Shown in pieces: positions 1-64,000 of a DNA stretch of 64,000 bases. Origin of the DNA: Desulfosporosinus sp. FKB (GTDB lineage Bacteria; Bacillota; Desulfitobacteriia; Desulfitobacteriales; Desulfitobacteriaceae); assembly GCF_002196705.1 (NCBI RefSeq), contig NZ_NADJ01000028.1:1-64000 (forward strand). The letters run 5' to 3'. The notes under the pieces were generated by a model that saw only the letters and a list, made by a program, of their open reading frames with translations, was not told the origin of the DNA and made no database searches. Numbering within the stretch: position 1 is the first letter of the stretch; each line of letters opens with the position of its first letter. Position numbers and translations under genes: made by a program.

Positions 1-159
1 TTCACCTGGGTGACCTCCGTTATTTTTTGATTGGATTCTGTTGGCCAACAGTGCATCCTCTCAAAGCTTAACGTGAGGTCGTCTTTTTTTCAAAGCTCAT
101 TTTTTGTTACTCACAGGAATGCTCCTCATTTTGTATCACGAAACCATAATAGGAATATT

Positions 160-270
160 ATGGTATATACCGGTAATAAGGGGGGGCAACTAATGATACT
201 ATGTGGGGTCGGTGTGGCAATTGTCGTAATTGCTATTCTTACACTAATTGCAATGGGCATAGTCTTTTAG
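160..270 (+). CDS. Small single-span membrane peptide (36 aa), hypothetical
   Basis: Short ORF whose last 25 residues form one hydrophobic segment (MILCGVGVAIVVIAILTLIA...). Two starts are possible: ATG at 160, or ATG at 193, which is preceded by a G-rich run (GGGGGGCAACTA) that could act as ribosome binding site. The composition recalls YjcZ-like small spore/membrane peptides, but the match is only general. The longer reading back to position 31 has no ribosome binding site and an unconvincing sequence. Followed by a strong hairpin at 306-332. Confidence 0.35.
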   Translation: MVYTGNKGGQLMILCGVGVAIVVIAILTLIAMGIVF

Positions 271-305
271 AAAAATTTCTTTTGAAAACTGTTGCGATAG
301 TTTTT

Positions 306-332
306 ACGGCCAGGCAAGAATTGCCTGGCCGT
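306..332 (+). terminator. Perfect 12-bp hairpin, possible terminator
   Basis: Arms ACGGCCAGGCAA and TTGCCTGGCCGT enclose a 3-nt loop. It lies 36 bp after the small membrane ORF. The following bases (tactgtaat) are not T-rich, so intrinsic termination is possible rather than clear. Confidence 0.35.
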
Positions 333-439
333 TACTGTAATAGTATAAAAATTATAGCAAAATTCAAATAATACTCTTAACGAGAAATAACAAAATAAAA
401 CTAGCTATTTAACTCAAAATATATTGGAGGCATGAGGAT

Positions 440-676
440 TTGGAAAATACTGTTACGTTAAGTGAAATCTGTACACCTGAATTTATGAAACTCTATACTC
501 AGTTTGAATCCATCGAAGAATTTTTCTCTGCTGGTGGATTTAATGTAACAACAGAGGAAGATTATGATGCGATTCCGGACAAAACAATTAATTCCTATGT
601 TGCAAACACCACAAATTTCCCCACATGGAAAGAAATGTTAACGGAAGCCGCAGACAATTACATCAAGAGGCCCTAA
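440..676 (+). CDS. Hypothetical acidic protein (78 aa)
   Basis: TTG start chosen because GGAGG lies 9 nt upstream (426-430); the ATG at 432 is out of frame and stops at once. The protein is soluble and acidic, with no membrane segment and no recognised motif (starts MENTVTLSEICTPEFMKLY). It stands alone; the next 150 bp contain no gene. The good ribosome binding site and amino-acid-like composition support a real gene, but I do not recognise the family. Confidence 0.55.
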   Translation: MENTVTLSEICTPEFMKLYTQFESIEEFFSAGGFNVTTEEDYDAIPDKTINSYVANTTNFPTWKEMLTEAADNYIKRP

Positions 677-830
677 ATGCCTCCTGAGTTGACTTAGCAC
701 CAATAGTGAATAATCTAACACAAAGCAGTTTCAAATGCCAACATAAGGCTCAGCTAGTGCTCTTCTTGCTTTATTGAATTGTATAGTTATAATGATATTG
801 AAAATGAATAATTTTTTAGGAGTGACAAAA

Positions 831-961
831 ATGAATGAGACTATCGAAACAATCATGAAAAGAAAAGGGGCAAAAAGTTATACTAATCAGTGGGCTATGA
901 TGCCGATCCTTCTCAAGCCCCGGTTCCCAAAAACATGAATGTTGTAAACTATGTTAAATAA
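831..961 (+). pseudogene. Remnant of a nitroreductase-like gene (internal deletion)
   Basis: A good ribosome binding site (TTAGGAG) precedes ATG 831. The first ~18 codons read MNETIETIMKRKGAKSYT, like the N-terminus of nitroreductase-family flavoproteins. That frame then runs to an early stop at 938. A second frame over about 896-961 reads DADPSQAPVPKNMNVVNYVK followed by a stop, which looks like the C-terminal tail of the same family. The ~150 central residues are missing, so this is most simply a gene that lost its middle by deletion and shifted frame. Family assignment rests on short ends only. Confidence 0.5.
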
Positions 962-986
962 CTATACAGGACCTTTTCAGATCAGT

Positions 987-1244
987 TTATATCTTATATA
1001 AAAACCATTTACACGTATTTAATTCATATTTAAGCTCGTATCTCTTTAATTGGCCGTTGATATTACTTTGACACTCATAAATCTTCATACGATTTCCGGC
1101 AAGTTTTTCTTCGGATAACCTAATAATCTGTTCAACTTTGACCACCTCTCCATCATGCCGAAAACGAATGGGGCGCGGTATACCCGGCACATCAAACCAG
1201 GCAATCATTTCAATCGGCTTCATTACGACTTTCACGTTAACCAC
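987..1244 (-). CDS. Conserved-looking small protein (85 aa), unknown function
   Basis: Starts at GTG 1244, overlapping the end of the upstream 53-aa gene by 8 bp, so the two are probably translationally coupled. Basic and soluble, with a compact beta-like pattern (VVMKPIEMIAWFDVPGIPRP, then IYECQSNINGQLKRYELKYE). No membrane segment and no catalytic motif recognised. The strict coupling to a Cys-rich partner suggests a joint role, but no function can be assigned. Confidence 0.6.
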   Translation of the reverse strand: MVNVKVVMKPIEMIAWFDVPGIPRPIRFRHDGEVVKVEQIIRLSEEKLAGNRMKIYECQSNINGQLKRYELKYELNTCKWFLYKI

Positions 1245-1398
1245 ACTTCGCCCAATCTCCCGTAATACACTCGGTGCATCCTCCCCTATGTATCAATTTA
1301 TTATGGCAGACAGGACACTGATTATTAGCAATTAACCATGCTTCGCAGGGTTCTATACAATTCTTTTTCTCAATACACTCAGCGCAAATATCTTTCAT
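1237..1398 (-). CDS. Cys-rich zinc-ribbon-like small protein (53 aa)
   Basis: ATG at 1398, stop at 1237. It contains ten cysteines, in pairs such as CAEC, CPVC and CTEC, with one His next to the central pair (CPVCHNK): a pattern typical of small zinc ribbons. It overlaps the start of the following 85-aa gene. It is short, but the Cys spacing is unlikely by chance and the coupled downstream gene supports it. Function unknown; a metal-binding or nucleic-acid-binding role is inference. Confidence 0.6.
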   Translation of the reverse strand: MKDICAECIEKKNCIEPCEAWLIANNQCPVCHNKLIHRGGCTECITGDWAKCG

Positions 1399-1618
1399 TA
1401 TCAAATCCGCCTTTCAGTACATGCATTTGGTTTATGCAGAACCTATGTTCTATTATACCCAGGCTCTAAAAGAATATCAATAGAAAAATCAGCTTACTTA
1501 AAGTATATCAATCCTCAATGACAAAAAACTGTTAAGACTATCGCTGATTTCTTAACCAACCCTTTCTAAATACGACGTTTCACCCTAAGACTTGCATTAA
1601 TACAAACCAAGTTATCCA

Positions 1619-1680
1619 CCGAAGCAAGGTATGGGAACCACTCCCGCTTCAAGAAATGGGAGTCTTACGATTGGATAAAA
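1619..1680 (-). repeat. Fragment of the dispersed IS200/IS605-like palindromic element
   Basis: Shares the end module seen near 18906, 20663 and 53110: GAAGCAAGGTATGGGAACC, a CTCCCGCTTC/GAAATGGGAG hairpin, then GTCTTACGATTGGATAAAA. Read on the minus strand it begins right after TTTTAT, the same junction as the full copies. The opposite (GTTCAGC hairpin) end is not present here. The surrounding 1400-1770 stretch otherwise holds no gene that I can see. Confidence 0.6.
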
Positions 1681-1723
1681 TTTGGTATTTGCCGCTTATC
1701 GAGCCTTAATGCTTTAAAATATG

Positions 1724-1757
1724 ATCCTGCATCTGGCTTTGACCTCAGGTGCAGGAT
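1724..1757 (+). other. Leader hairpin before psd
   Basis: ATCCTGCA and TGCAGGAT arms flank a partly paired loop, 14 bp before the ribosome binding site of the phosphatidylserine decarboxylase gene. The following bases (atttcctctatt) are only moderately T-rich, so attenuation is possible but not shown. Confidence 0.35.
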
Positions 1758-1783
1758 ATTTCCTCTATTAGGAGTTGATGCAT

Positions 1784-2671
1784 TTGATTAAGTATTATAA
1801 TCGAAACAAAAAATCTTATGAGATAGAAAAGGTAGCTGGAGAAAATATTTTGAATTGGACCTACTCGTCTCCCATCGGTATGAGTCTTTTAGAACTAATT
1901 ATAAAAAGAAGACTATGCTCAAGCCTTTATGGTTGGTATTTGAACAGGAGAATGAGCAGGAAGAAAATTAATACTTTTGTTACCAATTTCAATATAGATT
2001 TGACTCAGACTAAAAAAAAGCTTAACGATTTTTCGTCATTTAATGACTTTTTCTATCGTAAATTAAATTCTCAAGCTCGTCCAATCGATAAAGACAACCT
2101 ATCGCTGATTTCCTTTGGAGATGGGAGACTTTACGCTTATGAAAACATAGACTTAAATAGATTGGTTCAGGTAAAAGGTTTTACCTATAGTCTTAAAGAA
2201 TTGATTAGAGATGATCACATCGCTGAGAAGTTCAATAATGGAACCTGTTTAATTTTAAGGCTTTGCCCTACTGATTATCACCGGTTTCATTTTATAGACA
2301 ATGGTATCTGTGAAAAATCCACAAAAATTAAGGGATCTTATTACTCTGTTAATCCAATTGCTCTTCAAAGAGTCAAGAAACTTTTTTGTGAAAATAAAAG
2401 AGAATGGAGTATCTTCCATTCAAACAATTTTGGTGATGTTTTATATGTAGAAGTTGGAGCGACCTGCGTAGGTTCAATTGCCCAAACCTATACCCCTGAG
2501 AAATCCATAAACCGAGGTGATGAAAAGGGCTATTTCAAATTTGGCGGTTCAACAGTAATTTTATTTTTAGAAGCTAATAAAGTTAAAATCGACGAGGATA
2601 TCCTTAGGCAAACTAGTCTGGGGTATGAATGTTACGTTTTAGTTGGAGAGAAAATAGGAAAGAAATTATAA
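1784..2671 (+). CDS. psd: Phosphatidylserine decarboxylase (type II, clostridial)
   Basis: Converts phosphatidylserine to phosphatidylethanolamine at the membrane. The protein (295 aa) begins with the typical [20 protein letters not shown] block and carries the self-cleavage motif as FGGST near residue 254-257; the Ser becomes the pyruvoyl cofactor of the alpha chain. The HxFH-like [10 protein letters not shown] segment is also typical. I chose TTG 1784 over ATG 1778 because GGAG is 9 nt upstream and the family starts at MIKYYN. Length is normal for the family. It stands alone between a leader hairpin and a convergent gene. Confidence in function is high. Confidence 0.93.
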
Positions 2672-2688
2672 GGAAAGACAGTAAAAAA

Positions 2689-2711
2689 ATCCCCCTCGGA
2701 ATAAGGGGGAT
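2689..2711 (-). terminator. Terminator of the 122-aa gene, probably bidirectional
   Basis: 8-bp GC-rich hairpin (ATCCCCCT/AGGGGGAT); on the minus strand it is followed by seven T. It sits between two convergent genes (psd and the 122-aa protein). Confidence 0.75.
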
Positions 2712-2749
2712 CTTACAAAAAGGACCGTTCCTTAGGTGGTAAGATGGTC

Positions 2750-3118
2750 TTAAGAAATAACCAATTTTACAGCTTTAAAAAGTACATCAACAGGGTCTTT
2801 TTCCATAAATATTTTTTGATCATTTTTGATTTGTATCTCCAGATGCCACAAACCATTACCTTCAAAGTTAAGCTTAGGATTATATGGCGCTAATAAACTT
2901 AAACACTGTCCCACTGATAGTAACGGAAGACTGAATGGTTTAATTTTCGCATTAAAAAAATTTATGTTGATCTCATCTTCAGTATCAAATAAATTCTCAT
3001 CACAATAGTCTTCAAAAACAAATAAATCCCCAAATGATGGCATCCACCATTCTTTTAGTTTGTCTCGCTGTTGCGCAGTCAGTTGTTGGATTTGATCAGT
3101 ACTAATTCGTTGTTTCAT
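2750..3118 (-). CDS. Hypothetical protein (122 aa), MKQRI...W-W family
   Basis: The N-terminus MKQRISTDQIQQLTAQQRDK followed by LKEWW resembles a family of small proteins common in Bacillales/Clostridia and their prophages, which start MKQRI..EQL..LT.EQ..KLREWW. The central PLLSVGQCLSLL block also fits that family. Function is unknown. No phage genes surround it. Starts at ATG 3118 with AAGG-type ribosome binding site. The assignment to the family is from memory of the motif. Confidence 0.65.
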   Translation of the reverse strand: MKQRISTDQIQQLTAQQRDKLKEWWMPSFGDLFVFEDYCDENLFDTEDEININFFNAKIKPFSLPLLSVGQCLSLLAPYNPKLNFEGNGLWHLEIQIKNDQKIFMEKDPVDVLFKAVKLVIS

Positions 3119-3393
3119 TTTACACCTTCCCCATAAGTGCTATTGTGCGTTAGCCACTGAGAATCGTTTTTTGTACTATTAAGCCAACCACTTTCCACCA
3201 TATAATAAATAATTCATACAAGTCAAGATTATCACAATATTTAAATATAGTACAGAGGAAATAATGTTCTTATTTTGTCATGAACCCCTTTATTTCAAAA
3301 CTCTAGTAACTGCTACTTTGAATCTCGCGGGGTTTCTCCCAAGAACCGCACCAGCAGGCGTCTAAATATTAAAGGTCAGCAGTTTCATCAATG

Positions 3394-3825
3394 TTATAAG
3401 GAAGGGGTAACTGAATCCCTTTCTATAGGAGAAGAATTATACCTGACAAAACTTAAGAATCTTGTACCTTGAAAACTGAGTTTTCCAAGGTCATTATCTG
3501 CGATTAATCCGTATTCACGACCATCAACTCTAAATTCCATCCGGTCTCCGCTTTCGACTTCAAAGGTTATATAATATGACGTTGATTCAACATGGTGCGT
3601 TCCCGTGTCACCGGCATCATGGTGAATACTGCTTGACGTATGAGTTCTCTTCGAGATAACTTTTGCAGAGACAGTTAATTTCGGTTGTGAATTATTATAT
3701 CTCCATTGCCCGATACTTTTTATAATACCAAGAATAATGGTGCCTAAGACCAGGAAAAAAATCACAAAGAATATAATTGGGATTAATGAAAACATAATGT
3801 CTGGAGGGCTATGAAACATAAACAC
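3394..3825 (-). CDS. DUF2500 family membrane-anchored protein
   Basis: Residues ~12-35 form a single membrane segment; then come the DUF2500 hallmarks: a SAKVISKRTH strand, a His/Ser-rich loop (SSSIHHDAGDTGTHH), YYITFEVESGDRMEFRVDGR and the LSFQGTRFLSF block. GTG start at 3825 preceded by AAGGAGG at good spacing. Length 143 aa is normal. The family is widespread in Firmicutes with unknown function. Monocistronic, with the AT-rich region 3826-4020 upstream. Confidence 0.85.
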   Translation of the reverse strand: MFMFHSPPDIMFSLIPIIFFVIFFLVLGTIILGIIKSIGQWRYNNSQPKLTVSAKVISKRTHTSSSIHHDAGDTGTHHVESTSYYITFEVESGDRMEFRVDGREYGLIADNDLGKLSFQGTRFLSFVRYNSSPIERDSVTPSL

Positions 3826-4026
3826 GTTAATACCTCCTTAATTTAGTTCTTTTTAATTTATGAAATTACTTCCTTCCCTCTATCCTAGAATATCGTTATA
3901 TAGTTATATAGTTCACTCTCAAAACATCAATTCCTTTATTTGTCTAATTTTCTATATAATCTCCCTTTATATTGTAACAATTGCCCTTTCCTGATGTACT
4001 GTTCATAAGTGCTAATGGGCGTGAAA

Positions 4027-4207
4027 AGTGAACTCGTTCAGCTAAAGCTGAACATCGGGGCTTCAGATACAATAATGTCCAGTGGACATTATTGCTGAGC
4101 CGCCTTTCCCAATAGGAATACTTAGCGGCGAAGGAGGACTCTACCCCGCCTGAAGTTACGAAGGACCCACCCCCACTTATAGAAGTGGGGGTCTTAAAAA
4201 CTGGATA
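4027..4207 (-). mobile_element. Non-autonomous IS200/IS605-like palindromic element, copy A
   Basis: About 181 bp, no ORF. One end carries the hairpin GTTCAGCTAAAGCTGAAC (4032-4049), the middle a 12-bp palindrome (CAATAATGTCCA/TGGACATTATTG, 4070-4094), the other end a CCCCCACTT/AAGTGGGGG hairpin followed by GTCTTAAAAACTGGATAAA. Nearly identical over ~150 bp to copy B at 25875. Subterminal hairpins with no terminal inverted repeats or target duplication fit IS200/IS605-type single-strand transposition. On the minus strand the element starts just after TTTTTTTAT, the T-tail of the symporter gene's terminator. Confidence 0.7.
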
Positions 4208-4210
4208 AAA

Positions 4211-4260
4211 AAACCTATAGAATAGACTCTTATTTCAAAGTTCTATTAACTATAGGTTTT
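4211..4260 (-). terminator. Terminator of the alanine/glycine symporter gene
   Basis: Long interrupted stem (AAACCTATAG...CTATAGGTTT, inner AATAGA/TCTATT); on the minus strand it runs into TTTTTTTAT. Copy A of the palindromic element abuts the T-tail. Confidence 0.7.
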
Positions 4261-4370
4261 TCTCCTATCACTTGACAGTAATATATGCATTTATCTAACG
4301 TGTAATAACCTAATAGTAAATACTTTCTTCAATTAGGTCTCTAATTAAAGGTAATCTTCGCCTTTGATTA

Positions 4371-5750
4371 CTACACATCTAAGGTACTAGATGTATCTGT
4401 GATTTTTTTAGGATCACTAAAATAATCTTTAGTCATCTTAACAACCGTACCGCTTAAGAGGATTAAACCAATCAAGTTTGGAAGAGCCATCAGAGCATTG
4501 AATATGTCGGATATATTCCAGATAGTTTCTAATGTTGTTGCTGCGCCGACCGGGATTAAAATGCAATATAGGATGCGATACGGAAGAACGAATTTAGAAC
4601 CTAAGAGATATTCCACCGCACGATCTCCATAGTAAGACCAGCTAATAATTGTCGAAAGAGCAAAAAAGATGATTCCGAAAGCGACGATATATTCTCCTGG
4701 GCCAGGAAGGCCCAGATTGAAGGCTTTAGCAGTAAGGTTAGCACCCGTTAAAGCTTTACCGGCAGCATCAACTTGTGTAAAGGCACCAGTTGTCACAATA
4801 ACTAAACCAGTCATTGAACAAACGACAATCGTGTCAATGAAGGGGCCAAGCATGGCTACAAGCCCTTCACGAACAGGATATTTTGTTCTGGCAGCACCAT
4901 GTGCAATAGGTGCACTGCCCAGGCCGGCTTCATTGGAGAAAACCCCACGAGCAACACCGAAACGGATGGCCTGAGCTACCACCGATCCTGCAAATCCTCC
5001 GGTTGCAGCGGTACCGCTAAAAGCATCATGGAAAATAACTGCAAAAGCATGAGGTATGCTGTTGAGGTGTAAGAAAATAACAACTAGCGAACCCAAAACA
5101 TAAAAAATACACATAAAAGGAACGATACGGCTTGCAACGCTTCCAATACGTTTAATTCCTCCAATAATAACCGCAAAGACTAACAGGGCTATAATTATCC
5201 CTGTTGCTATTTTGGGAATGTGAAAATATTTAAGAGCAGGTTCTGCCACGGAATTCGCTTGCACCATATTCCCAATTCCGAAAGAGGCAATGGCCGCAAA
5301 CAATGCGAATAACATCGCCAGCCATTTTTGACCTAAACCCTTTTCGAGATAATACATGGGTCCGCCACTAACACTACCATCTTTATGAACTTTCCTAAAA
5401 TTTAGGGAAAGCAAAGCTTCCGCATATTTAGTTGCCATACCGACAAAAGCTGTTACCCACATCCAGAATAGAGCTCCGGGACCGCCAATAGCTATTGCCG
5501 TACCGACGCCAGCAATATTTCCCGTTCCAATTGTCGCCGAAAGTGCGGCACTTAAAGCCTGAAAGTGAGTAATTTCACCTTCGTCTTTAGGGTTATCATA
5601 TTTGCCGGAAAGTAATTTCCACGCATATCCAAATTTACGTATTTGAATAGCACGTACTAATAAAGTAATTAGAATACCGGTTCCCACCAAAAGTACAATA
5701 GTAAATGGCCCCCACACAAATGAATCAACCGAGTTAATCAAATCGTTCAT
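4371..5750 (-). CDS. Alanine/glycine:cation symporter (AGCS family)
   Basis: A ~459-aa polytopic membrane protein of the AGCS family (AlsT/DagA-like), importing alanine or glycine with Na+ or H+. Family hallmarks are visible: N-terminal FVWGPFTIVLLVGTG, ALSATIGTGNIAGVGTAIAI, GGPGALFWMWVTAFVGMATKY, SGGPMYYLEKGL and VFSNEAGLGSAPIAH. I chose the ATG at 5750 (MNDLINSVDSF) because AGGATGATAACT sits upstream at a good distance; an in-frame ATG at 5768 is the alternative. Monocistronic, with its own terminator. Substrate choice between alanine and glycine cannot be read from sequence. Confidence 0.93.
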   Translation of the reverse strand: MNDLINSVDSFVWGPFTIVLLVGTGILITLLVRAIQIRKFGYAWKLLSGKYDNPKDEGEITHFQALSAALSATIGTGNIAGVGTAIAIGGPGALFWMWVTAFVGMATKYAEALLSLNFRKVHKDGSVSGGPMYYLEKGLGQKWLAMLFALFAAIASFGIGNMVQANSVAEPALKYFHIPKIATGIIIALLVFAVIIGGIKRIGSVASRIVPFMCIFYVLGSLVVIFLHLNSIPHAFAVIFHDAFSGTAATGGFAGSVVAQAIRFGVARGVFSNEAGLGSAPIAHGAARTKYPVREGLVAMLGPFIDTIVVCSMTGLVIVTTGAFTQVDAAGKALTGANLTAKAFNLGLPGPGEYIVAFGIIFFALSTIISWSYYGDRAVEYLLGSKFVLPYRILYCILIPVGAATTLETIWNISDIFNALMALPNLIGLILLSGTVVKMTKDYFSDPKKITDTSSTLDV

Positions 5751-5986
5751 AGTTATCATCCTTTTCAAAGTTAATTGTTTGCATATACTGTTTTTTTCTG
5801 ACTCACCTCCTCTATGCCTGGTTCTTTTCCTCTCTTGGCTTAAGTTAAACTATAACGACCGAATTACCAATAACAACGTATGAAAGGTACAACCCAGGCT
5901 TATATATTTACAGTTTATTCTGACTATTAAAACTAAATATATTCGCTAACTTTTTATATAACCCTGCTAATAATATCCTTTTAATT

Positions 5987-6029
5987 AAAAGGCGCCTTGA
6001 TACTCTTATGAGTAGATCAAAGCGCCTTT
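5987..6029 (-). terminator. Hairpin terminator downstream of the epimerase gene
   Basis: AAAGGCGC...GCGCCTTT stem with further pairing (TTGAT/ATCAA); on the minus strand followed by TTTTAATTAAAA. It lies ~255 bp after the epimerase stop. The rest of 5770-6280 is AT-rich and holds no gene I can support. Confidence 0.55.
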
Positions 6030-6283
6030 GCTTTACACATCCTAAGTTAGTTTCAAGTCAGAATGACTTTAAACCTTATGTGTAATATACTAGCACAAGA
6101 ATATAATTAATAACAATACTATTATTGGAATAATTTTGTATACATGCCAAATGTACCAAATGGCTTTACAAACCCTTCGTAAAATATCAAAATAACAAAT
6201 TCTATAGAAAATCATCTTCTTTTACTACTTCAAGTTTTAACGCGAGGGATTAGGTATTACCATGTGAGAAGATGATATGAATT

Positions 6284-7375
6284 CTAATGATAATCGACTC
6301 CATGAATTTTTTTAAATCCAAGACCCGGGACATCTTCTATGGTTATTTTATGGTTGTTAAACACTGCGCCTCCTTCTATAGGGTCTTCTTTACATAAAAC
6401 AGGACCATCAAGATCAACTTTAGTAATAATACGTTTTGCCAATGCTAAATGTACCGCAGCCGTAACACTTATTTTGCTTTCTAACATACAGCCAATCATA
6501 CATTCCACTCCGTATATTTCAGCTAATGAACAAATCTTTAAGGCATTATGAATACCTCCTGTTTTCATTAGTTTAATATTTACGAGATCTGCCGCTCGCA
6601 TTTGAATTATTTTTAAAGCATCCATAGGTGAAAATACGCTTTCATCTGCAAGTACAGGAATGGATACATGATCTGTAACAAGTTTAAGCCCTTCAAAATC
6701 ATGAGCAGGCACAGGCTGTTCCACCAACTCAATATTCAAGCCTGCATCTTCCATTTTTCTTAATGTATATATCGCCTCTTTTGCACCCCATCCTTGATTC
6801 GCATCAATTCTAAGGTTTACAGCAAATCCTGCTGCTTCACGGATTGCCTTCATCCGTTGGATATCCAAATTTGCATCTTTTCCCACTTTTATTTTTAAGG
6901 TCTTATAGCCTTCTTCAATAGCCGCCCTGCTATCCTCTGCCATTTCTTCCGGAGTATTGACACTGATTGTAATATCGGTAGTAATTTCTTTGCGATAGCC
7001 TCCTAAAAGCCTGTAAAGAGGAGCATTATACAATTGTCCATAAAGATCATAGAGCGCAATATCTATTGCTGCCTTAGCACTAGTATTTTTCACTATTGCT
7101 TTATCCAAATTAAGCATAATTTCTTCAAAATTATTGATATCCAAACCAATTAAATGTTTTTTTATATGATCTTCTATAGCTCCAATGATCGCTCCCGTAG
7201 TATCCCCTGTTATTACTCCCGTTGGCGGTGCTTCTCCATAACCTATATGTCCTGTATCGGTTATTACTTTTACAACAACATCTTCTACGCTCTTCACTTC
7301 TCTTAGAGCTGTTTTAAAAGGCCTTTTCAAAGGAATGGAGATGTGGCCAATCTTAATATCGGTAATTTTCATCAT
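6284..7375 (-). CDS. Dipeptide epimerase (L-Ala-D/L-Glu epimerase type, enolase superfamily)
   Basis: Epimerises the second residue of dipeptides such as L-Ala-D-Glu from murein peptide recycling. Domains: N-terminal capping domain (~1-125), then the (beta/alpha) barrel. Catalytic and metal residues are visible: LKIKVG (the KxK pair), RIDANQGW (first metal Asp), VEQPV (second), LADESVFSP (third), IKLMKTGGI (opposite-face Lys) and a C-terminal DLDGP loop typical of this subgroup. Length 363 aa is normal. Two ATGs in tandem (7375, 7372) follow GGAGG. No murein-peptide genes adjoin it, so the exact dipeptide is uncertain; muconate-cycloisomerase-like activity is the less likely alternative. Confidence 0.85.
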   Translation of the reverse strand: MMKITDIKIGHISIPLKRPFKTALREVKSVEDVVVKVITDTGHIGYGEAPPTGVITGDTTGAIIGAIEDHIKKHLIGLDINNFEEIMLNLDKAIVKNTSAKAAIDIALYDLYGQLYNAPLYRLLGGYRKEITTDITISVNTPEEMAEDSRAAIEEGYKTLKIKVGKDANLDIQRMKAIREAAGFAVNLRIDANQGWGAKEAIYTLRKMEDAGLNIELVEQPVPAHDFEGLKLVTDHVSIPVLADESVFSPMDALKIIQMRAADLVNIKLMKTGGIHNALKICSLAEIYGVECMIGCMLESKISVTAAVHLALAKRIITKVDLDGPVLCKEDPIEGGAVFNNHKITIEDVPGLGFKKIHGVDYH

Positions 7376-7551
7376 TGGTACCTCCGTCTAGGAATTTTGG
7401 TTCTAAGAGACTCTATCGACTCCAATTATAAGATTTCGATTATTTATTGATTTATCCTCCTTAAAGTTCTTACCCTTTTGCATCTTCCTAGTGCATGACC
7501 GCTCAATATAATTTCACTGCGACTACAATCTTAACCTTAGATCATAGTAGA

Positions 7552-7890
7552 TCATAGTCCTCTTTCTCCCCTGCCACCGGTTCTGATTCCCACAGCATTT
7601 TCAACTGTAGCTATTAATATTTTGCCATCACCGATCATACCTGTTCTGCTCATTTCAGTAATTATTTTCACAACCTTTTCAACGTCTTCGTCTTTAACGA
7701 CAACCTCAACTTTCATTTTAGGAATAAAATATGCATCAAACTCTACATTCCTGTAAACTTTAATATAACCTTGTTGCTTACCGCTTCCAAAAACATGACT
7801 ATTCGTGAGGCGATCAATCCAATTCTTACTGAGTGCTTCTTTTACATCATCGAGTTTCTCGGGACGAATAATTGCTTCTATTTTTTTCAT
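7552..7890 (-). CDS. PII-family nitrogen regulatory protein (GlnB-like) with Phe51
   Basis: Trimeric signal protein sensing 2-oxoglutarate and ATP/ADP. Sequence aligns along its length with GlnB: MKKIEAIIRPEKLDDVKEAL at the N-terminus, T-loop ~37-57, TGMIGDGKI B-loop, and IRTGxRG C-loop. Start ATG 7890 has GAGGTG 8 nt upstream. The T-loop residue equivalent to the uridylylated Tyr51 of enteric GlnB is Phe (RNVEFDAYF), so classical uridylylation is unlikely. No amtB, glnA or nif gene adjoins it, so the target is unknown. Confidence 0.85.
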   Translation of the reverse strand: MKKIEAIIRPEKLDDVKEALSKNWIDRLTNSHVFGSGKQQGYIKVYRNVEFDAYFIPKMKVEVVVKDEDVEKVVKIITEMSRTGMIGDGKILIATVENAVGIRTGGRGERGL

Positions 7891-7957
7891 CGTGATCACC
7901 TCAACTTTTCTTAATTTTACTCAAGTTGCTGCCGAACCCTTTTATTAATTGTGTTTA

Positions 7958-7990
7958 CTATAGAAGTGGGGGTCTTAAAAACTGAATAAA
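7958..7990 (-). repeat. End fragment of the palindromic element
   Basis: Matches the terminal ~33 bp of copy A: TATAGAAGTGGGGGTCTTAA AAACTGAATAAAA, with half of the hairpin. It abuts the terminator at 7991 at the same TTTTTTAT junction as copy A. The rest of the element is absent. Confidence 0.6.
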
Positions 7991-8028
7991 AAAGGTGCTT
8001 GGAGAGAAATTTCTCTCAAAGCACCTTT
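7991..8028 (-). terminator. Terminator of the xre/membrane protein operon
   Basis: AAAGGTGC...GCACCTTT stem with inner GAGAGAAATTTCTCTC; on the minus strand followed by TTTTTTATT. Confidence 0.75.
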
Positions 8029-8165
8029 GCTTTGACAATATTCATTAAACCTTTTCTATTTAGCATCTTACCCAATTGTATACATTAAGTAAATGTTTCT
8101 TATACATGCATACAATATTCTTGATTCTTGCTCTTATCCCGACTCTTACTCTTTCTATGATATGC

Positions 8166-8627
8166 TCATTCTTCAGGTCCGTTATCATCAAATTCTTTTT
8201 CATATTTATAAGCTCTGCTTTGATGATATTTTGTTGCCAGAAAAAAACCGCCGATAAACAGAACTAAAAATATCAATAAGAAAACTATTGAGCTTTGTGA
8301 AAGATTCACGGTTGACTGTTTCGTCGAAGAAAAGACAGAAACTGCAGCAACTACAAAAAATGCTATGACTAATATAATCAAGGTCTTTAATTGTTTATGC
8401 CTATACTTAGGGTAAACACTATAGGTACTAACCTTCATCATATTCATGCGTAAGAGTTCATAGACCGGGAAAAATATCAAAATTAAATATTCTGTAAGGC
8501 ATTCCTGCAGGTTCATCTTAAAGAGCAACGTTTTGACTGCAAACGATATAGCTATACCTACATATATAATAACAGCTAGTTCACTTCTTATTTTATTTTT
8601 TGCTTGTTCAATTCTCTCATCTCTCAT
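8166..8627 (-). CDS. Integral membrane protein (153 aa), partner of XRE regulator
   Basis: Four likely membrane segments: two near residues ~20-60 and two near ~90-140, with short charged loops and a charged C-terminus. Start ATG 8627 follows GGAGGAAGAATC and overlaps the stop of the upstream regulator gene (ATGA), so the two are translationally coupled. This arrangement, a small XRE regulator followed by a four-helix membrane protein, is common in Firmicutes (DUF6773/DUF3169-like groups). Function unknown. Confidence 0.75.
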   Translation of the reverse strand: MRDERIEQAKNKIRSELAVIIYVGIAISFAVKTLLFKMNLQECLTEYLILIFFPVYELLRMNMMKVSTYSVYPKYRHKQLKTLIILVIAFFVVAAVSVFSSTKQSTVNLSQSSIVFLLIFLVLFIGGFFLATKYHQSRAYKYEKEFDDNGPEE

Positions 8628-8824
8628 GATTCTTCCTCCCAAAAAATATCATTTAATGTTTTACCTAGTACTTTACAAATAGCAATACACAACTGTAATG
8701 ATGGATTAAACTTCCCAGCCTCAATCATCCCGATTGTCTGTCTCGTAACACCAACAGCTTCGGCTAATTGCTCTTGAGACATATCCAGTCTTGCCCTAGC
8801 AGACTTCAATTTAAGATTCTTCAA
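8624..8824 (-). CDS. XRE-family (YozG/Cro-like) transcriptional regulator (66 aa)
   Basis: Single helix-turn-helix domain: ARLDMSQEQLAEAVGVTRQT then IGMIEAGKFNPSLQLCIAIC, ending LNDIFWEEES, the standard compact Firmicute XRE regulator. TTG start at 8824 chosen because GGAGG lies 10 nt upstream; the ATG reading at 8848 would start inside the promoter. Probably autoregulates the two-gene operon. A textbook promoter lies just upstream. Confidence 0.88.
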   Translation of the reverse strand: MKNLKLKSARARLDMSQEQLAEAVGVTRQTIGMIEAGKFNPSLQLCIAICKVLGKTLNDIFWEEES

Positions 8825-8848
8825 TCCTCCATCGCCTCCACATTGCAT

Positions 8849-8877
8849 ATTATATAATATATCATTCTATATGTAAA
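8849..8877 (-). promoter_or_regulatory. Sigma-A promoter of the xre operon
   Basis: On the minus strand: -35 TTTACA (8877-8872), 17-bp spacer, -10 TATAAT (8854-8849). The -10 lies only ~25 bp from the TTG start, so the leader is very short. The flanking region is AT-rich with partial dyad symmetry, which may be the autoregulatory site. Confidence 0.75.
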
Positions 8878-8921
8878 CTATATATTGCATTTTGTTAAAA
8901 ATAAAATTCAGACCTTGAGCT

Positions 8922-8965
8922 GTCTGGATAAAGTCTGGATAAAGTCTGGATAACGATGGATAAAA
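8922..8965. repeat. Short tandem repeat, 11-bp unit GTCTGGATAAA
   Basis: Three near-perfect units (8922, 8933, 8944) and a degenerate fourth, in the 150-bp gap between the XRE promoter and the end of the Res gene. The period of ~11 bp is close to one helical turn. Confidence 0.7.
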
Positions 8966-9010
8966 CCAACTACGCTAAAACCTTGGCATTTTGAAACTAA
9001 ATTATTAAGG

Positions 9011-11365
9011 CTATTCATTGTAAACCACATCTCGTTTATGATAGTCAATATGTTTAATAATCACGGCTGCTTTTTGTTGGTTAATAAGATCAGAGGCTTT
9101 GAGAATAAATTCCTCCGGATTGATATGGAACTGCTCGAACGTTTCAATGGTTATACCTTGTAGAATGCAGCACACATCATTTCGCGTTAAACCGGTTGCC
9201 TCAACGATCTTCCCGATTAAGTCGTACTTGACGGTCATGCTAACAGCAGAATGGACCTTTTCTGTTCTGCCTGCGGTTTTTTCAATGGCCTGCCCCCTAT
9301 GCAGAGTTCCTTTTGATTTAATGGTATCCATGTCACCATACTCGATCTTAAAGAAAATCCGAGGTACACTGAGGTCCCTATCTAAAGACTGAATTGACTT
9401 TTGGATCAATTCACCATTATCAAATTTAACCCCATTAGACAACTTGGCTCTTATTTTTTTCCAAAAAGTATTTAAAGTCCTCATCTCAGCAGTTTGTTTA
9501 TGAAGTTTCATGCTGGTACTGTTACTTCGCGCATTCTCAGGTGCCATTACTTGAGGATCGTAAATTGTACCGTCAGCAATAGACTCTGCAAGCTCTAACT
9601 GAAGATGTTTAGCAAAGCTGTCATAGCTCTCATTGGCAATTATCGTTAAGACATTGACGTTATGGACATCACTGCCGAGGACATTAGCGTCCATTCTCTC
9701 GCCATAGTTGTTGACACAGAGGCGAAGACCCCGGCCTATCTCTTGGCGTTTCCTTATATCTGAGGAGCTCCGCTTGAGTGTACATATCTGAAAAACGTTA
9801 GGATTATCCCATCCTTCGCGCAGGGCCGAGTGGGAAAAAATAAAGCGCACCGGCTCTTTGAAATCTAAGAGTCTTTCTTTATCCCTCATGATTAAATTGT
9901 AGGCGCCTTCATCATCGGAAATTAACGATTTCCTATCACCGATTTTACTGTTAGTCATTCGTTTATTTCGTTTATCAATGGAGAAATAACCAGCATGTGT
10001 TTTGTCAGGATTTATTTCCTTGAGAAATTGAAGGTAATCATAGTCCCTACAAATTAATTCCCATTCTTTAAGCGTTTCCCGATATTCCTCTTCAAAAATA
10101 TCTGCATAGTTACCGTTAAATGCTTTTCCGGTTTCATCATATCGTTTATAGTTTGCGACCTCGTCGATAAAGAAAAGCGATAAAACTTTTATACCACTGC
10201 GATGTAATTGATGTTCTCGTTCTAAATGTGATTTAATCGTTTCTCTGATTTGAATCCGACGTATCTGTTCTTCATTAACTGAACCGAAAATATCCCCGGC
10301 CGCTATGACAACACCATTCGTAAATTCTACGGTATTATTTAAACCGTCGATTTTAGAAACAATATACCCCCTATATTCCTCCAACCCACCAGAATGAGTA
10401 TAAAAATCATACCTTTCTTCAATCATTCTTCTTACCGTTCGTACACTATTCCTGCTCTTCACTTCAAACTCAAAAGCTGCCGTTGGAGGACGATCATCAT
10501 ACAAATTAATTTTCTCAAAATACAAATAGCCCTCTGTGGCTGTAGTTCCAGTAATTGATATTCCCTTGACAGCAATTTTTTTCACTAGTTGCCTATTATA
10601 GGCTTCCAAAGCATCGAGTCGGTACACCAGGTTGTAGAGAGAATTTTTTTTATGTGTTGCTGAATAACGCAGTGTTAATAAGGGATTAAATTCTTTAAGC
10701 CGCTCTTTCGTGGCTATTCCTTCCACCGACTGAGGTTCATCGATAATGAGTATTGGATTGGTCGCTGCCAGAACCTCAATGGGCCTGCGTGAGCGAAAAC
10801 TATCCAGATTCATATAAATACGTCTGGCATCTTTTCCGCGGGAATTAAAGGCTTGCGAGTTTATAATCATAACGTTGATCCCACTGTCATAGGCAAACTG
10901 AGCTATTTTAGCCAAGTCCTTGGAATTATACACAAAGTAGCGAATCCTTTTTCCATAGTCTTCGGCAAAATGGTCTTTCGTAATATCAAGAGACTTATAA
11001 ACACCCTCACGGATTGCCACAGAGGGAACGATAATGATAAACTTGCTCCAGCCGTAATGCTTATTCAGTTCAAACAGAGTCTTAATATAGGTGTAGGTTT
11101 TACCTACACCTGTCTCCATCTCAATGGTTAGATTATATCTTCCATCTAACTTTGATGATGGTTCTAATCGATTTCTTCTTTGCAGTCTCTGAAGATTAGA
11201 CTTTATCAGGTCATCCGAAATCAAAAGCTTTTGGTTGGCATATCCCGAAGAACTCAACCCCGTGGCTATTGGAATTAAAGCAAAATTAGGTTGGCCGGCA
11301 AAAACTCCGCAAACTGCCGCTGCCGCATCTGCTTGAAATTTTTGATACGTAAACTTAAGCTTCAA
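9011..11365 (-). CDS. res: Type III restriction enzyme Res subunit, apparently lacking the nuclease domain
   Basis: SF2 helicase/translocase subunit that works with the Mod subunit upstream. Visible motifs: Walker A ETGVGKTYTY, DExx box as IIDEPQS, SALREGWDNPN and QEIGRGLRLCVN (motifs V/VI). TTG 11365 chosen: AGGGGAGGG upstream, and 13 bp from the mod stop. The protein is ~784 aa, whereas family members are usually ~950-1000 aa. It stops at VIIKHIDYHKRDVVYNE, close to where the C-terminal PD-(D/E)xK nuclease domain normally begins; no such motif follows in any frame I read. It may therefore be a non-cleaving or decayed subunit. Confidence 0.85.
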   Translation of the reverse strand: MKLKFTYQKFQADAAAAVCGVFAGQPNFALIPIATGLSSSGYANQKLLISDDLIKSNLQRLQRRNRLEPSSKLDGRYNLTIEMETGVGKTYTYIKTLFELNKHYGWSKFIIIVPSVAIREGVYKSLDITKDHFAEDYGKRIRYFVYNSKDLAKIAQFAYDSGINVMIINSQAFNSRGKDARRIYMNLDSFRSRRPIEVLAATNPILIIDEPQSVEGIATKERLKEFNPLLTLRYSATHKKNSLYNLVYRLDALEAYNRQLVKKIAVKGISITGTTATEGYLYFEKINLYDDRPPTAAFEFEVKSRNSVRTVRRMIEERYDFYTHSGGLEEYRGYIVSKIDGLNNTVEFTNGVVIAAGDIFGSVNEEQIRRIQIRETIKSHLEREHQLHRSGIKVLSLFFIDEVANYKRYDETGKAFNGNYADIFEEEYRETLKEWELICRDYDYLQFLKEINPDKTHAGYFSIDKRNKRMTNSKIGDRKSLISDDEGAYNLIMRDKERLLDFKEPVRFIFSHSALREGWDNPNVFQICTLKRSSSDIRKRQEIGRGLRLCVNNYGERMDANVLGSDVHNVNVLTIIANESYDSFAKHLQLELAESIADGTIYDPQVMAPENARSNSTSMKLHKQTAEMRTLNTFWKKIRAKLSNGVKFDNGELIQKSIQSLDRDLSVPRIFFKIEYGDMDTIKSKGTLHRGQAIEKTAGRTEKVHSAVSMTVKYDLIGKIVEATGLTRNDVCCILQGITIETFEQFHINPEEFILKASDLINQQKAAVIIKHIDYHKRDVVYNE

Positions 11366-11378
11366 AGTCTGCCCTCCC

Positions 11379-13262
11379 CTATATGACTTTAATGCTTGTA
11401 TCAGGGGCCTGTAGCTTAAAGATTGCTTCGGCGTTAATTTTAGCTGCACTGCCAGCAAAGCAGCTATCTCTAAACACTGCTCTCTGAGGGTTCTGCTTTG
11501 CTATTTCTCGTATAACCGTTTCAGAGATATGGTCTTCGAAACAAGCTGCCAGAAAACCGTCATCGATAAAATGCACAGTAACCCCTTCTATCGTTTCACT
11601 TCTATGACTAAGGGATAAAGGTAAGCCACAATCAAGAATAATGCCATAAAGCAAATCCAAATCCGTTCTGTCTTTTTTAATATTCGGCTTTAATTCTGAA
11701 AGCATTGATTGATGATAATCACTAGCAGCATAATATACGTCGTTCATATTTGTGCTGTCCAGCTTTAAGACCCTAAACCCTATGTCTTGTCTGTTGACCC
11801 CTTCATTATCACTCTTATCAGCTACTAGTTTTTCCCCGACCCGGCGTAGTCGTTCTTTGCCAATTTCACAGATGTTTTTAAACCCAGCCTGAAAAGCTAC
11901 ACTATTTTTATCACAAGGCTCCTGTAATTGAACCATAATAAACTTACGGTTTCCCTTATCTTCGCTATTTAGTTCCATAACGGCATGGGCGGTTGTAGCC
12001 GAACCTGAAAAAAAGTCCAGAATAATAGGAGAGTTTTCATCTGGATCAGTTGCTAATTGCAGAAATCGTTTTACTAATTCTACGGGCTTGGGATTATCAA
12101 AGACATTTAAGCCATCAAATAGTTTCTTAATTAACTGGGTTCCGTTCGTTGTGGCCTCAATATCATCCCAGATAGTCTTCGCAACCTTTCCCCTTGGTTC
12201 TGCTTCCCAAATATAACGCTTTCTTTGCGGACCACCTTCACCGGTTTTGCCAAATATTATTCTCTGATCCTTAAGTAATTCCTGAAACTTTTGATAGTCA
12301 TTTTTCCAACTGCAATTAGCCTTGGGTTTATAAACAACACCGGTATTGGGATTAACAATTTCGTATTGTTGATTAGGTCTCCAGCCACCGACCTGAAAAG
12401 GGTCTGCCTTCCACTTGCCTCGAGGGTCATTGTCGGGATTATCAAAGCCCTCCCCATCTTCGGGAAATCTGAAACGTTCTCGATGTTTGACAAAATAGTC
12501 CAGGGATTTAAAGTAAACCAGATTATGGGTATGAGAAACTGAAATTATCGCTGTGTTGGTCACAGATTTAGTAGAGTTCCATATAATATCAGCTAAAAAA
12601 TTCTCTTCACCAAATACTTCATTACATATTTTTTTCAAATTATCTATCTCTTGGTCACTGATGCTAATAAACATGACTCCATCGTCCTTTAGCAAACTAC
12701 GCGCTAACCGAAGACGCGGATAAATCATGCTGCACCAATCACTATGAAATCTTCCATTGGTTTCAGTGTTCCGGAACAATCTCTTACCTTCATTATCATA
12801 CACAGAGATTCTCTCTTTATATTGATTTCTGTTGATTTTAAAGTCATCATTATAGATGAAATCTTTTCCCGTATTATAAGGCGGATCAATATAAATCACC
12901 TTAATGCAATTTAAATAACTTTCCTGCAGCAGCTTTAAAACTTCAAGATTGTCCCCTTCAATATACAGGTTACCGGTAGTTTCCCATTCTTTGCTCTCCT
13001 CTACACAGGGACGAAGAGTCTTCCTAATTGGCTTATTGGCTTCGACAATGGCTGCTCTTTTTCCAACCCAAGTAAACTCATAGGATTCTTCTCCGGCAAT
13101 AATATCTGCTGAAAGCTCCTGCTTAAGTAATTCAAAGTTGATTCTTTTTCTAAAATTTCCCTTCTCATCTCTTGCTTCGGTTATAACATTTGGAAACAAT
13201 GACCCGATTATCTCAATGTTTTTCTGAACGATATCAGCGCTTTCCAACTTCAGTTTCTCCAA
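11379..13262 (-). CDS. mod: Type III DNA methyltransferase Mod subunit (adenine-N6)
   Basis: Beta-class N6-adenine methyltransferase that also gives type III systems their specificity. Catalytic motif IV DPPYNTGKDFIYNDDF near residue ~137; the SAM-binding motif I, FFSGSATTAHAVMELN, lies near the C-terminal third, in the usual beta-class order. The region between (~200-390) would be the target recognition domain. TTG start at 13262 chosen for GGAG 8 nt upstream; the ATG at 13295 has no ribosome binding site. About 627 aa, a normal length, so methylation is likely intact even though the Res partner looks truncated. Confidence 0.92.
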   Translation of the reverse strand: MEKLKLESADIVQKNIEIIGSLFPNVITEARDEKGNFRKRINFELLKQELSADIIAGEESYEFTWVGKRAAIVEANKPIRKTLRPCVEESKEWETTGNLYIEGDNLEVLKLLQESYLNCIKVIYIDPPYNTGKDFIYNDDFKINRNQYKERISVYDNEGKRLFRNTETNGRFHSDWCSMIYPRLRLARSLLKDDGVMFISISDQEIDNLKKICNEVFGEENFLADIIWNSTKSVTNTAIISVSHTHNLVYFKSLDYFVKHRERFRFPEDGEGFDNPDNDPRGKWKADPFQVGGWRPNQQYEIVNPNTGVVYKPKANCSWKNDYQKFQELLKDQRIIFGKTGEGGPQRKRYIWEAEPRGKVAKTIWDDIEATTNGTQLIKKLFDGLNVFDNPKPVELVKRFLQLATDPDENSPIILDFFSGSATTAHAVMELNSEDKGNRKFIMVQLQEPCDKNSVAFQAGFKNICEIGKERLRRVGEKLVADKSDNEGVNRQDIGFRVLKLDSTNMNDVYYAASDYHQSMLSELKPNIKKDRTDLDLLYGIILDCGLPLSLSHRSETIEGVTVHFIDDGFLAACFEDHISETVIREIAKQNPQRAVFRDSCFAGSAAKINAEAIFKLQAPDTSIKVI

Positions 13263-13378
13263 TGCGCAGTCTCCAACTTTCTCGAAACATTTCAAAGGAT
13301 TAATGCCATAAGTATTATTGACTAATATTACACAGGTTGAAACAATTTCTCCCTCTATTACTCTATTACTTTATTACC

Positions 13379-13837
13379 TTATGAACGTATTTTTAGTTTT
13401 TGTTTGTTGTCTTCTTCAAGCCATTCCTTACATCGATGTTCTTTGCAAATTATAGGACGTTTTTCCCATGCAATAATGCAACCGCTTCGCTTCGTCCAAT
13501 AAGCACAGTACCCCATACTAATTCCACGTTCTTTCAGTTCACTAAGAAACCTTAGGGCTTCAATTTTTCTAGCCGAAAAATCATTATAGATGTAAGAATC
13601 AATCCAAGCACTAAAAGCCTTAAGTACGTCATAGAGTGGTTCTACTTCAAACTTATCTTTTTCTAAATACCAAACACTGTGCTGGAAATAATACTCAAAG
13701 TTTTGAGTTAGATCTATAATATTATCATTAGCATAATGAATATCATCAGGCAGTTGTCCACCTTCACACCTTTGTATATAAAGCTTACAACACTTCCCTC
13801 CACATGATGCACATCGACCTACATCTCTATATTCCAA
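13379..13837 (-). CDS. YkgJ-like cysteine-cluster protein
   Basis: Contains the N-terminal CASCGGKCCK cluster and later Cys residues (GYCAYW, GCIIAWEKRPIICKEHRCKEW) of the YkgJ/CxxCxxCC family, proposed Fe- or Zn-binding proteins of unknown role. The start is uncertain: TTG 13837 (LEYRDVGRCASC) matches where family members begin; in-frame starts extend upstream to 13897. Lies after, and on the same strand as, nothing obviously related: upstream of mod with a 116-bp gap. Confidence 0.7.
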   Translation of the reverse strand: MEYRDVGRCASCGGKCCKLYIQRCEGGQLPDDIHYANDNIIDLTQNFEYYFQHSVWYLEKDKFEVEPLYDVLKAFSAWIDSYIYNDFSARKIEALRFLSELKERGISMGYCAYWTKRSGCIIAWEKRPIICKEHRCKEWLEEDNKQKLKIRS

Positions 13838-14035
13838 TCCGGCACACCCCACCACTTCCAATTTTATAGATAAGTACCATCTATTAACTTTCCACAATTT
13901 TCATACATTTCCTTCTCTTTGGATAAATAATTAAAAATCTGTTGAGTTAGTTCTTATGCTCAGGCCCATTAGGGCTGAAAACAGGAGACATTCGAAAGAA
14001 AATTCAGAGTTATAAACTCAGGCCCTAAAATAGAA

Positions 14036-14070
14036 AGAGCCGTGGAGAAACTTTATTCTCTCACGGCCCT
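14036..14070 (-). terminator. Terminator of the corrinoid methyltransferase operon
   Basis: AGAGCCGTGGAGAAA paired with TTCTCTCACGGCCCT, one mismatch, short AT loop; on the minus strand followed by TTTCTATTTTA. Confidence 0.75.
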
Positions 14071-14125
14071 GCAATCTCTGAATCTTTGAATCTTTAATAA
14101 TTCTGGCTGCTTAATTAAATGGATA

Positions 14126-15109
14126 TTAGAACATTTCCTTGGTCATTTTGTCAATGACTTCATTTACCGTATCATAAACACCCGGGAAAGAACTCCAATT
14201 GCCTCCTTGAGTCAGACAAGGTATAAAATACAACTTCCCACAAGTTTTACATGCCCGTTCTACTTCTTTGCCAACTATTTCAGGAGTCCAAGCCGGGAAA
14301 TCGACGACACCGCTGTCGATATCTCCCATAAAACTAATCTTTCCGCCATAGTTTTTGATTAATTCCGGCGTATTGTTTGTTGTCATGACCCCCTGCCAAA
14401 TATCTACTCCCATATCAACCATAAAGGGCACCAAATTAGCTGCATAGGAATCACTGTGATGTATAATCAGCTCTACCCCATTAGCTTTATAGAAACCATA
14501 TATTTTCTTGTAAGCCGGAAGATAGAACTCTTCAAACATTTGCGGAGAAATAAAGGACGATTTTTGGCTTCCCCAATCATCATGATGAAAAATGCAATCA
14601 GGATGAAGACGATCAATCAAAACTTTAGCATAAGCTAACTCCTGTTCAGTAAGACGATCAATGAGTTCATGCATAGCTTCCGGCTCTTCATATAAAGCCA
14701 TTAAGGCATCTTCCATACTCATAAGATGATGGGTCATTTCAAATACTCCAGGTGCGACAAATACTGTTACAAATTCCTTGTTACGATCAACAGTTTTCGC
14801 ATGGGCAATAGCAGGTGCCCAATCTTCATCGGCTGTAGGGATTGGGGGCACTTTAACATAGCTCTTCCATTCGGTGATATCCTTTAGAACCTTATGCTCC
14901 TCGTCATGAACCGGAAAGCCGCCGAGTTGACCTTCCGGCCACCGGAAGGTAATACCCCAGTTATTTTTTATTGTTTGCCCAGGTTCAGGGAAGTTTCCAC
15001 CAGGATTAGGAGCTTCCATGATAAAATGCATAAATTCATATTGTTTTACAAATCGATCAGGATTTCCGCCCTTGATCGTTTCAAGTAAATTTTGCCGTTT
15101 CGTTAACAT
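14126..15109 (-). CDS. Corrinoid-dependent methyltransferase, URO-D fold (O-demethylase MT-I-like)
   Basis: Transfers a methyl group from a substrate to the cobalt of the corrinoid protein encoded directly upstream. The URO-D/MtaA/CmuA-type TIM barrel is recognisable (MLTKRQNLLETIKGGNPDRF start; IIHHSDSYAANLVPFMVDMG; GKISFMGDIDSG; a late Cys in FIPCLTQGG). The HxxD-type residues with this Cys could form the zinc site. The N-terminus resembles methyltransferase I proteins of acetogen O-demethylases, so a methoxylated or small methylated substrate is a fair guess. No methyltransferase II or reductive activator gene is in the window. 327 aa, normal for the family; ribosome binding site GAGGAGG. 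Confidence 0.75.
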   Translation of the reverse strand: MLTKRQNLLETIKGGNPDRFVKQYEFMHFIMEAPNPGGNFPEPGQTIKNNWGITFRWPEGQLGGFPVHDEEHKVLKDITEWKSYVKVPPIPTADEDWAPAIAHAKTVDRNKEFVTVFVAPGVFEMTHHLMSMEDALMALYEEPEAMHELIDRLTEQELAYAKVLIDRLHPDCIFHHDDWGSQKSSFISPQMFEEFYLPAYKKIYGFYKANGVELIIHHSDSYAANLVPFMVDMGVDIWQGVMTTNNTPELIKNYGGKISFMGDIDSGVVDFPAWTPEIVGKEVERACKTCGKLYFIPCLTQGGNWSSFPGVYDTVNEVIDKMTKEMF

Positions 15110-15142
15110 AATTACCCCTCCTCATTTTGTTGAGATGGTTTA

Positions 15143-15775
15143 TCAACCTTTAACTAATTCCACAGCTTTTACGGCTGCGCTGCCTGCATCGGGAGCAAAA
15201 CCGTCTGCACCAATTGATACTGCAAATTCTGCAGTTACCGGCGCACCGCCGATAATTACCTTAAAGCCTGTCAATCCGCTGGATTTAAGGGCTTGTACAG
15301 TTTCTTTCATAGCCGTCATTGTTGTTGTAAGAAGACCTGAACATGCCACTAACGTTACATTTCTGTTTTCTTTGACAGCCTCGACGAATTTAGCCGCCGA
15401 TACATCAACCCCAAGGTTAACAATCTCAAATCCAGCGCTTTCTATCATCATTGACACAAGGTTTTTGCCAATATCATGAAGATCGCCCGCAACGGTACCT
15501 ATAACACATGTCCCATAAGAAGCTGTACTTTGTCCAGCAAAAAGCGGCTTAAGTATATCGACACCTTTAGACATAGCCTTAGCCGCCATCAACATTTCCG
15601 GGACAAATATTTCCCCGGCTGAAAATTTATCACCAACAATGCTCATTGAGTCGACCATGGCTTGGAGAATATTTTGGGCTTCATTTCCTTCATCCAAGGC
15701 TTCCTGTACCAACCCAGGAATGAGTTTAGCTTTTCCCGACTGCACCATTGCCTTAACTTCTTCAATCTTAGACAT
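15143..15775 (-). CDS. Corrinoid protein of methyltransferase system (MtaC/MtbC-like)
   Basis: Carries the methyl group on a bound corrinoid between methyltransferases. Residues ~1-85 form the four-helix cap (B12-binding_2), residues ~88-210 the Rossmann B12-binding domain. The cobalt-ligating motif is D98-L-H100-D-I-G103 in TVAGDLHDIGKN. A GGAPVT loop near 177 completes the nucleotide-tail site. ATG after GAGGAGG; 33 bp upstream of the methyltransferase gene, so both are one operon. Confidence 0.93.
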   Translation of the reverse strand: MSKIEEVKAMVQSGKAKLIPGLVQEALDEGNEAQNILQAMVDSMSIVGDKFSAGEIFVPEMLMAAKAMSKGVDILKPLFAGQSTASYGTCVIGTVAGDLHDIGKNLVSMMIESAGFEIVNLGVDVSAAKFVEAVKENRNVTLVACSGLLTTTMTAMKETVQALKSSGLTGFKVIIGGAPVTAEFAVSIGADGFAPDAGSAAVKAVELVKG

Positions 15776-15959
15776 TTCTTAAGTCCTCCTCGTTAATTAT
15801 TACCAATTATCTGTTATCAGTTATTGCTTTACCCAATATTTTAACGTATAGTAACAGCACATTAAAGGAGCATGTATTATATAATTTTAGTTCAGCCTGA
15901 ATTATTTAATTAAATTTAATTTCAGCATTCACCATTTCCAATTATCTCATATGCAGAAA

Positions 15960-17165
15960 TTATTGAACTTTTGCTTGTGAAGAAGGGCCAACCGACTGAG
16001 CAGACTTTTTGAAAGCAAACATTAGTAAGAAGACCACTAACAAAGCTAAATATCCTATCGTTCCAAAATAATATTGAAATCTTAGCGTCGTGATATGCAG
16101 AGGACTCATAATGGCAGCATAAAAATACCCGGAAAGAAATCCGCCCAAGTTCATGCCTGAGACAATGATGGACATAGCCATTGGAGTCTGGCTGGGATGC
16201 ACTGAAGCACCGGCAAGCATATAGATCGATGACATGCAAAGAGTTAGCCCTACCCCTAAACACGCCTCTCCAAGCATAAATATCGGAACACTTTGGCTAA
16301 AGGAAAACAAGATCTGGGATACTGTAAAAAATATAACTCCAACACTAAGAGTTTGGCGTCCAATTTTTTTATACACTTTGCCAAAAACCGCTCCTGCCAG
16401 CATACCCCCTACAGTCATGAACATCAGGACTACCCCGGCAACCGCTGCATTAGCTTTGATGGTTAAAAGTACAGAAGACATATTGGTAAGTGACGGGTAG
16501 TCTAAAATTGTAACTACTCCAAAGACAATACACCAACCAAACACTGACGCAGGCATTTTCAATGTTGAAGCTGCATTGTCAGCAGAACCCGCCGGCATAT
16601 TTGCTTTTTGAGGCTCTGGCAGGAACAATATGATTATAATAAATGTGATTAACCCAAGAGCATGAGCAAGGAAGCTATAGTTCCATCTTACTGAGGCAAG
16701 CACACCACCCAGCAATTGGAGCACGATTCCTCCAATATTCATGATAACTCCGTTAATTCCCATAACATTTGCCTGTTTATCAGGTGGTACAAGGTTAAAA
16801 ATTAAGGCGCTGTTGATCGGCATAATAAGCCCAAGTCCCAACCCAAAGAAACCCCGGGCTATCAATATCGAGGTAAAATCATTTAAAAAATAGGGAATCG
16901 CTCCACCAAGGCTGAACATCAACGTTGCAAAAATAACTAACGTCCTGTATTTTACAGACTTTCCAGCAAGACCGCCGCCAAAAACAGATACAGGTATGGA
17001 TATAAGTGAAGGGATAGTCGATACCAGCAATAGAGTACTGAAGCTTACGTTTGGAAAGGCTCCTCCGATAGCTGCTATGGCAGGAGTAATTGTTCCAACA
17101 CCCATAGCAAGAAACCCGAATGAATAAATGGCTAATAATACTAAAGACTGTTTTTTATCATTCAC
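15960..17165 (-). CDS. MFS transporter (12 TM)
   Basis: Major facilitator superfamily carrier of 401 aa with twelve hydrophobic segments and a short basic tail. The GTG start at 17165 follows AAGGAAG. It lies ~185 bp upstream of the corrinoid protein gene on the same strand, so it could supply the methylated substrate to that system; a separate promoter cannot be excluded. No residues point to a specific substrate. Confidence 0.8.
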   Translation of the reverse strand: MNDKKQSLVLLAIYSFGFLAMGVGTITPAIAAIGGAFPNVSFSTLLLVSTIPSLISIPVSVFGGGLAGKSVKYRTLVIFATLMFSLGGAIPYFLNDFTSILIARGFFGLGLGLIMPINSALIFNLVPPDKQANVMGINGVIMNIGGIVLQLLGGVLASVRWNYSFLAHALGLITFIIIILFLPEPQKANMPAGSADNAASTLKMPASVFGWCIVFGVVTILDYPSLTNMSSVLLTIKANAAVAGVVLMFMTVGGMLAGAVFGKVYKKIGRQTLSVGVIFFTVSQILFSFSQSVPIFMLGEACLGVGLTLCMSSIYMLAGASVHPSQTPMAMSIIVSGMNLGGFLSGYFYAAIMSPLHITTLRFQYYFGTIGYLALLVVFLLMFAFKKSAQSVGPSSQAKVQ

Positions 17166-17481
17166 AGATATCTTCCTTTCAAAACATAATGTATATTCGC
17201 CATTAAAGTTATAAGTAATTCGGATGATTGCTGAATCCTAAAACACTTTTAACAAGGTACTCTTGCAGTTCAATATAGTTGTCATTATTCAAATCCTGTG
17301 TTAATGCTTAACAGATTATTAAATATTAGATAGTATATTAGGGTTATTTAGAATATTAAGAATTTTAATGTCGAATTCCTCCCTTCTTTTTAAAGCAACC
17401 CAAACTATTCTGTTAACCTCAGTCTTATCTCCCCCTCCTTTGTAAGATATAAACTATTACGAATTATGTAAATACATCAAA

Positions 17482-17493
17482 ATGTATATACAT
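17482..17493. promoter_or_regulatory. 12-bp palindrome ATGTATATACAT, candidate operator
   Basis: Shares the decamer core TGTATATACA with a second palindrome at 18815. Lies ~320 bp upstream of the MFS gene at 17165 and just past the stop of the Bcr-type MFS gene. The 17166-17480 stretch otherwise holds no gene. Confidence 0.35.
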
Positions 17494-17498
17494 ATCAA

Positions 17499-18728
17499 CT
17501 ATGCCCTCTGTAGTCTTGGCCTCTTCAAGATCATAAAGGTAAGTAATGAACCAACATCCACTATTGCTATGATAACACCCATTGGAATTGCTGTATTGCT
17601 TCCCCCCAAGCCTACCAGCGGGGCAACGAATGCACCAAAAATGAATGACATAAGCCCCAACAAAGCAGAAGCGCTGCCTGCCGCATGTCCATAGTTTTCC
17701 ATGGCTAAGGCTGAACCTGCAGTACCTACAACTCCTACGCTTGATACTACTAAAAATAATGGCAATAATATGAATGACAGCCCTGCGTTGAGTATAATTG
17801 CCCCTAACAATGCAAGGCCGCCAAAAGCTGCGAGGCAAAGGCCTGCCACGTATAATTTGACCCCATTTATCTTCGCCGCAAGTCTTCCTGTAAGTTGCCC
17901 GGCAATAATAATACCGATACCATTCATTGCAAAAATTAAGCTGAAGGTTTGGGGGGAGGCCCCAAATACATTTTGAACGACAAATGGTGATCCTGATATG
18001 TAGGCAAACATGCCTGCCGAAACAAGTCCTTGAGGCAAAGCATACTTAACAAAATCCGCATCGGTAATAAGGTCTTTAAAGGTTAAAAAAGTATTGGAAA
18101 GGCCACCTGAAGTCCGGCTCTCAATTGGCAATGATTCCTTCAATCCAAAATAAACTGCAAAAATCATTAATAATCCAATAACACATAAAACTATGAATAC
18201 ACCACGCCATGAGGTGAATTGCAAAAGCTGAGCCCCAATTATTGGTGCAAGTACCGGTCCCAGACCATTTACTAACATTAATAGAGCTATAAACCTCATC
18301 ATTTCGGAACCTGAGTAGAGATCTCGGACGACGGCCCTGGAAATGACAATCCCTGCAGAACCTGCCACTCCTTGAATAAACCTTAATATTATTAAACCGG
18401 TGATTGACGGAGTAATAGCACAAAGCAAAGACGCAGCCGTATAAGCTATTAGTCCAATTAACAATGGTAAACGACGGCCACGAATATCACTCTGGGCTCC
18501 CATAAGTAATTGGCCTACAGAAATTCCAAGCAAACAGGCAGTAATACTCAACTGAGCCAAAGATGCGTTAGTATGTAATTCTGTCGTTAAGGAAGGCAGA
18601 GATGGCAAATACATATCAATCGACAACGGTGCAAAGGCAGCTAATGCCCCTAACACGAATGCAACCCAATATCGAAGTCCTTTTGACCCTGATACCGTTG
18701 CTTTCGTTAAATAGCTAATTTGACCCAT
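17499..18728 (-). CDS. Bcr/CflA-family drug resistance MFS transporter
   Basis: 12-TM H+-driven exporter of the Bcr/CflA type. Signature elements: APLSIDMYLPSLPSLTTEL after TM1, GQLLMGAQSDIRGRRLPLL (motif A), RFIQGVAGSAGIVISRAVVRD (motif B-like), GGLSNTFLTFKDLI central loop. Start ATG 18728 has GAGGG 10 nt upstream; the annotated ATG at 18737 is too close to it. 409 aa, normal. Separated from the next MFS gene by ~330 bp. Substrate unknown. Confidence 0.88.
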   Translation of the reverse strand: MGQISYLTKATVSGSKGLRYWVAFVLGALAAFAPLSIDMYLPSLPSLTTELHTNASLAQLSITACLLGISVGQLLMGAQSDIRGRRLPLLIGLIAYTAASLLCAITPSITGLIILRFIQGVAGSAGIVISRAVVRDLYSGSEMMRFIALLMLVNGLGPVLAPIIGAQLLQFTSWRGVFIVLCVIGLLMIFAVYFGLKESLPIESRTSGGLSNTFLTFKDLITDADFVKYALPQGLVSAGMFAYISGSPFVVQNVFGASPQTFSLIFAMNGIGIIIAGQLTGRLAAKINGVKLYVAGLCLAAFGGLALLGAIILNAGLSFILLPLFLVVSSVGVVGTAGSALAMENYGHAAGSASALLGLMSFIFGAFVAPLVGLGGSNTAIPMGVIIAIVDVGSLLTFMILKRPRLQRA

Positions 18729-18814
18729 CTTAATCATTCCCTCTTTTACTGGTTTTCTCCTCGTAGCTGTTTACATTTTTATAAGTCCATATATTCACTT
18801 GTTAATTCATTATA

Positions 18815-18826
18815 TTGTATATACAA
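18815..18826. promoter_or_regulatory. 12-bp palindrome TTGTATATACAA, candidate operator
   Basis: Lies ~90 bp upstream of the Bcr-type MFS gene start, followed closely by another TATATAC. Shares its core with the palindrome at 17482. Looks like a site for a PadR/GntR-like dimer, but no such regulator gene is adjacent. Confidence 0.4.
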
Positions 18827-18905
18827 CTATATACTATCTTAATAGTTCAAATATTACAATAGATTTCATAAACTAATTGCTGCAGTCTGAAGAAATAAAT
18901 AGTCA

Positions 18906-18954
18906 ACTCAAGGTATGGGAACAACTCCCACTTCTACAAGTGGGAGTCTCACGA
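18906..18954. repeat. End fragment of the palindromic element
   Basis: CAAGGTATGGGAACAACTCC, the hairpin CTCCCACTT/AAGTGGGAG and GTCTCACGA match the end module of copies C and D. The GTTCAGC end is missing and the TTTAT junction is not preserved. Confidence 0.55.
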
Positions 18955-18991
18955 AACCTAATGCATTCGACGATTAAGGACTACTCTTTGA

Positions 18992-19207
18992 TTATTCAAT
19001 ATCTGATCGCCTGACAAATCGGCTTAGTTTCTCGTCCCACATCCATGAAACTTTATCTTTTGGATTGCTTAACAGATTTGTCAACACATCAAATTCTGAG
19101 GCTTTTAGGGCAGATTCAAACCATTCTTCAAAGGATACATTCAATGATTTGCATACTGCATCAAGCCTTTCTTTAATTTTTTTATCCGCCGGAAAAACTA
19201 TGAACAT
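18992..19207 (-). CDS. Hypothetical protein (71 aa)
   Basis: Small soluble protein: N-terminal ~45 residues helical (FPADKKIKERLDAVCKSLNV, reminiscent of ribbon-helix-helix-adjacent helices), C-terminus rich in Trp and charge (KVSWMWDEKLSRFVRRSDIE). ATG 19207 with AGAGGTG upstream. Family not recognised. The following stretch 19208-19760 is AT-rich and contains only a hairpin. Confidence 0.6.
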   Translation of the reverse strand: MFIVFPADKKIKERLDAVCKSLNVSFEEWFESALKASEFDVLTNLLSNPKDKVSWMWDEKLSRFVRRSDIE

Positions 19208-19536
19208 TTTAAAACACCTCTGTTTACCCTAATTTACCCTAATTCCCCTTCTTTTTGATTGCTATTAAATCAAAATCTCTCTATCTAACAATAGAAGCAG
19301 TTTTTATATCTCCATCTTTTGAATCTATAAATGGTTCGTTCTAAAGCCTCATCTCTTCTCACTGTAATGTAAAAATTCTTACCTATCTTTTTATTATTCT
19401 ACTTTATATAGTAAATTTCAATATTTGTTAATATTTTTGCAATATTAAACTTTAATTATAATTCAAGAATTATTTCTTTCCTTGATCTGTTAATCTCAGT
19501 AGTCGTAATTAAATACTTATAAAAACATAACGGAAA

Positions 19537-19576
19537 ACTCCATTCCAACTCTTTGAGGACTACATTGGAATGGAGT
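19537..19576 (-). terminator. Hairpin, probable terminator after the DUF3786 gene
   Basis: 12-bp perfect arms ACTCCATTCCAA/TTGGAATGGAGT; on the minus strand followed by TTTTCC. It is ~185 bp downstream of the DUF3786 stop. Confidence 0.5.
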
Positions 19577-19760
19577 AGTAATTTAATAAAGTATAGAACT
19601 AAGCACATTAAAAAGCTATAAAGCAACAAAAGACAACTATTAGCTTTCTTGTTCTATAAAGTTATTATAGGCCATTCTGACAAATTGTACAACAAATGCT
19701 TCAAACTCAAACTCAAAACTAAAGCTCATAATCGTACTCAAATTAGGTTAAAAAATTACA

Positions 19761-20402
19761 CTATGTAATGTATTTATTAAATTGCCCTTGGGCTAGCTTC
19801 TTTAACTCATCTGCCAGGTATACTCCAAGATCAATGCTTATTCCAGTATCTAATATTTGTTCTATGGAAGAATCATAGAGTATAGTGGCGTTAGCCTTAA
19901 CTTCCTCATCCCCTTCCCAAATTACAACACACAAGGGTATTTCGGGAAATGCTCTCAAAACTACCGAAGCGTCTCCGAAAGGACCTGGCTGACCACCTAA
20001 GACGTGAGAAACTTTCATTAACCGGCTGGACTGATGGCCAAAGGATTCAATTAACACAGATATAACTGTTTTGTGAAATGCAGAATAAAATATCGTACCA
20101 CCAGGCAGTTCTTTAACGCTTACCCAATTCAAGTCAGATCCCAGGAAAGGCCTGGCATTGGCCAAATAATTGAGGATAATAATCGTTGCCAACACTTCAG
20201 GAACATATCCATCTCTTCTTCGGTGGATGATCTCTTGGTCACTATCCACAACATACTCTTCATTAAAAAAAAGCACAATGAATTGACGGGTATCACTATT
20301 GTAGGATACGGTTCGTACCGCTGTTATCTCTTTAGGATCATTTTTTTTAATATCCCGCCAGAATTTCAGACATGTATTACGGTAATTTGACTCTATTTCC
20401 AC
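19761..20402 (-). CDS. DUF3786 domain protein
   Basis: 213-aa soluble protein matching DUF3786: the FFNEEYVVD segment, LATIIILNYLANARP, KELPGGTIFYSAFHK, GQPGPFGDASVVLRAFPEIPLCVVIWEGDEE and NATILYDSSIEQ are the conserved blocks as I know them. The family occurs in anaerobes, often near corrinoid or acetyl-CoA pathway genes; its function is unknown. GTG start at 20402 with a weak ribosome binding site (CTGAAAGA). Confidence 0.8.
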   Translation of the reverse strand: MEIESNYRNTCLKFWRDIKKNDPKEITAVRTVSYNSDTRQFIVLFFNEEYVVDSDQEIIHRRRDGYVPEVLATIIILNYLANARPFLGSDLNWVSVKELPGGTIFYSAFHKTVISVLIESFGHQSSRLMKVSHVLGGQPGPFGDASVVLRAFPEIPLCVVIWEGDEEVKANATILYDSSIEQILDTGISIDLGVYLADELKKLAQGQFNKYIT

Positions 20403-20573
20403 TCTTTCAGAATTTATTTTCGTTCACATCCTTTCTTCTTAAGATAAAGTTATTATTAAAAGCAAGTTAGTCTATTTTTTAATCTTAAGACTTTGCTAAT
20501 TCTGCCAATAGTAATCTAAATTTTCTCATTTATAAAATAACTATTAAATCTATTCCTGTCAACTAGTTTTGCA

Positions 20574-20730
20574 AGTGAACCCGTTCAGCTAAAGCTGAAC
20601 ATCAGGGCTTCGGTGACGAAAGCACCTAACCCATAACAAATTCTATCGCGATGAAGGATGGACTCTACCGCCGAAGCAAGGTATTGGAACCACTCCCACT
20701 TTATAAAAGTAAAGTCTTACGATTAGATAA
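20574..20730 (-). mobile_element. Non-autonomous IS200/IS605-like palindromic element, copy C (diverged)
   Basis: Has the GTTCAGCTAAAGCTGAAC hairpin at 20583-20600 and the other end module (GAAGCAAGGTATTGGAACC, a decayed CTCCCACTT hairpin, GTCTTACGATTAGATAAAT), but a different, shorter centre than copies A and B. On the minus strand it begins after TATTTAT in the tail of the CWB2 gene's terminator. Confidence 0.6.
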
Positions 20731-20733
20731 ATA

Positions 20734-20776
20734 CTCCCCTTTGGCAGTCATTAGAACTAACCTGCCTTAAGGGGAG
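20734..20776 (-). terminator. Terminator of the CWB2 protein gene
   Basis: CTCCCCTT...AAGGGGAG stem with inner GGCAG/CTGCC; minus-strand tail TATTTAT, into which element copy C is inserted. Confidence 0.6.
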
Positions 20777-20916
20777 CTTTCTATCGGATGCATCTTCTTT
20801 GAATTAATTGCCGAACAGCTTGGTTTTCTTGATTGCTGCATATCTGAGAGATTTAGGTCTCAACTAGATTCGGCTTTGAACTATCTATTTCTTACGTCTA
20901 GTCTAAATTAACCGAC

Positions 20917-23322
20917 TCAAACAGAGGGTATGACGAAGCTTTGAGACGTTCCAAAAGCATAACCATTATAATTAGCCGTTAACGTATAGGTTTGACCAGC
21001 ATTCAAAGCAGCACTAATGGTATAAGTTGTTCCTCCGTCAGAGGTTACAACGCCGGAAATCGCGATGCGGTTTCCGAAACTATCCAGGAGAGTGAAGTTA
21101 CTTGTTGTTAAACCATTCAACGCTGCACTCAATCCTACTTTAAAGCCGGTTGTCGATATGTTATTAACTGTATACGTTACATTATTCGTGTTATAAGGAA
21201 CTGTAAAGCTCTGGGCTGTACCCAGGGTATAGCCTGCATAGTTAGCTGTTAAGGTATAGGTCTGACCTGCACTTAAGGCTGCACTAACGGTATAAGTGGC
21301 TCCTCCATTCAGAGTTGTCACGCCTGTAATAGGAACAGTATATCCAGAACTGTTTTTGAGGGTAAAATTACTGGCGGTCAGACCATTAAGTGACGAACTG
21401 AGTCCCACTGTGAATCCTGTTGAAGAAGGGTTACTTACAGTGAGTGTTTCGCTGCTGACATTAGTGTAGGGCACCATGAAACTCTGAGCCGTTCCCAGGG
21501 CATAACCGGCATAGTTAGCCGTTAAGGTATAGGTTTGACCTGCACTCAAGGCTGCACTTATTGTATAAGTAGCCCCTCCATTAAGTGTAGTCACACCTGT
21601 AAGCGGTATAGAATATCCGGAACTGTTAAGAAGAGTAAAGTTGTTACTAGTTAAACCGTTCAGAGCCGAACTCAAACCCACTGTGAATCCTGTTGATGAA
21701 GGGTTACTTACAGTGAGTGTTTCGCTGTAGACATTCGTATAGGGCACCATGAAACTCTGAGCTGTTCCCAGGGTATAACCGGCGTAGTTAGCCGTTAAGG
21801 TATAAGTTTGTCCTGCAGTCAGGGCTGCACTAACAGTATAAGTGGCTCCTCCATTTAGAGTTGTCACACCTGTAATAGGAACAGTATATCCGTAACTATT
21901 TTTAAGTGTAAAATTGCTGGCGGTCAGACCATTAAGTGACGAATTGAGTCCCACGGTAAATCCTGTTGTTGTCGGATTGCTGACAGTGACAGTTTGATTG
22001 CTTGTAACGTAAGGAACAGTGAAGGTCTGGGTTGTTCCAACACTATTACCATTATAGTTTACCCTTAATGTATAGATTTGCCCGGCACTTAAAGCTGCAT
22101 TAACGGTGTAAGTGGCTCCTCCGTTAAACGTTGTCGCACCTGTCACAGCGATAGAATTCCCCGAACTATTTAGAAGGGTAAAGTTGTTGGCAGTTAACCC
22201 ACTAATGGCCGGATTTAATCCAACAGTAATTCCATTCGTCGACGGGCTGCTTACCGTTACAGGAATAACTCCTGAAGAGGTGGTTGAATCCCCAAAAATC
22301 TCGCTGACCAGATTAACTGCCCAGTCAGGGACACCAACCGATCCGCCAAGTACGTTTATTTGAGGATTACTGCCCGTATTCCGAATAGTAATGAGATAGT
22401 CTTTAATCGATGGGGGTAACTGCCTCGATTTGGGATCAATTAATAAAATCGGTGCATTGTTTTGAGCTGCTAATGTGCTTCCAGAAAGTGCGTCGGCATA
22501 ATCATATCCATTAGCGAGATAAATCTGAGTCGGGTTTGGATAAAACTTGGTTAAGATTTGCGATAAGGTTTCAAAACGATCCTGACCGCCAAACCGCTGT
22601 ATCTGGGCGCTGGGAACCAAACTTTGCAGTGTTGTTTGCAGTGAATCGTTGATAACAGCTTTACCGCCAACAATATAGATATTGGAAGGTTGATCTTTAG
22701 TGATAAAGTTTGTAACACTATCAGGCAATTTCGTGGGGCTGCTGAGAAGAATCGGCCATCCTTTGCTGGCCGCCAGCGAAGCAACGCCTAAAGCATCCGG
22801 AAACTCATTACCGCTGGCAACAATAACCGGTGTCCCAGGATTCACATTAAGATCGTTGACAATGATTGAGTTCGTGTCAAAACGATCAGAGCCACCCATT
22901 CGTGTGACATGATAGCCCGCCTTATGTAGCCACTTCTCAACTTTTTCATTGATTATGCCAGCACCACCAATAATCGTGACGTTTCCCCCGGCTTTTAAAT
23001 GGTTTTTCACAAAGTTCAAACTGAGTTCTGAGTCATTGACATCAGTTCCTACAAGAATAATGGATGCATTCAGCTTCGTAGCCAGGGTGCTTGCTGACAG
23101 AGCATCAGGGAAACTATAAGCCGAGGCCAGAACAACATTTTGCATTTGCTGTCCCTGAATTTCCTCCTGAGCAATAGCCGTGGACGTTTGAAAACGATCT
23201 TGACCTGAGTAACGATTAAAATGAGACTTAAAATTAGGCTTAGCTTGGACACTCCCAGCTAAAGTAGCTATGAGTAAAGTACTTGTCACAGCCACAGATG
23301 TCAATTTTGCTTTTTTGTTCAT
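20917..23322 (-). CDS. Secreted cell-wall protein: CWB2 repeats plus five ~90-aa repeats
   Basis: 801 aa. Signal peptide ~1-27 (KKAKLTSVAVTSTLLIATLA, cleaved near VQA-K). Residues ~38-340 hold three CWB2 (putative cell wall binding repeat 2) units with the usual RxxGxDRFxT and xSAxxFPDALSAS motifs, anchoring to wall polymer. Residues ~345-801 are five tandem repeats of about 90 residues (consensus: TVSNPxxTGFTVGL, LNGLTxxNFTL, GGATYTxSAALxAGQTYTLT, GTAQSFxVPY), probably beta-sandwich modules. Ends directly after the fifth repeat. The same repeat ends the 298-aa protein at 24959. Likely surface adhesion or scaffold; substrate unknown. Confidence 0.9.
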   Translation of the reverse strand: MNKKAKLTSVAVTSTLLIATLAGSVQAKPNFKSHFNRYSGQDRFQTSTAIAQEEIQGQQMQNVVLASAYSFPDALSASTLATKLNASIILVGTDVNDSELSLNFVKNHLKAGGNVTIIGGAGIINEKVEKWLHKAGYHVTRMGGSDRFDTNSIIVNDLNVNPGTPVIVASGNEFPDALGVASLAASKGWPILLSSPTKLPDSVTNFITKDQPSNIYIVGGKAVINDSLQTTLQSLVPSAQIQRFGGQDRFETLSQILTKFYPNPTQIYLANGYDYADALSGSTLAAQNNAPILLIDPKSRQLPPSIKDYLITIRNTGSNPQINVLGGSVGVPDWAVNLVSEIFGDSTTSSGVIPVTVSSPSTNGITVGLNPAISGLTANNFTLLNSSGNSIAVTGATTFNGGATYTVNAALSAGQIYTLRVNYNGNSVGTTQTFTVPYVTSNQTVTVSNPTTTGFTVGLNSSLNGLTASNFTLKNSYGYTVPITGVTTLNGGATYTVSAALTAGQTYTLTANYAGYTLGTAQSFMVPYTNVYSETLTVSNPSSTGFTVGLSSALNGLTSNNFTLLNSSGYSIPLTGVTTLNGGATYTISAALSAGQTYTLTANYAGYALGTAQSFMVPYTNVSSETLTVSNPSSTGFTVGLSSSLNGLTASNFTLKNSSGYTVPITGVTTLNGGATYTVSAALSAGQTYTLTANYAGYTLGTAQSFTVPYNTNNVTYTVNNISTTGFKVGLSAALNGLTTSNFTLLDSFGNRIAISGVVTSDGGTTYTISAALNAGQTYTLTANYNGYAFGTSQSFVIPSV
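20922..22290 (-). repeat. Five tandem ~270-bp coding repeats
   Basis: DNA-level repeats encoding the C-terminal modules of the CWB2 protein. Units 2-4 (about 21190-22010) are the most alike, nearly identical over long stretches, which suggests recent duplication or gene conversion; units 1 and 5 are diverged. Confidence 0.85.
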
Positions 23323-23576
23323 AACTTTTCCCTCCTAAACAACTTTACTGTCAAAATAATCCTCTATATGCATATACGTTTATTGCCTAAAGTTTTAGGG
23401 GGGGGAGGTTTAAACTATTTAAAAATTCGAAGTTAATTTTCTTTCCTTAGTTTGTTGGCTCTCACTAACTCCAGATATTGATTCACGTTAAGTAACGTTA
23501 TACAATACTATTGCTAATAGTACTTTATATAATAGTAATCCTAGCTAAATTAATTACTGAAAAATTGGAGAAGAAA

Positions 23577-24821
23577 ATGAATAACACTTTCGCCGTGACC
23601 AGAAAGCTTGGCCAAACCTTTCCAGCCTTAACTCATAAGAATTTCCGCTATTTTTGGTTCGGGCAGTGCATTTCACTGATGGGAACCTGGATGCAGACAA
23701 CGGCTCAACAATGGTTGGTATACACCCTAACGAAATCAGCGTTTCTGCTCGGAATTTTAGGGGTAGCCCAGTTTGGTCCTATGCTTGCTTTTTCCCTTTT
23801 TGCCGGTGTTTTAGCGGATAAATTTCCCAAGAAGGCTATTCTCATATTGACTCAGTCCGCGCTTATGCTTCAGGCTTTTATTCTGGCAGCACTTGTTTTA
23901 TCAGGACATATTCATTATTGGCAAGTATTACTACTCGCTGCCGCCCTGGGATTTGTCAATACATTGGATATGCCTACTCGTCAATCATTTATGGTTGAAT
24001 TAGTGGGCAGAAAAGATTTGACCAATGCCCTAGCCCTTAATTCTACTATCGTTAACTTAGCACGCATTATTGGGCCGACAATAGCTGCTCTATTAATGTC
24101 AAGTATTGGTGCCGGATTTTGTTTCATCTTGAATGCTCTAAGCTTTATTCCGGTAATTATAGGGTTGTCACTTATTCATCCCCAAGTAATTAATCGTCCG
24201 CCCCAAACAGTCAATATGCTTAGAAGCGTTATTGATGGGCTAAACTATATTTCCACAAAACCAATTTTAGCATGCGCTGTTCTTGCTGTATTGGATATTG
24301 GGACATTTATAATGAATACCAATGTTCTTTTCCCCGTGTTTGCCGATCAGGTACTCCACAAAGGCGTTAACGGTTATGGATTTCTCCTATCTGCTATGGG
24401 CATTGGCTCATTAATAGGGGCAATGATAGTTGCCACAAAAGCCCGGACAAACCCCAATCGACGCATTATGTTTACTTCTTCCCTCATCTTGTCTGCCTTA
24501 ATGGCAATTATCTTCTTTATCCATTCATCTTCATTAGCAATGTTTTTTGTCGCGGGTATTGGCCTTTTTAATATTATTTTTATGAATACTGTAAATTCAA
24601 CCTTACAACTCAATTCTACAGACGAATACAGAGGCCGCGTTATGAGTGTCTACGCACTTGCTCTTGGAGGGACAACTCCAATCGGCAACTTATTTGCCGG
24701 AGGGTTCGCTGAAAAATATGGTCCTTCCGTCGGCTTTTTGATGTGCGGCATCACCGCTGGTATTTTAATAGTATTAATCCTAGTCCGAACATTTAGAAAG
24801 GAGAAGCAACCAACGTTATAG
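23577..24821 (+). CDS. MFS transporter, MFS_3 (enterobactin exporter-like) family
   Basis: 414 aa with twelve membrane segments. Family motifs: LTHKNFRYFWFGQCISLMGT WMQTTAQQWLVY at the N-terminus, GVLADKFPKKAILILTQ (motif A), NTLDMPTRQSFMVELVGR and NALALNSTIVNLARIIGPTI. ATG 23577 chosen for GGAGAAGAAA upstream; the ORF extends to 23511 but without a ribosome binding site. Probably an exporter of a drug or a small molecule. Transcribed divergently from the CWB2 gene. Confidence 0.85.
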   Translation: MNNTFAVTRKLGQTFPALTHKNFRYFWFGQCISLMGTWMQTTAQQWLVYTLTKSAFLLGILGVAQFGPMLAFSLFAGVLADKFPKKAILILTQSALMLQAFILAALVLSGHIHYWQVLLLAAALGFVNTLDMPTRQSFMVELVGRKDLTNALALNSTIVNLARIIGPTIAALLMSSIGAGFCFILNALSFIPVIIGLSLIHPQVINRPPQTVNMLRSVIDGLNYISTKPILACAVLAVLDIGTFIMNTNVLFPVFADQVLHKGVNGYGFLLSAMGIGSLIGAMIVATKARTNPNRRIMFTSSLILSALMAIIFFIHSSSLAMFFVAGIGLFNIIFMNTVNSTLQLNSTDEYRGRVMSVYALALGGTTPIGNLFAGGFAEKYGPSVGFLMCGITAGILIVLILVRTFRKEKQPTL

Positions 24822-24958
24822 CTGTAGTCAGACATATTTTCCCTGCTAATTTGCATATTATCAGATAGAAAAATTTATTATGAGTACTAATCTTTGTACT
24901 ATAAAAATACATTGAGGTTATGGGAGCTTATCTCTGAATTTTCGAAAGGAGAAGACCT

Positions 24959-25855
24959 ATGCCTTACCAAAGGTGGCGTCAACCACACGGCGACTTCAGG
25001 CAAGATTTAGGGACATTAGCTGTAGGTATATTAGTAATTGTTGTCATTGGTTACTTTCTCTTCCACGGCTATTTGGAAAATATCAATAACCAGAGTGTTG
25101 CAGCTTCAAACTCAAATGATGTTAACCTGCCAAATACAAATGACCCTAATACCTCTAATGATCCTAATTCGGCTAATTACTCCTCTCAAATTTCTCCGAA
25201 CGGAAATATTACGATGAACATTGGAAGTGAAAATAAGGCTTTAACGTCAGGGTATTGGGTATTATATGTCTCTGATGGAACTTCTCAGCAGCTTTCTGTT
25301 ACTGCTCAAGATTATGCTTTTTTGCAAACGTTGATGCAAAATGATAGTAAAGGGAGTTCTTCAGTTACCATATTTCTAATTGATAACGGACTAATTCATC
25401 AGTACAATATCAGCAAGGAAATTTATTCAATCATAACTAATATGGCCGCTATCAAGTCCCGATCCTCAAATGCATCGTCAGATAATTCTTCTCTTCCTCC
25501 AGATTCTTCTAATTCCTCTTCCGGCTCCTCTTCAGAAACGCCTGCTGATTCCTCTTCCTCAACTTCTAATACCACTCCATCTAAGACATCAGTCAGTGAA
25601 ACCATGAAAACCAGTAACCCGTCGACATCGGGATTTACAGTCACATTGAACCCAGCGCTGAATGGTTTGGCGCCTGATAATTTTACGCTTCAAAATAGTT
25701 CAGGAAATTCCGTCTCAATTTCTAATGCGACAACATCAGACAATGGAACAACTTACACAATCAGCGCTGTCTTAAGCACCGGTCAAACTTATACCCTTAC
25801 AGCAGCCTATCCGGGTTACACATTTGGGACACCCCAAACCATCGAAATAAAATAG
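24959..25855 (+). CDS. Membrane-anchored surface protein with one CWB2-protein-type repeat
   Basis: 298 aa. One N-terminal membrane segment at ~20-40 (LAVGILVIVVIGYFLFHGY), an Asn/Ser-rich linker, a middle domain (~85-160), a Ser/Pro-rich linker (~160-215), then a C-terminal ~85-residue module (TMKTSNPSTSGFTVTLNPAL ... GQTYTLTAAYPGYTFGTPQ) that matches the five repeats of the CWB2 protein at 20917. Ribosome binding site AAAGGAGAAGACCT. Together they suggest a shared surface-protein module. Function unknown. Confidence 0.8.
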   Translation: MPYQRWRQPHGDFRQDLGTLAVGILVIVVIGYFLFHGYLENINNQSVAASNSNDVNLPNTNDPNTSNDPNSANYSSQISPNGNITMNIGSENKALTSGYWVLYVSDGTSQQLSVTAQDYAFLQTLMQNDSKGSSSVTIFLIDNGLIHQYNISKEIYSIITNMAAIKSRSSNASSDNSSLPPDSSNSSSGSSSETPADSSSSTSNTTPSKTSVSETMKTSNPSTSGFTVTLNPALNGLAPDNFTLQNSSGNSVSISNATTSDNGTTYTISAVLSTGQTYTLTAAYPGYTFGTPQTIEIK

Positions 25856-25874
25856 AATTATCATCGTTCACAGG

Positions 25875-26057
25875 AGTGAACTCGTTCAGCTAAAGCTGAA
25901 CACCGGGGCTTCAGATACAATAATGTCCAGTGGACATTATTGCCGAGCCGCCTTTCCCAATAGGAATACTTAGCAGCGAAGGAGGGCTCTACCCCGCCTG
26001 AAGTTAACGAAGGACCTTACCACCCTCTTATAACCGGGAGTCTTAAAAACTGGATAA
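25875..26057 (-). mobile_element. Non-autonomous IS200/IS605-like palindromic element, copy B
   Basis: About 183 bp, almost identical to copy A at 4027 through the GTTCAGC hairpin, the 12-bp central palindrome and the following ~70 bp; the second end hairpin is decayed (CCCTCTTATAACCGGGAG). Ends GTCTTAAAAACTGGATAAAA. On the minus strand it starts after GTTTTAT in the tail of the trxB terminator. The high identity to A implies recent mobility. Confidence 0.7.
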
Positions 26058-26060
26058 AAC

Positions 26061-26094
26061 AAAAGGAGCACCCAGTATCTGAGGTGCCCCTTTT
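26061..26094 (-). terminator. Terminator of the trx-trxB operon
   Basis: AAAAGGAGCACC paired with GGTGCCCCTTTT around a 10-nt loop; minus-strand tail TTTTGTTTTAT. Confidence 0.75.
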
Positions 26095-26112
26095 GCGTTA
26101 TATAAATATGAT

Positions 26113-27327
26113 CTAGCATAATTGTGACTTTAGTTTATCCTTATCCAAAACACAGGTAAGGCGTTTGATCTCTTTTCCCTTTTCCAAAACAATAACTGCT
26201 GGTGCAGTCTTTATATCATACTTGTGAGCAAGGTTTTTCTTCGTTGCCATATCAACTTTAACAATTTTATAATTATCGGCGGATTCGCTGTTAACCTCTT
26301 CTAATAAGGTCCCAAACTCCAAGCTTTCATTAATCAGGGCATTTTCAAATAATAATAAGACTTTTTTCTCGCTCTGAAGAACATTGCTGTTAAACACATT
26401 AAGTTCTTCGATATAACGTTCGGCGGCAACAGCGGCTGTTGCGCCATCACCTGCTGCCGAAACTACTTGTCTAAGATATTTTATACGATTATCCCCTACA
26501 GCATAAACACCTTCCAGATTAGTTTCCATAAGGTCGTTTACGGGGATATAGCCTCTTCTATCTATTTCAATTCCGGTGTCTATTAGGTATTTCGTTGAAG
26601 GAACCATCCCCACGAAGAAAAAGACGCCTTGACAGGTTAGTTCTGAGGAACTGCCTGTTTTTAGATTCTTAAGTTTCACACCTTCAACGTTTTCTACTCC
26701 AAGTACTTCCTCAATGGTAGCGTTCCAAACAAACTCTATTTTAGGATTGTTAAACGCCTTTTCAGCGCTTACTTTATTGCAATCGAGAATTCCTTCGTCA
26801 TGTAAAACAATGACAGTTACTTTGCGGGCGAATTTAGTAATGAACATACCCTCTTCAATCGCCTGGTCGCCGCTGCCTACGACAACAACATCTTCACCTT
26901 CAAAGAACTCAGCGTCGCAGGTCGCACAATAGGCCACTCCACTTCCCCGAAGTCTTTTTTCCCCAGGTATATTTAAAAGCCGAGGCTCGCTGCCACAGGC
27001 AATAATAACTGCTTTAGCGGAAAATTCTTTTCCTTTTTTAGTTTTAATCGTTTTTTCTTCTTGAGAAAGGTCTACACTGACGACCTCTTCTTTTAAGAAT
27101 TCAACACCAAAACTTTGAGCATGTTTATGAAAATCTTTCATAAGGTCCGGTCCGCTAACCTGAGTATATCCAGGATAATTTACGATTTCACGAGTTGTAT
27201 TAACTAAACCTCCGATAGTCCCTTTATTGATAACCAAAGTCTTAAGCCTTGCCCGACCGCCATAAATTGCAGCCGATAATCCGGCAGGTCCGCCGCCTAT
27301 AATTATCAAGTCATACGTATTAGCCAT
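26113..27327 (-). CDS. trxB: Thioredoxin reductase with C-terminal thioredoxin-like extension
   Basis: 404 aa; reduces thioredoxin with NAD(P)H. Residues 1-~305 are a standard low-Mr TrxR: FAD motif IIIGGGPAGLSAAIYGGRA, redox pair C134-A-T-C137-D, pyridine nucleotide site VVVVGSGDQAIEEG, and YAVGDNR. The nucleotide site has GSGDQAIEE and lacks the HRRxxxR basic motif for NADPH, so NADH or ferredoxin use is possible. Residues ~310-404 form a thioredoxin-fold-like domain (IVKVDMATKKNLAHKYDIKT followed by APAVIVLEKG, with the cis-Pro) without CxxC. Second gene of a pair with the thioredoxin gene 47 bp upstream. Confidence 0.9.
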   Translation of the reverse strand: MANTYDLIIIGGGPAGLSAAIYGGRARLKTLVINKGTIGGLVNTTREIVNYPGYTQVSGPDLMKDFHKHAQSFGVEFLKEEVVSVDLSQEEKTIKTKKGKEFSAKAVIIACGSEPRLLNIPGEKRLRGSGVAYCATCDAEFFEGEDVVVVGSGDQAIEEGMFITKFARKVTVIVLHDEGILDCNKVSAEKAFNNPKIEFVWNATIEEVLGVENVEGVKLKNLKTGSSSELTCQGVFFFVGMVPSTKYLIDTGIEIDRRGYIPVNDLMETNLEGVYAVGDNRIKYLRQVVSAAGDGATAAVAAERYIEELNVFNSNVLQSEKKVLLLFENALINESLEFGTLLEEVNSESADNYKIVKVDMATKKNLAHKYDIKTAPAVIVLEKGKEIKRLTCVLDKDKLKSQLC

Positions 27328-27373
27328 GACTTCTACTCCTTTTCTTTACTTTCCTAAAACGTATTCAAAACGA

Positions 27374-27700
27374 TTAAGCATTGAGTACTTCTGCAATTTT
27401 TTCTTCTACAGTCTCTTCTTCAACCTTGCCGGCGAGTTTCCCTTGATATTCACCGTTCGCGAAAAAGAGAATCTGCGGAACACCTTTTAAAGAAAAACGC
27501 TGAAATAAATTCTTGTCTTCTTCTACATCAACATAAAAGAACCCAAATTTACCTTCATACTGTGGTTTTAGTTCATCAAGCATGGGAACAACTTCTTTAC
27601 ATACATGACAATCCTTTCTGGAGAAGATAACCAGACAGGATTCACAATCGTCATAGATGATTTCTTCGAAACTGTTTGAGTTTAATTGTTGTAATGACAT
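27374..27700 (-). CDS. Thioredoxin with CHVC active site
   Basis: 108 aa with the thioredoxin fold: active site C31-H-V-C34 in FSRKDCHVCKEV, cis-Pro loop LKGVPQILFF. The canonical pair is CGPC, so the redox potential is probably shifted. Encoded just upstream of its likely reductase. Such TrxA/TrxB pairs in Clostridia often serve glycine/betaine reductases or peroxidases; none of those genes is adjacent here. Confidence 0.88.
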   Translation of the reverse strand: MSLQQLNSNSFEEIIYDDCESCLVIFSRKDCHVCKEVVPMLDELKPQYEGKFGFFYVDVEEDKNLFQRFSLKGVPQILFFANGEYQGKLAGKVEEETVEEKIAEVLNA

Positions 27701-27813
27701 AGTAACACTCCTTTAGCAACATTAGTTTAATATTTATAATCCATTTGTCAATGATACTTAATCTTTAAGATAATTAGTTTTAGTTTTTAATTCCTCGATA
27801 TTTCAGTTAAAAA

Positions 27814-27846
27814 GCAGCTATCAGTGTGCTACTTTCTGATAGCTGC
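27814..27846 (-). terminator. Terminator of the phosphodiesterase operon
   Basis: 11-bp arms GCAGCTATCAG/CTGATAGCTGC; minus-strand tail TTTTTAACTG. Confidence 0.75.
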
Positions 27847-27878
27847 ATAAATCATTTTTCTAAATTAACTGAACTAAA

Positions 27879-29927
27879 CTAAACTTCTTCAGAGAAGATC
27901 TGATAAATCGGTGCTCCTTCGCATTGTGCGGGGAAACGCAAACCGAGCAATACGGCGACCGAAGGTGCAACATCAACTTGACGGATTGTACGCTCGGTTG
28001 TAAATCCGGACTTAATACCGGAACCAGCCGCTACGAAAACTGGGGAAACTGAGGTATCAAAATATCCTTCTGAAGTTGAAATACTGTCACCATGCAACCT
28101 GTTATAGCCTTCTTCTACGGAGAAGAAGATATCACCGCATTCTGGCCCGTTTGTACCAATTAACACAGCATCCTTATTTCTGAGGCAAATACCGATAACA
28201 CGTTTGCCCGTTCTCTCATCTCTATAATTATATAAGTCAGAGATGATTTGTTCTTCTAAATCATATTTATCTTTCGGGTCAACAATACCATATTTGTCTC
28301 GACCTTTGAGGTTAATGTAGATATAGTTACTGCGGATTTGAACGGCTCTCGTCTTTTCCCAATCTACTTCCCTGATGGAATTACCGTTCTCGTCTTTCTT
28401 CATCACGGTATATCCCAATTTTTCCATAACTTTGGTATTGAGACCGCCATATTCTCCGATAATTGGCGGTACATTTTCGCCAACGATGAGGCCATGGTCG
28501 CTGAGAATAAATACTGTCCAACCTTCATCCAGTAAATGGAGGAATTCGCCAAAATACTTATCGGTCTGGATATAGAATTTTTCAATGAACCCTTGATACG
28601 TTTTTTCATCGGTATAATTCCAAGGCTCTAACGTCTTGCCAAGATGCCACAATTGATGACCGGCACAGTCAATGTTGTGAAGATGTGAAAATACAACTTC
28701 ATATCCTTTTTCTTTGATGGCATAATTCAGACAGTCAGCTTGCCATTTGTTATAAAGATCCCAAGAGGGTTCGAAGATTTCCCGGACTAATTCAGCATCT
28801 TCTCCACCAATTAAGCTAACAGGTGGAACCTCTCCGACGTTGCTCTTAATTTCCTGGTAAAGAGATTTGGGATGCCATAATTGATCATTGGAAATATCAA
28901 GCGCATTACTGATCCATAGTCTCACTCGATTTCCTACCGGGTCAAGTTCGAGAATCTTCATTGAACGGCAGGCCGGTTTAGTGACTTCTTTTTTGGTTAC
29001 GTCATCAATAATACCGGTTACCATTTTATCACGTTCCAGGACAACAATCGGAGCTTCTGCTTTCTTATTCTTGTAAATAGCCACACGATCATATTCACCG
29101 GCTGCATTTTTCAGAATAAGCGCAGGTCGTCTCATCACACCGCCAGAAGTTAAGACAGTAAATTCCTTGGAACCTTCGGGAGCATTAGCCCAACCAGTAG
29201 CCTCTTTAAGGGGAGAATTCACAATGTCGTAGGCAACCTTACTGCCAATGACAACTTCGGTATCTTCATCATCCATGACGTAAGTGCGGATTTCTCCACC
29301 TTGACGAGCAGTGTCACCCCACCAAAGTTCCATCATTTCGTCATCAACATCATTGTCCAGTGTGTCTTCCAAATCAGTAATGATACAGCCTACCCCTGCC
29401 GGCTTGTCAACTCTTGGGGCGTAACGCACTTCTTTAATTTCAGGTGTAGCTACGATAACCTTTTCCCAGTCAAGCTGGGCAACGCCCATGTTCACAGAAC
29501 CAGGCTGCGTACCATCGACTACACTAAGATTTTCGCTGTGAGAGGTTGGCGGCCAAGAACTCCCCGGCCAGTGCCATACTAATGTTTTCATTCCTGCTTC
29601 AGCACTAACATTCCAGACTTGTTCTGCAAGACAGTTGCGTGAATCCATATTATAGACAACAGCATCGAGACTTTCAGGAGATTGTCTCCAATAACATGTG
29701 ATACCATGAGTTCCTGGATAGGCGCCTGTGGCAAGGGTTGTCCAACATGGCGGAGTAATTGTAGGAATTGCACCAAGCAGACGGATATCTTCTCTAGCAG
29801 CTCCACGATCAATGAATTTTTGTAAGTTAGGCATTTTCCCTTCTGCCAAGAACTTTTTACTGATTCTTGGGTCCATTCCATCAACGCCCAATACCAATAA
29901 CTTATTGGTAAGTGCTGTTCTTTTCAT
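27879..29927 (-). CDS. Type I phosphodiesterase/nucleotide pyrophosphatase-family hydrolase (alkaline phosphatase superfamily)
   Basis: 682-aa soluble protein with no signal peptide. Metal and nucleophile motifs are in order: LLVLGVDGMDPR (first Asp), PCWTTLATGAYPGTHGI (nucleophile Thr), HNIDCAGHQLWH (Asp/His), LSDHGL (Asp-His) and a late RLHGDS His. Two large inserts (~130-360) distinguish it from short members. It is probably co-transcribed with the MFS transporter 59 bp upstream, so it may hydrolyse an imported phospho- (or sulfo-) ester. The substrate cannot be read from sequence; proximity to the choline locus invites but does not prove a choline-ester role. Confidence 0.82.
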   Translation of the reverse strand: MKRTALTNKLLVLGVDGMDPRISKKFLAEGKMPNLQKFIDRGAAREDIRLLGAIPTITPPCWTTLATGAYPGTHGITCYWRQSPESLDAVVYNMDSRNCLAEQVWNVSAEAGMKTLVWHWPGSSWPPTSHSENLSVVDGTQPGSVNMGVAQLDWEKVIVATPEIKEVRYAPRVDKPAGVGCIITDLEDTLDNDVDDEMMELWWGDTARQGGEIRTYVMDDEDTEVVIGSKVAYDIVNSPLKEATGWANAPEGSKEFTVLTSGGVMRRPALILKNAAGEYDRVAIYKNKKAEAPIVVLERDKMVTGIIDDVTKKEVTKPACRSMKILELDPVGNRVRLWISNALDISNDQLWHPKSLYQEIKSNVGEVPPVSLIGGEDAELVREIFEPSWDLYNKWQADCLNYAIKEKGYEVVFSHLHNIDCAGHQLWHLGKTLEPWNYTDEKTYQGFIEKFYIQTDKYFGEFLHLLDEGWTVFILSDHGLIVGENVPPIIGEYGGLNTKVMEKLGYTVMKKDENGNSIREVDWEKTRAVQIRSNYIYINLKGRDKYGIVDPKDKYDLEEQIISDLYNYRDERTGKRVIGICLRNKDAVLIGTNGPECGDIFFSVEEGYNRLHGDSISTSEGYFDTSVSPVFVAAGSGIKSGFTTERTIRQVDVAPSVAVLLGLRFPAQCEGAPIYQIFSEEV

Positions 29928-29986
29928 AACCCCAACTCCTTAAAATTCTTTATTATTATCATCCATAACTATAGATGAAAAATTAT

Positions 29987-31369
29987 CTAGGCCTCGAGCT
30001 CATCCAAGGAACGACCAGCGGTCTTCTCACCCCAGAGTCCAGTAGTAACAGCAACTAAAAGGAACATAACACCGATTATGCCGAACAACACTGTATATCC
30101 AAAGCCTTTGTAGATCATTGGTACAACGACCATAGCTACAGCAGTCAAAAGTCTGCCTGTACTGTAAATAAAGCCTGTACCGCTAGTTCTTATATGAGTT
30201 GGATAAGCTTCAGCTAAATAAGACCACATGACTACGAAAACACCATCCATCAGTACTCTGATAAAGAAACCTATGCCAACAATAACCATGGGGATCTTAA
30301 GGGTACCAAAGACAATTGTCAGTACTCCGACTAAGAGACTGTAGATAACGATGGGAATCTTTCTTCCGCCTTTATCAGTAAAGAAAGCAGCCAAATAGTT
30401 ACCGATAGGACTTCCAAACGATACGAGAGCAGACATCCACAAAGCGTCATCCAAGGAAAAACCATAATCATTTAATAATGTGGGCATCCAGCCAAAGAAC
30501 ATAAAGTAACCAACTGTAATACAGCAGACCATAATGACTAGAACACTGGTTTTCCGGGCATATTTCTTGCTGAAGATTTCTTTAAGTGTCTCCATGGTTC
30601 CAGCCTCTTTGGGAGCATTATTTGCTGGGTCAATACTGGCTTCATTGTTAATGTCAACTTTTTCATCCTTAATAAATCTTTGAATAACCTTTTCGGCCTC
30701 TGAATAACGACCTTTTGTAATAAGCCAACGCGGGGATTCCTTGAGCCAGCTTAGAGCTAAGATAAAGATAATAAAACCTGTTCCGCCGATAAAGAAAATA
30801 TATCTCCAACCATTAGGACTGCTTGGTACGATTTTTTCAGCAATTTGTCCAATTAAAGGTACGCTCAGCAAACCCGTTGCCAGCGATATGGCTTGCCATT
30901 TTCCCCTTGAAGCAGCCGGTAATATTTCTGTAATATACACCATAGCCACAACAACCATTGATAAGATACCAAAACCGGTTAAGGTTCTAAAAACTAAGAA
31001 GATTGCTGGATTGGGTGCCACTCCGTTTAAGATGGAAAAGACCGAGAAAAAGAACACGGAAAACAAAAATGCTTTTCTGCGGCCAATAACGTCAGACAGC
31101 CAGCCGCCGAACCAACAGCCGAACAACATACCTACAAAAGTACACGAGTTGACTATTCCGATCCACTCCATGGAAGCACCCCAATGCTTGGTTAAGGCAG
31201 GGGCTACGAAAGAAAACGTAAATAAATCCATTTGGTCAAACGCATAGGCTAGAGCAAGAATTATCAAAAATTTATAATGTTCCATACACATACGTGCTTC
31301 ATCGAGATAATGTCTTTTACCACCCGTTTTAACTGTTGCATCCAAATTTGATTCGGTCACTACGGCCAT
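29987..31369 (-). CDS. MFS transporter (AAHS/sugar-porter-like)
   Basis: 460 aa, twelve membrane segments. Typical motifs: DQMDLFTFSFVAPALTKHWG in TM1, GGWLSDVIGRRKAFLFSVFF (motif A), SPRWLITKGRYSEAEKVI (the PESPRWL-type loop after TM6) and a long central loop ~225-260. These fit organic-anion or polyol importers. Start ATG 31369. Divergent from the LysR gene across a 420-bp region with several palindromes, so LysR control is likely. Confidence 0.85.
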   Translation of the reverse strand: MAVVTESNLDATVKTGGKRHYLDEARMCMEHYKFLIILALAYAFDQMDLFTFSFVAPALTKHWGASMEWIGIVNSCTFVGMLFGCWFGGWLSDVIGRRKAFLFSVFFFSVFSILNGVAPNPAIFLVFRTLTGFGILSMVVVAMVYITEILPAASRGKWQAISLATGLLSVPLIGQIAEKIVPSSPNGWRYIFFIGGTGFIIFILALSWLKESPRWLITKGRYSEAEKVIQRFIKDEKVDINNEASIDPANNAPKEAGTMETLKEIFSKKYARKTSVLVIMVCCITVGYFMFFGWMPTLLNDYGFSLDDALWMSALVSFGSPIGNYLAAFFTDKGGRKIPIVIYSLLVGVLTIVFGTLKIPMVIVGIGFFIRVLMDGVFVVMWSYLAEAYPTHIRTSGTGFIYSTGRLLTAVAMVVVPMIYKGFGYTVLFGIIGVMFLLVAVTTGLWGEKTAGRSLDELEA

Positions 31370-31554
31370 ATACCCACTCTCCCATATTTTGATTTTGTTG
31401 ATTGGTTGAAATACTCAGTTAATATGGAATCAATACCTCTATACCTTTTACCTCTAGTTTTATATCTTTTATATCTAACACTTCATCCCTCTTCTTACTA
31501 ATTCACCTGCCTTTCCCTCTTCTTTCTCTTGTTTTTTGGGGCCCTATTTTTGTG

Positions 31555-31578
31555 ATAATAAGCACTTGCGCTTATTAT
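31555..31578. promoter_or_regulatory. Palindrome ATAATAAGC-N6-GCTTATTAT
   Basis: Perfect 9-bp arms around ACTTGC in the MFS-LysR divergent region. Candidate regulator site near the MFS promoter. Confidence 0.45.
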
Positions 31579-31610
31579 AGGCGATTCGACTTTTTCTGTG
31601 AAATACTTAG

Positions 31611-31631
31611 TAGTTATATCCCATATAACTA
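31611..31631. promoter_or_regulatory. Palindromic operator candidate, site 1
   Basis: Perfect 9-bp arms TAGTTATAT and ATATAACTA around CCC. The same site, with CCT in the centre, recurs 48 bp downstream, and the identity extends 8 bp to the left (ATACTTAG). Two identical dyads in a LysR-MFS divergent region are most simply regulator binding sites. Confidence 0.65.
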
Positions 31632-31658
31632 AATCTGTTGTTCGAATAGGATACTTAG

Positions 31659-31679
31659 TAGTTATATCCTATATAACTA
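31659..31679. promoter_or_regulatory. Palindromic operator candidate, site 2
   Basis: Second copy of the 9-bp-arm dyad (centre CCT), 48 bp centre-to-centre from site 1. Confidence 0.65.
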
Positions 31680-31719
31680 AAATCATTCTTGTTTATACAA
31701 GATATTTCTTTATTTTATA

Positions 31720-31747
31720 TTGTAATTTAAATTACAAATAGTATAAT
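31720..31747 (+). promoter_or_regulatory. Promoter of lysR with overlapping 18-bp palindrome
   Basis: TTGTAATTTAAATTACAA (31720-31737) is a perfect palindrome whose first half provides a -35 (TTGTAA); 16 bp later comes -10 TATAAT at 31742. A LysR-type dimer bound here would cover its own promoter, the usual autorepression layout. Confidence 0.65.
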
Positions 31748-31790
31748 AAGGCCAGGATTCGACATACGTTATTAAGGAAGGTTATGAACT

Positions 31791-32732
31791 ATGCGTCTTG
31801 AACAATTAGCCTTTTTAGTTGCAGTACAGGAATCCAAGTCCATCTCGCTGGCAGCTGAACGAGCTCATATTTCCCAGCCGGCTCTTAGTTCAGCCATCAG
31901 TAAACTAGAGGATGAACTCGGCGTCGTACTTTTAACTCGGACAAGGTCTGGTGCTCAACTAACCGAAATAGCGGAATTGATTATAGTCAAAGCTAAAGAA
32001 GTACTCGATATCATCGATGATATCCGATCTATAGGTAAAGCTAATTCCATCGAGCTTAACGGAAATATCTCGGTTGCATCAGATCCCAGTGTAAATATCA
32101 CTATCATGCCTGATATTTTAACGACTTTTAAACATAATCATCCCAAAGTTAATACCTTGTTAAAAGTCGGAGAATCAAATAATATTTTGCAGGACGTTAA
32201 AACCGGCAAAGCAAACTTTGGTATTATTTTTAATACCGAAGCGTTTTGCCAAGCCAAAGATATTAGTTGTAAAGAATTATTTACGGATGAATTTGTAATT
32301 ATTACTGGGTCAAATTCTATGATTAGTCAAAATTCAATACCTCTTAATCAAGCACTTACCTTGCCTATACTTTTATACAACACTGAGTATATCACCAATT
32401 GTGGCGTATCTAGTTTGCTGCGTAAATATGGTGATATCAATGTCTCTTACCGCGTTGATAATTTAGAGATGATGGAGAAAATTTTATCACAAGGTGAAAG
32501 CATTGCATTCGTTCCTAAATTTATGGCTGATGAATTCGCAAAATCCAATAAAATTAAGAAAATCTTAATTGACGATGCTCACTTAGAAGTATCAATTCTC
32601 TTAATTTGGTCGAATCGCCACCATCTTTCCTTGGTGGAAAAAGAATTTATCAGAGTGATTAAAGATACTTGTACCAAAAAACGACAAGCAGCTCAGGCAG
32701 CTCACGCTGCCCAAGTTGTCCAGGCTGTGTAA
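31791..32732 (+). CDS. LysR-family transcriptional regulator
   Basis: 313 aa. N-terminal winged helix (MRLEQLAFLVAVQESKSISL, AAERAHISQPALSSAISKLE, LLTRTRSGAQLT) followed by a periplasmic-binding-like effector domain (~90-295). The last ~18 residues are an Ala/Gln-rich tail (RQAAQAAHAAQVVQAV) not typical of the family. Divergent from the MFS-phosphodiesterase operon and upstream of an EamA permease on the same strand; palindromes in between are probable targets. Effector unknown. Confidence 0.93.
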   Translation: MRLEQLAFLVAVQESKSISLAAERAHISQPALSSAISKLEDELGVVLLTRTRSGAQLTEIAELIIVKAKEVLDIIDDIRSIGKANSIELNGNISVASDPSVNITIMPDILTTFKHNHPKVNTLLKVGESNNILQDVKTGKANFGIIFNTEAFCQAKDISCKELFTDEFVIITGSNSMISQNSIPLNQALTLPILLYNTEYITNCGVSSLLRKYGDINVSYRVDNLEMMEKILSQGESIAFVPKFMADEFAKSNKIKKILIDDAHLEVSILLIWSNRHHLSLVEKEFIRVIKDTCTKKRQAAQAAHAAQVVQAV

Positions 32733-32792
32733 ATTGGATCAGCTGCGTCAGATGCGGTTTGGAATTTATCAACTTAAGGAGTTATTAGGCTA

Positions 32793-33788
32793 ATGGAACA
32801 GAGAGCACAATTGCTTTTGCAGAAGAGAGACTTAGCCTTTGCTAAAAAAGGTGTTGGAAGTGGGTTATTGTCAGGTGCAGCTTGGGGGCTAGACGGGGTA
32901 CTGATGGGAATGGTGCTTGGTTTAGCCCCCTTCACAAATAATATGAGTATTTTCGCTGCTCCTTTAGTCGGTGCTTGTATTCATGATGGTTTCGCTGCGC
33001 TTTGGCTATTTTTTTACAATGTCCTAAATGGAAAATGGCGCGATTATGCTCGTACCTTAAAAACACGGCCGGCTAGAATAATTATGCTAGCCGCTATTCT
33101 TGGCGGACCAATCGGAATGTCTGGTAATCTGCTTGGAATTTATTTCGCAGGAGCCTCCTATACCGCTGCAATTACGGCAGGATATCCTGCAATTGGCGCT
33201 GTCCTTGGTGCTGTTTTTCTTAAAGAAAAGATATTACCTCGTGTATGGGCAGGTATTCTATTAGCAATTACTGGCTCATTTATCGTGGGATTTGTCCCGC
33301 CTGATGGTTCTAATTATCCTCATTTTTATCTTGGCATTACCTTTGCCGTTATTTCTGCCATTGGCTGGGCTATAGAAGGTGTGCTATCAACTTATGGGAT
33401 GGATTTGGTTGATTCAGATATCGCTATCGGTATAAGAGAAGCTACTTCTTTTTTTGTTTATCTTTTTGCCATACTCCCATTGGCAGGAGGTGTTTCTTAC
33501 CAAATTCTTACAAAAAGCTTCTCGGCACCAACTGGCTGGTACATTGCTGTCATCGGCCTTATCGGCGGTATTTCTTTTTTATCCTGGTATCGAGCAATGA
33601 ATATGACCGGAGTAGGCAGAACCATGGGCTTGAGTGTGACCTTTGCAATCTGGTCAGTTTTCTTTGGTTGGTTGTTGAATAACCTGCCGCTCACCCCAAA
33701 CTTAATTATCGGAGTTGTTGTCTTGTTTCTGGGGACGATTCTTACCGTCGGTAATCCCAAAGATCTGCTTAATTTGAAAATTCGCTAA
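32793..33788 (+). CDS. EamA/DMT-family permease (10 TM)
   Basis: 331 aa with ten hydrophobic helices in two EamA halves (first ~25-165, second ~180-325). LLSGAAWGLDGVLMGMVLGL and AGYPAIGAVLGAVFLKEKIL are typical DMT segments; the second half has ISAIGWAIEGVLSTYGMD. The N-terminal ~20 residues are charged. Ribosome binding site AAGGAG. Same strand as lysR, 60 bp after it. Likely exporter or importer of a small metabolite. Confidence 0.85.
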   Translation: MEQRAQLLLQKRDLAFAKKGVGSGLLSGAAWGLDGVLMGMVLGLAPFTNNMSIFAAPLVGACIHDGFAALWLFFYNVLNGKWRDYARTLKTRPARIIMLAAILGGPIGMSGNLLGIYFAGASYTAAITAGYPAIGAVLGAVFLKEKILPRVWAGILLAITGSFIVGFVPPDGSNYPHFYLGITFAVISAIGWAIEGVLSTYGMDLVDSDIAIGIREATSFFVYLFAILPLAGGVSYQILTKSFSAPTGWYIAVIGLIGGISFLSWYRAMNMTGVGRTMGLSVTFAIWSVFFGWLLNNLPLTPNLIIGVVVLFLGTILTVGNPKDLLNLKIR

Positions 33789-33800
33789 GGAGGTTTCTTT

Positions 33801-34067
33801 ATGAGTCAGATACCTGTCAAGTTTAGACTATTACAAGTAATCTCCGAGAATGAAAACCTCTCAAATCAAGAACTATTAGAAATCCTGAGAAATGAGTATC
33901 CCCTTGATAAAAGTGTTAATGAGCGAGGTATTGAAGATTATCTTCTCACGCTGACAGCTACGGGTCTTATTGACTTAAAGAATGCTGCTCTCGATGATAA
34001 CGGGAATCTTCAACTAAGTTATAAAATTACGGATTATGGTAAACACCTCATGAAATATGTAGGTTAA
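33801..34067 (+). CDS. Small winged-helix-like protein (88 aa)
   Basis: The pattern KFRLLQVISENENLSNQELL, helix, then YLLTLTATGLIDLKNAALDD and SYKITDYGKHLMKYV is that of a winged-helix (MarR/PadR-like) fold with a C-terminal beta wing. AAGGAGG ribosome binding site, 12 bp after the EamA gene, so it is the third gene of the lysR operon. It may be a small regulator; DNA binding is inferred. Confidence 0.7.
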   Translation: MSQIPVKFRLLQVISENENLSNQELLEILRNEYPLDKSVNERGIEDYLLTLTATGLIDLKNAALDDNGNLQLSYKITDYGKHLMKYVG

Positions 34068-34106
34068 GGTTTAAGCTATGGCAAACAATTTAGCATCCGC
34101 TAATAT

Positions 34107-34161
34107 GAGAAACAAAAACACCGAAATCTCATTATGTTAGATTTCGGTGTTTTTGTTTCTC
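34107..34161 (+). terminator. 23-bp perfect hairpin, terminator of the lysR-eamA operon
   Basis: Arms of 23 bp (starting GAGAAACAAAAACACC) pair perfectly around a 9-nt loop; T-rich distal arm (GTGTTTTTGTTTCTC). Lies between convergent operons and can act in both directions. Confidence 0.8.
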
Positions 34162-34170
34162 ATAAAGCCC

Positions 34171-34207
34171 GAAGGCCAAAACCTCAAGTTAAGAAGTTTT
34201 GGCCTTC
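34171..34207 (-). terminator. Hairpin at the end of the cut operon
   Basis: GAAGGCCAAAACCTC paired with GAAGTTTTGGCCTTC (one mismatch), 33 bp after the last BMC gene. The following minus-strand bases (GGGCTTTATG) are weakly T-rich, but the 34107-34161 hairpin lies behind it as a backup. Confidence 0.6.
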
Positions 34208-34239
34208 ATTTGTTCACTGTTGGAATAAATTTCAAATGA

Positions 34240-34530
34240 TTATGCTTCCTTTTTCACTGCAGGGAGTATCAATTCCACGTCACCATGTGGGCGTGGGATA
34301 ACATGTACGGAGATCAGTTCGCCAACCCGCTGAGCAGCAGCGGCGCCGGCATCGGTAGCAGCTTTGACAGCACCAACATCTCCTCTGACCATAACCGTAA
34401 CCAAGCCACCTCCAACAAGCTCGCGGCCAATCAAATAGACATTAGCGGCCTTGACCATGGCATCAGCCGCCTCAATTGCTCCAACCAGACCTTTAGTTTC
34501 AATTAATCCTAATGCTTCAGTTTTGTTCAT
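34240..34530 (-). CDS. BMC-H shell protein
   Basis: 96-aa single BMC domain forming the flat hexameric tiles of the microcompartment shell. Begins [20 protein letters not shown]; contains [23 protein letters not shown] and the edge motif [15 protein letters not shown] typical of PduA/CsoS1-like hexamers. The pore loop reads V-G-G-G. Last gene of the cut operon, 26 bp after pduL. Confidence 0.95.
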
Positions 34531-34556
34531 TTTTAATTGCCTCCTCTAAATTACTT

Positions 34557-35198
34557 TCATTTTACGATCTTAATTTTTGACGTTGATTTAAGACACATAG
34601 CATTGGCTTCTTCAGTGTCAAGATGACATTCAAGACTTGAGTTATCGTTGGCCCTTACAATAACATTCGTGTAAGTGCCCCCTCGAAGTCCCGTTGTTTG
34701 GATAGTTACCTCTTCCCCATCCGTAACGCCAAAATGTTTGGCATCTGCCAGGGACATATGAATATGTCTTTGAGCAATGATCAGTCCTTTTGTCAGCAAG
34801 ATACTTCCTTTAGGGCCAACCAGAGTTATACCCGGAGAACCTTCCAAGTCTCCAGACAATCTCACGGGTGCCGTAATCCCTAGTTTGAAACAATCTGCCA
34901 ATAATATTTCGATCTGCGATTCACGTCTCACCGGCCCCAGAATGCGGACCTTTTCGATAGCCCCTTTAGGCCCGCAGATGGTTAATGTCTCCTGACAGGC
35001 GTATTGCCCCGGTTGAGACAGATCTTTAGTTTTTGTCAGTTTGTATCCCGTTCCGAACAAAACATCTGCGTCAGATTGGGATAAATGAATATGTCTATTA
35101 GAGATTCCCACAGGTATGGAGTTGTCCTTCTCCTTTATATCTCCTCCCTCTTTGACCACTTCGAGTAAAAGCTCTACTAAAGTGTCGTACTTTCCCAC
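34557..35198 (-). CDS. pduL: PduL-type phosphate acetyl/propanoyltransferase
   Basis: 213 aa. Converts acetyl-CoA to acetyl phosphate inside the compartment, regenerating CoA. Two PduL halves with the metal-binding His motifs SNRHIHLSQSDAD and QRHIHMSLADAKHFGV, plus HLDTEEANA near the end. GTG 35198 chosen: GAGG lies 11 nt upstream, giving an N-terminal amphipathic helix (GKYDTLVELLLEVVKEG) that looks like an encapsulation peptide. Directly follows the second aldehyde dehydrogenase gene (1 bp). Confidence 0.94.
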   Translation of the reverse strand: MGKYDTLVELLLEVVKEGGDIKEKDNSIPVGISNRHIHLSQSDADVLFGTGYKLTKTKDLSQPGQYACQETLTICGPKGAIEKVRILGPVRRESQIEILLADCFKLGITAPVRLSGDLEGSPGITLVGPKGSILLTKGLIIAQRHIHMSLADAKHFGVTDGEEVTIQTTGLRGGTYTNVIVRANDNSSLECHLDTEEANAMCLKSTSKIKIVK

Positions 35199-35199
35199 T

Positions 35200-36690
35200 T
35201 TAGTAGTCACCTCTTTTTTTCAGGAGCGAAAGCACTTCTTCCACGAGGTTTTGAATCTGATCTTCACTGATACTGCCTGAAACACCGGTTTTCTGTGCCT
35301 CGCAGGAGAAAGAAGCGGAGTTATTGGCGTTTTCAGTGAAGTCTTTGATTCCATAGGCTATACGTTTGATATTGATTAAGTGCAACGGTGTTACATTATC
35401 GGAGGTTGCACTGCCGCCCCAAGTGCCGCAGCCTAAAGTAAAGGCCGGTGCAAGCCCAGTACTTGCTCCCACTCCGCCTTGACTTGAGGAAGTATTGACT
35501 AAAATCCTAAAAACAGGTTTTTCGGAGAACTTCTTAGCTATTTCAGGATTTTCTGTATGGATAGAGATGCTATGGCCTACTCCGCCATTATTCAATAATC
35601 TGATGCTTAAATCACAAGCTTCTTGCCAATCTTTAACGGTATAAAAAGCTAATACTGTTGTTAACTTTTCATAAGACAGCGGGTATCCTTCACCCACTCC
35701 CTGTTGTTCACCCAACAGCACTTTTGTTCCCGGGGGAATTGATATACCAGCAGTATTGGCGATGACTTCCGAAGATCTGCCTACCATTTTGGCATTCATC
35801 GCATGTCCTTTAACAAATAACTTCTTGCTTACCTGCTCTGTTTCCGCAGGTGTCATGAAATAACCGCCTTGGCGTTTGAACTCCTCTACAACTTGATCAC
35901 GAATACATTCTTCCACAATAACGGATTGTTCAGATGCACATATGGTTCCGTTGTCAAAGGTTTTACTGGCTATAATATTTTTAACAGCTTTCGTTACATT
36001 AGCAGTTCTTTCGATAAAGGCTGGAACGTTTCCCGGGCCGACACCCAAAGCAGGTTTACCTGCACTATACGCTGCCTTTACCATGGCAGAACCGCCAGTC
36101 GCAATGATCATTGCAACCTCGTCACACTTCATAAGTTCATTGGTTGCATCCATCGATGGTTTAGAGATACAGCCAATAATATTTACAGGAGCACCGGCTG
36201 CAACCGCTGCATCATGCATCAATTTCGCTGCTTGATTTGTACATTTTAGTGCCGAAGGATGCGGGGAAAACACAATCCCGTTACGTGCTTTAATGGCAAT
36301 AATGGACTTATAGATCGTGGTTGAGGTAGGATTCGTTGAGGGAACGATTCCCATGAGCAATCCTACCGGTTCAGCGATTTCCGTAACCTTATTGACCGTA
36401 TCTTCACGAATGACTCCTATAGTCGGCATAGTTTTAATGAATTCATAAAGTTCTGTTGAGGCAAAGCGATTCTTAAAGGTCTTATCCTCAACCTTACCAA
36501 AACCTGTTTCCTCTACGGCCATTTTGGCCAATGCTACGGCATTTTCCTCTGCAGCTTTAACCATATTGCGAATGATTTTATCAATCTGTTCACTATTGAA
36601 TTTTGCAAGTTCAGCTTGTGCTAATTTAGCCTGACGGGCAAGATTCCTGGTTTCCTGTACAGACTGCAAATCATAATCAAAGCTTTCCAA
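35200..36690 (-). CDS. Acylating acetaldehyde dehydrogenase (catalytic Cys present)
   Basis: 496 aa. Oxidises the acetaldehyde made by CutC to acetyl-CoA with NAD+. ALDH fold with FDNGTICASEQ: the catalytic residue is Cys251 counting from the TTG at 36690 (AGGAGG 10 nt upstream). Cofactor motifs ATGGSAMVKAAYSAGKPALG and GVGPGNVPAFIE are intact. The C-terminal SISEDQIQNLVEEVLSLLKK forms an amphipathic helix typical of BMC encapsulation peptides, joined by a Ser/Asn-rich linker. It is the likely active one of the two paralogues in this operon. Confidence 0.93.
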   Translation of the reverse strand: MESFDYDLQSVQETRNLARQAKLAQAELAKFNSEQIDKIIRNMVKAAEENAVALAKMAVEETGFGKVEDKTFKNRFASTELYEFIKTMPTIGVIREDTVNKVTEIAEPVGLLMGIVPSTNPTSTTIYKSIIAIKARNGIVFSPHPSALKCTNQAAKLMHDAAVAAGAPVNIIGCISKPSMDATNELMKCDEVAMIIATGGSAMVKAAYSAGKPALGVGPGNVPAFIERTANVTKAVKNIIASKTFDNGTICASEQSVIVEECIRDQVVEEFKRQGGYFMTPAETEQVSKKLFVKGHAMNAKMVGRSSEVIANTAGISIPPGTKVLLGEQQGVGEGYPLSYEKLTTVLAFYTVKDWQEACDLSIRLLNNGGVGHSISIHTENPEIAKKFSEKPVFRILVNTSSSQGGVGASTGLAPAFTLGCGTWGGSATSDNVTPLHLINIKRIAYGIKDFTENANNSASFSCEAQKTGVSGSISEDQIQNLVEEVLSLLKKRGDY

Positions 36691-36780
36691 TTCAACGATT
36701 CCTCCTTCCGCAGGTATGCACCCTTTTCAGGTTATACCTGCCCTGTTGCACAATTCGATAACCTTGCGCAGAAGCTAGTC

Positions 36781-37389
36781 TTATTTCTTTCTTTCGTAAT
36801 AACCTTTAAACTTTTGCAAAAGTATATCTTTATTTGCTTTTGCTATTATACGGTCTGCAATATCAAGTTCTTTGTATTCTTTGGCTAATTTGCGAAGTTT
36901 GGCTACTGAAAGAGCCTTTAAAGCATCCAAGCTATTTTCAAGCCCAAATTTATGGACAAAAGTATCGACTTCCTCTTTGCTGGAAAACGTCATTTGCAGC
37001 TGCGAAGAGTCAGCAGGTTCTTTTGCGGTTTCATTGGGTTCAAAACGTTGTTTGGAGGTTCCCTGTTTTGGAAGCGATTCCTTCATAGGGCTTTTTGAAT
37101 CTGAACTTGGTGGGATGTTTGAAGCAACCAAATGCTCTATATGTCCATCCGGTCTGGGAATAACATGTTGTGAAACCAGTGAAGCGTTTCTTATCTGCTT
37201 AGCCGCAATTGCACCAGCTTCCACTGAAGCTTGAACGGCTCCCACGTCACCGGTTACTGCAATCATTACAAGACCGCCGCCAACAAAGGTTCTCCCTACA
37301 AGTTCCACTTGCGCCGCTTTGAGCATAACGTCTGCGCATTCAATCGCAGTAAGAAATCCCCGTGTCTCAATTAAGCCAAGTGCTTGCAT
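36781..37389 (-). CDS. BMC-H shell protein with ~105-residue C-terminal extension
   Basis: 202 aa. Residues 1-~95 are a standard BMC domain ([53 protein letters not shown]). Residues ~96-135 are a polar linker rich in Ser, Pro, Lys. Residues ~136-202 form a helical unit including SLDALKALSVAKLRKLAKEY, which resembles Rho-N/SAP-like helix-extended-loop-helix motifs. PduK-like in layout but without the Cys cluster of PduK. The tail may recruit cargo or tie the shell to other cell components; this is inference. Confidence 0.88.
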   Translation of the reverse strand: MQALGLIETRGFLTAIECADVMLKAAQVELVGRTFVGGGLVMIAVTGDVGAVQASVEAGAIAAKQIRNASLVSQHVIPRPDGHIEHLVASNIPPSSDSKSPMKESLPKQGTSKQRFEPNETAKEPADSSQLQMTFSSKEEVDTFVHKFGLENSLDALKALSVAKLRKLAKEYKELDIADRIIAKANKDILLQKFKGYYERKK

Positions 37390-37400
37390 ACCATTCCCTC

Positions 37401-38078
37401 CTATTCTGCCATAAGGTCAGGCCAGTTAGCCGGATAGGTTACATAGAAGAGTTTGACATACCCGGTAGTACTCCAAGTTACCTTCGAACCTTTCGGTATG
37501 AAAAGAACATCGCCCTGGCAAGCCTCATAGGTTTTATTATTTATAGTGAGGGACAGGCTTCCTTCGAGAATAATATCAATCTCTTCATAGCATAATTCCC
37601 AATCAAAACTGGACTTTTCAATCGTTAAAAAACCTGCACTCATTTGAGAATCATGTTGACTGATAACTTCCCGGTATGCAACGTTGGTACTTGAATTTCC
37701 TGTATCAAACTTTTCATAATTAACGGTTCTGCCCCGCACAATTTTCAGTCCGCTTTTTGGTTCACTCTCTGTCAAAAACGGTGTTACAGGAACAGACAAG
37801 GAGCCATTTTGCAGAGCCTTATTCATCAAAACAGCCTTGACCACCTGATAGATCAGATCTCTGTCTATCTCTGTTCCTCGGCTTGGATTCTTCTGCATTT
37901 CACTTACATTGCAACTATGGTCTACTGCAGGGGCTAAACCTTCAGTGAATTCTATCCCCAAATCTTTAGCCATATCCCTGGCTGAAGGTGTAATAATCGC
38001 ATTGCCGTCAACACAGAATATTTTTTGTCCCTTTGCTGCTGCTGCTTTCACCTCATCGGCGCAAACAAGTTTTTTCAA
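37401..38078 (-). CDS. eutQ: EutQ-like cupin protein
   Basis: 225 aa. N-terminal segment KKLVCADEVKAAAAKGQKIF and NAIITPSARDMAKDLGIEF, a linker, then a C-terminal cupin barrel (~110-225): YREVISQHDSQMSAGFLTIE, DWELCYEEIDIILEGSLSL, GDVLFIPKGSKVTWST, KLFYVTYPANW. This matches EutQ throughout. EutQ has been linked to acetate-kinase-like activity and assembly in ethanolamine compartments. TTG 38078 chosen for AGGAGG 7 nt upstream. 60 bp after the BMC-T gene. Confidence 0.92.
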   Translation of the reverse strand: MKKLVCADEVKAAAAKGQKIFCVDGNAIITPSARDMAKDLGIEFTEGLAPAVDHSCNVSEMQKNPSRGTEIDRDLIYQVVKAVLMNKALQNGSLSVPVTPFLTESEPKSGLKIVRGRTVNYEKFDTGNSSTNVAYREVISQHDSQMSAGFLTIEKSSFDWELCYEEIDIILEGSLSLTINNKTYEACQGDVLFIPKGSKVTWSTTGYVKLFYVTYPANWPDLMAE

Positions 38079-38144
38079 GATCACACCTCCTTTCGCTGAA
38101 TGCTTAAAAAACTATATATTAAATAGGAAGGAAAAATTTTAGCT

Positions 38145-38693
38145 TTACAATAAAGAGCTCCATAACCGCTCAGAAGGCGAGGGTATTACTTCCGTATCAA
38201 CGAGCAAACCTCTTTCAAGAGCAATGGTCTTCCCGGCTTCAATACCGGCTTCTACAGCGGCAACATCTCCGGTGAAGGTGAAGTACGCTTTACCGCCAAG
38301 CCCCCTGCCCAGACGAAGTTCCAGAGCCTGAATATCGGCAGCTTTTAGGGCTGCATCTGCAGCAATAATCATGGTTGCCATGGAAAATGATTCTATAATT
38401 CCAAGGGCCCCAGTCCCTTCCGGTACTGTTGTTGCCGTAATTGCTGGAAAAACCCCTTGATGAACGTTGGGAAGAATAAAGCTATCTGCCAAATATTCCC
38501 CTGCTACAGCAACACCTGCGCTAACTGAGCTTTCAACCGCTGCTACATCTCCGTGAACGATCGTGATATATTTGCCAGGGCAGACAGAAGTAGCACTGGC
38601 CACGTCAACATAAGCAGTTTTGAGCATCTGGTCAGCTGCGAAAATTCCTCTTGCAATACTAGTAACCTCAATCATTCCAATTGCTCTAAACAT
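38145..38693 (-). CDS. pduT: BMC-T trimeric shell protein, PduT-like with Cys38
   Basis: 182 aa made of two fused BMC domains (~1-90 and ~95-175). The pore loop of the first domain has Cys38 (ATSVCPGKY), the position at which PduT holds a [4Fe-4S] cluster on its threefold axis. It sits 1 bp after the RnfC/PduS-like gene, the known electron-transfer partner of PduT. Together they probably move electrons across the shell. Ends with the PSPSERLWSSLL tail. Confidence 0.93.
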   Translation of the reverse strand: MFRAIGMIEVTSIARGIFAADQMLKTAYVDVASATSVCPGKYITIVHGDVAAVESSVSAGVAVAGEYLADSFILPNVHQGVFPAITATTVPEGTGALGIIESFSMATMIIAADAALKAADIQALELRLGRGLGGKAYFTFTGDVAAVEAGIEAGKTIALERGLLVDTEVIPSPSERLWSSLL

Positions 38694-38694
38694 A

Positions 38695-40023
38695 CTAACC
38701 CACCTTTATTACAATAGAGTTGTCTGTAATTTTCATAACAGTACCTGCCAGACTGGCATGAACTGAAGCCCCAAGGCTGTTGTCGGGAATTTTCCCGATC
38801 ATCTGACCGGCTTGAACTTGCTCACCTACAGCAACTACTGGGATTGCCGGGGCTCCAATGTGCTGACGCAAAGCAATCGTCAGATACTGAGGCTGAAAGT
38901 TGACGTTAGTCATCGGAGCCGGTTTGTCAAACTCTGTTAAGCCAATTCTGGCAATGAGTCGTTTGCTTGGAATCAGGCGATACTCTCGAGCCTCTCTCGG
39001 CTGAAATTCCATGGTTGTCGGTTGATATTTAATCCCCTGTTCTGCCAGCTTACCTTTGAAATAACGATTAATAGACCTGGGATGGAGATTTGCCGGACAG
39101 GAGAATAATTCGCAGGCATTGCATTCACAACACAATAAAGCGATTTGTTGTTCTTTAACATCTTCGAGATTGTAGTTCAAAGCCCGCATAACTTTATGAG
39201 GCTGAAGGTTATGACCTAAGAGATAACGCGGACACAAGTCGGTACACATTCTACATTGTTCACAAGCCGTTTTGCTGATGACCCGTGCTTGATCGAGATT
39301 GACTGACTTCTTGCGCATAAGAAAATGGTCTTTTTTCAGCAAAACATAACCTTTACTTTTTTTGGTGACATGACCATCCAAGGTCTTAAGAAGAGAACCC
39401 ATCATTGGACCGCCATCAATAACAGCATAGTCTTCTAAATTGTCTATACCGCATTGGCTGAATAGCTCACGGATCGGCAAACCGACAGGTACTTTGACAG
39501 TTAAACGCTGAGGTATATCACCTGCAACTGTGATATAGGTTTCCGTCACAGGTTTTCCGGACATGGCATTAAATACGTTGAGTGCGGTTTCAGCATTGAT
39601 TACAACACACCCTACTTTCAAAGGGATAGACGTTTCCGGAACAATTCGCTGAGTTAACTCATGAACCAAAACTTGTTCATCTCCGGCGGGATAAATATCC
39701 CGAAGTTCCATAACTCCCAGGTAACTTTCAAGACCTTGAGCAGCGATTCTTTTACGCATGTGGGCAATAACTTCTTTATGTTTGCCTTTAATCCCGATAA
39801 TGGCCTTTCTGGCCTCAATATATCTTCCTGCAGCTGCTAATCCCATGATGATTTCATCGGCCGACTGAACCATCAATTGTTGATCCACTCGCAAAAGAGG
39901 TTCACATTCAGCACCATTGAGTAAGATATACTCAGCTTTCGAAGTTAGTTTGGCATGAGTTGGAAATCCAGCTCCTCCTGCCCCAATAACTCCTGCATCC
40001 CTAATCATGTCCAGAAGATCCAA
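38695..40023 (-). CDS. pduS: PduS/RnfC-like flavo-iron-sulfur oxidoreductase
   Basis: 442 aa. N-terminal NADH/FMN-binding domain (GVIGAGGAGFPTHAKL, LLNGAECEPLLRVDQQLM), an SLBB domain (~165-220), then two [4Fe-4S] motifs, CEQCRMCTDLCPRYLLGH and CCECNACELFSCPANLHPRS, and a C-terminal biotinyl-lipoyl-like segment (~365-442; HIGAPAIPVVAVGEQVQAGQ). This is the PduS layout. In propanediol compartments PduS is a cobalamin reductase; in this B12-free pathway it more likely oxidises NADH and hands electrons to PduT. Confidence 0.93.
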   Translation of the reverse strand: MDLLDMIRDAGVIGAGGAGFPTHAKLTSKAEYILLNGAECEPLLRVDQQLMVQSADEIIMGLAAAGRYIEARKAIIGIKGKHKEVIAHMRKRIAAQGLESYLGVMELRDIYPAGDEQVLVHELTQRIVPETSIPLKVGCVVINAETALNVFNAMSGKPVTETYITVAGDIPQRLTVKVPVGLPIRELFSQCGIDNLEDYAVIDGGPMMGSLLKTLDGHVTKKSKGYVLLKKDHFLMRKKSVNLDQARVISKTACEQCRMCTDLCPRYLLGHNLQPHKVMRALNYNLEDVKEQQIALLCCECNACELFSCPANLHPRSINRYFKGKLAEQGIKYQPTTMEFQPREAREYRLIPSKRLIARIGLTEFDKPAPMTNVNFQPQYLTIALRQHIGAPAIPVVAVGEQVQAGQMIGKIPDNSLGASVHASLAGTVMKITDNSIVIKVG

Positions 40024-40047
40024 CGTTCTCCACCTCCGAATTTTCTC

Positions 40048-40308
40048 TTAAAATGTACAATCTTCATCTATAATTCCAGTAATAACGGCATCAATAGGTG
40101 TATCGTCGCGGTCCAGCATTTTACGCGCAGAACTGCCGGTACAAACCAGTACACGTTCACCAATGCCGGCACCGATGGTATCGGCGGCGATCAGGAGCCG
40201 ACCGGCATCAATTCCTCCCAGAACTTCAACCAGCATAAATTTCAATCCACGGAGCGAATCAGCTTTTCGAGTCGCCCAAATGTTATCAATTACTTTTGCT
40301 GCTATCAC
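40048..40308 (-). CDS. eutN: EutN/CcmL-type pentameric vertex protein (BMC-P)
   Basis: 86 aa; pentamers cap the twelve vertices of the shell. Matches the family along its length: MIAAKVIDNIWATRKADSLR, FMLVEVL, ADTIGAGIGERVLVCTGSSA, DAVITGIID. Only vertex protein in the operon. 15 bp after the preceding BMC gene. Confidence 0.95.
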   Translation of the reverse strand: MIAAKVIDNIWATRKADSLRGLKFMLVEVLGGIDAGRLLIAADTIGAGIGERVLVCTGSSARKMLDRDDTPIDAVITGIIDEDCTF

Positions 40309-40323
40309 TGCATTTCACCTGTT

Positions 40324-40611
40324 TTATTTTAGTTTGTTTTGTATTTCCTGAATGGCTGCTTCCACTGCCGCCGTATCCCCGAAGATGGCAATCATAATCA
40401 GATGCTGCGGACAATGACCCTTGATATCTTCCACAACAACTCCGGCAGCTTTTTCTGCGATATCGGCGGCATACACCATATCAATGAGTCGTCCCTGAAC
40501 TAACCCTACAGCATCGTAATTCTCAATCGTGACAGATGAAGCAGAGCCTTTGCGTCGGAAAAGCAGCTCCAAAGTTCCTTGAGAAGGAGATTTTATGATC
40601 CGAAAGTCCAT
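40324..40611 (-). CDS. Divergent BMC-H shell protein
   Basis: 95 aa with an N-terminal strand-rich segment (MDFRIIKSPSQGTLELLFRR) followed by a degenerate BMC fold (DAVGLVQGRLIDMVYAADIA, LIMIAIFGDTAAVEAAIQEI). The ATG at 40611 has AGGAG 10 nt upstream; a longer frame to 40755 overlaps eutJ and has no support. No typical edge lysine/GGG pore. Probably a specialised tile. BMC status is fairly clear from its context and the GDTAAVEAAI strand-helix. Confidence 0.85.
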   Translation of the reverse strand: MDFRIIKSPSQGTLELLFRRKGSASSVTIENYDAVGLVQGRLIDMVYAADIAEKAAGVVVEDIKGHCPQHLIMIAIFGDTAAVEAAIQEIQNKLK

Positions 40612-40628
40612 AGAGAAACCGCTCCTGT

Positions 40629-41471
40629 CTATTGAATTTCCTGTGTGCAATTCAGAGCAATTCCCAAGGGGGTGACAAACATCGGGTTTTGCGGTTTGTA
40701 GGTTGGAAGCTTTGTTTGTTGGGCAATAATAGTTTCGATTCCTGCTAAACAGCAAGTTCCGCCAACCAGATAGATTTCTTTGACCGAATGTTCCTTGACA
40801 TGCCGATTAATAATGGAAGAGACTTTCTCAATAACTGGCCGTAATACAGGAATCAATTCCCGGTGATTTTGCGGATTCCGTTTATACTGTTCCGCATCGT
40901 CAAAGCTTAGTTTATAAGCCCCGGCAATAACCAAGGAAAAATGGGTTCCGCCCGTAGGCTCATCGGCAACATAGGTCACTTCACCGTCTTTTAAAATGGC
41001 AATCCCTGTCGTCCCGCCGCCAATATCAACAATTGCTCCATTTTTTATCTTTAATACTGCATTGGCCGCAGTCGGTTCATCTAATAATTTGGTAATCTCA
41101 AAACCAGCACCTTGGACAACATGCTTAATGGCCCCTGAATCTAAAGTAAAGGTTCCCGGAGGAAGAGCCGCCGAAGCAAAAATCAGTTCAGTTCCCAGTT
41201 TTTCTTCGAGTTCTTGCTTTAATTCTTTAACAATACGAATCGCACCAATATAATCGACAACCATCCCGTCTTTAACCACATTGGCAAAGCGGTACGCCCC
41301 GGCAACAGGCTGATAATTCTCATCTAAAACTGCTAAGACGATATAGGCGGTTCCCAAATCAATCCCTGTATAATAGACGGTAGTTTTTTTAATTAAAGGC
41401 TTGGCAATGACCTTCTCAAAGTCACGAACAAGTTGATCGCATTCTTGAAACGCAGAATTTACGGTTTGCAT
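40629..41471 (-). CDS. eutJ: EutJ-like Hsp70/actin-fold ATPase
   Basis: 280 aa with the actin/Hsp70 ATPase motifs: phosphate-1 YTGIDLGTAYIVLAVLDEN, DEPTAANAVLKIKNGAIVDIGGGTTGIAIL (phosphate-2 and connect), and adenosine motif EIYLVGGTCCLAGIE. EutJ is thought to be an assembly chaperone in Eut/Cut compartments. ATG 41471 chosen for GGGAGG 6 nt upstream; overlaps the eutT-like gene end by 13 bp, implying coupling. Confidence 0.92.
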   Translation of the reverse strand: MQTVNSAFQECDQLVRDFEKVIAKPLIKKTTVYYTGIDLGTAYIVLAVLDENYQPVAGAYRFANVVKDGMVVDYIGAIRIVKELKQELEEKLGTELIFASAALPPGTFTLDSGAIKHVVQGAGFEITKLLDEPTAANAVLKIKNGAIVDIGGGTTGIAILKDGEVTYVADEPTGGTHFSLVIAGAYKLSFDDAEQYKRNPQNHRELIPVLRPVIEKVSSIINRHVKEHSVKEIYLVGGTCCLAGIETIIAQQTKLPTYKPQNPMFVTPLGIALNCTQEIQ

Positions 41472-42130
41472 TTCTGTCCTCCCAGACATTTCCACATCAT
41501 AATGCAGAGTATGTTAATAATCACACCGACATTTTCAATCAGATCTTGACGTGAACAAGCTTCTTGCTCTTCAACCCAATATGCTTCTAAAATAGCTGGT
41601 TCAAGCTCGCTGAGTGAAGCGCGTAAATAATTTAACAACGTAACCGTTTTGCCATTGGCCAACCGGGCGTGAAATTCATTAATCTCCAATAATTTCACTA
41701 AATTGTCGGCGCAATTTTTAATTTCCTCTTCCGACCATCCCCAGAATTTTATCGGATCTGAGGGAATGCCTTGAAGTTCAGCATTTTTTAGATTGCGGAA
41801 ACACTTTCCCAGTTCTATGACTTCCTCGGCCAAAATAGCGTCGCCGGACATTACAAGCTCGGCCGTCATCAGGAGAAAAAGAGATTCCAGGCTTTCCATC
41901 TTATGTCTCAGCCTCTGTAAACACCAGCTTTTCAGGGCATGATCTTCCTTCCCTCGAGTTAGGCATGCACTTACCCCATCATTGCTTTGAGCCTGTACCA
42001 GTTTGATACCTCTGTCCACCAAAAATTGGCGAGCACCTGGAGTGATTTTTACAGACGATTCCAAAGCGTAGGTGGTAAAAGGCTCTTTCTGATATAAATC
42101 GCGTAACTCCATCTCGGTAATAAACTTCAT
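41459..42130 (-). CDS. EutT-like protein without the adenosyltransferase Cys motif
   Basis: 223 aa, related to ethanolamine-type cobalamin adenosyltransferase EutT: N-terminal FITEMELRDLYQKEPFTTYA and SVKITPGARQFLVDRGIKLV, then a helical bundle (~70-205) ending in NVGVIINILCIMMWKC. The HX11CCXXC metal motif that EutT uses is absent; the equivalent region has only isolated Cys (SACLTRGKEDHALKSWC). CutC needs no cobalamin, so a non-catalytic or different role is likely. Located between the EutP-like and EutJ-like genes. Confidence 0.8.
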   Translation of the reverse strand: MKFITEMELRDLYQKEPFTTYALESSVKITPGARQFLVDRGIKLVQAQSNDGVSACLTRGKEDHALKSWCLQRLRHKMESLESLFLLMTAELVMSGDAILAEEVIELGKCFRNLKNAELQGIPSDPIKFWGWSEEEIKNCADNLVKLLEINEFHARLANGKTVTLLNYLRASLSELEPAILEAYWVEEQEACSRQDLIENVGVIINILCIMMWKCLGGQKCKP

Positions 42131-42212
42131 AGCCTCACCCCACTTTCTGAAATCTCAATTCAACACCCAATGCGTCGAAAGGAGCAGCCTAGCAACATTA
42201 ATGACCCAAATT

Positions 42213-42659
42213 TTATTCCTTCTGCTCCAAAAGATGTAAGTGTCTTTTTAAGGCCGCTACCCCTTGATTGTCTTTAAGGGAGACCAAGAAATACGGTTGA
42301 GAAACTCCAATGTTTAATAGCTTCTGTGTGCAGAAATTAACATTTTCCTGGCCTAAATCGTTCTTGGTAATCACGCCGATAACAGGACAAGTAAAGGTCT
42401 TAGCGAATCCAGGCGGATAAACATCAACAAGTCTGGATGAATCGAGCAGAAGAAGCACATGGGATGCAGTTTGGGCAGTGGCAATCAAGTATTTATACAT
42501 CGACGCGTTTTCAATATAGGAACCGGGTGTATCGATGGTGTTTTTCCCATAAATAACATCTTGGGTTTTTCTTAAAGGTCTGTCAGTGTCATTTAATAGG
42601 TTAGCCAGAGTAGATTTGCCGGCTCGAGTCGGTCCAACGACCATAATGCGTTTCTTCAT
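42213..42659 (-). CDS. EutP/PduV-like small GTPase
   Basis: 148 aa Ras-like P-loop protein: Walker [10 protein letters not shown] (8-16), G3 DTPG, G4 TKND, G5-like SLKD. PduV is associated with microcompartment movement, EutP with nucleotide/acetate metabolism. Start ATG overlaps the upstream BMC stop by 4 bp (ATGA), so translation is coupled. Length normal for the family. Confidence 0.92.
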
Positions 42660-43006
42660 GTGCGTGTAATCTTCGCAGGAGTAAAGCCCAACAACTTATC
42701 CAGCGTCTCATTAATGGCGGTCATAGCTTCTTCAACACTGGCCACATCGCCGGATATAACCAAGGAGCCGGTAAAACGGTCCAAAAACCCGATCTCCACG
42801 TCAGATGTCTTGGTCGCAATATCTCCGGCAATAATTGCTGTCTCACTGGGAGTGAGAGTTGCAATTCCGATGGCTCCCCGCTCTTCGATTCCCAGGCGTT
42901 CGTATAAATCCTGAACAGGCGAAGCTATAATATGGGCCAGCGTAACTTGCTTGCCAGGCACATACTCCTGAATAATACGTTTTCGATCAAACTCATCTGT
43001 ACTCAT
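42656..43006 (-). CDS. PduU/EutS-type (circularly permuted) BMC-H shell protein
   Basis: 116 aa. The N-terminal ~20 residues and [20 protein letters not shown] followed by the permuted BMC fold ([40 protein letters not shown]) match PduU/EutS, whose N-terminal strands form a beta-barrel plug over the pore. Usually interacts with the PduV/EutP-like GTPase, encoded next with a 4-bp overlap. Confidence 0.93.
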
Positions 43007-43047
43007 AACATCCCTCTGTCCTGTTGGCCTATATACTCTAAGCCCTA

Positions 43048-44028
43048 TTAATGCTTCACCACTTTAGCCTCTAGGTCATAATCTTTAATCGCAGCAGCTA
43101 TAGTCTCTAATTCTTCTTCTTTAAAACTCAAATCTTCAGTAATAGAGTAATTCATCGCCAATTGCTTGTATTTGTTAATGCCCAATTTATGATAGGGAAG
43201 CAAATCAATACCTCGGAAATTTTTACGTTTATTAAAGGGCTGTAAGAATTTCATCGTTCGATGAATAGTATCTAAACTATCATTCATTCCGCGAATCAGA
43301 GGCATTCTGATTTTTACATTAAAGCCGCGGCGCAGGAGCTCACCTAAGTTTTCCAGAATGCGTTCATTACGTACTCCTGTTAGCTCATAATGTTTCTCAG
43401 AGACTACATGCTTAATGTCAAAGAGAATCAAATCTGTAAACTGGGCCACCTTAAGCAGCGAATCCAGTTTGGCATAACCGCAGGTTTCAATCGCAGTATG
43501 AATTCCCATGCTTTGACATTCCATGAGGAGATTGGCGGCAAATTCAGGCTGCATTGTAACCTCGCCGCCCCCAAGAGTGACACCTCCTCCGGAACTCAAG
43601 TAGAAGGGGGTATCTTGCTGAATAACTTCCAAAACTTCGGAGATTGATTTATCTGCGCCAGCGATAGACAACGCTTTTTGGGGACATATGGTCTCACACT
43701 TGCGGCAACCTCTGCAGGCAAGGTCTCTCCTGACGTTATGTCTCGGCGTCTCACCGTGGGACTGCGGCTCATCCTCTGCATTAATGAAATAATGGATATT
43801 CTCCGGGCAAACCGAGACACAACTTCCGCAATGCACGCACAAATCTTCCATGTACATGACTTGAAATTTTCGTTCGAGTCCCTCAGGATTTGAACACCAT
43901 TGGCATCTTAGGGGACAGCCTTTGAAAAAGACTAAGGTTCGTATACCTGGCCCGTCATAGATAGAATACTTCTGAACATTGAAGATCCTCGCTTTGCGCT
44001 CTAAGATGCTGTTTGATTCTGTAATCAT
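43048..44028 (-). CDS. cutD: CutD, glycyl-radical enzyme activating enzyme (radical SAM)
   Basis: 326 aa. Uses SAM and a [4Fe-4S] cluster to put the radical on Gly824 of CutC. Radical SAM motif C38-P-L-R-C42-Q-W-C45 within [20 protein letters not shown], followed by SNPEG. A ferredoxin insert carries two further clusters ([15 protein letters not shown] and [15 protein letters not shown]), typical of this activase class. [18 protein letters not shown] is the SAM-side motif. 26 bp after cutC. Confidence 0.95.
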
Positions 44029-44054
44029 AATGTATTTTTCCTTTAAAACTGTTC

Positions 44055-46604
44055 TTAGAAATGATCCAAAACGGTCCGGCTAATAATCTCGTCCTGTACT
44101 TCTTTGCACAGTTCGACAAAGTAGGCACTGTACCCGGCAACACGAATAATTAAGTCTCTGTATTTCTCAGGTTCCACTTGGGCTTTCTTCAATACTTCAT
44201 TGTCAACATAACTGAATTGCATCTCTCCGTTGCCGAGAATCGATGCTGTCCTGAGCAGCGTAATCAGTCCGTTTTCTCCTTCCGGAGTTTCCAGAATGCC
44301 TCGTAAAAGTTTAAAGTTATGGACCATTCCAATGTTCATTGCATCATTATTCAGCTTACTGACGGATTTAATAATGGCTGTGGGGCCTAATTTATCCGCC
44401 CCTTGGGTCGGGCTGATTCCATCGGACAATGGGGTCCAAGCTAATCGGCCGTTAGGAGTTGCACCTGTAATTTCCCCGATGGGCGTATTGTTAGAAATTG
44501 AAAGAGTACCATGACTTAAGTAGGAATATAACATTTTAAAGGAATTGTGAACCCGTTCTGTCCAAGAGATAATATCTGAGGCAATATTGTCTGCGTAGTC
44601 GTCGTCATTCCCGTATTTCGGCGCATTCAAGCAGTCCGTACGCAAGGCTTCATAACCATTAAAATTGGAATTTAAGGCATCACGAATCTGTTTTAGGGTA
44701 TATTTTTTCTCGTCATAGACAAGTTTTTTAATGGCTGCCATCGAATCTGCGTAGGTTCCTAACCCAGAGAAGATCAAACCCGGGCCATAATTGACCAACG
44801 CTCCCCCATTGGTCACATCGATGCCTTTTTCCATGCAGCCTTCCACTAACAAGGACATCAACGGTTTAGGAACAAGTTCTCTATGAACCCGTTGACTGAT
44901 CACAGTACCGATAGCTGATAAACGGATAATATGTTCAATTTGCTTTTTACAGGCAGCATCGAAGTCTTCGTAAGTTCTAAAATTATCGAGGTCTCCTGTG
45001 TCAAGCCCTTCCATTGTTCCATGCCATTTCATCATGCCGCGGTTCAAGACAAATTCGATGGCGATCGGCCATTGAGTATACCCGGTTGACGTCCATTGAT
45101 AGATTCGCCCGGACTTTTGCGGCTCGACACACCCCATCAAACAGTAGTCACGAGCATCTTCAATATTGAAACCCTTAGACAGCATCATCTTGATATGGGT
45201 ATCATCAAAGTGACAGGCGGGAAAGCCTAGACCTGCTTTAACAACGTCGACAATTTTCTTTAAATATTCATGGGGTGATTTATTGTGAATCCGACAGGCG
45301 AGAGCCGGTTGATACATCCTGGTAATACGAACAGCATCCATGATCAGATAGGTCAAATCATTCGTCGCATCACCGCCGGTTCTTTTCTGGCCGCCCACGG
45401 TACAGTTAATAAATGGTTGATAGCCTGCGAAGTATTTCGCCCCCATTTCACTGGACAGCCACATAACTTCAGCACATTTAATAATGAAACAGCTTACTAA
45501 TTCAAAAGCTTGTAATTTGTTCAGACGGCCTTCTTCCATGTCGGCCTTGTACATGGGGTAAATATATTGATCCAAACGTCCGAGAGAAATCCCTGTTTGG
45601 TTTTCTTCCACCATAAAGAGGGATTCCAGCGTCCAGACTGACTGAAGCGCTTCATGGAATGTTCGCGGCGGATTAGCAGGCACCTTTGTCAAAATCTCAG
45701 AGATCTTATAAAGTTCCTTCTTACGTTCTAGATCTTCTTCCCTGTCAGCCAGTTCCCGTGCATAGTCTGAAAGACGTTTGGCGTAGGCTAATATTCCGTC
45801 ACAAGTTTCAATTTCTGCTTTGTAGAAGTAGATTTTATCAATGTCATCAGGGTTTCCCATGGACAATTTATTTAATTTATCAACAGCCTCTTGCCTTACA
45901 CCATTAATTCCCTTTTTGGCAAGAATAATATCGTAGCCTGGGCATGTGTCTCCCCCGCCGTTGAGTTGATGATAGGATAGATCACTAACAAAGGCTTCGC
46001 CGGAAAACGACCAGACACCGGCTTCTTCATATTGCGTCTGGCAAATTTCATCAACACTTTTACCTTCCCAGAAAGGAAAAATCTCCTCCCGTAAAATACG
46101 CTTATCCTCTTCACTGATTTGAAAGGGATCCTGCGGTCTCGTCGCCATTGTATCCAGTTCATCCCGAACCCATCTCCAAGCAATATCCGGAGAAACAGCA
46201 CCTGTCCGCGGTTTTCCACAGGGATGACCGACAATCAGCTCATCCTTTTGAATTAATAAAGGCGCTGTCTCACAAGCTCTTCTAAAGCATTTAGCCCGCA
46301 GCAAAATTTTAGGCATGCCTGGATTTTCTTTTGCCACTTGAGTAAACGCTCTGGCACGATAAATGCTCACACTAGGTTTTGCTTTTAGATAAGCATCGCG
46401 CAGCCGTTTCAAACGCGGCGTCAAGCTGGTAATTTCTCCTGCAAATACAGGTGATTTTGGTTCACTTGCCCATGAAGGATTAGATTTATTGACAGTTAAT
46501 TCCTTGGAAATCCCCTCAAACAGTTTCATGATGGCCGCCTTTTCATCCGAAGACAAGTTTTTGGTGGCATCGGCAAATTTGGTCGAAAAGTCTTTTGGAT
46601 TCAA
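44055..46604 (-). CDS. cutC: Choline trimethylamine-lyase CutC
   Basis: 849-aa glycyl-radical enzyme splitting choline to trimethylamine and acetaldehyde in the compartment lumen. Residues match CutC of Desulfovibrio closely as I know it: [15 protein letters not shown] (substrate-site Tyr/Asp), [20 protein letters not shown] with thiyl Cys492 and base Glu494, and the glycyl loop RVAGYS with Gly824. The N-terminal [20 protein letters not shown] helix is a probable encapsulation peptide. The choline-specific GCVEP...[11 protein letters not shown] block separates it from glycerol/propanediol dehydratases (GRM3/4). Confidence 0.97.
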
Positions 46605-46636
46605 ACTATGGTCCTCCCTTATACTTACTTAAACCT

Positions 46637-48079
46637 TCAACGAGCAGCGAGCTGCTCCAGCAATTTTTCCAGCAGAGCTTTCAAATCCGGTGAAGTTTCT
46701 CTTACGTCCTGTGTGATATCTTCTAAAACCCGCACGCCGTAACCAACTTTGCGTATATTAATCAAGTTCATTGGTGAAACATTATCAGAAGTGAAACCGC
46801 CGCCGGCTGTACCGCAACCCAATGTCATAGCCGGAAAAAGATTGGTTGTCGCTCCAATACCCCCCAATGTGGCAGGCGTATTGACCAAGAGTCTTGAAAC
46901 TGGTTTTTTCAGAGCAAACTCTCGAATCACAGTCTCATTGCGAGAATGGATAACAAGGGTATGCCCCCTTCCTTCATTAAGCAACAATTCAATACATTTT
47001 TCACAGGCATTAAGCCAATCCTTTTCAACGTAAAAAGCCAGCACAGGGCAGAGTTTTTCTTTCGAGTAGGGATTGGTATCGGACACATATTTCTGTTCGG
47101 AAATCAAAACTTTTGTTTCATCAGGAACACGCATCCCGATTTTTTCTGCTATCTCTACAGCCGATTTGCCGACAATTTCCGGATTAATATTGCCATCCGG
47201 GGACAGGAAAAACTTGCTGAGCTCTTCTGACTCCCCTTCGGACAGGAAACAAGCCCCATTATTTCTCAGCTCTTGTCTAACTTCCCCTGCAATACATTCC
47301 TCGACCACAATTGATTGCTCTGAAGCAGAGATGATGCCATTGTCAAAGGTTCTGCTGGCAATAATGTCTGCCACTGCTTGCTTAATATCAGCAGTACGCT
47401 CAATAAATGCCGGTCCATTGCCCGGCCCTCCGTAAATAACGGGTTTTCCCGAAGAATAGGCAGCAGCAACCATTTTAGGTACACCCGTAACCAGAATCAA
47501 TGCCGTATCTGTATGATTCATCATAGCAACTGTACCCGGTACAGTAACTGTCCTTAAATATCCGATTGCTCCCGAGGGCAAACCGTTAGCTTCGGCCGTC
47601 CGTATCAGTATTTCAAGAGTTTTGTTTATGGTCTTTTTGGCCCTGGGATGAGGTGAAAAAACAATCGCATTACCCGATTTAACGGCGATCAAGGCTTTAT
47701 AGACAGTTGTTGATACCGGATTTGTCGAAGGAGGCAAGGCAACAATAACACCCATGGGAACGCCAATATCCATGGTCTTGTTGACTTTGTCTTCTGCAAT
47801 GATACCAACAACGTTCATATCTCTGATTTTCTTGAACAGAAAGTCACTGGCAAAGACATTTTTAAGATACTTATCCTGCCATTTCCCAAATCCCGTTTCC
47901 TCGGAGGACATCACTGCAAGTTCTCGGGCACAGTTTAAAACTGCCGCAGCCATAGCTCCCACAATCTTATCCAGTTTTTCCTGTGGGAATGCTGCCAAAG
48001 ACGTTTGTGCTTCCCGCGCATTTTCCACCAGTATCCGGGCTTCTTGGATGGAAAGTAAATCCTGGTCGATCCGATCCAT
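46637..48079 (-). CDS. Aldehyde dehydrogenase paralogue with Ser in place of the catalytic Cys
   Basis: 480 aa, same subfamily as the enzyme at 35200 and aligned to it along the whole length, but the active-site block reads FDNGIISASEQ: codon 251 is TCT (Ser) where the paralogue has TGT (Cys251). The cofactor motif is also altered (VTGVPKMVAAAYSSGKPVIY versus TGGSAM; YGGPGNGPAF versus GVGPGNVPAF). The C-terminal TSPDLKALLEKLLEQLAAR helix is a clear encapsulation peptide. So it is probably packaged but unlikely to be a normal acylating dehydrogenase. ATG 48079 follows AAAGGAGGCGAGGAT; 32 bp upstream of cutC. Confidence 0.92.
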   Translation of the reverse strand: MDRIDQDLLSIQEARILVENAREAQTSLAAFPQEKLDKIVGAMAAAVLNCARELAVMSSEETGFGKWQDKYLKNVFASDFLFKKIRDMNVVGIIAEDKVNKTMDIGVPMGVIVALPPSTNPVSTTVYKALIAVKSGNAIVFSPHPRAKKTINKTLEILIRTAEANGLPSGAIGYLRTVTVPGTVAMMNHTDTALILVTGVPKMVAAAYSSGKPVIYGGPGNGPAFIERTADIKQAVADIIASRTFDNGIISASEQSIVVEECIAGEVRQELRNNGACFLSEGESEELSKFFLSPDGNINPEIVGKSAVEIAEKIGMRVPDETKVLISEQKYVSDTNPYSKEKLCPVLAFYVEKDWLNACEKCIELLLNEGRGHTLVIHSRNETVIREFALKKPVSRLLVNTPATLGGIGATTNLFPAMTLGCGTAGGGFTSDNVSPMNLINIRKVGYGVRVLEDITQDVRETSPDLKALLEKLLEQLAAR

Positions 48080-48126
48080 ATCCTCGCCTCCTTTCTCTAT
48101 CCAAATTAAAATCAACGAGCATCAGT

Positions 48127-48417
48127 TCACCAATCAATAACGTGTTTAGCGACAATCTTTTCAACGTCCGGATGAGGGTTGGCAATAACATTAGTACTAT
48201 AAATCTTACCTACTCTTTCGGCTGCTTTAACGCCGGCCTCAACCGCAGTTCTTACAGCCCCAACATCACCACGAACTACCACAGAAATTAATCCGGAGGC
48301 TACATTCTCATATCCAACCAGTTCTACGTCTGCTGCCTTGCACATCGCATCTGCAGCCTCAAGTATCGATACAAGTCCATAGGTCTCTATAAATCCCAAG
48401 GCATCATTTCTCTCCAT
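48127..48417 (-). CDS. BMC-H shell protein
   Basis: 96-aa BMC hexamer protein: [54 protein letters not shown]. The pore loop A-S-G differs from the GGG of the last BMC gene. ATG 48417 with AAAGGGGAA upstream. Second gene of the operon, forming a tandem pair with the BMC gene upstream. Confidence 0.94.
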   Translation of the reverse strand: MERNDALGFIETYGLVSILEAADAMCKAADVELVGYENVASGLISVVVRGDVGAVRTAVEAGVKAAERVGKIYSTNVIANPHPDVEKIVAKHVIDW

Positions 48418-48446
48418 GCAATTCCCCTTTTTCAAAGTAATTCATG

Positions 48447-48743
48447 TCAGTTATCAATATCATGCCGGGAAACAATTTTCCCTACTCGGCTTACGGGGCG
48501 CGGGATAACATGTGCAGCAACCATTTCGCCAATGGCAGCTGCCGCTGCTGCCCCTTTTTCCACAGCAGACCTTACTGCGGCAACATCACCTTTCACCATG
48601 ACGGTAACAAGACCTGAACCCATATTTTCGTAAGAAACAAGAACAACATTGGCAGTTTTACACATGACATCCACAGCTTGAATGGCCGGGACCATCCCTC
48701 TTGTTTCGACAAGACCCAAGGCTTCTTCTCCGAAATATTCCAT
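48447..48743 (-). CDS. BMC-H shell protein, first gene of the cut operon
   Basis: 98-aa BMC hexamer protein: EALGLVETRGMVPAIQAVDV, SYENMGSGLVTVMVKGDVAA, AAHVIPRPVSRVGKIV. ATG 48743 after GAGGAG at 8-nt spacing. The region upstream (48744-49343) is non-coding and should hold the operon promoter. Confidence 0.94.
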   Translation of the reverse strand: MEYFGEEALGLVETRGMVPAIQAVDVMCKTANVVLVSYENMGSGLVTVMVKGDVAAVRSAVEKGAAAAAAIGEMVAAHVIPRPVSRVGKIVSRHDIDN

Positions 48744-49054
48744 GGAACTACTCCTCATTCAAATATGCAGAAACCTTCCAAAGGTTTTATCCGCTCTTAC
48801 TAATGCACTGTTCAAATTACAAATCAAGTCTCAATTCCTGAGTTTTCACGTTTCACGAGTTTAAAAAAGACGATTACTCTTATTTTCAATGACTTTGAAT
48901 CGACAGCATTCTTTGCAGATAATTATATTACCTCTTCATAAAACTGTAATATACCAAACAGCTATAGGGGATATAAAGAAGACGTAATATGCTAATTCAC
49001 TTAAAGATTTACCGTATAATAGCTTGCATAATATATAAACGCTCGTCTTTGCCG

Positions 49055-49068
49055 GAATAAGCTTATTC
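49055..49068. promoter_or_regulatory. 14-bp palindrome GAATAAGCTTATTC
   Basis: Perfect dyad in the 600-bp divergent region between the cut operon and the chemoreceptor. Candidate regulator site; no regulator gene adjoins it. Confidence 0.4.
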
Positions 49069-49095
49069 AGCAGCTTAATGACCGGCGAACTAACG

Positions 49096-49190
49096 TTTTA
49101 TAAGCTTTAAATAAAGCTTTATTTAAAGCTTTATTTAAAGTTTTATAAAGTTTTATTTAAAGCTTATATAAAGTTTTAAATAAGATTTTC
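49096..49190. repeat. Phased A-tract repeat, ~10-12-bp unit TTTATTTAAAGC
   Basis: About eight degenerate copies of TTTATTTAAAGC/T in tandem, each an A-tract/T-tract junction, many self-complementary (AAAGCTTT). Spacing near one helical turn predicts curved DNA. It lies between the cut operon and the chemoreceptor gene. The flanking 48760-49050 stretch shows no gene. Confidence 0.75.
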
Positions 49191-49343
49191 CGATGATATC
49201 AGTGATCAAGTATGAGGTGCCGTTAATTTCGAAATAACATAGATTTAGGAAATTTATATTGAATTTTGCTGAAGATTAGGGTATTGTGTTTCATAACACA
49301 AGCATAAGATCTTTGCAAAATAATGTAGAAAGAGGGTTCATGG

Positions 49344-51407
49344 ATGAAATTTAAAAGTATCCAATCTAGGTTTCTAGTGATCTCTTTATCAATTATTATT
49401 GTTGCACTAGCAACAGTTGGCACTATAGCCAGTTATGAAGTGACAACCCAGGCAAAAAGTGATTATTTTAACAATTCCAATGAACAAATGAAGATCGCCG
49501 CAAATTCAATTCAAATCTTCTATGACCGGATTGATAAAGACATCAATATGATGGCCTCTAATCCCTTAGTCATGCAAGCAAATGACGGAACTATCACCTC
49601 ATATGCCAACAACAATCAACAGGTTAACATGACACCTTCAAAAAACGGAGGTTTGGAGCAACAAATTTATGAAGTTTTTGATCAGTACGCCAAAAGTCAT
49701 CCTGGAACAATGTATGTGTATTTCGGCACAAAAAATGGTGCTTACCTCCAATGGCCTGAAACAAGCATTTCGGCTAAATTTAATCCTCCTGAAAAAGGCT
49801 GGTATAAAACCGGTTTAAGCGGCAATGGGGCTATCGTGAGAACAGCACCCTATGTGGATGGCATTTCCCATCAAATGATTACCAGCAACGTCAGGTCCTT
49901 TACTGATGCTAATGGAAACCTCATTGGCACAATAGGAATTGACGTTCAGCAATCCGTTATCAGCAGCATGTTAAGTTCCATGAAACCTGGCAAAACAGGA
50001 TATTACATGATAGTTCACAACACAGGAGTTATTTTAGCTGATGGAAATAATGCCAAAAATAATTTCAAAACATTAGCTGACGTTAAAATACCGGGCTTGC
50101 AAAATCTTCTCGCCAAAGACTTAAAACCCTTTGATGTCAATATTAATGGTATGAATTACATAGTTAATCCCTATAAAGTTAGTGGAACCGACTGGATTTT
50201 AGCGTCATTTATGGCAGACAGCGAATTAAATCAAGGCGCCAAAAAAATATCGTTTATGGTTTTAAGTATTTCTGTCATTATGCTCCTGATCACAATATTG
50301 TTAATCACTATAACTACAAAACGAATAACTACCCCTATCATAAAGTCCGCGGAGTATTTGGAAATTGTTTCGGGTGGAGACTTTACTCGGGATATTAATC
50401 CTAAATATCTGGCTCGATCCGATGAAATTGGCTCAATCACTAATGCTATAAACGATATGAAAAATTCCATCAAACATTTGATCAATAGTATTCGGGATGA
50501 ATCTTCTGTAATTGAACAAGAAGTCCAGGATGTCATGAATAACGTGATTGACTTAGCTGAAAACTTTGAAGAAATATCGTCTACAACTGAAGAATTAGCG
50601 GCAAGTATGGAAGAAACATCGGCATCTTCAGAAGAAATGGCGGCAACTTCACAAGAAATACAAAAATCCGTACAGTTAATTGCTCAAAAATCTCAAGAAG
50701 GTGCTCTTTCTGCAGGAAAAATTGCCGAAAGAGCGGAAGATACAAAACAAAATGTTGATACCGCCCAACAAAAAGCCTACAATGTATTTTCAGAAACCAA
50801 GGAAACATTGGAACAGGCAATCATCGAATCGAAGGTTGTTGATCAAATTAACCTGTTAACCCAATCCATTATGCAAATAACCGAACAAACCAACTTGCTT
50901 GCCTTAAATGCTGCGATTGAAGCTGCCAGGGCCGGTGAAGCGGGCAGAGGTTTCTCGGTGGTATCTGACGAGATAAGAAAACTTGCCGAGCAATCAAAAG
51001 GCGCCGTCATGGAAATACAGGAGGTGACTACGAAAGTCACAAACTCTGTTAACAATCTCTCGAGTAATTCTGATAATTTACTTGCCTACGTTTCTGACGA
51101 CGTAGCTAACGATTATAAGGTTATGCTCAATGTAGCTGGAAAATATAAAGAAGATGCCAACTTTGTAGACGAACTCGTTACTGAATTCAGCGCAACATCT
51201 AAGGAGCTTATGAATTCGATACAAAATATCTTAGCTGCAATAGATGGAATTGCTAATGCTGCCAATGAAGGGGCTATCGGAATCACCAATATCGCAAATC
51301 GAGCCGCTGAAGTAAAAAGCAAGTCTGATGAAGTCAAACAACAAGTATTTAGGACTAAAGAAAGCACAAACAAATTAAAAGAAGAAATTAAGAAATTCCA
51401 ATTCTAA
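49344..51407 (+). CDS. Methyl-accepting chemotaxis protein with dCache sensor
   Basis: 687 aa. TM1 ~10-30, extracellular double-Cache sensor ~35-295 ([29 protein letters not shown], the Asp-containing ligand pocket strand), TM2 ~300-325, HAMP ~325-380, then the cytoplasmic signalling domain with the hairpin tip [24 protein letters not shown]. dCache sensors bind small ligands such as amino acids, amines and quaternary ammonium compounds directly. Divergent from the cut operon, so choline is a reasonable candidate ligand. Ribosome binding site GAGGG. Confidence 0.93.
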
Positions 51408-51535
51408 AGACATTTGAATTTATTCCTATTACCGCATATCAATCCCCATTCAAGTTTTACCGTTTCTAATTCCTTGAAGATAAATGGTCTAAAATTCTCT
51501 TCTCCCCTAATTATTCCATTTCCCGCAAACGTTAA

Positions 51536-51576
51536 AAACCGCCAGAAATCTCAAACGGTTTCTGGCGGTTTCTTTT
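51536..51576 (+). terminator. Terminator of the chemoreceptor gene
   Basis: AAACCGCCAGAAA...TTTCTGGCGGTTT stem followed by CTTTTACTG. Confidence 0.8.
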
Positions 51577-51785
51577 ACTGTTTTACACGGTCTCTAACTT
51601 TTTAATAACTAATATACTGAAGATTGATTACTGGAATTCTGACTACAGATTGAACTCCATCGATTGGATTTCCAACCCATTCGCTCGAATCAGTACCGAC
51701 AATGACTATTGCATTCCTTTCTTTTTAGTATATAGTATGAATCTTGTCCCAAAAGGTGACAAACCTTATAATGATAATCCCCCCA

Positions 51786-51829
51786 AAAATCAAAACCACC
51801 CATTGAAAAAACAATGAGTGATTTTGATT
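51786..51829 (-). terminator. Terminator overlapping the PilZ gene end
   Basis: On the minus strand, AAAATCACTCATTG pairs with CAATGGGTGGTTTT (mismatches), tail GATTTTTGG. Overlaps the stop codon. Confidence 0.5.
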
Positions 51830-52487
51830 ATTCTAATCCTTTCTTACGCATCGTTCTTTGTTTTTCAAAAACACAGCGGATGATCCGATCTCGACTTCGC
51901 TCCGATATTTCTATAAATTCTGCCGAGACACAATATCGTTGTGGATTTCTATCCTCAATCTCTTCAATTCGAAGAACACGAACCTTAGTTTGCATACGTC
52001 CATCGGTTAATTCTAAAGAAACATCGAGAATAGATTGATCCTCCACCGGATTCTCCGTTAAAAAGCGTAGCCCGCCGCCGCTAAAATCCAGCATAGTTCC
52101 TTTTAAGTGATCACTAAGCCCTTCAAGAGTTACTCTTTGAAAGATGAAAGGGTAAATAGCTGTAACTCGGGCATAATTACGCCTCTGAATCTTTACAATA
52201 GTTTCCGGCAACTCTAAAAGAAGCATATGAATTGGAACCGCTATTTTTTGTTTGATCTTAGTTGAAAAGGAATAGGCAGATACTTCATCCCAAAATATTA
52301 GTTTTAAGTTCGTCCCTATACGTAAGGGAACAAGATTACTCTTTTCAAAAGGTGTACCCACTGCTATGAATGTTTCTCCCACTTCTTCAATGCGAGTCCG
52401 ATATTTTCCGGTATACTCACCTTCAGGGACGACAAGATCAACTCGGAGTCCTGGAAAAAGTTTCCTCTGAAATTGACTAATATTCAA
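51828..52487 (-). CDS. PilZ-domain c-di-GMP receptor, YcgR-like flagellar brake
   Basis: 219 aa. N-terminal YcgR-like domain (~1-95: LFPGLRVDLVVPEGEYTGKY, TRIEEVGETFIAVGTPF), then a PilZ domain (~98-215) with both c-di-GMP motifs: QRRNYARV (RxxxR) and DFSGGGLRF (DxSxxG). Likely slows flagellar rotation or alters secretion when c-di-GMP is high. Single gene, next to a chemoreceptor on one side. Confidence 0.92.
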   Translation of the reverse strand: MNISQFQRKLFPGLRVDLVVPEGEYTGKYRTRIEEVGETFIAVGTPFEKSNLVPLRIGTNLKLIFWDEVSAYSFSTKIKQKIAVPIHMLLLELPETIVKIQRRNYARVTAIYPFIFQRVTLEGLSDHLKGTMLDFSGGGLRFLTENPVEDQSILDVSLELTDGRMQTKVRVLRIEEIEDRNPQRYCVSAEFIEISERSRDRIIRCVFEKQRTMRKKGLE

Positions 52488-52588
52488 TCGCCACCTTTTT
52501 TAATAGTCGCCTCTCGAGACCCTTTTCAATAAGTATTCCACATATTTACTATATTTCCTCTATAAGGTCTGAATAATCGTTATAAAAA

Positions 52589-52609
52589 GCCAGAGCTTTT
52601 AACTCTGGC
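52589..52609 (-). terminator. Terminator of the Cys-rich small gene
   Basis: GCCAGAG/CTCTGGC stem with 7-nt loop; minus-strand tail TTTTTATAACG. Confidence 0.75.
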
Positions 52610-52641
52610 ACTTTATATTCCTGCTAATAATAGGAGAGCTT

Positions 52642-52854
52642 TCAATAGGTCCTATTTGCGCGACGAGCTGATAAACTCATTTGAAGGTTATTTCTTAAAA
52701 TAACTTCAAATTTCATTATCGTTTTCTCACTCCTATTTTCCTTGATCTTCTCCCATCGACATTCATCGATCATAACATAACTACAGGTGTTTCTTTCATA
52801 GCAAAATTTACACTGACATTCTCTTCCTTGACACTCACGGCATTGACAATTCAT
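52642..52854 (-). CDS. Small Cys-rich protein (70 aa), unknown
   Basis: N-terminal half packed with Cys in pairs (NCQCRECQGRECQCKFCYER, then a further Cys and DEC), possibly a metal-binding knuckle; C-terminal half basic. ATG 52854 after GGAGATGAAACTA; the frame extends to 52884 without ribosome binding site. Own terminator. Function unknown. Confidence 0.6.
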   Translation of the reverse strand: MNCQCRECQGRECQCKFCYERNTCSYVMIDECRWEKIKENRSEKTIMKFEVILRNNLQMSLSARRANRTY

Positions 52855-53066
52855 TAGTTTCATCTCCAAAAATTTGATTAGCAATAAATACTAGTGATTT
52901 CATTCACAAAAAAGGTTCTATACTTTTCTCAAAATTTTTATTATTAAGTAAATATTAGCCCCAAAAATTTTTACTGTCTAGAGAATGGCACTATCTTATC
53001 AATTAAATATCCGGATAACTGGATATCCGTATATTCTCCTAATCTATTTGTTTGAAGCTCAAAAAA

Positions 53067-53093
53067 ATAAGCCGCTCAAATTATGCGGCTTAT
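53067..53093 (-). terminator. Terminator of the DUF1657 gene
   Basis: ATAAGCCGC/GCGGCTTAT stem; minus-strand tail TTTTTTT. Confidence 0.8.
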
Positions 53094-53103
53094 ATCTCTG
53101 CGA

Positions 53104-53130
53104 ACCCTATAGGAGTCTTACGATTTGATC
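53104..53130 (-). repeat. Short end remnant of the palindromic element
   Basis: GGAGTCTTACGATTTGATCA closely matches the terminal GGGAGTCTTACGATTGGATA of fragment 1619. Only ~20 bp remain, so this is tentative. Confidence 0.35.
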
Positions 53131-53140
53131 AAGTCTATTT

Positions 53141-53350
53141 TTAACTTAGGGGCTTGTTCATGCTGTTATTCTGAGTTACATAGGCTAAACGCCCTCTAAG
53201 TTGGGTAACATGACGCTGCATGTCACTCGACATCTCCTTAAACATCTGTTTAGCTGATTCATCCAAAGTTGAGGTAGAGAAGGTTTCGTAGGTTCCTAGT
53301 GCCGATTGTGCCGCAGCTACAGCCTTTTCTAAATCTGCTTGAACAGTCAT
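53141..53350 (-). CDS. DUF1657 family protein (69 aa)
   Basis: Helical protein of the DUF1657 type: MTVQADLEKAVAAAQSALGT, YETFSTSTLDESAKQMFKEM, VTQLRGRLAYV. In Bacillales this family is encoded with spoVA genes and is spore-associated; no spoVA lies here. ATG after GGAGGG. Monocistronic with its own terminator; the ~400-bp region upstream (53351-53755) is AT-rich and contains the promoter of the divergent doxX gene. Confidence 0.85.
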   Translation of the reverse strand: MTVQADLEKAVAAAQSALGTYETFSTSTLDESAKQMFKEMSSDMQRHVTQLRGRLAYVTQNNSMNKPLS

Positions 53351-53681
53351 AGATTAATCCCTCCTAATCATTTGAAATTATTATGTGCAGTTGTTCTTTC
53401 ATTTACTCAAAAAACATATGGACGAAATTGTATTTCTTAGAAGTTTCTTTCACTTGTATCAGATTTAAGCTGAATTATGATGCAGAATTGTACATTTTGT
53501 TTTAAATTTATTAAATATTTGATAGGTTTATTATTTAATAGCAAAACAATTAACATCTTATTTGTGAATCTTTTTTCTTATTAATATCAAAAACTTTCAA
53601 ACACCACTCCATTAATATATTGATAGTTAAATCAAGCTTAGATCTAATTTATGATTTTGTTTTTTTGCAATAATTAATGTA

Positions 53682-53710
53682 TTGATTGGGTTTTTATTTT
53701 ATGATAGTAT
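53682..53710 (+). promoter_or_regulatory. Candidate sigma-A promoter of the DoxX-like gene
   Basis: -35 TTGATT (53682), 17-bp spacer, -10 TAGTAT (53705), 46 bp before the ATG. Confidence 0.5.
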
Positions 53711-53755
53711 GGTCAAGTTGAATTTTAAGTTATTAGGTAAGGAGGCCTTCATAAA

Positions 53756-54283
53756 ATGAACTCATACGTTGATGCTGTTAAAAATGAAATGCGCGATTGG
53801 AAAAAGACTATTTTTGTTATTATCTTCACAGTTGCTCGGCTTATTTATGGTTTTGCTTGGGTTCAAGCAGGTTTGGAAAAAGCGACTTCAGGCTGGCTTA
53901 ACTTTGCCGGAGGGCACGCAAAGGGGCTTATAGCAGGAATGGCTGCCAACATGCTGCCACCTAAAGCTCATGGTTTTGATCCTCTTTATATCAATAAATT
54001 ATGGGCATGGGTTGCAGTTCACATCTTTAATGGTATGCCTGGTGTAACAGATTTCTTAGTCCCTATCTGCGAAATGGCCGTTGGTATTGGTATGATCATC
54101 GGCTTCAGACTCTTATGGGTTGCACTTCTTGGACTCTTCCTCAATGTACAGTTTATTACCGCTGGTTCCGGCAACAACTTTGGCTATATTTGGACAAATA
54201 TTATTGTCATGAATTTTGCCAAATACTTTGAGTTAATTGGTTTAAGCGGATATCTCAAGTTTAAAAAAGAACAAAGATCCTAA
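53756..54283 (+). CDS. DoxX/DoxD-like membrane protein
   Basis: 175 aa, four membrane segments. ARLIYGFAWVQAGLEKATSGW in TM1, PICEMAVGIGMIIGFRLLWV, LFLNVQFITAGSGNNFGYIW: these are typical of the DoxX/TQO small subunit family, membrane proteins linked to quinone or thiol oxidation in some organisms. Strong AAGGAGG ribosome binding site. Single gene with promoter and terminator. Actual substrate unknown. Confidence 0.85.
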   Translation: MNSYVDAVKNEMRDWKKTIFVIIFTVARLIYGFAWVQAGLEKATSGWLNFAGGHAKGLIAGMAANMLPPKAHGFDPLYINKLWAWVAVHIFNGMPGVTDFLVPICEMAVGIGMIIGFRLLWVALLGLFLNVQFITAGSGNNFGYIWTNIIVMNFAKYFELIGLSGYLKFKKEQRS

Positions 54284-54300
54284 AATAAGCAACGGCAAAA

Positions 54301-54347
54301 GGGATCATCAAAAACTCTAAAGAAGTTTTTGATGATCCCTGCTTTTT
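54301..54347 (+). terminator. Terminator of the DoxX-like gene
   Basis: 16-bp perfect arms (GGGATCATCAAAAACT) with 7-nt loop, followed by TGCTTTTTC. Confidence 0.88.
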
Positions 54348-54417
54348 CAGTCTTCATAAAACAATGTTCCTGATATCCCTTTTCATTAGTTCATTCAAAG
54401 GAAGATATCAAGGAATT

Positions 54418-54558
54418 TTAAACCAACTGATCTAGCCACTGAAAATATTCGTTCTCTAATTGGCCAAGCGTATACTCATTTCTCGCATCTTTGAGTTGCT
54501 TATTAAGGCTGCATTTATCCGCATCACGAAGCAAAACGATTCTCATAGGTGCATCCAC
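54418..54558 (-). CDS. Small hypothetical protein (46 aa)
   Basis: GTG 54558 preceded by GGGGGAG at 5 nt, or ATG four codons later. Charged helical peptide (RIVLLRDADKCSLNKQLKDA ... ending FQWLDQLV). It follows the Spo0E-like gene on the same strand at ~100 bp. Family not recognised. Confidence 0.5.
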   Translation of the reverse strand: MDAPMRIVLLRDADKCSLNKQLKDARNEYTLGQLENEYFQWLDQLV

Positions 54559-54655
54559 AAGTACTCCCCCTTATTACATTTTTAGGATTAACATGTCAAC
54601 TGTAATCCAAAGGAAAACACGAGTAGTACCCATACCGCTGTAAAATCCCCTCAAT

Positions 54656-54802
54656 TTACAGGCTGTTGTAAATATTAAGTAATGAATCGAGCCTCTGGCT
54701 AACTTGAATAACTTCTGGGTCAACAAGCGGCTTTTTCAGTCCAAGAACATTTAAGTGCTCTCGCAAAGTTTCAATCATCTGAAGTATTTCAACACGGCTC
54801 AT
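54656..54802 (-). CDS. Spo0E-like sporulation regulatory phosphatase (48 aa)
   Basis: Carries the Spo0E family signature S-Q-x-L-D (VSQRLDSLLNIYNSL) in a two-helix peptide preceded by IETLREHLNVL and a DPEV turn. Members dephosphorylate Spo0A~P and delay sporulation. ATG 54802 follows GGAGTGAGATAGTA. 48 aa is typical. Too short for most gene finders, but the motif is diagnostic. Confidence 0.88.
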   Translation of the reverse strand: MSRVEILQMIETLREHLNVLGLKKPLVDPEVIQVSQRLDSLLNIYNSL

Positions 54803-54972
54803 TACTATCTCACTCCAAAAACCAGTTTACAACATTACCTCAACACAAATGCTATTATATTCCAAATGTGGATCAGAATCAATTAAATCCGTTAAAAATT
54901 TACTCGTTCTCAGTTTTTCCCAGCTTTTTATTTTAAAAACTATTTCAAGTTCCTCTGGCTCATAGACTATAA

Positions 54973-56445
54973 CTAATTATCACTTGCATTTTCAAGATTG
55001 TTAAAAAGAGTATAAATTTCTTCAAAGCTTTTCGTGATATGATTTATTCTTTGATTTTGTTCGTTTAAATTCGTTAACACCCCTTCGACTGAAGCCGTGT
55101 TTTCTTGGGATATAGCTGAGATTGATGATATTTCATTGATAATTCCTGCTGAAGACTGCTGAAAATCCTTGACTAGCCGATCTACAACTTTAGCATGGTC
55201 TGCTAACTTTTCAGTATTAGAGTTAATTGCAGCAAAAACACCTTTAATTTCTTCTGTTAGCCTTGAACTTGAACCAGAAGCCACGGCGATATTGTCAATC
55301 ATTTTTCTTACCGCTTCAGATTTTAACTGAATACTCTCCAAAAATCCCGATATCTGTTTAATAGATTCTTTTGAACTGGCCGCGAGTTTTCTTATTTCAT
55401 CGGCTACAACTGCAAAACCTTTTCCCTGTTCACCGGCACGAGCAGCTTCGATAGCCGCATTTAATGAAAGTAGATTAGTTTGTTCTGTAATCCCATTAAT
55501 TAACTCAAGTATATTCCCAATATTCTCTGTCTCTTTACTTAAGGAACTCATTAAATTAACCGCTTCATCAACAATACTATTAGCGGTTCTCATACTGCTT
55601 TCAAACTGATCAACCTTAATTACACCGTCTCGATTAACCTCAACCGTTAAATCTGTAAGATTTTTCATATTATCGGATGCATTTGCTAAACTATCAATTG
55701 AATCGCTGTTAGAATGGATCAAATTTGTTATATCAACAACATTCTCGGATACAGAGTTAATGCTGGAGGCGATTTCGGTAAATATATTAGTAACCTCGGA
55801 GGATATAGTATCTGTCGTTTCAATATCTTGCTTAAGTTTTATATTCAGGGTCTTGAGAGTATGTATTACTTTCTTTATTTCGGCCATAATTGTTTCTAAT
55901 TTATCGTTATATTTTGTGGCCTTTTTGTGAGTTTCCAGCATAGTTAGACGTAAACTCTTGCTAAATTTAGTCTGAATTAATAAAAAGGCAATAACGAGTA
56001 ACATAAAAATCATAACCGGCATAAAGGTTTGAAACCCGAAACTCTTGAATACTGAATCCTTAAATTCCAAGAACGCAGCTACGGAACCCGTAAAATTAAA
56101 GAAACCTGTTATTAAGATTACTCTCCATTCTTCATAAAAAGAAAGCATAACAATATAATAAAAGGCAACAAAAAAGTTCACAACACTAGGAAAACTAATA
56201 AAATTCATAAAGTTCATGACACCATAGGAAAGTGCAACGATAAACATTGTTTGACTTACTAAATACCTTTTCCAGTAAAATACCAGCATGACTAAATTCA
56301 GAACTGCCATTGGAACTATCACGGCTATTGATTGGTTGAGGGGCAAATTTCCTCCCACAATCGATATAAAGCTTAATAACGTCGTTAACAATGATAAACC
56401 AATAAACAACTTATTTCTTCTCTGCAGTACTTCTATCAAATCCAT
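54973..56445 (-). CDS. Methyl-accepting chemotaxis-like protein with six-helix membrane domain
   Basis: 490 aa. Residues ~15-170 hold six membrane helices without a large extracellular sensor, so it may sense membrane state or an intracellular cue. The signalling domain (~210-485) has the tip [24 protein letters not shown]. No HAMP domain is evident. Start ATG follows AGGTGATTAAACG; 7 bp after the HD-GYP gene, so they are co-transcribed. Confidence 0.92.
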
Positions 56446-56452
56446 CGTTTAA

Positions 56453-57250
56453 TCACCTTTCTAATAGCTTATTTTTCGTTGGCAGATTACTAGATGACTC
56501 CGCCTGCTGACGGAGAATTGCAAGTTCCTCATCGTTTATATTCATAAAAATATGGGTAATTTTTGGTTCAATCTGTCTCCCAGATACACGAGACAATTCT
56601 TTTTTTGCCTCTTTAAACGACATTGCTTTACGATAGGGACGGTCTGACGTCATGGCATCAAAAGCATCTACAACTGAGAAAATTCTAGCCCCTAAAGGAA
56701 TTTCTTCCTCCTGAAGACCCTTTGGGTAACCGGTACCGTCCCAATGTTCATGGTGAGCAAGAACTATCTCCCGAGCTTGTCCCAGAAATCCCAGATTTCG
56801 AAGTATATCATAACCAATTTGAGGATGTCGTTTAACCACCTGCATTTCTTCTTCTGTAAGAGGTCCTGGCTTATGTAAGATAGCATCTGGAAGACCTATC
56901 TTGCCAATATCATGGAGTAGAGAACCCCAGCGCAGAAACCGAATTTCATAAGCATCCATTCCAAGTCTTACTGCAAGATGTCCGGCATACATCGAAACCC
57001 TTCTTGCGTGAGCTTCGGTCTCATCGTCGCGGGCTTCTAAAGCCTTGGTCATTGCCAACAGCACTTCTTCACGTAATGACATATTATTCAGGGCACTTCC
57101 GGCTATCAGAGCCATTGTTCCTAGGGCTTTACGACTGCTCTCTGATGGCCTATAGGTACAGCCCGGATTTATGAGTCCCAGAATCTGGTTTTCATATCGA
57201 AGTGGAACTGGAATAAACCAATAATTATCATTACGCTGCTTAACGAGCAC
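56453..57250 (-). CDS. HD-GYP phosphodiesterase with short GAF-like N-terminus
   Basis: 265 aa. Residues ~1-60 look like the C-terminal part of a GAF domain (YWFIPVPLRYENQILGLINP); residues ~65-235 are an HD-GYP domain with SLLHDIGKIGLPDAILHKPG, HHEHWDGTGYPKGL (the GYP motif) and DAFDAMTSDRPYRKAM. It should hydrolyse c-di-GMP. GTG 57250 is supported by AGGAGAGATTTAAA. The N-terminal GAF is incomplete, so the protein may be a shortened form. Pairs with the membrane chemoreceptor gene. Confidence 0.9.
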   Translation of the reverse strand: MLVKQRNDNYWFIPVPLRYENQILGLINPGCTYRPSESSRKALGTMALIAGSALNNMSLREEVLLAMTKALEARDDETEAHARRVSMYAGHLAVRLGMDAYEIRFLRWGSLLHDIGKIGLPDAILHKPGPLTEEEMQVVKRHPQIGYDILRNLGFLGQAREIVLAHHEHWDGTGYPKGLQEEEIPLGARIFSVVDAFDAMTSDRPYRKAMSFKEAKKELSRVSGRQIEPKITHIFMNINDEELAILRQQAESSSNLPTKNKLLER

Positions 57251-57513
57251 TTTAAATCTCTCCTTTCCTAAAAGCAGAATCTCCGAACCCCTATTAAGAT
57301 GCTACTACTTCAAAATGAATTCACGCTGAATCACAACTGAAGATTGTCTGAAAATCCTATCGCATAATACGTTTTTAAATTATATTGTTTTATTTTGTCG
57401 TAATTAGTTATAATACTGTGATTCAGGCATGATTGGTTACCCAGATTGCTTCTTTAATTCAAGCTAATTGTCTCGGCTTGGAACGCATTTTGTGATATTC
57501 CAATACATCACAA

Positions 57514-57537
57514 AAAGCCCAGTTTTTACTGGGCTTT
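57514..57537 (-). terminator. Hairpin AAAGCCCAGT/ACTGGGCTTT
   Basis: Perfect 10-bp stem with a TTTT loop; minus-strand tail TTTTTGTG. No gene ends here in either direction. The 57251-57725 stretch is otherwise empty. Confidence 0.4.
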
Positions 57538-57725
57538 ACCATCCTAGTCTAAGATTCGATTGAGGTTCATTTTCAATCAGCGTTCAATTAATCACGTGAG
57601 ACTCAGCACTATGCTAAAGTCCATAAACTTACAGTTCAAATGAACAGAATATTCATTGACAAGAGGGCTTATCCCGGTTACGATACTAAAGGATCAACTT
57701 ATAATTTCAGAGAACTATAATTTCA

Positions 57726-57891
57726 AGGTAGAGGCGCGGTCCTCAAGAGTAAAGTCGTCTTAGTTTAGGGAAATATTATGACTTGAAAGGGAGTATCGCC
57801 GAAGTGTGTGAGATAATACCCAAAAACTCACATGCTGGTTATGTATTCGAAAGGAACATAACTGTCACAAGCATCTTGTGGAGAGCTACCT
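57726..57891 (+). promoter_or_regulatory. Lysine riboswitch (L box)
   Basis: P1 pairs AGGTAG (57726) with CTACCT (57886). Conserved core elements in order: AGGTAGAGGCGCGG, AAGAGTA, GAAAGGGAGTATCGCCGAAG, the TGCTGGTTATG...GAAAGGAACATAACTGTCAC arm and GTGGAGAGCTACC. Followed directly by a terminator hairpin, so lysine should reduce expression of the downstream transporter by transcription attenuation. Confidence 0.93.
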
Positions 57892-57918
57892 GCTTCGGCG
57901 ATATACCTTCTAAACATG

Positions 57919-57966
57919 GTAAGCCCTTAAGCAGTACATAGATAGCTTTAAGGGCTTACTTTTATT
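57919..57966 (+). terminator. Riboswitch-controlled terminator
   Basis: GTAAGCCCTTAA pairs with TTAAGGGCTTAC, followed by TTTTATTT. Lies between the lysine aptamer and the transporter gene. Confidence 0.88.
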
Positions 57967-57995
57967 TGCCTTTAAAAAAAGTATGGAGGATTAAT

Positions 57996-59396
57996 ATGAA
58001 TGACAAAAAGCTAGGGTTTTGGTTATTAACCGCACTTGTTACTGGAAACATGGTTGGATCGGCAATTTTTATGCTTCCACAATCTCTCTCCAACGTCGGC
58101 TCCCCTGCAGGTGTATTGCTTGCCTGGCTGTTCACCGGCCTTGGGGTTTTAATGCTGGCCCATGTATATGGTCAACTGTCGGATTTCAAGCCTGAATTAA
58201 TCGGTGGCCCGCCCAGTTATACACGAGAATTATTTGGCGGCAAAAGCAAGCTGGGACAAATTATGGGATTCGAAATTTCATGGGGCTATTGGACCTCAAA
58301 TTCACCTGGAAATGCTGCAATTCTTATTACACTTGTTGGTTATTTAACGTATTTCCTGCCTATTTTACAATCTAAAACAATTCTCTTTTCCCTGGGCAGT
58401 TTTAATGTTCAGATAGGTAATTTCCTCTCTTTTGCTATTGCTTCAGCGGTACTTTGGTTTGTTCATTATCTTATGTTCAAAGGAACCTATGCTGCCAGCA
58501 AAATTAACTTCTTTGCTACTGTGACTAAAATCCTAGGCTTTATCTTTTTTATAATAATTGCTCTTTCCATCTTCGATGTAACCTATCTCCATCCGTTTAT
58601 TGCGGAAAAGACGCTTAAATCGGGCGAAACAATCGGACTTTTTCAGCAAATGAATCAAGGAGCTATTCTTACGCTCTGGGCCTTCGTTGGTGTAGAATCT
58701 GCGGTCTGGCTATCCGGACGTGCCAAGAGACTACAAGATGTTAAATGGGCAACACTTACCGGCTTGATCATCGCCTTAGCTATTTACCTTCTTATTACCT
58801 TCTTAGCAATGGGGGCATTGCCAGCCAAAGAGTTGATGGTTGCCGATAAGCCTTTAGTTGACGTCTTAACGAAAATTATTGGCTCAAAGGGTTCCTTTAT
58901 CATGGCAGCTCTCGGAGTTCTTTCTATGCTCGGGGCAACGGTTGGCTGGATATTACTAAGTGTTGAGGTCCCATATCAATCCGCTCGCCTTAATCTCTTT
59001 CCTCACTGGTTCGTGAAAGAAAATAAAAATGGGGCACCCTACCGGGCTGCCTGGATAACAAACGCCCTTACCCAATTATTCCTGCTCTCAATGATTTCTG
59101 ATACTATTGCCAATGCATTTAACGAAATGATTATTATTGCCACACTTGCAAATTTAGTTCCTTACCTTTTCTCCGGCATTTATTCTTTGGTAGTAGTTTT
59201 AAAAGGAGAGAACTACGAAAAAATTAATTTATGGAAACGTTTACTGGACGGAACAATGGCTCTGGGAGCCTCTCTTTATTCTTTCTGGGTTTTGAAATCC
59301 GGCTTAAGCGATTTAAAAACTTTAGTCCTTGGCATGTTGCTCATCGTATCCGGGTTGATTCTTGTCCCTTTGCTGCCGAAGCATGTAAATCCTTAA
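57996..59396 (+). CDS. APC-family amino-acid transporter under lysine riboswitch control
   Basis: 466 aa, about twelve membrane segments. The LVTGNMVGSAIFMLPQSLSN start and the GGPPSYTRELFG, WTSNSPGNAAILIT and FVGVESAVWLSGRAKRLQDV segments fit the basic amino-acid/polyamine antiporter (ArcD/LysP-like) branch of the APC family. ATG 57996 follows GGAGGA. The riboswitch points to lysine (or a lysine product) as substrate, which the sequence alone would not decide. Confidence 0.9.
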   Translation: MNDKKLGFWLLTALVTGNMVGSAIFMLPQSLSNVGSPAGVLLAWLFTGLGVLMLAHVYGQLSDFKPELIGGPPSYTRELFGGKSKLGQIMGFEISWGYWTSNSPGNAAILITLVGYLTYFLPILQSKTILFSLGSFNVQIGNFLSFAIASAVLWFVHYLMFKGTYAASKINFFATVTKILGFIFFIIIALSIFDVTYLHPFIAEKTLKSGETIGLFQQMNQGAILTLWAFVGVESAVWLSGRAKRLQDVKWATLTGLIIALAIYLLITFLAMGALPAKELMVADKPLVDVLTKIIGSKGSFIMAALGVLSMLGATVGWILLSVEVPYQSARLNLFPHWFVKENKNGAPYRAAWITNALTQLFLLSMISDTIANAFNEMIIIATLANLVPYLFSGIYSLVVVLKGENYEKINLWKRLLDGTMALGASLYSFWVLKSGLSDLKTLVLGMLLIVSGLILVPLLPKHVNP

Positions 59397-59404
59397 GAAG
59401 CGGA

Positions 59405-59432
59405 AGTGAACTCGTCCAGCTAAAGCTGAACA
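59405..59432 (-). repeat. End fragment of the palindromic element (GTTCAGC-type end)
   Basis: AGTGAACTCGTCCAGCTAAAGCTGAAC, one base different from copies A and B, next to a terminator. The rest of the element is missing. Confidence 0.55.
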
Positions 59433-59453
59433 TTAATAAATAGCCTAAAACAA

Positions 59454-59491
59454 AAGCAGGGTTTATCGTTTGAGAGCGATAAACCCTGCTT
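59454..59491. terminator. Bidirectional terminator between convergent genes
   Basis: GCAGGGTTTATCG/CGATAAACCCTGC, 13-bp perfect stem; minus-strand tail TTTTGTTTTA, plus-strand tail TTCTT. Serves the lysine transporter and the Bcr-type MFS gene. Confidence 0.8.
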
Positions 59492-59492
59492 C

Positions 59493-60704
59493 TTAATCGG
59501 CGGTTGCTTGTTTTAAATATGGCCTGCTGGAGAGATATAGCCAAACTGCCCCGCAGATCAAGCCCAAAATAATGTTCAAATCTCCAATGACAGCAATTTG
59601 ATTATTCGAACTCAGAGAGACAATACCCATGCCGACGCTTCCCATAACTGTAGCAAAGGAACCCATGAGTGATGAGACGGAACCTGTGTCTCCCTGTTGC
59701 TGTTCCAACATCAGAAATGCACTCGGCGGACGCATGGCACTCCCAGAAACGGTGGAGAGTACTAAGGTAACAGCAAAGAGCAGCGGTGAATAGCTGCCAA
59801 TAAGACTGATAAGAAAACCACTGGCGATTATTAAAGCAAAACAAGCGTTAATAATTGTGATACGGCTGAAATGGTTTGATAAACGGATATAAATGAGGGG
59901 ACCAAACAACATTCCCAGGGCATTAAAAGCAAAGTAGTAACTATAGACCTGGCTGCTTAGATGAAAATTTTCCTGATAGATGTAGGATGATGCAGTAATA
60001 AAGGCTAGGGCAGGTATACTCATCATTGAAAAGATAATAAGAAGTGACGTGAATCTCCTGTTGCGAAGGACGACTCCGAGTCGGCCAATGGTCCTCATCA
60101 GGGAAGCAGAACCTTTCTCAACAATTGTTTCCTGTAAAGCTAAAGAACCGGCCAGAGCAGAAATACCTATTAGCGCTTGAACCACAAAAACTCCCCGCCA
60201 AGACGTTACATTCAACAAGAATGATCCAACTACTGGGGCCACAGCCGGAGAAATTACTACCATCGACTGAACCACAGCCAAAACAGATTCTCGTTTTCTG
60301 CCGCTATAAACATCTTTGACTAATGCCGTGGCAACACTGGAAGCAGCTCCTCCGCCAAATGCCTGTAAAGCCCTAAAAGCGATCAGTAAATAGACGCTTG
60401 ATGATAAGGAACAGAGAAGACTGGCAGCCGTGTAAATGGCGAGACCAATTAATACTATGGGTTTTCGACCATGCTTATCGCTTAATGGCCCCCAGAACAG
60501 GGTGCCAAAACCAAAGAAAATGAAGAACATTATTAAGGTGAGATTAATGATTGACTGAGACACGCGGAAATATTCTGTCATAGTAGGCAAAGCAGGAAGA
60601 TATACATCCATTGAAAGGGGAATGAAAGCACTAAGAACTGCAATTAGGACAATCATTCCCTTATCACCAAGGTATTTCTGCTTTTTTAGTTCGTTAATTT
60701 CCAT
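59493..60704 (-). CDS. Bcr/CflA-family drug resistance MFS transporter
   Basis: 403 aa, twelve membrane segments: AFIPLSMDVYLPALPTMTEY, GTLFWGPLSDKHGRKPIVLI (motif A), RALQAFGGGAASSVATALVK. Proton-driven exporter of drugs or metabolites. Its ATG overlaps the upstream marR stop by 11 bp, so it is co-expressed with and probably controlled by that regulator. About 35-40 percent similar in motif pattern to the carrier at 17499, by eye. Confidence 0.88.
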   Translation of the reverse strand: MEINELKKQKYLGDKGMIVLIAVLSAFIPLSMDVYLPALPTMTEYFRVSQSIINLTLIMFFIFFGFGTLFWGPLSDKHGRKPIVLIGLAIYTAASLLCSLSSSVYLLIAFRALQAFGGGAASSVATALVKDVYSGRKRESVLAVVQSMVVISPAVAPVVGSFLLNVTSWRGVFVVQALIGISALAGSLALQETIVEKGSASLMRTIGRLGVVLRNRRFTSLLIIFSMMSIPALAFITASSYIYQENFHLSSQVYSYYFAFNALGMLFGPLIYIRLSNHFSRITIINACFALIIASGFLISLIGSYSPLLFAVTLVLSTVSGSAMRPPSAFLMLEQQQGDTGSVSSLMGSFATVMGSVGMGIVSLSSNNQIAVIGDLNIILGLICGAVWLYLSSRPYLKQATAD

Positions 60705-61188
60705 CGTTCGTTCTACGCTCCTTTTTAAATTGAGCTGGAGGGTGAGCCCCTATAGATTCAAGATTATTAATCATACGGCAGTAAAATTGTTTCATTTGTT
60801 CCCGTTCAGTTTCTGTAAACCCCTTCAGCATCGCATGATCAACTTTATTGAATGCATTTTCGCATTCTTCAATGTAAGCTAATCCCTTTTCTGAAAGCTT
60901 GATCAGATTGCGCCTTGTATCTTTTTCATCGGGATACTGATAGATTAGCCCGGATTTTTTCATACGCTTGATAGATATTGCAATAGTAGGTGGACTAATT
61001 CCAATGATTTCAGCCAGTTCCTTTTGCGATGCTGCCATATTATTCATTTCGTTCTTAAGCACAAATAAAATCTGCGGGTTACTTACTTCGCCAATCCCTC
61101 TCTTTACGATTTCTTCTTTCAAACAATTATGGTGCATGCGGTCAAATACAGGGAATAACCATTCCAGTGAATTAAATTTAAATCCCAA
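60694..61188 (-). CDS. MarR-family transcriptional regulator
   Basis: 164 aa. MarR winged helix: NPQILFVLKNEMNNMAASQK, ELAEIIGISPPTIAISIKRM, KSGLIYQYPDEKDTRRNLIK (wing with the DxRR motif), LSEKGLAYIEECENAF. Flanking helices give the dimer. TTG 61188 has GGGAGAG 8 nt upstream; ATG 61209 is the alternative. Overlaps the MFS gene it likely represses; palindromic operator at 61228. Confidence 0.9.
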   Translation of the reverse strand: MGFKFNSLEWLFPVFDRMHHNCLKEEIVKRGIGEVSNPQILFVLKNEMNNMAASQKELAEIIGISPPTIAISIKRMKKSGLIYQYPDEKDTRRNLIKLSEKGLAYIEECENAFNKVDHAMLKGFTETEREQMKQFYCRMINNLESIGAHPPAQFKKERRTNDGN

Positions 61189-61227
61189 AAAAGTTCTCTC
61201 CCAGCACATATAGTTTTACAGCTAATA

Positions 61228-61241
61228 GTTAGTCGACTAAC
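61228..61241. promoter_or_regulatory. MarR operator candidate GTTAGTCGACTAAC
   Basis: Perfect 14-bp palindrome immediately upstream of the marR-MFS operon; extends with further symmetry (TTGTTAGTCGACTAACTA on the minus strand has 1-2 mismatches at the ends). Typical MarR autorepression site. Confidence 0.7.
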
Positions 61242-61320
61242 AATAATAGTAGCTATTTTTCTTCCTTCTGTCAATATACTTTTGGTCTGCCATAGTGTGT
61301 ATTTAATCATCATAAATAAA

Positions 61321-61346
61321 ATCCCGGGCCTTAAAAGCCCAGGACT
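61321..61346 (-). terminator. Terminator of the 22-codon ORF
   Basis: TCCTGGGC and GCCCGGGA around TTTTAAG (one mismatch); minus-strand tail TTTTATTTATG. The hairpin begins at the ORF's stop codon. Confidence 0.7.
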
Positions 61347-61413
61347 AAAATTGCAGACGTTCAACAATTCCTTTGGAATCTACTGAGTGATTGTTATTAT
61401 CTAATTCGCACAT
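61345..61413 (-). CDS. Possible 22-residue peptide gene with its own promoter and terminator
   Basis: ATG 61413, stop TAG 61345, preceded by AGGA at 7 nt. The peptide begins MCELDNNNHSVD and ends VERLQF; it is polar with one Cys. A -10 box TATAAT lies at 61453-61448, ~35 bp before the ATG, and a terminator starts at the stop. The compact promoter-ORF-terminator unit could be a small peptide gene or a small RNA. Confidence 0.45.
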   Translation of the reverse strand: MCELDNNNHSVDSKGIVERLQF

Positions 61414-61447
61414 AGAATCCGTCCTTTATTCCTCTACGACTGATTCT

Positions 61448-61453
61448 ATTATA
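61448..61453 (-). promoter_or_regulatory. -10 box of the 22-codon transcription unit
   Basis: TATAAT on the minus strand with a TG-like extension weakly present (CTTGTATAAT). No good -35 at 17 bp. Confidence 0.4.
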
Positions 61454-61561
61454 CAAGAGTATTTTACCAAATACTATAGAATTTTGTGAATTGTGAATGT
61501 GCGCATGGCGATTCATCCCCTCCCTGAAGAGGAAGGGGACTTCTGCAAGAAAGGTTAAATT

Positions 61562-62509
61562 TTACCTCTCGATACCTTGTTTTTCGCCTATAAACTCTAA
61601 AAGCTGCTCAAGATACGGGTACCCTTCCGAGTCTCCTGGAACCAAAGTGGCCATAGCTCCTACCCCATTGGCATATTTGCCGCTTCTTTCCAAACTTTCA
61701 TTTCTCAGGATTCCCGCTAAAAGGCCTGCTGCGAACCCATCCCCTGCTCCCACGGTATCGATAACGTTTGCAACGCTGTATCCGGGAACAAACAGTTCTT
61801 CAGATTGATGACGTAAATAGCAGCCTTTCGGGCCCAATTTTATGGCAACAATTGTACTTCCTTGAGAGGAGAAGTAATCCGCAACCTTATCAATATCCTT
61901 TATTCCCAGAAGAAGCTCTGCCTCATCAATACCCGGCATAATAATATCTGCATAGCGGGCAAGTTCTAAGATTTGCTGCCGGGCTTCCTTGATGTTCCAT
62001 AGTTTTAATCTTAAGTTAGGGTCAAAGGAGACTAATACTCCATTAGCTTTGGCGATCTTCACCGCGGCAAAGACTGCTTCAGAAGCCTTAGGAGAAAGAG
62101 CAGGGGTTATTCCTGTAATATGCAGAACTTTGGCTTGCTTTATATACTCTTCATCAATATCTTCAGCCCCAAAGGTACTGGCTGCTGAGTTTTTGCGATA
62201 ATAATAGACATTGGGATTCGCATGTTGATAGTTTTCCTTAAACAATAACCCGGTACTGAGGTCTTTTTCGAAAGTTACACGTGAAACATCAACACCTTCC
62301 GCCCGAATTGAATTTACAATATAGCGTCCAAATTCATCATCGCCTACCTTAGAAAACCAACCGACGGAAAGCCCAAGTCTGGCAAGGGCTATAATTAAAT
62401 TCGACTCGGCCCCGCCCAAAGATTTACTAAAACGATTTACATATCGTAAAGGTCCGGAGCTTTCCGGACTAAGGACAACCATGGATTCACCGAAGCTGAC
62501 AACATCCAT
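61562..62509 (-). CDS. kdgK: 2-keto-3-deoxygluconate kinase (PfkB family)
   Basis: 315 aa ribokinase-fold kinase making KDPG in hexuronate breakdown. SLGGAESNLIIALARLGLSV (substrate loop), NPNVYYYRKNSAAS, VSFDPNLRLKLW, and the catalytic anion hole DTVGAGDGFAAGL. The YYRKNSAAS block and the neighbouring fructuronate reductase support KDG kinase over fructokinase. 71 bp after the reductase gene. Confidence 0.87.
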   Translation of the reverse strand: MDVVSFGESMVVLSPESSGPLRYVNRFSKSLGGAESNLIIALARLGLSVGWFSKVGDDEFGRYIVNSIRAEGVDVSRVTFEKDLSTGLLFKENYQHANPNVYYYRKNSAASTFGAEDIDEEYIKQAKVLHITGITPALSPKASEAVFAAVKIAKANGVLVSFDPNLRLKLWNIKEARQQILELARYADIIMPGIDEAELLLGIKDIDKVADYFSSQGSTIVAIKLGPKGCYLRHQSEELFVPGYSVANVIDTVGAGDGFAAGLLAGILRNESLERSGKYANGVGAMATLVPGDSEGYPYLEQLLEFIGEKQGIER

Positions 62510-62580
62510 TGTTATTTTGCCACCTCAATATCTGGCATTTTACGTTTAAACTGTCTAAGCTATACAGATCATTAGATTAT

Positions 62581-64000
62581 TCAAACCAAGTATTTCTCTA
62601 ACGTTGCTCGGACAGAATTAACGCCTGACACCATCTCTCTAAAATAGCCTTCGATTTTCTCTCCCAATCCTGCTTCATATAAATTCAAACCAAATAAATC
62701 TGTATTAGATAAAATTAGCCGCAATTTATCACCTACTGAACCCGGATCTCCCAGCTTTATACCAGCAAGATAACTACCCAAGGGTTCCAACAAAGGATCC
62801 GAACTTAACTTCATTTCCTTTCCCGCATCATCCACACCCAACAAGTAGCGGCACCATCCGGCGATAACTAAAGGAATATAGGTTAGATCAGCAGGATCCA
62901 GTTCCGGACGTTTTTGATAAGCTTTAATAGTTTCTCCGAACCTTATGCTCACTTTCTGTGAGGTATCGGTTGCTATCCTTTGAGGAGCATCGGGGATATA
63001 AGGGTTTGTTAACCGTTGTTCCAAAACCTCACGGAGAAAATCCTCCGGATTTATGATACCCGGGTTAACAACGACAGGCAGCCCTTCATGATAGCCAATC
63101 TTCTCCACCAGCCGCCTTAGACTCTTGTCCTTCATTTCATCGGCAATAAGAGTATACCCCAAAAGGCAGCCAAATACTGCCAGAGCCGTATGCAGAGGAT
63201 TTAAGCAGGTGCAGACCTTCATTTTTTCAACCTTATCTACCGTCTCCCTATCCGTAAAGAACACCCCTGCGTGTTCCAGCATCATGCGACCGTTGGGAAA
63301 TTCATCTTCAACTACAAGATACTGCGGCCCTTCAGCATTCACAAAGGGAGCAATAAAGGTATTTTTCTTAGTACAGAGGATTTTTGTGCCTGTAAAACCC
63401 AAAGCCGTCAAAGCAGTCTGCACGGTTTCCGATGGCCTTGGAGTAATCTTATCAATCATTGTCCAGGGAAAAGTAACTTTTGCCGGATCATTCAAATATG
63501 CCAGGAAGTCCTTCTCTACTAGTTTATTCTCTGCCCATTTTTGAGCAATGGTTATGATGGCGCTTTTAAGTTTCTCACCATTGTGAGAACAATTGTCCAT
63601 ACTCACAAAGGCAACGGGAAGCTCGCCGGTTATAAAGCGTGTATAGGCCAGAGAAGCAACCTTAGCCATAAGGTGGCGGGGCTGGGCCGGTCCCTGCTGC
63701 ATATCCAGCTCAACCTCTGAAAAATATTTCCCCGATATCCCTTTTAAGCTATAACCCTTTTCTGTAATCGTAAAGCTCGCCATTTGGAGGGAAGGCCGAG
63801 TAAAAATTTCCTTCAGCCTTGCCCAGTCCTCAGGACGAGCAGGATCCCCAACCAACCCTTCGCTGATGCTGCCAACTACTTTTTTAGCTAAAGTCCCATC
63901 AATATTCATAGTGGCTAATAAACTCAGATTGTCATAGGGTTTATAAATTTGATCAATAATTTCCCAATCGAAGGCCTCAACAGCTACAATTCCTGTATTA
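62581..64000 (-). CDS. uxuB: Fructuronate reductase / mannitol dehydrogenase family, N-terminus beyond window
   Basis: Partial: the frame is open to the right edge, so the ATG at 63909 is internal. 473 residues are visible; full family members are ~530. The N-terminal Rossmann part is largely off the window. Visible: SMDNCSHNGEKLK (catalytic Asn/Lys region of the family: the SxDNxxxNG pattern), FVNAEGPQYLVVEDEFPNGR, KVCTCLNPLHTALAVFGCLLGY. Reduces fructuronate (or tagaturonate) with NADH. Paired with KDG kinase, giving a hexuronate pathway fragment. Confidence 0.88.
   Translation of the reverse strand, partial: NTGIVAVEAFDWEIIDQIYKPYDNLSLLATMNIDGTLAKKVVGSISEGLVGDPARPEDWARLKEIFTRPSLQMASFTITEKGYSLKGISGKYFSEVELDMQQGPAQPRHLMAKVASLAYTRFITGELPVAFVSMDNCSHNGEKLKSAIITIAQKWAENKLVEKDFLAYLNDPAKVTFPWTMIDKITPRPSETVQTALTALGFTGTKILCTKKNTFIAPFVNAEGPQYLVVEDEFPNGRMMLEHAGVFFTDRETVDKVEKMKVCTCLNPLHTALAVFGCLLGYTLIADEMKDKSLRRLVEKIGYHEGLPVVVNPGIINPEDFLREVLEQRLTNPYIPDAPQRIATDTSQKVSIRFGETIKAYQKRPELDPADLTYIPLVIAGWCRYLLGVDDAGKEMKLSSDPLLEPLGSYLAGIKLGDPGSVGDKLRLILSNTDLFGLNLYEAGLGEKIEGYFREMVSGVNSVRATLEKYLV

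Follow-up and report, generated by a model that had tools for sequence, protein, structure and literature searches.

The window, that is, the whole stretch of 64,000 nucleotides analyzed here, carries a choline locus with genes for CutC, CutD, shell proteins and two aldehyde dehydrogenases, which identifies it as GRM1-type (Table 1). One of the two aldehyde dehydrogenase genes lies between two BMC-H genes (48127-48758) and cutC, with its ATG at 48079 and its stop codon at 46637-46639 on the minus strand. The plus-strand triplet 'aga' at 47327-47329 makes codon 251 TCT, i.e., Ser within the motif FDNGIISASEQ, and residue 251 of the paralogue at 35200-36690 (minus strand, 48% identical) is Cys, in FDNGTICASEQ. 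The first-pass annotation had reported this replacement of the catalytic Cys in an intact reading frame with a ribosome binding site and a C-terminal helix, and all of these features are present. The product scored 648.5 bits against TIGR02518, above the curated cut-off of 620.1; it thus has the family score, but Ser251 in place of the nucleophilic Cys. This is a warning that automatic annotation labels such a pseudoenzyme as an active enzyme. Its C-terminal helix (DLKALLEKLLEQLAAR, residues 466-479 in the predicted model) is of the encapsulation type and is also found across its relatives; it was not clearly more amphipathic than its own shuffles (helical moment 0.39, with 11% of the shuffles equally high).

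Table 1. Features of the choline locus and of the Ser251 protein, with positions in the window.
Feature	Position	Strand	Basis and remarks
EutE/CutF-type acylating aldehyde dehydrogenase homologue without catalytic Cys	46637..48079	-	ORF, 480 aa
Ser251 codon TCT replacing catalytic Cys	47327..47329	-	sequence
Shine-Dalgarno AGGAGG	48087..48092	-	sequence; 7 nt ahead of ATG
C-terminal encapsulation-type helix DLKALLEKLLEQLAA	46643..46687	-	predicted helix 466-479; variable linker precedes
NAD-loop TGVPKM, residues 198-203	47471..47488	-	Gly200->Val specific to pseudoenzymes
YGGPGNGP loop, residues 216-223	47411..47434	-	pseudoenzyme-specific part is Tyr216 only
Oxyanion Asn120	47720..47722	-	kept in the Desulfosporosinus protein; role from PMC4762007
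Glu341, CoA/NAD-ribose glutamate	47057..47059	-	role from PMC4762007, PMC5311937
His373, base	46961..46963	-	kept here; match to His387/His449 inferred from motif
cutC, short choline TMA-lyase, 849 aa	44055..46604	-	TIGR04394, 1567 bits; directly downstream of the pseudoenzyme gene
cutD, CutC activase	43048..44028	-	TIGR04395
Presumed active (Cys251) acetylating aldehyde dehydrogenase	35200..36690	-	TIGR02518, 746 bits
BMC-H shell gene, upstream	48127..48435	-	order conserved in relatives; family name from sequence
BMC-H shell gene, upstream	48447..48758	-	order conserved in relatives; family name from sequence
PduL-type phosphotransacylase gene	34557..35210	-	family inferred from sequence; order conserved in relatives

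At 46604-46637, where many relatives carry the alcohol dehydrogenase CutO (e.g., locus L064, 11491-12660), the window lacks it, and the ORFs of its choline locus include no obvious alcohol dehydrogenase. NADH re-oxidation may thus run via a PduS/RnfC-like protein encoded at 38695-40023. Beside the choline locus, positions 27879-29927 encode a 682-aa protein resembling hydrolases of the alkaline phosphatase superfamily; its neighbors are a gene for a transporter (29987-31369) and one for a LysR-type regulator. This hydrolase-like protein could act on a precursor to free choline or a related compound.

Second aldehyde dehydrogenases of this kind have been described. According to the excerpts of Axen 2014 (PMC4207490) used here, each GRM1 locus that has two aldehyde dehydrogenases shows a replacement of the Cys by Ser or Pro, and a role as scaffold or regulator is proposed for the Cys-less protein; in those of Sutter 2021 (PMC8217296), the second copy of GRM1A and GRM1B is flagged as putatively inactive. 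Ser251 therefore adds one more case to what had been published. The CutF ancestry, selection and interface conservation described below do not figure in these excerpts and are added here. No experimental work on the function of the pseudoenzyme was found in the literature searched; Zarzycki 2015 (AEM) may already make some of the evolutionary points below.

Class-wide, phylum-wide and collection-wide searches yielded 139 distinct aldehyde dehydrogenases, 97 with Cys at position 251 and 42 without. The latter have Ser (33), Pro (6) or Ala (3), and all 42 come from GRM1-type choline loci of Desulfosporosinus, Sporomusa, Desulfotomaculum relatives, Veillonellaceae, other Bacillota and Desulfobacterales; distant members are under-sampled, since the collection was scanned with two peptide patterns taken from the core group (n = 33). 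The residues around position 251, FDNG..(A/S)SEQ, are retained. Catalytic roles were assigned after Cphy1178 and the R. palustris enzyme (PMC4762007, PMC5311937). Asn120 and His373 are each kept in 32/33 core members; Asn120 is replaced by Ser in 7/9 divergent members (8/42 overall), and His373 by Gln or Asn in 5/9 (6/42 overall). No nearby Cys takes over the catalytic position: the candidates Cys344, Cys359 and Cys362 occur in Cys251-bearing relatives too, and Cys344 varies among the pseudoenzymes. By analogy with the C269A variant of Cphy1178, which is inactive, the pseudoenzyme is very probably dead for CoA acylation.

The first-pass annotation had also pointed to a changed cofactor loop, and only part of that change marks the pseudoenzymes. 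Position 200 is Gly in 97/97 Cys-bearing relatives and Val in 40/42 pseudoenzymes, Lys202 is a fixed change within the core group, and Tyr216 is pseudoenzyme-specific. The GGPGNGP loop was rejected as a mark of inactivation, because Cys-bearing GRM2 CutF has it as well (TISGGPGNGPAF).

Phylogenetic analysis of 110 proteins placed every non-Cys protein on the same side of a single branch (SH-aLRT 100). Closest to them stood the Cys-bearing CutF proteins of Proteus, Providencia and Photobacterium (support 98), in a sister clade that also holds L086, which comes from a non-choline locus. In a reduced tree, pseudoenzyme and GRM2 CutF were again sisters, with support 100. We tested two placements in which GRM2 CutF, as a reversion from within the pseudoenzyme clade, was forced to join only part of that clade, and both were rejected (p-AU 0.0002). 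An origin of the pseudoenzyme by duplication of the 35200 paralogue was unsupported, as the two fall in different clades. These trees indicate that the catalytic Cys was lost once, long ago, in the GRM1 lineage, and that the pseudoenzyme is an orthologue of CutF and not a decayed copy of the active enzyme in its own locus; given Ser251, it is not an active CutF. The active aldehyde dehydrogenases of GRM1 loci form two clades, one of Bacillota (including 35200-36690) and one of Desulfobacterota (L084, L085 and L162-L164). They may have been recruited independently, though a single clade of all active partners was not rejected (p-AU 0.096). In the tree of CutC itself the outgroup branch was very long, making its rooting, and with it the direction of change between short and long CutC, unreliable.

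The gene order BMC-H, BMC-H, aldehyde dehydrogenase, (CutO), CutC, CutD is identical in GRM1 and GRM2 loci. The upstream neighbor of cutC is a non-Cys aldehyde dehydrogenase in 42/46 distinct loci with a short CutC (41 by script, plus L162 added by hand, where the pseudoenzyme ORF overlaps the open cutC frame) and a Cys-bearing one in 25/25 loci with a long CutC; both counts reflect few lineages and not independent events. Two loci, of Clostridium tarantellae (L101) and Tissierella simiarum (L111), have a long GRM2-like CutC of about 1,140 aa, and their Cys aldehyde dehydrogenase belongs to a lineage other than gammaproteobacterial CutF. Among the four short-CutC exceptions, L152 and L153 are otherwise complete GRM1 loci with full shell genes. 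They are natural negatives, with a gap at about 9204-9260 between a BMC-H gene and cutC. L165 has neither shell genes nearby nor a pseudoenzyme, and L166 lies at a contig end, with one BMC-T. In L161 (genome G018, 14424-15903, minus strand), the pseudoenzyme gene is interrupted by a 47-bp deletion in an otherwise intact choline locus. This genome is of the same genus and the locus lies on a single contig; the deletion is a natural knockout or an assembly fault. As the gene is missing in L152 and L153 and interrupted in G018, the pseudoenzyme is not strictly essential.

We compared rates of change in 18 genomes carrying both aldehyde dehydrogenase genes, using pairs with dS below 1.5. The median pairwise dN/dS of the pseudoenzyme was 0.090, compared with 0.058 in the active paralogue and 0.044 in CutC; the dN of the pseudoenzyme was 1.7 times that of the active paralogue, and 240/450 of its positions were invariant in the 18 genomes. 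The pseudoenzyme is thus under purifying selection, and the constraint is distributed unevenly. Interface segments 91-108, 381-393 and 434-450, whose approximate boundaries were carried over from Cphy1178 by offset, showed a variation of 0.109 versus 0.159 in the active paralogue (0.68 times), with only 0.2% of circular shifts of the interface mask equally low. Thinning to 11 genomes gave a ratio of 0.65 and the same rank. The cofactor domain was 2.2 times more variable than that of the active paralogue (1.8% of circular shifts equally high), and the Rossmann core 3.0 times.

AlphaFold2, run on a 40-sequence alignment, predicted a canonical aldehyde dehydrogenase fold (pLDDT 85), with low pLDDT near 246-251 and 420-431. 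The best PDB match of the model was 3k9d (Z 52.6, 54% identity), and 5j78/5j7i were also close. The mapped interface matches model strands 92-97, 102-108 and 440-446 and helix 382-391, and we infer that the protein is a tetramer. The constraint on the interface is supportive, short of proof, because the segment limits are approximate and the comparison was made for several regions.

We propose, with a probability of roughly 55%, that the Ser251 protein has retained CutF's structural job in the CutC-core assembly after catalysis was lost. This is the simplest reading, because orthology, the cutC-adjacent position, the tail helix and the interface are kept and the chemistry is lost. In recombinant GRM2 particles, CutF and the CutC N-terminal domain cross-link and enlarge the enzyme core (Kalnins 2020, PMC6971018). 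GRM2-type CutF has two jobs, acetaldehyde oxidation and the cross-linking of CutC into the core. In the GRM1 lineage, CutF lost its nucleophilic Cys once, and a separate aldehyde dehydrogenase, here that at 35200-36690, would do the chemistry. The old CutF would have been kept as an aldehyde dehydrogenase-fold oligomer with C-terminal tails that contributes to the assembly or cross-linking of the CutC core within the shell. That the pseudoenzyme binds or organizes CutC and the shell seems, on this analogy, slightly favored. The fuller scheme, in which CutF's jobs are divided in GRM1 organelles, with a dead CutF to build or cross-link the CutC core and a live enzyme, recruited separately, for the chemistry, is tentative, at a little under even odds. 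The additional loss of Asn120 and His373 in some pseudoenzymes and the absence of a pseudoenzyme beside the short CutC of the shell-less L165 speak for a structural role; the absence in L152 and L153, the deletion in G018 and a tail helix not clearly more amphipathic than its shuffles speak against it. Any contact with CutC must differ in GRM1, since the CutF-binding domain of CutC is absent there. Of the explanations offered in the first-pass annotation, the packaged structural scaffold is supported and gives the best reading.

Several pocket residues have persisted after the loss of the nucleophile, and a regulatory, ligand-binding role is for that reason the main rival. CoA, NAD(H) or an acyl ligand would still bind to the former pocket of the dead enzyme, which would tune aldehyde oxidation or assembly, either by itself or as part of mixed oligomers that include the active paralogue. 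Glu341, Gln255 and Glu254 are invariant (42/42) and His144 nearly so (41/42), and scaffolding alone would need none of Glu341, His144 and Gln255. The fixed Gly200->Val, Lys202 (in the core group) and Tyr216 also suggest a site that has been altered rather than abandoned. Nevertheless, the cofactor domain is the most relaxed region relative to the active paralogue, and Val200 and Lys202 lie in a loop that would pack on the NAD adenine, as inferred from Cphy1178 (PMC4762007). The derivation of the active partners from two tree clades, uncertain as it is, also counts against a sensor, which we regard as unlikely.

The gaps in distribution and the elevated dN might also be expected of a non-functional relic hitch-hiking in a mobile or co-regulated operon. 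Such a relic is improbable in view of the low dN/dS and the many invariant positions, of a reading frame that is open in all carriers seen but one, and of the deep age of the gene and its spread over Bacillota and Desulfobacterota.

Changed chemistry, with Ser251 as the nucleophile of an aldehyde hydrolase, buffer or esterase, had been another suggestion of the first-pass annotation. Ser is found in 31/33 core members, and its codons are all TCN with synonymous variation (TCA, TCG, TCT, TCC), so Ser has been maintained within the core group. However, Pro or Ala replaces it in 9/42 proteins, including one Pro and one Ala in the core group, and the catalytic His and the oxyanion Asn are gone in several members. 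The column thus shows a clade-wide loss of Cys with kept neighbors but not a conserved Ser; Ser itself is dispensable, and we consider a Ser-based activity very improbable. That an ordinary enzyme was misread through a sequencing or assembly error can be excluded even though TCT and TGT differ by one base, because the closest named relative, Desulfosporosinus acididurans (94% identity), and all other clade members lack the Cys, in independent genomes and with different codons.

The dead second aldehyde dehydrogenase of choline organelles has been a puzzle since 2014, and an origin from CutF turns it into a direct question, whether the dead protein organizes CutC. If the structural reading holds, this would be a pseudoenzyme dedicated to organelle assembly, conserved in both Bacillota and Desulfobacterota, and a clear case of an enzyme kept for a structural role, with a bearing on the assembly of a trimethylamine-making organelle.

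Among known systems, the inactive second aldehyde dehydrogenase of GRM1 loci, as presented in the excerpts of PMC4207490 and PMC8217296, matches the Ser251 protein in kind of locus, loss of Cys and CutC neighbor; the Axen 2014 excerpts give Ser or Pro at this position, and our survey adds Ala. GRM2 CutF of Klebsiella, Proteus and Providencia (PMC6971018) represents the sister lineage in the same gene position and shares the C-terminal encapsulation helix and the GGPGNGP loop, but it has Cys251 and is the sole aldehyde dehydrogenase found near CutC. Its contact with CutC needs the long CutC N-terminal domain (PMC6971018), which GRM1 CutC lacks. The active aldehyde dehydrogenase at 35200-36690 and EutE-type enzymes (3k9d, 5j78) resemble the pseudoenzyme in fold, length and TIGR02518 membership but have the catalytic Cys and the TGG loop, both absent from the pseudoenzyme. 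Finally, the C269A variant of Cphy1178 (PDB 5dbv), in which activity was abolished and the structure unchanged (PMC4762007), is likewise an acylating aldehyde dehydrogenase with an intact fold and no nucleophile, although it is an engineered mutant of a PduP-type enzyme only 29% identical to the pseudoenzyme.
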